The notes under the pieces are model-generated. The model was not told where the DNA came from. It made no database searches and saw only the letters and a list, made by a program, of their open reading frames with translations. 33,480 nt of DNA from Euryarchaeota archaeon TMED99 (lineage in GTDB: Archaea > Thermoplasmatota > Poseidoniia > Poseidoniales > Poseidoniaceae). Below are positions 1 through 33,480 of the stretch, in pieces; positions within the stretch are counted from its first letter, which is position 1, and every line of letters starts with the position of its first letter. The DNA lies in the NCBI GenBank assembly GCA_002170315.2, contig NHFA02000036.1:13042-46521 (forward strand), read 5' to 3'. A program made the position numbers and the translations under genes.

Positions 1-123
1 CCTGATGTTTTCGAAAAACACGTTTCTCAACGTCAAGCCATCCTACGAGATTTGGCTCAGCGTGATATTCATGACATCCAAACAGTCACACAAGTGATTC
101 AAAACTTCTACGCTTCTCGTTGA
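1..123 (+). CDS. C-terminal fragment of a protein, possibly an archaeal type II/IV secretion (GspE/FlaI-like) ATPase
   Basis: Frame 1 is open from base 1 to TGA at 121-123: PDVFEKHVSQRQAILRDLAQRDIHDIQTVTQVIQNFYASR*. The ending resembles FlaI/GspE-type C-termini (..R..IL..L...I.D...V...I..YY). Only 40 aa are visible. Confidence 0.4.
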   Translation, partial: PDVFEKHVSQRQAILRDLAQRDIHDIQTVTQVIQNFYASR

Positions 124-128
124 AGTGC

Positions 129-1913
129 TTATCCTCGCAGTCGTGCGAGTAAGTCATCGATAGCATCGATTTTTCCACGGGCAGAATCAAGTCGCTCTGA
201 TGCATCGATTACCGATTCAGCAATGACGCTCTCTTCATCGTGTTCTTCTTCCTCTTGTTGCGGTTTGAATGCTTGAGCGAGTGCCTTGAGTTCTGCTACA
301 ATTGCATCAACTTGCGTATCAGAAATCATAATTCCTGGAGCAATACGAGGGATTTCTGCTGGAGAAATGAAGCCGAGTTCCGCTCCGATTATTCCAGCAC
401 AAGCAAGAACCCGTGGGCGTAAGTCAACCGTATTGACTTCGTATCCTCTTGATTCAAGGAATCGAATGACTAAGGCTTGTTGTGCATCTGAGAAACTCCC
501 TTCACTCGATTCAAGAACAGTTTCAACCAGTTCTTCAAAAGCAGCAATGTTTCGTTCAAGACGATCAACGGTCATTCGCTCCATATCTGTGAGGTGAACT
601 GCACCGTGTTGAAGGACTCGGAGAATTCTGTTTCGGCGAGCGATAGAGGGGTCTTGCAATGCTTCTGCTTGGTGAATCTCCACATGCAGGTCGAAAAGCG
701 CATGTAATCTTCCCGATACACTTGGTATTCGCAGGTTGATTCCCATATCATGTCCGATTTGCTCGAAACTCATACGTGCTCGAACTAAATCTCCATCGGA
801 ATTGGCAAGCGTGTTGTTCAATTGGTCACGCAGCACATCTCGGACATTCTCGAAGTTGCGTAATGCTTCTCTCTCACTCCATGAGTTTGGCAGAGAAGCA
901 ACAGCTTCCTTTTCAGCCTGAGAGCGGAATTCAAGTTCCATCAGAGTGTTTCGGATACTATCGCTAACAGCAGGTGTTTCGACAGCGAATCCGTGGCTTG
1001 CAAGGCTTGCAATAAAGGATTCAAGGTCTTCAGAATCACTGGTGCTGCTTACGGCAAGGAAGTCTCTGCCAGCAGCCTCAATCTCTGCTGCCCGTGCTGT
1101 AAGTTCAAGTAAAACTGCCTCGACTTCAAGGGTGTGTTCAACAACTTCAGTGACATGTGCACTTTGAACCATTGCAGGTGATTCATCAGTTGCTGATTGG
1201 TTTTGTCCTGCTCGCAGTGCTTCATCAATAGATGCTGCCAATGGTGCGCGTGAGATTGGAATCCCTTCTTGAGCCAGTTCAGTTCGCATTTCAGTTTCTT
1301 CTTCAAATGTCCATCCTTCGGGATGTTCGGAAACAAATGTCTCAACCGTTTCGAGAACGACCTCTTCTTCTTGTGTTTGAGTGGATTCTGGAGTTTCGTT
1401 GTGAGAATCTTCAGTCGGTGTGGGAATTGAAACGACAGTATCGCCGCTGCGTGGTCTTCGAAGACTCTTCTTGACCTTCCCCCATCCGCCTTGCTGATAG
1501 GCCAACACTCCAGCAACCCGGACCAATAATGCCTGCTTATTTCCCGAGAGTGGCAATTCCAAAATCTTGCACATTTCATGCAACTGGTCACGGGTCATCG
1601 AATCAAGGGATTCAGGAACAAATTGCTTCGGATCGTGGTTGAGGTGAAGGTAGAGTCGCTGTCGACGAGCACGAACAGAGCCTGATTTTTTAATGCCAAA
1701 AATACCGAGAATCTCACCCAGTTCAGCGTTCATGAGTTTTTTGATGCCGTCAGGAGAGAGGTCCCACTGGTCGAGAATAAGGTGCTGAATAAGTCGCCCT
1801 CTGACCACTTCAACAGAACCATTTTTCGGAAGATTATAGGTGACGGCCAACTCTTTGAGTCCATCAAAACGTGCTTGATAGAGTTCGTTCAAGAGTTCGC
1901 TTTTTGCGGTCAC
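129..1913 (-). CDS. Multi-SAP-like-domain protein with an acidic/coiled-coil C-terminal region
   Basis: ORF 129..2075 (-). SAP-like helix-extended-helix repeats near the N-terminus: FDGLKELAVTYNLPKNGSVEVVRGRLIQHL, ..AELGEILGIFGIKKSGSVRARRQRLYLHL, MTRDQLHEMCKILELPLSGNKQALLVRVAGVL. The start is uncertain. GTG at 1913 (VTAKSELLNEL) is preferred because the longest ORF would overlap the divergent gene. Confidence 0.65.
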   Translation of the reverse strand: MTAKSELLNELYQARFDGLKELAVTYNLPKNGSVEVVRGRLIQHLILDQWDLSPDGIKKLMNAELGEILGIFGIKKSGSVRARRQRLYLHLNHDPKQFVPESLDSMTRDQLHEMCKILELPLSGNKQALLVRVAGVLAYQQGGWGKVKKSLRRPRSGDTVVSIPTPTEDSHNETPESTQTQEEEVVLETVETFVSEHPEGWTFEEETEMRTELAQEGIPISRAPLAASIDEALRAGQNQSATDESPAMVQSAHVTEVVEHTLEVEAVLLELTARAAEIEAAGRDFLAVSSTSDSEDLESFIASLASHGFAVETPAVSDSIRNTLMELEFRSQAEKEAVASLPNSWSEREALRNFENVRDVLRDQLNNTLANSDGDLVRARMSFEQIGHDMGINLRIPSVSGRLHALFDLHVEIHQAEALQDPSIARRNRILRVLQHGAVHLTDMERMTVDRLERNIAAFEELVETVLESSEGSFSDAQQALVIRFLESRGYEVNTVDLRPRVLACAGIIGAELGFISPAEIPRIAPGIMISDTQVDAIVAELKALAQAFKPQQEEEEHDEESVIAESVIDASERLDSARGKIDAIDDLLARLRG

Positions 1914-2074
1914 TTTCCCACCTACCCTTGGCAATCGGTTCAAAGGGGTATATGTGTCTTCGCCGTGATGGGAGAGTAAAAAGGGCAGTTCTTCGACTCT
2001 TTTTCCGCCCCCATATGCTGTATTGAGGGTGTTTTGAGCAATGCTTTGAAGTGGGTGAAGGAGAGGACAGAACA

Positions 2075-2653
2075 ATGGCGAGGACGGTGAAGGCGACGAA
2101 GGCTGCCATTAAGGAAGCCAATACGCTTGTAGAGTCGTTACGTGAACTGGTTTGGACGGACTTAAAGTCTCAATATTCCGCGTTTGAAGAAATGCTTCGT
2201 GAAAGGATTCATGGAGCAGAAGAATCTATTGTTGAGGCATCGAAAGGTAAGGCGGCAATCGTTGCAGGTATTAGCGTCATGCGAAAAGACCTGGATAAAG
2301 CACAGCGACGTTTCTCGCGCTCCAATGATGTTGAAGAATTAAGGGCGTTTTTGGTCGAATTAGCCGAAACAATTCATCGCTTACGAGTTGCGAATAATGA
2401 TATTGTTGAATCGCTTCATATCGTCATCAATCCACACCTTTCTGCTATTGAAATAGTGGAAAAGTTTGCCTCCGACCTTCAGCGTTCTGCTGGAACTTGG
2501 GAGAGAAACGGTCGTCAAATCGATGAATCAATCCATGAATTATGCGATGATAATGAACCGGCTGAACTCACTGATTTGGAACATTATATTACAAAACAGG
2601 GATATGGTTCGTTGCTCGAGAAGCCGAGTCATTCTTCTTCCGAAGAAGATTGA
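2075..2653 (+). CDS. Hypothetical helical/coiled-coil protein with acidic C-terminal tail (SSSEED)
   Basis: ORF 2051..2653; ATG at 2075 (MARTVKATKAAIKEANTL..). Sequence is predominantly helical in character. No family recognised. Confidence 0.6.
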   Translation: MARTVKATKAAIKEANTLVESLRELVWTDLKSQYSAFEEMLRERIHGAEESIVEASKGKAAIVAGISVMRKDLDKAQRRFSRSNDVEELRAFLVELAETIHRLRVANNDIVESLHIVINPHLSAIEIVEKFASDLQRSAGTWERNGRQIDESIHELCDDNEPAELTDLEHYITKQGYGSLLEKPSHSSSEED

Positions 2654-3879
2654 ACTGTGTGCAGGTCCAAAAGTGCGGGTTTTGCCATATTGTATTCATC
2701 AGGAAGACCTGGTAAGGTGCGAATCATTTCTTCATGCTCCGCTTCCATCGTTGCGAGTAAGATTTCAAATTCTTTGAGAACATTGACCATACCCATGTGG
2801 CTTTCTTCAATGGTGCAAATACGTTCAACGCTCGCAGAAACTGTTCCCAGATAATTCAATGTTTCAAGTTTCATTTCAAGACGTGGGCTGGTCGATGTTC
2901 CTTTTTTAGGAACGGAACGCTCCCACTTTTCAGCACCGGTTAATTTCTCCCCTTTCCTCTTGCCTTGAACGTCGTTTGAGTCAAGCAGTGAATCATTTGT
3001 GAAATCACCATCAAGAGAACGCTGTGCTTCTTTCAGAATCGTCTTGAACTTACGTTGCTCAACGTGAATCCCGATGATAGGGTGTAATTTTTCGGGCAGT
3101 GAGTCCAGTAATGCTCCTTCGATACGGTGCGAGAGATAAGCGCCTGAGTCGGTCATCGGGGGAACTTTGGAAGGAGGAAAATCTGTACGGGATACAAGTA
3201 ATGTAAATCCATACAACGGAGGAGGTACAAAATGGGTGCGTTCAGGATTTTCTCTTTGCAGCCCAAGAGTGTGTCGGCGAGCTTTGAACTTGAGTGCAGA
3301 ATGTTCTCCACGAGAGACAACGAAACCTTCCAACAATTCGTCTTGACGACATTCTTCGATCCAGTGGACTCTCTCTTCTTCATCCAAATTGAGATATGCC
3401 TCGAGTTTTCCAATTTGCTTTGCAAATTGCTCACTGGTCAGTAAAGTAAGATCACTACGAAGCCTTCGCATTTGTCTACGAAGTAATTCATGGTCGCAAA
3501 CGATGAGTGCTTTTTCGTGTAAATATTCCGGCTTATCATCAGAAACGAGAACCCATGTTGGCTCTCTTCTTGGTAAGACTGAAACGATGGATAATCCTTC
3601 CACATTTTGTTCTCTCCAATCTAAAGCGCTCATTGCCATCAAGTCGCCAGTGCCGCTTTTGAGTGCTTCAATCGCCGACTCGATATGTGGGAGTTGGCTT
3701 AATTTGAAATCGAAATCTTTGCGATTTGTTTCGATGCTACGCTCTATTTGAAGACGTACACCATCGTTACGGGATGCCGTTGTGAGGACTTCTAATCGAA
3801 TCCTTTCAGACAACACATCACCTCGGCGAGGATGACTCCTCACATTACAAGGCCGGAGACTACGGGTTAAGAAGGACAC
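2629..3879 (-). CDS. Porphobilinogen deaminase (HemC)-fold protein, divergent, with non-canonical C-terminal region
   Basis: 416 aa, GTG start at 3879. HemC-like blocks in order: FLTRS (cf. IGTRxS), GDLMAMSALDW (cf. DLAVHSLKD), GLSIVSVLPRREPTWVLVS (cf. GL.I.AVLPREDPRDVLVS), LLRRQMRRLRSDL (cf. SLRRQAQL...RPDL), EGFVVSRGEHSALKFKARRHTLGLQ (cf. DAIVLAxAGLxRLGL), HFVPPPLYGFTLLVSR (cf. FLPAPGQGALAIExR). Confidence 0.6.
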   Translation of the reverse strand: MSFLTRSLRPCNVRSHPRRGDVLSERIRLEVLTTASRNDGVRLQIERSIETNRKDFDFKLSQLPHIESAIEALKSGTGDLMAMSALDWREQNVEGLSIVSVLPRREPTWVLVSDDKPEYLHEKALIVCDHELLRRQMRRLRSDLTLLTSEQFAKQIGKLEAYLNLDEEERVHWIEECRQDELLEGFVVSRGEHSALKFKARRHTLGLQRENPERTHFVPPPLYGFTLLVSRTDFPPSKVPPMTDSGAYLSHRIEGALLDSLPEKLHPIIGIHVEQRKFKTILKEAQRSLDGDFTNDSLLDSNDVQGKRKGEKLTGAEKWERSVPKKGTSTSPRLEMKLETLNYLGTVSASVERICTIEESHMGMVNVLKEFEILLATMEAEHEEMIRTLPGLPDEYNMAKPALLDLHTVQSSSEEE

Positions 3880-3894
3880 CCCTGTGGGAGAAGT

Positions 3895-4878
3895 ATGGCG
3901 GGCATTGAGTTTGGGGCGAGTGACCGCCTAGAATCAATGAGGCTGTTAGTCGATGCTGAACTTGAGGCCTTAATCGAAAATGAAATTGAGAGTGGCTCCG
4001 GTCAAGTGGCTGAATTGTGCGGCTCTGTTCTTCTTGCAGGAGGTAAACGCCTTCGCCCGTTACTGATTCTTCTTGCTCATGAAATTGCAGGTGGAACGGA
4101 CATCGAAGAGATCATGCCACTCGCTTTAGCCTCTGAAATGATTCACACTGCTACACTTGTTCACGATGATATCAATGACGAAGCATCACACCGCAGAGGT
4201 GTTGAAACGATTCATTCACGAGTTGGTTTACCCAAAGCAGTTATTGCTGGAGATTGGCTTTTTACCAAAGGCTTCGGACTTGGTGGATGCTATGAGGAAA
4301 ACATCGTCCGTATCTTGGCTCAGTATTGTGCAGACCTTGCAGTTTCTGAATTTGAACAACTCGACCATGTATTGGACCTCACCACTTCTCCAGAGGATTA
4401 TCTTCGTATTGTGAGGGGCAAAACAGCCGGTCCTTTTGGTGCAGGTTGCTATGCTGCAGGTTTAGTTGCAGGACTTTCCGATGAACGTGCATATTCTCTC
4501 AAACAATTTGGAATGGAACTTGGAATTGCTTTCCAACTGGTCGATGACTTACTCGATTTACGTGGTGATGAGCGTATGGGTAAACCTCGTGGAGCAGACG
4601 TAATCGAAGGTAAAATGACTCTACCTCTCATTCACGCCCTTACCCTATCTCACGGTAAACAACGGGTAAGGCTTGCAGAACTGATTGAAGACTTTTCAGA
4701 TGAAGACTTCGATGAATTGATGGATTTGTTAAATCGTTCAGACAGTATGAAGTATACCGAAATTCTTGTTAAAACTCATCTTGAACGTGCAGTGACGAAT
4801 CTCAATGCATTTGTTGATAGTGATGCAAAGAAGCACATGGTGAGTATTACAGATTACGTGATGAATCGTCACATGTGA
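3895..4878 (+). CDS. Polyprenyl (geranylgeranyl) diphosphate synthase
   Basis: Aspartate-rich motifs LVHDDINDEASHRRG and FQLVDDLLDLRGD; GGKRLRPLL motif. Confidence 0.93.
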   Translation: MAGIEFGASDRLESMRLLVDAELEALIENEIESGSGQVAELCGSVLLAGGKRLRPLLILLAHEIAGGTDIEEIMPLALASEMIHTATLVHDDINDEASHRRGVETIHSRVGLPKAVIAGDWLFTKGFGLGGCYEENIVRILAQYCADLAVSEFEQLDHVLDLTTSPEDYLRIVRGKTAGPFGAGCYAAGLVAGLSDERAYSLKQFGMELGIAFQLVDDLLDLRGDERMGKPRGADVIEGKMTLPLIHALTLSHGKQRVRLAELIEDFSDEDFDELMDLLNRSDSMKYTEILVKTHLERAVTNLNAFVDSDAKKHMVSITDYVMNRHM

Positions 4879-4879
4879 G

Positions 4880-5986
4880 GTGTTTATTTTGGAATCATAC
4901 GATCATCAGTTGATAGTTATTGGAGGCGGGCCAGCAGGTAGTACTGTAGCGCGTTTTGCTGCAGAAGGTGGCGTTGAAGTTCTGGTTATCGATGGACGCG
5001 ACCCCATAGGCTCTCCATTGCAGTGCGGAGAACTTGTTCCATCAAATGATGAAATGCGTCGTTTGTGCCCCGACGTCCCAGAGATGGATGAGTTGTTCAA
5101 AACTCCAGATCATGCCATTTCTCGACATTCAACTCAAATGCATTTACTCCCGCCATCAGGCCGACCACTCAAATTTGATTTTGACGGTTATGTTCTTAAT
5201 CGAGTTGCGCATGACGAATTTTTAGTCGATTTGGCGAAAGAGGCTGGTGCCGACTACATGACCAACAGCCGGGTTGAAGGCGTTGATGGGCATACGGTGA
5301 CTTTGAGAGATGGAAGCACACTTACCGCACAAATTATTGTTGATGCAGGTGGCCATAATGGCCCGATTCGAAGACAGTATTGGAATGAGAAGTCAACCAA
5401 AATACCGGTGAAATTTGCACTCATGGATGGCGATTTTGGTGATGCAGTTGAACTTCACTTCGGGTCAATGGCCCCAGGAGGATATGCTTGGATGTTCCCG
5501 AAAGGTCAAGGAGCCAACATCGGACTTGGAATTCAAAAAAGTTTCAGTAAAGGAAAATCCCTCAACCAATTCACGGATGAATTTCTTTCGAAATATGATG
5601 GCGATATTACCTTCCATGGTGCCGGTTCATTGCCAATGTCTGGCACGTTGAAGAGTTTCGTGAAAGGGCACTACATGCTCGTTGGTGACTCAGCTGGTAT
5701 GGTTTTGCCATCAAACGGTGCAGGTATTACAATTGCAATGATCGGTGGTCGAATTGCCGGACAAGTTATCGCTGAGAATCTCAAAAACGGAACGCCTCTG
5801 GAAGAATACGAAAAGCGATGGAAAAAGCAGATGGGCAAGGTAATGCGAAATTCAAAACGCTCGTTCAAGATTGGAAGTATGATGTTCCGATTACCAGATT
5901 GGATTCTCAATATGATGTTCAATCCATTGACCAAAGGGATCATTTGGCGAGCAGTCACCTGCCGTCGAATGTTTTGGCTCATTTAG
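4880..5986 (+). CDS. Geranylgeranyl reductase family FAD-dependent oxidoreductase
   Basis: Dinucleotide-binding motif VIGGGPAGSTVARFAAEGGVEVLVID; IGSPLQCGEL; second FAD motif MLVGDSAGMVLPSNGAGI. Sits directly downstream of the prenyl synthase. Confidence 0.9.
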   Translation: MFILESYDHQLIVIGGGPAGSTVARFAAEGGVEVLVIDGRDPIGSPLQCGELVPSNDEMRRLCPDVPEMDELFKTPDHAISRHSTQMHLLPPSGRPLKFDFDGYVLNRVAHDEFLVDLAKEAGADYMTNSRVEGVDGHTVTLRDGSTLTAQIIVDAGGHNGPIRRQYWNEKSTKIPVKFALMDGDFGDAVELHFGSMAPGGYAWMFPKGQGANIGLGIQKSFSKGKSLNQFTDEFLSKYDGDITFHGAGSLPMSGTLKSFVKGHYMLVGDSAGMVLPSNGAGITIAMIGGRIAGQVIAENLKNGTPLEEYEKRWKKQMGKVMRNSKRSFKIGSMMFRLPDWILNMMFNPLTKGIIWRAVTCRRMFWLI

Positions 5987-6069
5987 AAACCGAACCACTC
6001 TGCTGAAGTCATTCGTTTATGGCGAAAGTTTGCGGTTGATTCAAGACCTATCGACGCCACAGGTGTTCC

Positions 6070-6567
6070 ATGCGCAACCTGCGGCGGTCGTCCAACAACG
6101 AGGCTGTGAGTCCGGTTATTGCGACTGTTCTCCTGCTTGCCATCACGGTTATGCTTTCGAGCATGGTGTTTGTCTTGATGCAAGGAGCACTTACGACTGC
6201 TGAGAAACCTGCGGCACAAGCGACTGTTAGCGTTCGCGGTTTATCCAATGGTTTCCACGTCATTCGGATGACTTCACTGGACCAAACTATTGACCCAGCT
6301 AAGATTCAATACGATCTCTCGCCTGAGAACCTCGATGATGGCGATCCCATTCGAGGTAAAGTGAGTGATAATGGAACGTATGGCGTGATTGGCGCGAACG
6401 TTTCGTTCCATGACCGTGATGCTGGTTATTCGGTGAGCCAAGGTGATTATTTTGTTATTGACTCGACAACCGTAGGTTCTGATTCGGGTACATGGAGATT
6501 CAAACTCGTAGATTTGTCGACCAATTCGGTGATGGTCAACGTAGTTTTACCACCGATTGAGACGTAA
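6070..6567 (+). CDS. Archaeal type IV pilin-like protein
   Basis: N-terminus NNEAVSPVIATVLLLAITVMLSSMVFVLMQ is the typical archaeal pilin class III signal followed by a hydrophobic helix. Confidence 0.85.
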   Translation: MRNLRRSSNNEAVSPVIATVLLLAITVMLSSMVFVLMQGALTTAEKPAAQATVSVRGLSNGFHVIRMTSLDQTIDPAKIQYDLSPENLDDGDPIRGKVSDNGTYGVIGANVSFHDRDAGYSVSQGDYFVIDSTTVGSDSGTWRFKLVDLSTNSVMVNVVLPPIET

Positions 6568-7572
6568 TTAGCCGCCGATAAACGACATTTCGACGGGTTG
6601 TCTTGTTTCTTTGAGTTGAGTTCTCAGTTCAGAATATCTGTCGTCTCTGTATGTCCAAATGTCTCGAATTATTTGACCAATTTCTTGTTCATTAGCACCA
6701 AAGCGTAGAATGCCTCTTAGGTCATAACCTTGCTCTGAAAAGAGGCATGTATACATCGAACCGTGTGCGGAAAGACGTGCACGTGAGCAATTTCCACAGA
6801 ACGGTTTTGTTACCGATTCAATGAAACCTACCGTAGAGCCATTGACAAATCGCCATAGGCGGGCAACATCGGATGGGTGCTCAGACGCTCTTGGTTCGAG
6901 AGGTCCCAAGTGATTACGCAGGATGTCTCTCATCTCTTTTCCACTGATTACCGCATCAAGATTCCAATTATTGGTCGTTCCTACATCCATGAACTCAATG
7001 AATCGGACAGGAATGTCTCGTTCCATACATGCTTTGGCTAAAGGAACGATTTGAGACTCATTGACGCCTTTCTTGACCACGCAATTCACTTTGACAGTCA
7101 GGCCAATCTGTTGCGCTAAATCGATGCCTTCGAATATTTGAGAGGGCGTATTCTTGCTGTCTGTAATCGTTTGAAAGAGTTCCTCTTCAACAGCGTCAAG
7201 ACTTACGGTAACTCGGCTCAAACCACTTTTGAGTAACATCTCAGCATGACGTTGCAAAAGCACTCCGTTGGTGGTCATGGCGATGTCAAGGTCCGGGTCG
7301 AGCTCCCGCAAGAGTCGGAGAAGAACATGGACGTCTCTTCGAAGCAGTGGTTCACCACCGGTAATTCTGACTTTAGCGAGACCTAACGGCAGTAACGAGG
7401 CAACCACTTTCGCCATTTCTTCGTAACTCAAGATTTCTTCCTTGCCCAAAAAAGTGTGCCCAGGCCCAAATTTGTCTCTCGGCATACAATATGTGCATCG
7501 GAAATTACATCGGTCAGTAATTGAGATTCGCAGGTCCCTCAAGGGGCGGCCTTGTGAATCCTGCAGCGACAT
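6568..7572 (-). CDS. moaA: GTP 3',8-cyclase MoaA (molybdenum cofactor biosynthesis, radical SAM)
   Basis: Radical SAM CxxxCxxC in TDRCNFRCTYCMP; KVRITGGEPLLRRDV; second Fe-S region FCGNCSRARLSAHG..C. ATG at 7572 (MSLQDSQGRPLRDLRIS) fits better than the longest ORF start at 7734. Confidence 0.93.
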   Translation of the reverse strand: MSLQDSQGRPLRDLRISITDRCNFRCTYCMPRDKFGPGHTFLGKEEILSYEEMAKVVASLLPLGLAKVRITGGEPLLRRDVHVLLRLLRELDPDLDIAMTTNGVLLQRHAEMLLKSGLSRVTVSLDAVEEELFQTITDSKNTPSQIFEGIDLAQQIGLTVKVNCVVKKGVNESQIVPLAKACMERDIPVRFIEFMDVGTTNNWNLDAVISGKEMRDILRNHLGPLEPRASEHPSDVARLWRFVNGSTVGFIESVTKPFCGNCSRARLSAHGSMYTCLFSEQGYDLRGILRFGANEQEIGQIIRDIWTYRDDRYSELRTQLKETRQPVEMSFIGG

Positions 7573-7642
7573 CAGCAACGCTATGCGCATTCGGCTTTTT
7601 ATTCTTGCAAGGGTTGATGCGTGTTTGGAGGTTGCGTTGAAC

Positions 7643-9055
7643 ATGGCGAGGGGTTGGGTGAAGCCCGAAAGCACATCTGGTGGCGAAGTCAAGATTCTTC
7701 GAATCACCTCAAGAACCTCACAATCCCCAATCAAATGGAGGTTACCTCCCTCGAAAAGTCACTTAATTCGAGCCCTTGCCTTATTCTCTCAATCCCATCA
7801 ACAAGTTACACTTGACAACGTTGGATACTCTGGCGAAGATGTTTGGGCAATGCGCAGTTCCCTTGCTCAAATGGGTGTCAAATTCCAAGATTATGATTCA
7901 CAAGGAAATGAACTTCAACACAACGATCCGATGCGTTTGCAGCCACACCCTGATTCAGTTCGTTGGGTCTTGAATGGTGTGGGGCCTGATGGCTTCAAGC
8001 AGCCGAGCAATGTTCTTCATGCCATGAATTCAGGCACAGCACTGCGATTTTTAGCCGGCCTCGTTGCCCGTATGGAGGGTCCAGTGACGTTGGATGGCGA
8101 CCAGTCTTTGCGCCAAAGAGAGTCAGATGCCATGTGGGATTCTCTTCGTCAGGCAGGGGTAGATGTTTCAATTGCTGCTGGTAAACAACACCTACCAGTT
8201 GTTGTTCAAGGTCCGTGGAAGAAAGAACAACTCACTCAAGGAATCGACCTTGACATCAGTCGTTCAAGTCAACCACTTTCATCGTGGTTACTTGCTTCAG
8301 CAGCTCTTCCTTGTGAAGTTCAACTCAATCTTATTGGCAAAGGTGTATCGAACCGTCATTCCAAATTAACAGCAAAAATGGTCGAGGCTTCAGGGAGTAA
8401 AAACCAACTTCAACCAGCGCAGTGCTCTCTTTTTCCATGGATTCCAAAGTCCGAGGAAATCTACACAGTTCCCGGTGACGCATCTATGGCATCGTTTGCT
8501 ATGCTGGCAACGCATTGCCTTGATGCTGAAATCCACCTCAGAGGATGGCCTCAAGAAAGTCAGGCTATCGGGCATGAAATCCTTTCAAAATCCGCTATAG
8601 AATGTGGTGTTAAGTGGGATAAAGATGTTTTGAAAAGTATTGAATCTTCTCAACCCGTTGTATTGAATGTTATCGATTCCAATGACATACTTCCTCCACT
8701 TGCAGCCTTGCTCTGCTTTGGACCAGGTGGACGAATTATCGGTGCACCTCACGCCGCACACAAAGAAAGTAACAGGCTATCACGAACCGTAGAACTCCTC
8801 CAATTCTTTGGATTACAAGCCTCATTACTGGATGATGGAATCGAAGTGAAAGGGAACCAAACGCCAACTGCACCGACTCAGCCAGTGTCTACTTTTGGCG
8901 ATCATCGTTTATTCATGACCGCATTACTTCTTGCAGCGAAAACCGGAGGAGAAGTGGTTGGCCAGACCCTTCATCAAGTTGCTGACGAGACTTTCTTGGA
9001 GCGTTTACAGCAAGCAGGTATTGGGATTGAAACTGCAACAGTATCCAATTCATAA
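7643..9055 (+). CDS. aroA: 3-phosphoshikimate 1-carboxyvinyltransferase (EPSP synthase)
   Basis: LPPSKSHLIRALAL, NSGTALRFLAGL, LDGDQSLRQRESDAMWDSLRQAGV, FGDHRLFMTALLLA. ATG at 7643 chosen from the longer ORF 7442..9055. Confidence 0.93.
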   Translation: MARGWVKPESTSGGEVKILRITSRTSQSPIKWRLPPSKSHLIRALALFSQSHQQVTLDNVGYSGEDVWAMRSSLAQMGVKFQDYDSQGNELQHNDPMRLQPHPDSVRWVLNGVGPDGFKQPSNVLHAMNSGTALRFLAGLVARMEGPVTLDGDQSLRQRESDAMWDSLRQAGVDVSIAAGKQHLPVVVQGPWKKEQLTQGIDLDISRSSQPLSSWLLASAALPCEVQLNLIGKGVSNRHSKLTAKMVEASGSKNQLQPAQCSLFPWIPKSEEIYTVPGDASMASFAMLATHCLDAEIHLRGWPQESQAIGHEILSKSAIECGVKWDKDVLKSIESSQPVVLNVIDSNDILPPLAALLCFGPGGRIIGAPHAAHKESNRLSRTVELLQFFGLQASLLDDGIEVKGNQTPTAPTQPVSTFGDHRLFMTALLLAAKTGGEVVGQTLHQVADETFLERLQQAGIGIETATVSNS

Positions 9056-9056
9056 A

Positions 9057-11060
9057 TCAGCCATGGCGGCCAAAGTGATGATCCAGTGAATCCAACGGAA
9101 GTCGTAATGCTGTAGGGCGGCCATGAACGCAAGCCCAAGGATTGGGAATTCTTCTCATATCATCGATTAATCTTCGCATTTCAGGTAAAGTCAATTTTTC
9201 ATTTGCCTTGACTGACCCTCGGCAGGCATTGAGGAATGCGAGGTGGTCTTTACGACGGTCAACGGTCTCTAAGGGGGCGCCATCCTCCGCAGTATCTTGT
9301 AAGAGGTCCATGAGGAACGGAACCAATTCTTGGCCATCAAGCAGGTGAGGAGCAGCATCAATCATCCAACCCTCTTCACTTTCTCGCACCGAAAAACCAA
9401 CTTCGCTTAAGGTGTCGACAGCAGCTGAAATTCGCGCAGATTGTCGGGCGTCGAGGTCTAATTTTACTGGCTCGATTTTTGTCTGGCTTTCCCATAATGA
9501 AGCATCATGGCGTAACCGTTCATATCGGATACGTTCATGGAGAGCATGTTGGTCAATCAGAAGTAATTCTCCCTCTGCTTGAACCAAAATATAGGAATCA
9601 GCAAATTGTGCTAATGGTTCCATTTCTGGGAGTTCATTGATGATGCCTTCGAGGGGCTTCTCTTCATTGGGCGAATGACGAATACCGCAGCCGGCATGCC
9701 GATGCAGTGTCCTTTCAGCAGGGGATAATGCAGGTGCAGTAGGTTTCTGATCTAATCCTGGAAGGGTCTCTTGTGCTTCAGGTGCTGTTGATTGTGGGCG
9801 CTTTTTTTCCACCGCTTCGGGTTCTTCCGCTTCTCTTCCGTGAAGATTCAGTTGCGCTCCAGCAGCAATGGCCCATGCAGGTGGTGCTTGTTGGGTGTCT
9901 TTTGGAAGCACAAGTGCTGAAGCACCTGCTGCAGCATCCAATGGGTCCAATGATGTTTTTTCAGCAGTAAGGTGTTCTTGAATGGATGTTGTTTTTTGGA
10001 TGCCAAGTCCTTGAAGTCCAGGAATACCTCCAGCAGCGTCAGGTTGTGTTGGAGCCGATTCAAGCGTATGAGCAATCGCTCTTTCGAGTCGTTCCAAAAC
10101 TCGCCATGAATGGCGGAGCCGCACTTCACGCTTGGTTGGATGAACATTCACGTCGACTTCTTCTGGAGGAAGGGTCAACGAAAGAACTGCAATGGGGTGC
10201 CTTCCTTGCATCAAACGTGTGCGGTAACCACGGCGAATGGCTTGAAGAAAAGGGCCAGCTGCAACGGGGCGACCGTTAATGAGAACATGGATATCGTCGC
10301 CTTTGCCACGGGTGATATCTGGCGTACTAATCCATCCACTCCAGCGCTCTTGACCCGGTGCATCAGCATCACTTTGTGGAGATTTTATCTCTAGCATTGA
10401 CTCGACTTGTCCACCCAGCAAGTCAAACAGCCTGTCCATCATTGATTCTGCAGGAGGGATGTCAAGCATGACCCGTTCATCGATGACCAGTCGGAATCCT
10501 ATGGATTGGTGAGCCATTGCGTGAGCAACAACAACATCAACGATACGCGCATTTTCAGTCGCTGGCCGGCGTTGGAATGCTAATCGAGCGGGAGTATTCT
10601 TGAATAAATGTTCAACATCGACCCGTGTACCTTTCTGCATGCCAAATGGTTCTACAGTGCCTTTTACGCCATTCTTCATAGCGATTGATTTACCTTCTTT
10701 TCCTTCTGGGCGGCTTGATATCGTGAGGTGCGAGACCATTCCGATGCTCGCTAATGCTTCTCCTCGGAAACCAAGAGTGTGAATTGAATTCAAATCCTCA
10801 GCCTTTTGCAATTTTGAAGTTGCATGTCGATCCAGCGAAAGTCGCAGGTCGTCCTCATCGATTCCACTTCCGTCGTCTTCGATACAGATGAGGTCAAAAC
10901 CACCTCGCTCAACGGTAATTACCAGACGCATTGAACCCGCATCAAGACTGTTTTCAAGCAGTTCTTTGACGACTTGAGCAGGCCGTTCGACAACCTCTCC
11001 AGCAGCGATATGCCCAATGGTGGTTTCATCCAATTGTAGAATCCTTTTTGGTTCAGACAT
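9057..11060 (-). CDS. mutL: DNA mismatch repair protein MutL
   Basis: GHKL N-terminus IAAGEVVERPAQVVKELLENSLDAGS, GFRGEALASI; C-terminal endonuclease motif DQHALHERIRYE (DQHAx2Ex4E), ACRGSVKA and CVHGRPT. Confidence 0.97.
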   Translation of the reverse strand: MSEPKRILQLDETTIGHIAAGEVVERPAQVVKELLENSLDAGSMRLVITVERGGFDLICIEDDGSGIDEDDLRLSLDRHATSKLQKAEDLNSIHTLGFRGEALASIGMVSHLTISSRPEGKEGKSIAMKNGVKGTVEPFGMQKGTRVDVEHLFKNTPARLAFQRRPATENARIVDVVVAHAMAHQSIGFRLVIDERVMLDIPPAESMMDRLFDLLGGQVESMLEIKSPQSDADAPGQERWSGWISTPDITRGKGDDIHVLINGRPVAAGPFLQAIRRGYRTRLMQGRHPIAVLSLTLPPEEVDVNVHPTKREVRLRHSWRVLERLERAIAHTLESAPTQPDAAGGIPGLQGLGIQKTTSIQEHLTAEKTSLDPLDAAAGASALVLPKDTQQAPPAWAIAAGAQLNLHGREAEEPEAVEKKRPQSTAPEAQETLPGLDQKPTAPALSPAERTLHRHAGCGIRHSPNEEKPLEGIINELPEMEPLAQFADSYILVQAEGELLLIDQHALHERIRYERLRHDASLWESQTKIEPVKLDLDARQSARISAAVDTLSEVGFSVRESEEGWMIDAAPHLLDGQELVPFLMDLLQDTAEDGAPLETVDRRKDHLAFLNACRGSVKANEKLTLPEMRRLIDDMRRIPNPWACVHGRPTALRLPLDSLDHHFGRHG

Positions 11061-13707
11061 TCTTTTCGCCTCCGAGTAGTTTCTTTAGTCTATAGAGTGC
11101 GTCATGTGCTTGACGCGGTGAAAGTTCATCCGCATCGATGTCGGAAAGATATGCAAGCGTTTCTTTCTCTTCTTGACGAATGTTCGGTGCGGTTTGTTTT
11201 GCTCCGTTCTTCTGAGTAATCGCTGCGGCTGCAAAATATCCCATTAAACTCGATTGCCCTTGAGCACGTGCCGAAGGAGTTCCTGATTCACCTGCTTTTG
11301 CACCATGTGCTTGTTGTTCTAAGAATGCAAGAAGGTCGCTCGCTCGTTCGACAACTGGCCGAGGTAAGCCCGCTAAAGCAGCAACTTGAACACCGTATGA
11401 ATCATCACACGGACCATCAGCAACGGTGTGAAGGAAACGAAGTTCTCCGTCTGCTTGTGCGACTTGTACGTGGACGTTGACCAATCCATCGACCTCTCCT
11501 TCGAGGCCGATTAATTGATGATAATGTGTTGCGAATAATGTCCGTGCCCCAATTCTCTTACAGATGTCTTCAGTGACGGACCACGCGATAGATAATCCAT
11601 CAAATGTCGAAGTTCCACGGCCAATTTCATCAAGTAAAACGAGCGATTGTGGCGTAGCTCTTCGAAGAATATGAGCGACTTCAATCATCTCCATCATGAA
11701 TGTAGAACGCCCTCGGCGTAAGTCGTCACTTGCACCGACACGAGTAAAAATTCGATCGACCAGCCCAATTCTCGCTTTCTTCGCAGGAACAAAACTACCG
11801 GACTGGGCCAGGATTGTCAATAATGCCGTTGTCCGAAGGTAAGTCGATTTACCACCCATATTTGGTCCTGTGATTAAGAGGAAGTTTCTCTTCTTTTGCA
11901 ATTGAATATCATTTGGCACAAAGCCCGATTGCATTTCCAATGCAGGATGGCGGGCATCTTCGGCTTTGAGATGATGTCCTGCCGTTAACTCTGGACGAGT
12001 CCATGAACGTGTTCGAGCGATTGAAGCGAAGCATTGCAATACGTCGATTGCAGCAACTCTGCCTGCGATATTGGCGAGGAGTTGCGCGTGCATTCGACAA
12101 CGTTCTCTTAGCGAGGTAAATTCTCGATATTCCAATTCCTTGACCTTTGTATCAGCGGTTAAGAGAAGGTCGTCTCTTTCTGACAATTCATCGGTAATAT
12201 ATCGAGAACCATTGGTCATCTGTTGCTTCCGACGCCATTCTTCAGGAACTTTGGTTTCATGAGATTTTGTGACTTCAATAAACCATCCTATTTGGCGGTT
12301 CATTCGAACTTTCAGTGAAGGTATTTCCAGTTCTCGTCGTAACTTCGCTTCTAAGTCTTGGAACCAAGAATGCCCAGTTGCGGAAGTTTCTCGAAGTTCA
12401 TCGATGGTTGAATTGAGTCCTGCTCGAATTAAGTTTCCATCACGAATGCTGAGCGGAGGTTCATCGACCAGCGTACGGCGAATATCTTCTGCAAGGTCAC
12501 TCAAAGCATCTAATTCATGCGAGAGATGACCGAGGAGTGGATTTTCAGTTTCATTACAGAGATTGATGATTGCAGGCATCCGCTCTAAAGCATCCGAAAC
12601 AGCGAGCAAGTCTCGCCCATTTGACCGGTTATAGGCGAGTTGTGTTGCCAATCGTTCCATATCTCTCAGCCCACGTAGGGCTTCCCGTAGACCCTCAAGT
12701 CGACGAGCAGAACGAGCAAGTGAACCAACCGCTTCATGGCGTGCATGAATGGCTTCAAGATTGCACAGAGGGCGTAAAAGCCATGTTTTTAGCAATCGCC
12801 GTCCCATTGCACTTCGACATGCATTCATTGTCGAAAGTAGACTTCCTTCATATTCTCCTGCTAATGTTGAAGTTAATTCGAGGTTCTTCAATGTCGTTTG
12901 GTCAAGAACCAAATTTCCAGTTTCCTTGATGACTTCGATATCTCGAAGCGGTATTTCATCGGTGATGTGCATGGTTGCAAGGTAGTCGGCAGCAAGTCCT
13001 GCTGCAGCCAGTGCAATCGGCGAGTCATCTAAATCCAGATGACCTAAATCAGCGACTTTTAACACCTTTTCAAGACGGCTTCTGCGCCTTTTTTCACTCG
13101 CTCGGTGTTGGCTGATGAGAACATTGTCAAGATGGGAAAAAAGAGCGCATAGTTCAGTATCTTCTGCATCTTTAGGCGAGACGACAATTTCTGTTGGCCG
13201 CCATCTCATGATTTCATCTAACGCTCGAGCAAAGCGGTCATCCCCGTTCAAGTCAGAAGCCCATGCTTGACCCGTAGATGCATCGACAATTCCGACTCCT
13301 AGCGTTGACTTATCGAGTACGACTGAAACCAAAAGGGAACGTTCATCTGTTCCAAGTAACGATTCTTCATACAAACTTCCAGGTGTGTAAACTCTTGTCA
13401 CCATACGTTCCAAGATCTTCGCACCTTCTCGTAGTTCTTGCTCTTGTTCTGCTACAGTGACTTTGTATCCTGCTTTCAGCATACCTCGAATGTTGTCTTC
13501 CAATGCATGCCAAGGGAATCCAGCCATTTGAATCGGTTTATCTGCCTTCTTGTCTCGAGATGTAAGAGCCAATCCGAGGATTTCAGAACCCACTTCCGCA
13601 TCCTCGTGGAATAATTCATAGAAGTCGCCCATCCTGAAGAAAAGGATCGTATCAGGGTGTTCCTTTTTGATGTCCATGAATTGGTCCATCATCCCCCTTT
13701 TTGCCAT
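11053..13707 (-). CDS. mutS: DNA mismatch repair protein MutS
   Basis: FFRMGDFYELFHEDA mismatch-recognition motif; Walker A ITGPNMGGKSTYLR; LVLLDEIGRGTSTFDGLSIAW. ATG at 13707 (MAKRGMMDQFMDIK) preferred over the ORF start at 13761. Confidence 0.97.
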   Translation of the reverse strand: MAKRGMMDQFMDIKKEHPDTILFFRMGDFYELFHEDAEVGSEILGLALTSRDKKADKPIQMAGFPWHALEDNIRGMLKAGYKVTVAEQEQELREGAKILERMVTRVYTPGSLYEESLLGTDERSLLVSVVLDKSTLGVGIVDASTGQAWASDLNGDDRFARALDEIMRWRPTEIVVSPKDAEDTELCALFSHLDNVLISQHRASEKRRRSRLEKVLKVADLGHLDLDDSPIALAAAGLAADYLATMHITDEIPLRDIEVIKETGNLVLDQTTLKNLELTSTLAGEYEGSLLSTMNACRSAMGRRLLKTWLLRPLCNLEAIHARHEAVGSLARSARRLEGLREALRGLRDMERLATQLAYNRSNGRDLLAVSDALERMPAIINLCNETENPLLGHLSHELDALSDLAEDIRRTLVDEPPLSIRDGNLIRAGLNSTIDELRETSATGHSWFQDLEAKLRRELEIPSLKVRMNRQIGWFIEVTKSHETKVPEEWRRKQQMTNGSRYITDELSERDDLLLTADTKVKELEYREFTSLRERCRMHAQLLANIAGRVAAIDVLQCFASIARTRSWTRPELTAGHHLKAEDARHPALEMQSGFVPNDIQLQKKRNFLLITGPNMGGKSTYLRTTALLTILAQSGSFVPAKKARIGLVDRIFTRVGASDDLRRGRSTFMMEMIEVAHILRRATPQSLVLLDEIGRGTSTFDGLSIAWSVTEDICKRIGARTLFATHYHQLIGLEGEVDGLVNVHVQVAQADGELRFLHTVADGPCDDSYGVQVAALAGLPRPVVERASDLLAFLEQQAHGAKAGESGTPSARAQGQSSLMGYFAAAAITQKNGAKQTAPNIRQEEKETLAYLSDIDADELSPRQAHDALYRLKKLLGGEKNV

Positions 13708-13815
13708 GCTCAATACTCTCCTTGCTCTCGCTGGAGTCCTATGTCGTTGCCGAGAGCACATGAAGGTTCTCGCGTAGCCTAGAAAGAACTCCAGTTTTCA
13801 CGGGAATTTTGTATT

Positions 13816-15126
13816 TTATTGATTCTGCCGCATTCGACTAAAAGCCGTCCACACCATGACGCCCATCACAATACTTGAGGCAGTAAAGAAGAGGAAATTC
13901 AAGAAACCTCTTCCACTCTCTATAGAACCGATTGCTAGGGTGTCGATTGAATAGGTTCCCGTCTCACCATTTTGATTATTACCGTGAGCATAGATGACAT
14001 CATCGGAAACTCCGGATACTTCGACGGTCAGCGGAAGTGGTCGTGCTAAAGGCATCTTCTCTGGAATTCCTTCTCTCATCCGAACAATCGATGTGCTGCC
14101 TTCACTTCCGAACATCCAAACAGCGCCTTTTTCATCAAGTGCAACAGATTCACTGGAGACTTCAACATCGGTCATTGTTCCATCCAGAGCAATATGAACT
14201 GCAGAGTCGGTGCCTGCAGCAAGAAGACTACCATTTTCAAGTTTAATCAGAGAGTGAATTTCACCTCTCTCAAGCTCTTCAATCGATGTGAGCATTGGGG
14301 CAGTAGGTCCTGCGGACCATGAAATGAAACCTATCACGGGGTGTTTGAGCGGTGCAGCAGGGCTGTTTTCATCGGCACCAAATGTATTGGCCATCAAACC
14401 TGTTGCAATCCATGTACCGTCGTCCAGAGCCTCAACCATATTCCATTCGAAGTCGTCGGAATTCACCATTGCAGCGGTTACAGTTGCACCTCCAAATGCG
14501 GCTTGAGCAGGTTGGAGTGGTGTAGCAACATTTCCAAAGCCTCTGAGGCTTGAAGTGTTTCCTTCATCCGTAGCCATGAGCCAATGGTAGCCATCGCCGT
14601 TGGCTTGTTCAGCAACATCGAGAATATCGAAGGATTCTTGATTCTCGTTGAGTGGGACAATGGTGCGCTGTAAATTTTCAGATTTCACGTGGATGACTTC
14701 CAATGTATTGTTTGAGGGCGATACGACGATACTTCCGTCATGAAGTTGTGTCATGAAGGTCATTCCCAAGATATCTTCGTAATCTGCACCTATGTCTCTA
14801 GCGTCACCTTGATCATCGTAGTGGAACATCACTCCACCTTCATCTCCCAAGACCATTGCAGTGTAACTGCCTGAGTCTCCATACACGATATCCAATACCC
14901 GCCCATCAACGGCTTCGAGTCCATCGCTGCGGTAGTCGACGCCAGGGAGGGAAGAAGTTCCTTGAATCGCGATTGCTCCGAGGAGAATAAATACAAAAAA
15001 GCCAGAAATAGCGACCCATTGGTGTTCAGATTCTTCTTCAAGAAGCCCTCTCCATCCCTTCGCCATATTTGCAGGATGAGAAACGGGCACATGAAACCTT
15101 TTATCGAATCTGTAGTGATGTTTCAT
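13816..15126 (-). CDS. Membrane-anchored protein with a large extracytoplasmic propeller-like domain
   Basis: N-terminal TM (WVAISGFFVFILLGAIAI), about 340 aa with repetitive short beta-strand character, C-terminal TM (FLNFLFFTASSIVMGVMVWTAF). ATG at 15126 or 15066. Confidence 0.55.
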   Translation of the reverse strand: MKHHYRFDKRFHVPVSHPANMAKGWRGLLEEESEHQWVAISGFFVFILLGAIAIQGTSSLPGVDYRSDGLEAVDGRVLDIVYGDSGSYTAMVLGDEGGVMFHYDDQGDARDIGADYEDILGMTFMTQLHDGSIVVSPSNNTLEVIHVKSENLQRTIVPLNENQESFDILDVAEQANGDGYHWLMATDEGNTSSLRGFGNVATPLQPAQAAFGGATVTAAMVNSDDFEWNMVEALDDGTWIATGLMANTFGADENSPAAPLKHPVIGFISWSAGPTAPMLTSIEELERGEIHSLIKLENGSLLAAGTDSAVHIALDGTMTDVEVSSESVALDEKGAVWMFGSEGSTSIVRMREGIPEKMPLARPLPLTVEVSGVSDDVIYAHGNNQNGETGTYSIDTLAIGSIESGRGFLNFLFFTASSIVMGVMVWTAFSRMRQNQ

Positions 15127-15215
15127 TTCCTCATTTTGGAAAATCTTGCGGCAAGGCTTGAGGCGGAGAGATGATAAAGGGAATATCGGTCGCAAGACTG
15201 CTTGGAGAGAGTATC

Positions 15216-15755
15216 ATGGCACGTAAACCAGCATCTATGTATCGACGCCTCAAGGGTCCAGCCTATACTCGACGCAAGTATATCGGTGGTGTACCGAACA
15301 ACAGAATCCAGTCTTTCCATGCTGGAAACCGAGTTGCTGCAGAGACTGGGCAATTCAAAGTTATCATGGAACTTCGAGCTGATAACAGTTGCCAGATTCG
15401 TCACACTGCATTAGAAGCTGCTCGTGTTATTTCAAACTCTACAATCCGTAAGATTGCTGGAACAGAAGGTTACGCTCTTCGAGTCCATACCTTCCCTCAC
15501 CACATTCTCCGTGAAAACAAGCAAGCAACTGGTGCAGGTGCTGACCGTGTATCTCAAGGAATGCGATGTGCCTTCGGAAAGAATGTTGGAACAGCTGCCC
15601 GTGTTAAGCGAGGTCAAAGAGTCATGTCACTACAAATCAACCCAGAACACTACACCGTTGCTCGAGATGCTCTTCGAAAAGCGAGTATGAAGTTCCCGAC
15701 TCCGTGCACTGTTCGACTCATTCAAGGTCACGAGCACCTCAAGGGACTCGTTTGA
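15216..15755 (+). CDS. rpl10e: 50S ribosomal protein L10e (uL16)
   Basis: MARKPASMYRRLKGPAYTRRKYIGGVPNNRIQSFHAGN is typical of archaeal L10e. ATG at 15216. Confidence 0.95.
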   Translation: MARKPASMYRRLKGPAYTRRKYIGGVPNNRIQSFHAGNRVAAETGQFKVIMELRADNSCQIRHTALEAARVISNSTIRKIAGTEGYALRVHTFPHHILRENKQATGAGADRVSQGMRCAFGKNVGTAARVKRGQRVMSLQINPEHYTVARDALRKASMKFPTPCTVRLIQGHEHLKGLV

Positions 15756-15761
15756 AAACCG

Positions 15762-15776
15762 TTGGGCTCAGCCCAA
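15762..15776. other. Short perfect hairpin downstream of L10e
   Basis: TTGGGC-TCA-GCCCAA inverted repeat, about 6 bp after the L10e stop. No T-tract, so the function is unknown. Confidence 0.4.
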
Positions 15777-15871
15777 TGTCAGTCAAACCTCTGTTTGGCA
15801 AGGCTTCTTGGGCGCGAGTTCCTTAAGTCAGAAGCAAGGCCATCGAATCAGCAAACAACGGAGATTTAGAT

Positions 15872-15961
15872 ATGATTGAAGTAAATACCGAGGGCGACAT
15901 TCGTGAAACCTCGGTGGATTACTTGTCATCAAGACTTTTGCACAAGGCGGTGATTGGATGA
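15872..15961 (+). CDS. Candidate 29-aa microprotein ORF upstream of and overlapping the ABCE1 start
   Basis: ATG at 15872: MIEVNTEGDIRETSVDYLSSRLLHKAVIG*. GGAG lies just upstream. The TGA stop overlaps the ABCE1 ATG (ATGA). Confidence 0.35.
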   Translation: MIEVNTEGDIRETSVDYLSSRLLHKAVIG

Positions 15962-17730
15962 GAGTTGCTATCCTTGACCAAGAACGCTGTAAGCCAAACA
16001 GTAACGCCTTTAATTATCTGCAAAAGTATGCTGGTGCGTGTGGCAGTGAATGTATTCAGGCGACTGAAGAAGAATGTAAAATCTTAGAATCTGCATGCCC
16101 ACCTTGCCTTATTCGAGCGAAACTCTGTCCTGATGATGCGGTGAAAATCATCAATCTCCCAGAAGAACTTGATACCGATATGATTCACCGTTTTTCACTC
16201 AATGGTTTCCGTCTTTTCCGTCTCCCAGCACCAAGAAAACGCCAGGTAGTTGGAATACTTGGTCCGAACGGAATCGGTAAATCTACTGCCATCAAACTCC
16301 TTTCAGGTTCATTACGTCCAAACCTCGGTGATTGGGAAAGCACTCCACCTGATTGGGATGAGATTATCTCGATGTTCCCAAGAGGTGAGTTGCGAGATTA
16401 CCTTGGCTTGGTTTCCCAAGGTGAAGTGACTATTTCAACCAAACCTCAACACATTGACAAGTTACCGAAAGTGTTTGATGGTGAGGTGCGTGGACTTCTT
16501 TCACGCGTCGACGACCGAAATGAACTCGAAACTTTTGCCAGCGAACTAGGAATTACACACATCTTAGGTCGAAAACTTGGAGATTTATCGGGTGGTGAAT
16601 TACAGAGAGTCGCCATTTGTGCAACCTTGCTCAAAGAAGCAGATGTTTACTTCTTTGATGAACCTTCATCGTATCTTGATATTTATGAACGAATGAGGAT
16701 GGTTCTCATTCTTCAAGCGTTGGCTGAAAGAGGTAAGCGTGTTCTCGTGGTCGAACACGATTTGGCAATTCTTGATGTTCTTTGTGACTTGGTACACATC
16801 GTTTATGGAGATAAGGGCGGATATGGAATTTTCACTCCTTCTCGATCGACCCGTACAGCGGTGAATGCTTACCTCGATGGCTTCTTAGTCGAAGAAAATG
16901 TTCGTATTCGTGACAAGCCAATTCGTTTCTTGAAGCACTATGAACGGGTGAGTGAGCAAGGTAATGCCGTTCTGGAATGGGGTGATTTGGAAAAGAAACT
17001 CGGAGATTTCACCCTCACAACTGGCAAAGGTGCAGTTCATCGTTCAGAGGTTGTTGGCGTGGTTGGTCCTAACGCAACAGGTAAATCGACAATGATTAAA
17101 ATTCTCGCTGGAGAGATGGATTACGATGCTGGATGGGTATCTGATGGCGCCTCAATCTCATACAAACCTCAGCACATCACTGCAGATTTTGATGGAAGCG
17201 TTCAACTCTGGCTCGATACTGAAATTGGGCCGAAATGGCGTTCTGGTGAATTCAATGTCACAGTCATACGTGCACTTGGCGTCGATAAATTACTTCCAAA
17301 GAGAGTAAAGAAACTCTCCGGTGGTGAACGTCAAGCAGTTGCTCTAGCTATTTGTTTGGGTCGAGAAGCCGATTTGTATCTTTTTGATGAACCGTCTGCT
17401 CATTTGGATGCAAATGCTCGAATGGTTGCTGCTAAAGCTATCCGTAAAACGATGGAAATTAATGAGAAGTCCGCATTTGTAATTGATCACGATGTCTATT
17501 TTATCGATATTGTGAGTGACTCTTTACTTGTGTTTGAGGGCGAAGGTGCAGTTCATGGTTCTGCCAAAGGCCCATTCCGTCTTCGTGAAGGAATGAACCG
17601 CTTCCTTCAAAGTGTCAATATTACATTTCGGCGAGATCATGATTCAAAGCGCCCTCGAATCAATAAACCCGAGAGCCGTAAAGACAGAGAACAGAGGTCA
17701 GATGGTGACTTCTATTCATTCGAAAATTGA
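15958..17730 (+). CDS. ABCE1/RLI ribosome-recycling ATPase with atypical Fe-S domain
   Basis: Twin ABC domains: GPNGIGKST and GPNATGKST; LSGGELQRVAI and LSGGERQAVAL; FFDEPSSYLD and LFDEPSAHLD. Typical end: MNRFLQSVNITFRRDHDSKRPRINK. Confidence 0.95.
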   Translation: MRVAILDQERCKPNSNAFNYLQKYAGACGSECIQATEEECKILESACPPCLIRAKLCPDDAVKIINLPEELDTDMIHRFSLNGFRLFRLPAPRKRQVVGILGPNGIGKSTAIKLLSGSLRPNLGDWESTPPDWDEIISMFPRGELRDYLGLVSQGEVTISTKPQHIDKLPKVFDGEVRGLLSRVDDRNELETFASELGITHILGRKLGDLSGGELQRVAICATLLKEADVYFFDEPSSYLDIYERMRMVLILQALAERGKRVLVVEHDLAILDVLCDLVHIVYGDKGGYGIFTPSRSTRTAVNAYLDGFLVEENVRIRDKPIRFLKHYERVSEQGNAVLEWGDLEKKLGDFTLTTGKGAVHRSEVVGVVGPNATGKSTMIKILAGEMDYDAGWVSDGASISYKPQHITADFDGSVQLWLDTEIGPKWRSGEFNVTVIRALGVDKLLPKRVKKLSGGERQAVALAICLGREADLYLFDEPSAHLDANARMVAAKAIRKTMEINEKSAFVIDHDVYFIDIVSDSLLVFEGEGAVHGSAKGPFRLREGMNRFLQSVNITFRRDHDSKRPRINKPESRKDREQRSDGDFYSFEN

Positions 17731-17744
17731 GGTGTGATGAGAAA

Positions 17745-19511
17745 ATGCCAGTAGGAATGCCGCCACTTGGAGGTCCATTAGGACGTTCACGATCACGTAT
17801 TTCTGCCAGTGGACTCACCACTTTTCTTCGGTGCAAGCGGCAATGGTTTCTTGGCTCTAAAGTTGGAATTTCAGGACCCTTGAGACCTTCTCAAGTCATT
17901 GGTATTGTGCTTGAAGACGCTCTTTGTGGATTGATGATGCAGCGGCCTGAAAAAGAGTTTCAAACTTTTTCTGAATTGAAAGAATGGATGTTGAATTTGA
18001 TTCCAAAAGCGGCTCAAGAAGCTCTAGCGGCGGGAGAAGTTCTCTGGGATGAAGGTCTTTGGTATGCGCCTGAGACATCTTGGGATGATGTCGAAATTGA
18101 ATCGTTTGAGACTCGTCTTGAAAATGGCTTGATGTTATTGTTTGAAGAGGTTGAGGCCTGCTATGAAGCGAATGGAGGTCCTTATTTGGATTTGATGAGG
18201 GCAAATGAATCCCCCTTTGAAGTTCCATCACCTGCTTGGGGCGATGAACCTCGTTTCCCCGTACCCGACAAAGTTCGTAATCATGAATTACGTTCTTGGG
18301 CGATTCCAGAACAAGCGATGATTTGGAAAAAATCAGGAACTCCTGTTTCATGGAACGAGGCTCTTGAAATCGCCCGACCTTGGACCAAAGACCCTCGAGT
18401 ACATCAACCTCAACGATTGTTTCATCCTGAGCGATGGGCTGCAGGAGAACTGGACTTGGTGCTACGATGGGATGGTCGAATTCGAATTGTCGATATCAAA
18501 TCCGGTGACCCGAGTTCTCGGTTTGCTGAATCGCTCCAGCACCAACTTCGATTCTATGCATGGCTTTGGCATGAGACGCATGAGGGTGAATGCATCGACG
18601 GATTAGAAGGATGGTACCTCAACGGTCCTCATCGTGTTCTGTATGATGCACCTCGTCCAGATGAATATGGAGAAATGACGAATGAATTTTTCCAAGTTAA
18701 TTCTGAAATGCAAAGCATGGGGTCAGGTCCTGCGGCTATGCCGGTTCTACCCGAAGATGCGTGTGATGGGAGTGCAGCAGGATGCCATTGGTGCAGCCTT
18801 GCTCGCGATGAGGATGGGCAGTGGTTTGGAGATGAACTCCTTTCAAACATCACTCCAAGTCGCGAAATTTCTCTAACGGTCCCAAGTGAACCCTTGTCAA
18901 ATATACCTGTTCGAGTGAGTGTTCAAGGGAAGTTTACCGGTGCATGGGGCCCGTTGCCAAATCATTTCGGTGAGCCGGTTCTTGGCGCAATGTTGGTTGC
19001 CGGTGGTGTTCAAATTACCGTCGAAGAGAGTGAGCCTGGAAGTTATCCACTTCTTCATGATCAAGAAAATGGAGAACTGGTGATACTTGACGCTCTCCCT
19101 GGCGTATGGCGGGGTGCTCCTCGATTGTATGTGGATTCAAGAACACGTATCGTGCCAATTGCACAAGCGAATAAAGAATTTGAGCAAACTGATACGCCGC
19201 TCTCTCAAAGAATGACGCGTATTGGTTTACTTCGCACCAGGGCGAATGTGGAAGGGATCGTTCTTAGCGTTCGAAAGCGTTCAGGAGTGCGATTGGATGC
19301 CAAACCTTGGACCATGTTAAACGTCCATCTTTGGGATGGGCATTCGGTGGTTGAAGTTGCTTCGTTCGGCTCGAGTATCACTGGACAAATGGAATCATTA
19401 CGGCCGGGTCAAACGCTGAAGTTACTGGCCGCTGAAATAGGTTGGAGAGCAGGACTGCCCCAACTTCGAATCGATACGAGAAAAACACGTCTGCAAATCA
19501 AAGATTCGTAA
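17745..19511 (+). CDS. PD-(D/E)XK (RecB/Cas4-like) nuclease with C-terminal OB-like domain, paralog 1
   Basis: Core GELDLVLRWDGRIRIVDIKSG, QxxxY-type motif HQLRFYAWLW; Cys at LRCKRQWF and DACDGSAAGCHWC; C-terminal beta-rich region RANVEGIVLSVRKRSG... Alternative TTG start at 17727. Confidence 0.75.
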   Translation: MPVGMPPLGGPLGRSRSRISASGLTTFLRCKRQWFLGSKVGISGPLRPSQVIGIVLEDALCGLMMQRPEKEFQTFSELKEWMLNLIPKAAQEALAAGEVLWDEGLWYAPETSWDDVEIESFETRLENGLMLLFEEVEACYEANGGPYLDLMRANESPFEVPSPAWGDEPRFPVPDKVRNHELRSWAIPEQAMIWKKSGTPVSWNEALEIARPWTKDPRVHQPQRLFHPERWAAGELDLVLRWDGRIRIVDIKSGDPSSRFAESLQHQLRFYAWLWHETHEGECIDGLEGWYLNGPHRVLYDAPRPDEYGEMTNEFFQVNSEMQSMGSGPAAMPVLPEDACDGSAAGCHWCSLARDEDGQWFGDELLSNITPSREISLTVPSEPLSNIPVRVSVQGKFTGAWGPLPNHFGEPVLGAMLVAGGVQITVEESEPGSYPLLHDQENGELVILDALPGVWRGAPRLYVDSRTRIVPIAQANKEFEQTDTPLSQRMTRIGLLRTRANVEGIVLSVRKRSGVRLDAKPWTMLNVHLWDGHSVVEVASFGSSITGQMESLRPGQTLKLLAAEIGWRAGLPQLRIDTRKTRLQIKDS

Positions 19512-19554
19512 TTTGAGAGCAGGGTTCAAGAACATTCGGCAATATCTCGCTGAT

Positions 19555-21381
19555 ATGCCGGTAAGACTCGCAACTCCTTCTGAAGATTCTGTCGGGCCAT
19601 ATAATCGACTTTCAGCAAGTCAGGTGAACACCTACCGTTCTTGTCCTCGTCTATGGTTTTATGAGAAAGTCCGGCGTTTTAAAATGCCACAAATACCGGT
19701 CTTATTTGTTGGCAGAGCGGTCGAAGAAGCAGTTTGTCGAATGCTTATGGAGTCGCCAGCCCTTCTGGTTGCCAATGCTTCATCAGACACGCTTTCAGCA
19801 ATACCTCTTGATGACAGTGGGATTCCAAGCCGCTCGAGCCTTGAGCCATGGCCAGCAGAGCGTTTACTCGCTCTCCCAGAAAACATGTGGCCTACAGATG
19901 TGGAGAGTTTACGTCATTGGGGTATTGGTCGATTGAAAAAGCATCTCCATCTCGCACTTAATGCCATGAAAGCTGAATGGGAAAAGGATGAACGTAAAGC
20001 AGGCCAATGGAGTTCTGTCGACCCCGATTACTGTCTTCAGATGTGTGTAAATGCATTGGATTTCCACTTGAAAGAAGTACAACGCTGCCTTGAGCAGAAT
20101 GGCGGGCCGAATCTCAAAGAATGGAGACGAGGCAAGCGTCCTGACTGGCCTTCACCCGATGCTCGTCGCTATACTCTTTCCAACAATCATCCTCTTTCAC
20201 AGAATGGAGAAGTTTCATTGGTCGAGGCTTGGGAAATTGCTCGACCTTGGTTTGTTGATCCAAATGCTGCCAAGTTTGCAATGAATGCAGTTCACCCAGA
20301 ACATTGGTTCCAAGGTGAGTATGATTTAGTCTATCGTTGGGATGGACGTATCAATATTGTTGATCTGAAAGCCAGCGTTGGAAAAGGTGACCGTTCGGGT
20401 AACTATGTTCAACAACTTCGCATGTATGCAATGCTTTGGTGGATTACACATGAAAAGAAAGAAATTGTGGATGCTCTCGAAATTTGGTATCTTGGTGCGA
20501 ATTCCATCAAATCAATCCCCTGTCCTACCGTTGAAGATATGACGGAAATGGAATCGGAACTTGAATCGTTATGGCACGAACTTCGAGAAACGACACCATC
20601 GATAGAAGAATGCCCGCCATCGCCCGCTCCAGTCCGAGGCTATGAGGCAGGTGGAGTCGCTATAGAACCGCCGAATGAGTCGAGATGTGAGCGCTGTGAT
20701 TGGAAACAAATTTGCCCAGGTGGAGAAGGAGATGACATCCTTCCTGAAGGGGGTTCAGTTCAATTACCGGGGAGTTCAACTTCATTTGATCTTACACCGA
20801 TAGGCGACCTCGACCCTCGAATGACGTTGATTGGTGAAGTATTCAGCGTGCTGAATGCGAGAGAAGGCCGGCGCCCTCAGATTACCATTTCTCAAGGTAA
20901 TGCGTTTGCCAAAGTTATACTGTTGGTTGACAATCACCAAGACGGACAGCCTTCTTGGCCAGAATCCATATCGAAAGGAGATATGGTCCGGCTCGATAAC
21001 GTCATTCCAAGTGCAAATTGGAAAGGAGAGATTGAACTTAAAGTCGACCCGCATGCGTGTATTGTTCCTGCTTCGGATGGTGAAATTGCATCCGATTTAA
21101 TGGAGTTCCGCGCTCGTTGGAACGTCTCAGGTCGCCTCATTTATCGGTTTGAAAAGAGAGGTGTTGGTCGGAACGGCAAAGAATGGCATCGGAAGGGTGC
21201 AATGATTCAAGATGCAAGTGGTGCAATGAAGGTTGACGGATGGGCAAATGATTGGGGCCCTCAGTATGACTTAGCAGAAATTGGTGATACCGTTGTTGTT
21301 GCCAACATTGGCTTGGATGCTTGGGCAGTTGAGGTTCGTGGAAGCGTTTCTCGAAATACGAAGTTCCACATTTTGAAGTGA
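19555..21381 (+). CDS. PD-(D/E)XK (RecB/Cas4-like) nuclease with predicted Fe-S cluster and C-terminal OB-like domain, paralog 2
   Basis: LSASQVNTYRSCPRLWFYEKV N-terminus, GEYDLVYRWDGRINIVDLKAS, QQLRMYAMLWW, and CERCDWKQICPGG (CxxCx5C), as in AddB/Cas4-type Fe-S nucleases. Alternative TTG start at 19513. Confidence 0.8.
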   Translation: MPVRLATPSEDSVGPYNRLSASQVNTYRSCPRLWFYEKVRRFKMPQIPVLFVGRAVEEAVCRMLMESPALLVANASSDTLSAIPLDDSGIPSRSSLEPWPAERLLALPENMWPTDVESLRHWGIGRLKKHLHLALNAMKAEWEKDERKAGQWSSVDPDYCLQMCVNALDFHLKEVQRCLEQNGGPNLKEWRRGKRPDWPSPDARRYTLSNNHPLSQNGEVSLVEAWEIARPWFVDPNAAKFAMNAVHPEHWFQGEYDLVYRWDGRINIVDLKASVGKGDRSGNYVQQLRMYAMLWWITHEKKEIVDALEIWYLGANSIKSIPCPTVEDMTEMESELESLWHELRETTPSIEECPPSPAPVRGYEAGGVAIEPPNESRCERCDWKQICPGGEGDDILPEGGSVQLPGSSTSFDLTPIGDLDPRMTLIGEVFSVLNAREGRRPQITISQGNAFAKVILLVDNHQDGQPSWPESISKGDMVRLDNVIPSANWKGEIELKVDPHACIVPASDGEIASDLMEFRARWNVSGRLIYRFEKRGVGRNGKEWHRKGAMIQDASGAMKVDGWANDWGPQYDLAEIGDTVVVANIGLDAWAVEVRGSVSRNTKFHILK

Positions 21382-21392
21382 ATTCATCAGGA

Positions 21393-21593
21393 TTAACCGC
21401 CTGAAGATATTGTGGTCACCAAGAGTTCGACGGGTTGAGAAAGAACAGTAGCATGGGGTAAAATCACGCCATCATGGCTCACGATGACCATCGAAGGTGG
21501 AATTTCAGCCTTTGTGAGAGCTTGTCGAACAGTCACTCCACTTTCGAGGTCTATCTTGACATCATAGTCTCGTCCTTTGAGGTGTATCTCCAT
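21393..21593 (-). CDS. ThiS/MoaD/SAMP-like ubiquitin-fold small modifier protein
   Basis: 66 aa from ATG at 21593: MEIHLKGRDYDVKIDLESGVTVRQALTKAEIPPSMVIVSHDGVILPHATVLSQPVELLVTTISSGG. Terminal Gly-Gly and a beta-grasp pattern. Confidence 0.75.
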   Translation of the reverse strand: MEIHLKGRDYDVKIDLESGVTVRQALTKAEIPPSMVIVSHDGVILPHATVLSQPVELLVTTISSGG

Positions 21594-21648
21594 ACTACTC
21601 CGTATCAACACCATGCTTATGACGGTGGCGCTAAACCGAACACTTGCG

Positions 21649-21731
21649 GCCGAGATCGCATAGCCCGGTATTGCGGTGGATTCGAAATCCACTGTCCTTG
21701 TGACGCGGGAGTTCAAATCTCTCTCTCGGCG
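21649..21731 (+). tRNA. tRNA-Ser (anticodon CGA)
   Basis: Acceptor GCCGAGA/TCTCGGC (21649-21655/21724-21730), anticodon stem-loop GTGGA-TTCGAAA-TCCAC with CGA at 21683-21685, class II variable arm (GTC-CTTGT-GAC), T-arm GGGAG-TTCAAAT-CTCTC, discriminator G. CCA is not encoded. Confidence 0.93.
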
Positions 21732-21786
21732 CCTAACCCCAATCCAAGGCTTTTTTATCGATTGGCATTATCATTGACCGATTGAC

Positions 21787-22254
21787 ATGGAGCCCACACC
21801 TGCGTCTGGCCCAAATGTCAAAGACAGCGTCGTCTCTGGTGATTTGCATACTGGCAATGTCATTCACAATCATTACCACATGCCCCAGCAACCACAGGCT
21901 GCCCCACAGCAGCCAACAGTTCAACCCATGGCTGCGAACCCCAACCCTCATTTTTATCAGCAGCAACCACAGTTTCAGCAGCCACAACCCACTCCTCAGC
22001 CTTCTTACACGAATTATTACCAGCAACACGGTTCGCGTTATCTTCAGAATACACAACAAAAGGATGTTCTCATCACGTACATTCTCTGGTTTTTACTCGG
22101 GCCATTGGGTGGTCATAGGTTTTACCTTAACCAAATTGGAATGGGGATTTTCTACTTCTTGACGTTCGGCGGGTGTGGATTATTGTGGCTTATCGACATC
22201 GCTCTGATTCCCGATTTGGTCAACCGTGCAAACCGTGTTCACATTCGGAATTAG
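21787..22254 (+). CDS. TM2-domain membrane protein with Gln/Pro-rich N-terminus
   Basis: C-terminal TM2 signature KDVLITYILWFLLGPLGGHRFYLNQIGMGIFYFLTFGGCGLLWLIDIALIPDLV, preceded by a roughly 70-aa Q/P-rich segment. Confidence 0.85.
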   Translation: MEPTPASGPNVKDSVVSGDLHTGNVIHNHYHMPQQPQAAPQQPTVQPMAANPNPHFYQQQPQFQQPQPTPQPSYTNYYQQHGSRYLQNTQQKDVLITYILWFLLGPLGGHRFYLNQIGMGIFYFLTFGGCGLLWLIDIALIPDLVNRANRVHIRN

Positions 22255-22257
22255 TTT

Positions 22258-23013
22258 TCACATGTAAAAGGCATCGGGTGACTCGGTTAATTCTCCAACG
22301 AGGTCATCGACTTTACCTGGCGCTAATGCAGAGAGCTTTTCAGTTAACTTCGACTGAATGTCACTTGGTAAAGCGATACCAAGTTCAAACCATCCATCTA
22401 AACTCTCCAGTAATCTTTGGGATACAAACACATCTCCGCTTGAACCTACAGTGGTTGCAATTGCACAAGCGCTTTGGATGTTGAACAGAGGTCCATTGGA
22501 AGCGATCAATGCTGCAAGTCCGATTGCTCCAGATTTCGGCTCATCACGTCGAACATCAACGCCTGCTGCTTCTAAATCAATCCGATGTGCTGCACTTGAA
22601 GCGACGACAAAGACTTCTTTTCGAGTTGGAGCATCCATCAATCCAGCAAGAACGTAGAGCGAAGAGACGCCTTGGCTTTCTAGCCATTGAAGAATTTCTC
22701 TCGCCATCATCCCCTGATGTTCAGGTTCCAAAGGCTGTGAAGTTCCTGTGAGGCAAATAACCCTCTTTCCAGTAACAGATTCTATAGAGGAAAGAGTGAG
22801 GTGCGGTGGTGCGAGCAAGCCATCTTCGTCAAGGGTTGCAAGAGGAGGTAATGCTGTGTGATGTAAACGAGCCACTTCGTTACAAAGATGAGATGAATTG
22901 ATGCCTTCAATGGCAACCTTGCCCACGTTTCCGACCCCTGGGAGTGCAAAGAACATGATGTCATGTTCACCGACTTGAGTATTCGACCCTCTCCATTCAA
23001 TGTGCAATCCCAT
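22258..23013 (-). CDS. PAC2 family (proteasome assembly chaperone-like) protein
   Basis: ALPGVGNVGKVAIEGI..., YVLAGLMDAPTRKEVFVVASS. Located next to Nop10 and aIF2-alpha, as in many archaea. Confidence 0.85.
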   Translation of the reverse strand: MGLHIEWRGSNTQVGEHDIMFFALPGVGNVGKVAIEGINSSHLCNEVARLHHTALPPLATLDEDGLLAPPHLTLSSIESVTGKRVICLTGTSQPLEPEHQGMMAREILQWLESQGVSSLYVLAGLMDAPTRKEVFVVASSAAHRIDLEAAGVDVRRDEPKSGAIGLAALIASNGPLFNIQSACAIATTVGSSGDVFVSQRLLESLDGWFELGIALPSDIQSKLTEKLSALAPGKVDDLVGELTESPDAFYM

Positions 23014-23101
23014 AATGTTCCTATCGATTTAGGACGCGCTATAATGTTTCACATTCGAATCACGCTGAAAAGCGGAATTGTGAAGGCTCGAATGAAACGC
23101 A

Positions 23102-23344
23102 TCATTCTTCTTCAGAAGCATCGTGCGTGTTTTTCATTTCTTCCAAAGAGGGAAGTGTAGCAAGCCCACTGGCCCATTTTGCGTCAGTCACATTGTACAT
23201 TTTACGTCGAATCTCAGCACGATGGTCCTCAGGTGACCATTTGAGAGGTGCTGCTGCTTGTGCCTTGGATCCGCATGAAGGACATGTGGTCGCTAAAGTC
23301 CACGCTCCACATTCAAGACATTGCTGTAAAAGTTGTCGCGCCAT
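23102..23344 (-). CDS. nop10: H/ACA RNP protein Nop10
   Basis: LQQCLECGAWTLATTCPSCGSKAQAAAPLKWSPEDHRAEIRRKM matches the Nop10 pattern (two CxxC, then P..SPED..A.YRR). Extra acidic tail ...NTHDASEEE. Confidence 0.85.
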   Translation of the reverse strand: MARQLLQQCLECGAWTLATTCPSCGSKAQAAAPLKWSPEDHRAEIRRKMYNVTDAKWASGLATLPSLEEMKNTHDASEEE

Positions 23345-23382
23345 ACTACCACCGTTACGATTCAAGTTTATCAGTCGAGCCC

Positions 23383-24168
23383 TCATTCACGGTATGATGT
23401 GGCTTCTCCACCTGCTGAAAGAACATGGTCAAGAGTTGATTTTGTTGCGTTTTCCCAAATCGATTCAGCCGTTTTGAAATCGGGTGCTTTCAATTCAATT
23501 CGATATTCTGGTGCGCCATTATAGTGGCAACGGACTTCGATTTCTTCTTCTTCGGAAGAGAATGCTTCAGCGGCAAGAAGTGCATTTTGAATAATTTCTA
23601 CTCCGTTGATATCGTTAATACTCAAGGTTAGGATGCCTCGTATTTCGACAAAGTCTGGAATAATATTTTCTACAGCGATTTCAATGAAATGCTTCAGCCA
23701 ATCGCCTTCAAATCCTGCATCAACCAATGAACCTTCATTCATTGCAGCTTCTTCAAATGCAGTGTAAAGGCCGCCGTAGGCGTCGATCAGTTCTTGTTTC
23801 GAAGATTCAATATCCTCTTCGGTCCATCCTACCTTTTCTCCCAACACTTTCAGTAATTGGTTTGCACGTTGCTCATTTTTCCATTCTTGGAGCCGTTCAC
23901 GACGTCGCTCTTCAGAAACTGATTTCAGAGAAAGTTCCAGAGAAGTCCCGTCTTTGCGGGTTCGCATCACTTTACAGATGAGTCGCTGACCTTCTCGAAC
24001 ATAGACTCGAATATTCTTGACCCAGCCGCTGGCAATCTCGCCAATGAAAATAAAACCTTCAAGGCCTTCAAATTCATCGAGTTTGACATAACATCCGTTT
24101 TGTTTTACGGTTGTTACAGAAACAACAACAAGTTCGCCTTCACTTGGCGTATTGGTGATTTCTGACAT
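23383..24168 (-). CDS. Translation initiation factor aIF2 alpha subunit
   Basis: S1 domain GELVVVSVTTVKQNGCYVKLDEFEGLEGFIFIGEIASGWVKNIRVYVREGQRLICKVMR; aIF2-alpha C-terminal domain; conserved gene neighbourhood. Confidence 0.94.
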   Translation of the reverse strand: MSEITNTPSEGELVVVSVTTVKQNGCYVKLDEFEGLEGFIFIGEIASGWVKNIRVYVREGQRLICKVMRTRKDGTSLELSLKSVSEERRRERLQEWKNEQRANQLLKVLGEKVGWTEEDIESSKQELIDAYGGLYTAFEEAAMNEGSLVDAGFEGDWLKHFIEIAVENIIPDFVEIRGILTLSINDINGVEIIQNALLAAEAFSSEEEEIEVRCHYNGAPEYRIELKAPDFKTAESIWENATKSTLDHVLSAGGEATSYRE

Positions 24169-24183
24169 AGAGGCTCTGCCTCC

Positions 24184-24354
24184 TCATTCAAGTGCTTCAA
24201 CAACGGTGCATCCGATAAGATTCGCTTTACCACCAGATGGGATGGAAAGGGTTGCTCCGCAAACACCGCAAGAAATGACAGATGTTGCTCGAGAATAAAT
24301 GGTTGCTTCACTGCCGCAATCTTTGCAGGTGACTTTGAGGAAATTCTTTGCCAT
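24184..24354 (-). CDS. rps27e: 30S ribosomal protein S27e
   Basis: Manual translation of 56 aa: MAKNFLKVTCKDCGSEATIYSRATSVISCGVCGATLSIPSGGKANLIGCTVVEALE*. CxxC...CxxC zinc ribbon intact. Too short for the ORF track. Confidence 0.93.
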   Translation of the reverse strand: MAKNFLKVTCKDCGSEATIYSRATSVISCGVCGATLSIPSGGKANLIGCTVVEALE

Positions 24355-24366
24355 ATTTTATTCAAC

Positions 24367-24651
24367 TCACTTATCGATTAATTCGAACTTCTTAGAACGA
24401 CGGCAAGGTGCATAGTGCGCTTTGCCAGTTTCCGTACAACGGTAGAGAATGTTTACTCGCTTTGTAGGCTTTTCACGGCCATCTGGTTTTGGACGAGGGA
24501 AACCACGGTAACCAGCCATAACACGGCGGAAACGGCGTTGACCCCAGCGAAGTTCAGAAGCACGCTTCTTCTTCACTCGCTCAATAGTGTGCATTGTGTG
24601 CTTGCCAGCCGATGGGCTGTAACGCTTGACTTGACGTGGCATTTTCACCAT
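24367..24651 (-). CDS. rpl44e: 50S ribosomal protein L44e (eL42), zinc ribbon degenerate
   Basis: KMPRQVKRYSPSAGKHTMHTIERVKKKRASELRWGQRRFRRVMAGYRGFPRPKPDGREKPTKRVNILYRCTETGKAH...KFELIDK is clearly collinear with L44e. Confidence 0.94.
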   Translation of the reverse strand: MVKMPRQVKRYSPSAGKHTMHTIERVKKKRASELRWGQRRFRRVMAGYRGFPRPKPDGREKPTKRVNILYRCTETGKAHYAPCRRSKKFELIDK

Positions 24652-24756
24652 AAGAGCACCTTGAGCATTCGGCCCACAAGAGTCGGCTATTTAGGCGTGT
24701 CGCATTCAAACTCCATGGCAATTCGCTAGACTGCGAGTAAAACAGGGGGAGAGATA

Positions 24757-25578
24757 ATGAACATTCAAGGCTTCCATTACGCCATGGACGAGATGCTACA
24801 AGCGTTGCTTCTGTTCTGGATACCTATCGCTATGGTGCCTTTAGGTCTCTGGTTGTCGATGTCTTCTGCATCGAAATCAACCACAGCCTACGGAAAATAT
24901 CTTGCCTTTCTCGGCATCATTATGATTTGCCTAAGTCCGTGGACTGTTCCCTCCTCACCATCCTCCGCCGCCGGTCACTTACTCGGCGCAATTATTGGCC
25001 CGTGCATGCTGATTATTATCGGAATTTATCTCATTTCATTTTCTGGCAATGTTCCTGTTGGCAAATTACCACGAAGCGATCGAAGATTGGGTGTGCTGAT
25101 GAGTGGAGCTGGTTTTGTTTGGTTAGCAGGAATGCATTGGTGGATTCTAACTCCTCAACTTTCTCCAGATGAAGTCAATCCTTACTGGTATGTCTTCTGG
25201 CCAACATTCATTTTGCTCACTTCGTGTTTAGCATCATGCTCTGCAGTGACTTTGTTGACCATTGGTGACCGGCGTAGAACAGAGTCAAATGCAATGTTTG
25301 TTGTCTCTGGCCTGTCAATGGCGATATTACTCCTGGGGCTCAATATTGATGGCCCCTTGGTACAAGCAGATGAATTCCGCGAGCATCTGTGGTTAGCGGT
25401 TGCAGATATGGCAGGTATCGCTGTAGGCAGTCTCCTCTCGATACTTGTTTTTGCCTTTGTCATTTACTCTTATGAGCGCAGCCTGCCGTCACCCAAAGCG
25501 ATCGAACCGCCAACTTCGTCTGAACTTGACCAAGTCTCAACACTTCTACAGGCTCATCTTGGAGGTGAAGAAGAATGA
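24757..25578 (+). CDS. Multi-pass integral membrane protein of unknown function
   Basis: About seven hydrophobic segments (e.g. LLLFWIPIAMVPLGLWL, LLGAIIGPCMLIIIGIYLISF, MAGIAVGSLLSILVFAFVIY). Acidic C-terminus LGGEEE. Confidence 0.6.
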   Translation: MNIQGFHYAMDEMLQALLLFWIPIAMVPLGLWLSMSSASKSTTAYGKYLAFLGIIMICLSPWTVPSSPSSAAGHLLGAIIGPCMLIIIGIYLISFSGNVPVGKLPRSDRRLGVLMSGAGFVWLAGMHWWILTPQLSPDEVNPYWYVFWPTFILLTSCLASCSAVTLLTIGDRRRTESNAMFVVSGLSMAILLLGLNIDGPLVQADEFREHLWLAVADMAGIAVGSLLSILVFAFVIYSYERSLPSPKAIEPPTSSELDQVSTLLQAHLGGEEE

Positions 25579-26051
25579 AAGAATCTTCTTTATCGATGAC
25601 ATGGAGAATGATTCTCTTGGCATTTTTACTTCCCCCATTGCTTATTGTTGCTTTGGATATTACGTTCTATGGTGCATTTAATGGCGTTGATTCAAGCGTT
25701 TCATTTACTCGCTTTGCCAATGCGACTTTGACTGCTTATACTCTCTGTTCTCTGTTTTTACTCGGCAATTTGTTTTTCTACGGCGAATCGAGAAACAGAC
25801 CTTTGGCGCCTTTGGTTGGCATGGTAGTTGCGACACTTTTGGGGATAGTGGCGACTGCATTTTTCATTGGCCAAGGTCCTATGCTCTTGGAAGACAACGG
25901 TTCTGTCCAAGCTCAAGGAATATACAACATCGTTCACATGTTCGTCTCATCGGGTGCAATTCTGATGGCCGTTTGCGTCGCTTTAGGGGTCACATTTTCA
26001 GCAATAACTTCCCAGAAACTTCGGAGCGATTTTGATTTAGAAGAAGAATAA
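25575..26051 (+). CDS. Four-TM integral membrane protein of unknown function, translationally coupled to upstream ORF
   Basis: Starts with ATGA overlapping the previous stop. Hydrophobic segments MILLAFLLPPLLIVALDITFY, LTAYTLCSLFLLGNLFFY, LVGMVVATLLGIVATAFFIG, AILMAVCVALGVTFSAI. Ends DLEEE. Confidence 0.6.
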   Translation: MKESSLSMTWRMILLAFLLPPLLIVALDITFYGAFNGVDSSVSFTRFANATLTAYTLCSLFLLGNLFFYGESRNRPLAPLVGMVVATLLGIVATAFFIGQGPMLLEDNGSVQAQGIYNIVHMFVSSGAILMAVCVALGVTFSAITSQKLRSDFDLEEE

Positions 26052-26129
26052 CCCCCAAACTCATCGACAAGACCTCAGCCGTCGGTTTGATAAGGGGGAG
26101 GTCGGTGGGGCGGCTATACAGGTGTTTCT

Positions 26130-26309
26130 ATGTCGAAAGGTACTCCGTCCATGGGTAAGCGACAAAAGACTGCACATATTCGTTGCCGCCGCTGTGGCCG
26201 CAACTCTTACCACAAGCAAAAGGGCGTTTGTTCTGCTTGCGGTTACGGTGCTACTGCACGTATGCGCAAATTCAATTGGTCAAAGAAGGCTCACCGTCCT
26301 AAAGCTTGA
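26130..26309 (+). CDS. rpl37e: 50S ribosomal protein L37e
   Basis: Manual translation of 59 aa: [59 protein letters not shown]. CxxC...CxxC intact. Too short for the ORF track. Confidence 0.95.
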
Positions 26310-26379
26310 GGCGAAGGAGATGTTTCTAAGCCGCAATGGCTACAAAGCGTCAAGCACTCGATGGAGTTGAGGCAAAGCA

Positions 26380-27921
26380 ATGTGCGGCATCATTGGAATC
26401 GTAGGACGTAACAATGTCCATGTCAACCAATTGATCTATGATGGACTTACCGTGCTTCAACATCGAGGCCAAGATGCTGCTGGAATCATGACTGATTTTG
26501 AGGGCCAATTCCGACTACGCAAGTCCAAAGGGCTCGTTTCCGACATTTTTTACACCCGCCATATGCGTCGACTTCAAGGCCACATTGGTATAGGACATGT
26601 AAGGTATCCAACTGCAGGTTCATCTTCTCGTTCAGAAGCACAGCCTTTCTATGTCAATTCTCCTTATGGCCTTGGCCTTGCGCACAACGGAAACTTGACC
26701 AATGCATCACAACTTCAAGTGCAATTGACTGATCATCATCATCGTCATATGAATACGACCAGTGATTCAGAACTCTTGTTGAATATGCTCGCTGTTGAAT
26801 TGAGCAGTAACTCATCCAACCTCTCCATTGAAGGTGCCCCTCATCTCGATATTGAAACGGTCTTTAGCGCCGTTCAAAACCTCCACAAGCGGGTTGAAGG
26901 GAGTTATGCCTGCGTCTCAATTATTTCTGGATATGGATTGTTGGCATTCAGAGACCCTCATGGCATTCGCCCTCTCATTTTTGGCAAGCGAGAAGTTGGC
27001 GATGAAACAGAATGGATGGTCGCCAGTGAATCAGTCGCTATCACTGCACTTGGTTTTGAAATCGTTCGTGATGTCCAACCTGGTGAAGCAATTTTCATCT
27101 CTACTTCAGGTCATCTCTTCCACCGTCAATGTTCAGAAAAAGTCGAAGCCTCACCTTGTATCTTTGAACATGTTTACTTTGCACGACCAGATTCAGTCAT
27201 CGATGGAATTTCCGTCTATCATGCACGTCTCAACCAAGGTGATGTTTTAGCAAAGCGAATTCTTGAGCAATGGCCAGACCATGACATTGATGCAGTGATC
27301 CCAGTTCCGGATTCGGGTCGTATTGCTGCCCTTCAGATGGCCGACGCCCTTGATGTTCCTTATCGTGAAGGCTTTGTGAAGAACCGCTATGTTGGTCGAA
27401 CATTTATCATGCCAGGGCAAGCATTGCGAGAAAAATCAGTACGTCGTAAACTCAATGCCATCGAGCATGAATTTTCTGGAAAAAATATTCTTCTTGTCGA
27501 TGATTCAATTGTCAGAGGAACGACAAGTGCCCAGATTATCGAAATGGCTCGAGACGTGGGTGCAAAGAAAGTCTATTTCGCTTCAGCAGCACCTCCAGTA
27601 AGGCATCCGAATGTCTACGGCATCGATATGCCCGCAATTACAGAATTTATTGCCAACGGTAAATCAGTTGATGAAATTAATACTCTTATAGGCAGTGACC
27701 GACTCTTTTACCAAACGCTTGAGGATTTAATTCAAGCGACTTCTATTGGAGAAAATCCACCCTCCCGATTCGATACCAGTTGTTTCAATGGTGAATACGT
27801 CACTGGAAATATCGACGATGCTTATCTTGAGAACCTCTTCAATTCCCGTAACGATTCGGCTAAAAAAGAATCAAGCGAGGACGATGAAATCGTTGATATG
27901 CATAACGATACGGCTGATTGA
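26380..27921 (+). CDS. purF: Amidophosphoribosyltransferase
   Basis: Ntn N-terminus [36 protein letters not shown] loop [18 protein letters not shown]. Confidence 0.97.
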
Positions 27922-27930
27922 GGCTTTTGA

Positions 27931-28860
27931 ATGACGCAGCAATCATGGATTCTTCGCTTCGGAGAATTAGGTCTCAAATCCAAAGTAGTTCGGCGTTCAT
28001 TTCAGCGTTCTTTACGGAAAAACTTGGTGAAACTGGCAGAAAATTCCTCTGTTCCTTTAATTCGTGATCGTTTACGAGATTTTGATGTCATCTACTCCAC
28101 TGCACCTACGGAAGTCGTTGAGGATTTGATTTGCCATGGGCTTGGAGTTGTTGCAATTGACCGTATGGTCGAATTATCATCTGACCCTGACCCTGAACTT
28201 ATTTCCAATATGTTGCTCGAACGCCATGACCGTGTCGGCCAAAAAAGAACATTTGGTGTACGAATAAAACGTCTTGGCAAGAAAGGAGATTGGGATTCCC
28301 AATCTTATGCTCGAGCCCTTGGTGCTGCGTTAATTGAAGCAGATTCATCGTTGTCTGTCGATTTGACGAATCCCGAATGGTGGGTGAAAATAATTCTCGA
28401 ACCATCCGGTGTTTCGTCTATTGAAAAACGAATTCAGGGACCAGGTGGACTACCCACTGGTGTTCAGGGCGATGTATTGGCACACCTCCAAACGAGAGAA
28501 GATGTGATGAGTTCGTTCCTCATCATGCGTCGAGGTTCAAGAATAATTCCGATTATGGATTCGAAACCAGAATTTATCGATTTGCTTCTAAAATGGGACC
28601 CTTTTCTAGGTGTTCGAAGTCGGACGAAGGATGAACGTGGGCAAATGTTTCAGCGGCCAGCCTGGGGAGTTGTAGGGTTGACAATTGACCAGGCTCAACC
28701 GTATATCCAGCGCCGTGAAGGAGCCATTAAAACCACACCACTTTCGACTCTTGAACCTCTCTGCGGTTGGACCGAAAATGAAAAGCAAGCACTGTGGAAA
28801 CATCTTCATGCACCTAGCCAATATCTAGCTCACCCCGATTATACCTCTTGGTTTGAATAA
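27931..28860 (+). CDS. ThiI-like THUMP-domain protein with degenerate PP-loop domain
   Basis: LRFGELGLKSKVVRRSFQRSLRKNL (ThiI N-terminal ferredoxin-like domain), THUMP region, then GPGGLPTGVQGDVLAHLQTREDVMSSFLIMRRG, collinear with ThiI GPGGLPxGTQ..VL..lSGGxDS..s...MMRRG but without SGGxDS. Confidence 0.75.
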   Translation: MTQQSWILRFGELGLKSKVVRRSFQRSLRKNLVKLAENSSVPLIRDRLRDFDVIYSTAPTEVVEDLICHGLGVVAIDRMVELSSDPDPELISNMLLERHDRVGQKRTFGVRIKRLGKKGDWDSQSYARALGAALIEADSSLSVDLTNPEWWVKIILEPSGVSSIEKRIQGPGGLPTGVQGDVLAHLQTREDVMSSFLIMRRGSRIIPIMDSKPEFIDLLLKWDPFLGVRSRTKDERGQMFQRPAWGVVGLTIDQAQPYIQRREGAIKTTPLSTLEPLCGWTENEKQALWKHLHAPSQYLAHPDYTSWFE

Positions 28861-28915
28861 AATCTCCGAATCAAAGAAGGGATGGGGTTAATTGTCGTAG
28901 GCCCTTCTACGAATC

Positions 28916-30547
28916 ATGCAGAGTACCCATTCGGTGCACATCGCCTTCAAACCCGAGGCAAAAGTGACCGCACTTGGGCTATCTGCAAGTGGTGATTTCG
29001 CAGTATGGGCGGAGGGTGATGGGAAACTTTTCATCGCCCAAGAATCAGAAGGCGTTTTGACACCAGCAACCTCGTGGCAAGCGCCAGCGCTTATTCGCGC
29101 CGTAGTGTTACGCGAGGACCAAATTTTTGTTCTCGATGATGAAATTGGCCTCAGTTGTCTGGGTTTGGGAGGTGAACTTCTGTGGCAAATGGAAATAGGT
29201 GCAGGTGGTTTTTCAGCACAACCACTTCCAAACCAGCTTGCTCTTGTCGATGGATTAGGTCGATTGCATCTGGTCGGTTATGATGGTTCAAAAATCGAAT
29301 TAAGTAAACAATATCAAGACATTTTGCGGACTTCAACGGTTGGGGATTACTTGATTTTAGCACAGGAAAGTGGTGAAGTTCACGCCTTACATAACGGCCA
29401 CTGCGTTTGGTCAAGACCTGTTCGAGGTCAGACGGGAGAGTCGATAACTTGTCTTGGTTCAGATGATAAAAATAATCTTGTTCTTGGAAGGGAAGGTTAT
29501 GCTCTTGTAGCAGGTGATGAGGAGGTTCTTGAGATCGAAATCTGGAATATTGAACAACAACTCCTCCTCCATAGAGTCGATGTGAAAAGCCGGTTACTAC
29601 AATCCATACCTACTGAAAAGGGATTTCTTTGCGGGTTTGATGACGGGCAAGTCGTTGAAGTTCTATCTGATGACTCGTATGGGTTTGAGCCACGTCTTTC
29701 TTGCGGCTACCCAATCCAAAACTTGCTCTTGAGAAATGGCTGCATTGTTGCCTCCGCGTGGTTTTACCTCTATGGATTGGATAGAGAAGGCAGAGAATGG
29801 AAAATCGAGCATCAAGGTATGCCCGACTTGTTAGTGGGAACAGAAGATGGTTCGGTCTGTCTCTTTGCAGGTGAGGACCAGAACGATTGGACGGATGTTG
29901 AACCTGTTGGCTTGTTTTCACTGACCGAAGAGATTTTTCAAATTGATTCTTCGGAACTCAATCTTTGGTTTGAAAAGTCTGAAGAAACGAACCCCTTGTC
30001 GGCCGAAGAAATCTATAGAGAAGATGATGAGATGAATTCTTTCTTTTCCAAAGAGGAGTTGGATTCAATGCAATCCTCACAACCTGCTGATGTTGCAGTT
30101 GAGGCGTTGCACAGTGCTTTAGAAGGTACATTTCTTCCTTCACAACAGGTTGCAGAAGACGGCTCGCTTGATATTGATACGGATGAATTGCTTTCACAAC
30201 TCGATGATGCTATGGCAAAAATGGCGCTTATTCCTTCGGATGATTTGATTGGAGAATTGAATGCCGAAGTGGGGGAAATCATTGTTCCGAGAGCTGTTTC
30301 TGGTGAAGACCAGCACCTCAAAGCCGATGAAGATGGTTCAGCCATTGTTACCCTCGATGGCTCGCAGTCTTACGACCCTCAAGGGCGTATTCAAACATGG
30401 TCTTGGATTGAAAGCAGTGGCAAAGAAATTGCCTCATCTGCGAAAGTTCGAGTCCGCATTGCCCGTGGGAGCCATACTTTTGAGCTGAGAATATGCGATC
30501 GAGACGGACAGTGGTCCAGTGATTCAATCCATATCATGATCGATTGA
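28916..30547 (+). CDS. Beta-propeller-like protein with C-terminal PKD/REJ-like domain
   Basis: Repeated propeller-type strands (e.g. GDFAVWAEGDGKLFIAQE, GDYLILAQESGEVHALHNGHCVWSRP). C-terminus EDGSAIVTLDGSQSYDPQGRIQTWSWIESSGKEI...VRIARGSHTFELRICDRDGQWSSDSIHIMID is PKD-like. No obvious signal peptide. Confidence 0.7.
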   Translation: MQSTHSVHIAFKPEAKVTALGLSASGDFAVWAEGDGKLFIAQESEGVLTPATSWQAPALIRAVVLREDQIFVLDDEIGLSCLGLGGELLWQMEIGAGGFSAQPLPNQLALVDGLGRLHLVGYDGSKIELSKQYQDILRTSTVGDYLILAQESGEVHALHNGHCVWSRPVRGQTGESITCLGSDDKNNLVLGREGYALVAGDEEVLEIEIWNIEQQLLLHRVDVKSRLLQSIPTEKGFLCGFDDGQVVEVLSDDSYGFEPRLSCGYPIQNLLLRNGCIVASAWFYLYGLDREGREWKIEHQGMPDLLVGTEDGSVCLFAGEDQNDWTDVEPVGLFSLTEEIFQIDSSELNLWFEKSEETNPLSAEEIYREDDEMNSFFSKEELDSMQSSQPADVAVEALHSALEGTFLPSQQVAEDGSLDIDTDELLSQLDDAMAKMALIPSDDLIGELNAEVGEIIVPRAVSGEDQHLKADEDGSAIVTLDGSQSYDPQGRIQTWSWIESSGKEIASSAKVRVRIARGSHTFELRICDRDGQWSSDSIHIMID

Positions 30548-30585
30548 GGCTCAAGTCTCATGAAGGTGAGTGATGTCGCGAGTTC

Positions 30586-31353
30586 ATGGGCGTCATTGAA
30601 CCATGGGTCGAAACCTTTGTTGTCGGCGTTTTGCAGATGCGCTGCTCAATCGTGACCGATCGTGAAACAGGCGATACCGTCATCATCGATGGTGGAGGTG
30701 AGCCTGACCGAATTATCGATTGGGTCGATGGATTTGATGGCGCTGGCCCTGATTGGTCGAATGGACCTCGTTCTCTTGAAGAAATGAAACAGCAAAAAAT
30801 ACCTGAACGAAAGGTCGTTGCTTTACTCAATACACATGCGCATTTTGACCACAGTGGCCATATTCCAGACCTTCTGGAACGCTATCCAGTCAAATGGTAT
30901 CTTCACCCTGGGGATACCTTTTTGCAGACATTGGCGCAAAAATCTGCCTTACGTTATGGTTTACATCTGCCAGAACCAGCAGTTGCAGATGTCGATTTAA
31001 TCGATGGAGAAGTTCTCGAATTGGGTTCTCTTGGATTTGAAATTCTCCATACGCCAGGACATTCACTTGGGGGCTGCTGTCTGCGTTTGCTGGTCGATAA
31101 CGGAACAGACCATTTGTTCGTAGGCGACACGCTTTTTGCAGGTTCAGTAGGCCGTACAGACATAGCGAACAGTGGCGGCGATTTTACTGTCCTCGCCCAT
31201 TCGATTCATACTCGATTATGGCCCTTAGATCCGGAGACTTTTGTCTATCCAGGTCATGGACCAGTCACAACGATTGGTCATGAAAAAGAGACCAACCCCT
31301 TTGTCGGAGTCGATTCGGGCTCAGGCGTCTTTGGTCGAGGCAAATATGCCTAA
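30586..31353 (+). CDS. MBL-fold metallo-hydrolase (glyoxalase II-like)
   Basis: THAHFDHSGH (HxHxDH), HTPGHSLGG, FVGDTLFAGSVGRTD, YPGHGPVTTIGHEKETNPF. Confidence 0.93.
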   Translation: MGVIEPWVETFVVGVLQMRCSIVTDRETGDTVIIDGGGEPDRIIDWVDGFDGAGPDWSNGPRSLEEMKQQKIPERKVVALLNTHAHFDHSGHIPDLLERYPVKWYLHPGDTFLQTLAQKSALRYGLHLPEPAVADVDLIDGEVLELGSLGFEILHTPGHSLGGCCLRLLVDNGTDHLFVGDTLFAGSVGRTDIANSGGDFTVLAHSIHTRLWPLDPETFVYPGHGPVTTIGHEKETNPFVGVDSGSGVFGRGKYA

Positions 31354-32286
31354 TCAAGACATCATTGATGCAAGTGAAGATTGCAAAACAGGCAATGCTT
31401 CTTCCCAAGTTGCTACAATTCCGTAGTCAGCATGTTGGAAAATTGGTGCGTCTGCATCTTTGTTAATAGCAACAATATATTTTGATGAACGCATTCCTGC
31501 GAGGTGCTGAATTGCACCAGAGATTCCAACTGCGATGTAGAGATTTGGATTGACGGTTTTACCAGTTTGGCCAACTTGCATGGAGTGAGGTATTTCGTCC
31601 CACGTATCAACAGCTGCACGAGAAGCGCCGACTGCAGCACCGATTGTATCTGCTATGGCTTCAAGATGTGAGAAGTTTGCAGGAGAACCCATTCCTCGGC
31701 CTCCAGAAACAATGATGTTTGCTTCTGCTACATCAAGTCGAGTTGAAGCACGGGCCATAAACTCCTGAACGGCTGTAGCAACATTTCCAGTTGTATCAAC
31801 AACCGAGACATCACCTGAACCACCGCTGCCTGATGAATCAAACACGTTTGGACGGACAGATACCACTGCATCGCCAGTTAGACTGACTGTTTGCATTGCT
31901 TTACCGGAGTAAATTGGTGAAGTTAAGTTTCCACCTTCGATCTTCACGACGTCTTGGACAACAGAAATACCTCTTCGTGCAGCCAGTCGAGCAGCGAGGT
32001 CTTTCGATTGTGGAGATGCAGATGTTATGAGGACGCCTGCAGGTGCTACAGCATCCAAGGCAGCGGCCCATCCAGCAGCATCATAGTTCGAGAACACATC
32101 TGACTTTGCAGCGATAACCTTTGCAGAACCTGAGAATTGAGCAGCACCATCTGCTACACTTGCATCAGCACATGGAACGATGACGGTAGGTTGTGAACCG
32201 AGTGCATTGGCAGCGGTAATGAGTTCGGATGTTGTAGGGTGGACTGCACCCTTTACGATTTCAGCGATTACTATAGTTTCTGACAT
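31354..32286 (-). CDS. etfA: Electron transfer flavoprotein alpha subunit
   Basis: VSGGRGMGSPANFSHLEAIADTIGAAVGASRAAVDTWDEIPHSMQVGQTGKTVNPNLYIAVGISGAIQHLAGM. ATG at 32286 or 32295. Confidence 0.96.
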   Translation of the reverse strand: MSETIVIAEIVKGAVHPTTSELITAANALGSQPTVIVPCADASVADGAAQFSGSAKVIAAKSDVFSNYDAAGWAAALDAVAPAGVLITSASPQSKDLAARLAARRGISVVQDVVKIEGGNLTSPIYSGKAMQTVSLTGDAVVSVRPNVFDSSGSGGSGDVSVVDTTGNVATAVQEFMARASTRLDVAEANIIVSGGRGMGSPANFSHLEAIADTIGAAVGASRAAVDTWDEIPHSMQVGQTGKTVNPNLYIAVGISGAIQHLAGMRSSKYIVAINKDADAPIFQHADYGIVATWEEALPVLQSSLASMMS

Positions 32287-32296
32287 TTCTTTCACC

Positions 32297-33034
32297 TCAA
32301 ATTACATTTGCCTCATCACGGAGGAGTTGTGCGACTTCTGCTGCTGCAGCCCCGCCCTGGTATGATTTACCAGCAGGTTTTGCAGGTGGCATACTGTGAG
32401 ATACAATGGAGATTGTCGATGCTGGAACATCGGCACTGTGGACTTCCACTTTTGCTTTCTTTGCTTGCATGATGCCCTTCACATTTGGCTTTCGAACTTT
32501 CATGTTACCTTTGTCACATGAGACGACAGCCGGAAGCGGCACGTTCACTCGAGCATTGCCGCCAGATGCAGGGGTGACAACCGAGAGTTGGTCTCCAAAG
32601 GAGACACTGGTTGTATTGGACACCGATGACCAGCCAAGGCGCTCAGCCAGTCCTGGACCGGTAGAACCTGCTCCAGTATCTGCGGCGGATTTACCGCAAT
32701 AGACCACATCAGCTCCAAGGCTTGACACTGCTGCAGCAAGAAGAGTTTGAAGTGCATTTGAATCGATTTCAGCGTCGCAATCAATGCGGACAATGTTGTC
32801 AACTCCTATGGCCTTCGCATCTTTGAGAACCTTGTCGGCTCCTGCGCCGCCTACGGTAATTGCGGTAACTTCGCCACCGCTTGAATCACGGTGTTGAAGT
32901 GCAGTCTCAACAGCGAATTCATCGTATGGACTCATCACTTTTTTGACAGCAGAAAGGTCGACTCTATCGCCAGAAAGGACGATTCGAGCATTGGTATCGG
33001 GCACTTGTTTGACGAGGACAATGATGTTAGCCAT
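32297..33034 (-). CDS. etfB: Electron transfer flavoprotein beta subunit
   Basis: IIVLVKQVPDTNARI..., MSPYDEFAVETALQHRD, GADVVYCGKSAADTGAGSTGPGLAERLG. Confidence 0.96.
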   Translation of the reverse strand: MANIIVLVKQVPDTNARIVLSGDRVDLSAVKKVMSPYDEFAVETALQHRDSSGGEVTAITVGGAGADKVLKDAKAIGVDNIVRIDCDAEIDSNALQTLLAAAVSSLGADVVYCGKSAADTGAGSTGPGLAERLGWSSVSNTTSVSFGDQLSVVTPASGGNARVNVPLPAVVSCDKGNMKVRKPNVKGIMQAKKAKVEVHSADVPASTISIVSHSMPPAKPAGKSYQGGAAAAEVAQLLRDEANVI

Positions 33035-33214
33035 GTGAGAGACGCTCCAGTGAACAAACTTTCCAACTCAAAGAGATTGATGAACGTTTGCACCACCTTT
33101 TTTGGATTATCCATTCATCCTTTGAACAGCTTTAATCCCCAATCAATACGGGGAGTAAGTTAACACCTACTTATCAAAACCTTTCTTAACCGCCACGCTT
33201 CGCCAATTGAATCC

Positions 33215-33480
33215 ATGAAGCGAAAATCTCCTACCGAACCACCTGCTAAAGATCAAAAAACCCTTGCCTCATGGAGGCTTTTGTTTGAAAGTGAGACCTA
33301 CAAACAGGACCTTGATTCACGTCCAGGAGAAGGAGAGTATGTGTTCGGTTTTGAAATCGAATGGGATGATTTAGAAGAATTTGGGGACCTTCAAGTTGAC
33401 CTTTCTGAAAACTTTGAAGCGACTCTGTTGATCGGAAACCAAGTGCTTAAGGAGCAATATGCAAATCGAAAAATGTCCAC
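33215..33480 (+). CDS. N-terminal fragment of a protein, possibly MCM replicative helicase
   Basis: ATG at 33215, open to the window end: MKRKSPTEPPAKDQKTLASWRLLFESETYKQDLDSRPGEGEYVFGFEIEWDDLEEFGDLQVDLSENFEATLLIGNQVLKEQYANRKMST. The V/I-x-W-D-D-L..F pattern resembles MCM N-termini. Truncated. Confidence 0.45.
   Translation, partial: MKRKSPTEPPAKDQKTLASWRLLFESETYKQDLDSRPGEGEYVFGFEIEWDDLEEFGDLQVDLSENFEATLLIGNQVLKEQYANRKMS

Follow-up and report, generated by a model that had tools for sequence, protein, structure and literature searches.

Sequence comparisons point to two interchangeable forms of the ribosome-recycling ATPase ABCE1 in marine surface archaea, one with a rebuilt iron-sulfur-type domain

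Neither archaea nor eukaryotes can do without the ribosome-recycling ATPase ABCE1 (RLI). Its lever domain carries two diamagnetic [4Fe-4S] clusters, which published accounts call conserved and essential. In the ferredoxin fold, cysteines C1, C2, C3 and C8 surround cluster I and cysteines C4, C5, C6 and C7 surround cluster II. In ABCE1, eight highly conserved cysteines are reported to bind the two clusters (PMC6656783, PMC8153317), and these cysteines matter for the viability of yeast (PMC8153317). Cryo-EM of an archaeal post-splitting complex places residues R2, K15, N17, E19 and K59 of the protein in contact with rRNA helices h5 and h44, and residues P25, R28 and S29 in contact with ribosomal protein uS12 (PMC7196836).

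Loss of structural Fe-S clusters from the core information machinery has been described in halophilic archaea, where TFE-beta and RNAP subunit D have each lost such a cluster and iron scarcity has been suggested as a cause (PMC5861453). In the marine Poseidoniales, proteorhodopsin alleles are replaced in place by homologous recombination and are tied to depth niche (PMC6461757). The literature searched, in which subscription papers were thinly covered, yielded no report of an ABCE1 variant like the one described here and no paper that links ABCE1 or ribosome recycling to Marine Group II.

The window analyzed here is a stretch of 33,480 nucleotides from the metagenome-assembled genome (MAG) of Euryarchaeota archaeon TMED99 (1.8 Mb, 85% complete). 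On its plus strand, a gene starting with an ATG at position 15958 (15958..17730) encodes a 590-amino acid ABCE1/RLI of what we term the variant (V) type. The protein scores 738.7 bits against the NCBIfam profile PRK13409 (curated cut-off 469), and its closest PDB relatives are the archaeal ABCE1 structures 3j15 and 3bk7 from Pyrococcus, which match it over its whole length (E ~1e-170); structural alignment puts its identity to Pyrococcus ABCE1 at ~46%. The twin ABC cassettes and hinges (16174..17730, plus strand) are intact, with Walker A and LSGGE motifs in the translation and ABC_tran matches in two stretches. The ATPase motif columns are invariant or almost so across V-type sequences, and no V-specific compensatory residues were found in this part of the protein, the best column past residue 72 overlapping heavily between V-type and canonical (C-type) sequences. 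The V-type protein thus resembles the canonical ABCE1/RLI of Pyrococcus (3bk7/3j15), Sulfolobus (6tmf) and yeast (Rli1) in domain order, in both ATPase sites, in its hinges and in its ferredoxin-fold lever. The original prediction, namely that this locus encodes a genuine ABCE1 with a re-liganded Fe-S domain and with both cassettes and the rest of the protein intact, is borne out by the alignments, the profile and PDB matches and the ATPase motifs.

The gene lies between those encoding ribosomal protein uL16 (L10e; 15216..15755, plus strand) and a PD-(D/E)XK nuclease-like protein (17727..19511, plus strand), and both neighbors are common to the V-type and C-type RLI genes of the genus. A single full-length RLI was found in the window genome and, like its relatives, it follows the translation gene encoding uL16. 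A first search of 60 genomes returned an RLI match in all of them, with one copy wherever a full-length RLI was found. It is therefore very improbable that the V type is a diverged paralogue or a degenerate copy with some other function and that a canonical ABCE1 resides elsewhere in the genome. The incompleteness of the window genome and an additional RLI fragment at the end of a contig in genome G037 would allow for such a scenario, but one full-length RLI per genome is also the rule in V-type genomes that are more than 90% complete, both types occupy the same uL16 to PD-(D/E)XK locus and all ATPase motifs are intact. The second canonical ABCE1 that the original prediction had named among the findings that would refute it did not materialize, as no genome examined carried a second full-length copy. 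The partial RLI of G037, which is present besides a full V-type RLI, comprises the C-terminal part of the protein (L058 / L221, G037:C8:6319-6894) and could be a genuine second allele or contamination.

The variant N-terminal domain, of the Fe-S type, spans residues 1-72 (15958..16173, plus strand; all codons below are on the same strand). Comparison of 72 non-redundant V-type with 44 C-type sequences revealed six cysteines that are invariant in the V type (72/72), against the eight of canonical ABCE1: Cys11 (15988..15990), Cys28 (16039..16041), Cys32 (16051..16053), Cys47 (16096..16098), Cys50 (16105..16107) and Cys57 (16126..16128). An exact check of sequence and coordinates confirmed that Cys11, Cys47, Cys50 and Cys57 correspond to canonical C1, C5, C6 and C8, as had been proposed, and that C7 is replaced by arginine (Arg53, 16114..16116), a residue found in 72/72 V-type sequences at a position that is cysteine in 44/44 C-type ones. 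The proposed replacement of C2, C3 and C4 stands for the first two, whereas C4 is either lost or displaced: on the pseudo-symmetry of the fold, Cys28, which follows helix 16-24 in the structural model, may be the displaced C4. Cys28 is also the only one of three supposedly new linker cysteines to be both new and invariant. Cys32 has a non-ligand counterpart, within an ECI motif, in 32/44 C-type sequences and is hence not new, while Cys40 (16075..16077) is new but present in only 54/72 V-type sequences, and its replacement by F, W or I elsewhere makes a ligand role unlikely. No histidine or aspartate is invariant in the domain across the 72 sequences. The window domain hence departs from the eight-cysteine, two-[4Fe-4S] pattern of ABCE1/RLI and, since C2, C3 and C7 are absent and C4 is absent or displaced, the protein is a variant of the family and not a canonical member. 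A divergent V subtype (L170 and L171, from genomes G268 and G359), with Lys at position 14, Met/Ile at 34 and Ser at 43, keeps all six cysteines and is useful for telling ligands from bystanders.

An AlphaFold2 model of the N-terminal domain, built from 47 V-type sequences and predicted without metals, adopts a beta-alpha-beta-beta-alpha-beta fold with a mean pLDDT of 89.5. In Foldseek, the Fe-S domains of ABCE1 are the nearest solved structures (probabilities reaching 1.0; TM 0.56-0.68 when normalized by query length), ahead of proteins with 2[4Fe-4S] ferredoxin domains, so that a ferredoxin-fold N-terminal domain is predicted with confidence; a full-length V-type model, of lower confidence (pLDDT 74), likewise matches ABCE1. 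The family models for the cluster ligands behave differently. The Pfam Fer4_RLI model aligns only to residues 1-14 of the window protein, at 13.9 bits (16.3 bits for the window domain) and below its cut-off of 23, and a Fer4_RLI profile search of the window assembly gave no match. No Fer4-family model is significant on V-type domains (best E 0.0025 among the 47 sequences), whereas 33/33 canonical domains match both Fer4_RLI and Fer4 (best E 6e-14 and 3e-9). The ferredoxin topology of the model, together with the failure of these models, indicates that the fold has been retained and the known ligand pattern has not. The V domain thus shares its topology with 2[4Fe-4S] ferredoxins but lacks their CxxCxxCxxxCP motif and any significant Fer4 match.

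Mapped onto the fold, site I of the V type keeps two of its four cysteines, Cys11 and Cys57, and site II retains C5 and C6, has arginine in place of C7 and has acquired Cys28 and Cys32 after helix 1. The domain is thus probably unable to accommodate two clusters as canonical ABCE1 does. We put at roughly 0.6 the probability that the V type is a working ABCE1 whose ferredoxin-fold lever has been rebuilt such that the two canonical [4Fe-4S] clusters are no longer bound. The simplest reading of the conserved ligands is one four-cysteine site plus a leftover thiol pair: on topology, Cys28, Cys32, Cys47 and Cys50 would form a single site, binding zinc or one cluster, that stabilizes the fold in the former place of cluster II, while site I would have been dismantled, leaving Cys11 and Cys57 as a thiol pair or a disulfide. 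We have a slight preference for zinc over one [4Fe-4S] cluster at the putative four-cysteine site. The domain might instead still bind two Fe-S clusters, through non-cysteine ligands or as other cluster types, such as one [4Fe-4S] and a small cluster at Cys11/Cys57. Non-cysteine ligands do occur in ferredoxins, six invariant cysteines exceed the needs of one four-cysteine site and the ferredoxin fold is retained, but the reduction of site I to two cysteines, the arginine fixed at C7, the lack of any invariant histidine or aspartate that could stand in and the silence of the Fer4 models make two clusters quite unlikely.

The rebuilt lever would have to meet the ribosome with an altered face. 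In C-type sequences, the C1-C4 segment largely preserves the contact pattern reported for the post-splitting complex, whereas the V type rewrites residues 14-31, the segment expected to face h44 and uS12. By-eye comparison of uS12 revealed no V-specific change, the protein being identical in some V-type and C-type congeners; co-evolution with uS12 was accordingly rejected, and the same ribosomal protein appears to accept either domain. That most of the h44/uS12 contact residues (K15, N17, P25, R28 and S29) fall in the rewritten segment with uS12 unchanged counts against a working, rebuilt lever. So does the importance of the cluster cysteines in yeast, for which a one-site domain must have compensated. 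Under the rebuilt-lever reading, the V domain would still swing to h44/uS12 to split ribosomes, with its contact face rewritten.

The rearrangement, which the original prediction described from a single genome, proved to be clade-wide. Among the relatives in the first search that had a readable N-terminus, 27 were V-type (the window genome included) and 29 carried the canonical eight-cysteine form, and extension to 244 Poseidoniia genomes yielded 106 V-type, 121 C-type and 17 without a call, so that the window domain represents one of two stable alleles across the class (106/227 typed genomes). Both types are present in both MGII families (MGIIa and MGIIb) and in MGIII, as labeled from named records, and they occur side by side within single genera (e.g. 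g1, g3-g6, g10-g14, g18 and g23). Searched with a V-domain profile, the phylum falls into two groups: E-values reach ~1e-33 or better exclusively in class Poseidoniia, and the matches in other Thermoplasmatota genomes stay at 1.9e-12 or worse. The distribution is sharply bimodal, separating V-type sequences with a near-complete domain (<=6e-33) from canonical ones (>=1e-11), and the V domain was not seen in the ~260 other Thermoplasmatota genomes in the phylum sample. A scan of named genomes identified 147 V-domain loci, and the 80 of these that were listed are all labeled MGII, MGIII or generic euryarchaeote. No V domain was seen outside class Poseidoniia in the phylum sample, in those 80 of 147 named loci or, for eukaryotes, in the PDB.

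Most of these records are MAGs, which leaves some room for a sequencing, assembly or binning artefact. The probability of such an artefact is nonetheless negligible, as the same domain recurs with intact reading frames and a dN/dS of ~0.03 in many independent assemblies (UBA, FRAM, ETNP, Antarctic and Mediterranean bins) and, among the loci listed, in AG-333-I22 and AG-343-J07, records whose names follow a single-cell style. The sequence error that the original prediction had allowed for is thus contradicted by independent MAGs and single-cell-style records alike. Apparent insertions in the RLI of genomes G009 and G029 turned out to be runs of N, and inteins were rejected.

Both forms evolve under constraint. 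Within V-type clades, the domain had a median dN/dS of 0.019-0.031 and the remainder of the protein one of 0.018-0.04, against 0.016 and 0.017 in canonical clades, values that derive from few pairs because synonymous sites are close to saturation. With the bimodal profile E-values and the 26 columns that are invariant in the V domain (47 diverse sequences), these ratios place the V-domain pattern far beyond chance. All near-fixed differences between the two types lie within residues 9-65. That the V-type protein still recycles ribosomes is suggested by its single copy number, its intact ATPase, the purifying selection acting on it and the repeated cases in which it has replaced the canonical form.

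Tree comparisons indicate that the two forms have been exchanged repeatedly. The tree of the ATPase part requires 13 switches between V and C, at least 11 of them forced by well-supported branches. On an EF-2 tree, used as a one-gene proxy for the species tree, there are 26 switches (25 without two odd rows), at least 24 of which are forced by supported branches, and the domain hence appears to move by gene replacement as well as by domain swap. Because one-gene trees can mislead, the exact transfer count is uncertain, but that there were many transfers is firm. Whole-gene replacement is visible in sequence comparisons of the window clade, whose flanking genes are nearest to those of canonical congeners (uL16 89-94% and downstream neighbor 75-87% identity) while its RLI shares only ~71% identity with that of these congeners and takes a basal position in the MGIIb clade. 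It is visible too in MGIII, where V-type RLI is 57-58% and canonical RLI 47-49% identical to the window protein. Domain swap is visible in V types L009-L015, which nest inside canonical g1 in the ATPase-part tree, and in the comparison of L182 (V) with L184 (C), where identity is 84% upstream, 53% in the domain and 62-85% downstream of it. On these comparisons, ABCE1 of marine surface archaea comes in two interchangeable forms, between which lineages have switched about two dozen times.

We then related the two forms to light genes. Photolyase (strong matches only) is commoner in V-type genomes (CMH p 9e-9, odds ratio 6.5; V vs C by stratum 10/17 vs 7/29, 9/14 vs 12/50, 36/68 vs 5/31 and 7/7 vs 1/11), as is rhodopsin (CMH p 2e-7, odds ratio 5.6), except in non-g1 Poseidoniaceae. 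Poseidoniia rhodopsin matches fall into two discrete kinds, strong and weak; in the genes sampled, the tuning and donor residues are Gln/Glu in the strong kind, a blue type, and Met/Lys in the weak kind, a green type. These agree with the deep-photic and shallow-photic proteorhodopsin clades, respectively (PMC6461757). Among rhodopsin carriers, the V type goes with the blue Gln/Glu proteorhodopsin (CMH p 0.0017). In independent pairs drawn from the EF-2 tree, single light genes gave ~6-7 pairs in the expected direction vs 1-2 against, which is not significant (median p 0.125-0.18), and a composite marker, 'either light gene', gave 7 for and 0 against (median p 0.016). Since the composite was formed after the data were seen, the association is graded as suggestive only: the V allele is tied to light genes by correlation, with a modest signal in the same direction after phylogenetic correction.

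The clear, blue-light open ocean is typically iron-poor. Iron sparing would suggestively fit a blue-light habitat, as would light and oxidative stress. The V allele is probably iron-sparing and, on these ecological grounds, it may spare iron or escape the loss of clusters to photo-oxidation in sunlit, clear surface waters, with homologous recombination letting lineages switch allele with niche, as reported for Poseidoniales proteorhodopsin genes. A MoaA-type radical SAM enzyme (window 6568-7734, 355 bits) is an Fe-S protein kept in the window genome, which is thus not generally devoid of such proteins. An alternative would have the swap driven by conflict or chance rather than by metal, through escape from an ABCE1-targeting virus or toxin or through neutral drift under high recombination. 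The very frequent in-place exchange and the absence of co-change in uS12 or the rest of ABCE1 would suit an exchangeable target surface. We consider this unlikely, given that there are only two discrete states, both under purifying selection and without a diversifying surface, that the change concerns the metal-ligand set and that either light gene points the same way in all ~7 informative independent pairs. None of the viral contigs searched encodes a V domain and none of the phage records searched matches ABCE1, which also led us to reject a viral or phage origin.

Returning to the rebuilt lever, its bolder form, which we hold as tentative and at somewhat less than an even chance, is that an iron-free (zinc) or one-cluster ABCE1 is fully recycling-competent and that planktonic archaea exchange two-cluster and iron-poor alleles along light and iron gradients. 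If true, both [4Fe-4S] clusters would be dispensable to the recycling mechanism in nature. The V type is a natural form without the eight ligands, held under purifying selection in abundant ocean archaea and apparently interchangeable with the canonical one. The cluster loss in halophile TFE-beta and RNAP subunit D is a partial precedent, since it too affects core information machinery, but the V-type ligands are rebuilt and conserved, and both forms coexist in genera and are exchanged. Bacterial ribosomal proteins with zinc ribbons occur in metal-rich (C+) and metal-poor (C-) forms of patchy distribution, usually as paralogues under zinc control. The two RLI types are a similar case, patchily distributed and putatively metal-rich and metal-poor versions of one translation protein, but they are alternative alleles of one locus and it is presumably iron that is saved. 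The proteorhodopsin alleles of the same organisms are also replaced in place, but they encode a light pump, whereas RLI is an essential translation factor. The V type also suggests that alleles of a core translation factor can be selected by iron supply or by light. A direct test is offered by this natural pair of domains, which sit on ABCE1 bodies that are close relatives and share their uS12 partner, and the V/C domain provides a marker with which allele frequency can be followed from sequence data along gradients of depth and iron.

Two further features of the window were recorded. Immediately 3' of RLI lie two tandem PD-(D/E)XK (RecB-type) nuclease-like ORFs (window 17727-21381), the first of which, the neighbor conserved in the genus, overlaps the RLI stop codon. 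On the minus strand, adjoining MutL and MutS1 genes (window 9057-13761) strongly match the general models of these two families, and their presence in an archaeal genome suggests an acquired mismatch-repair pair.
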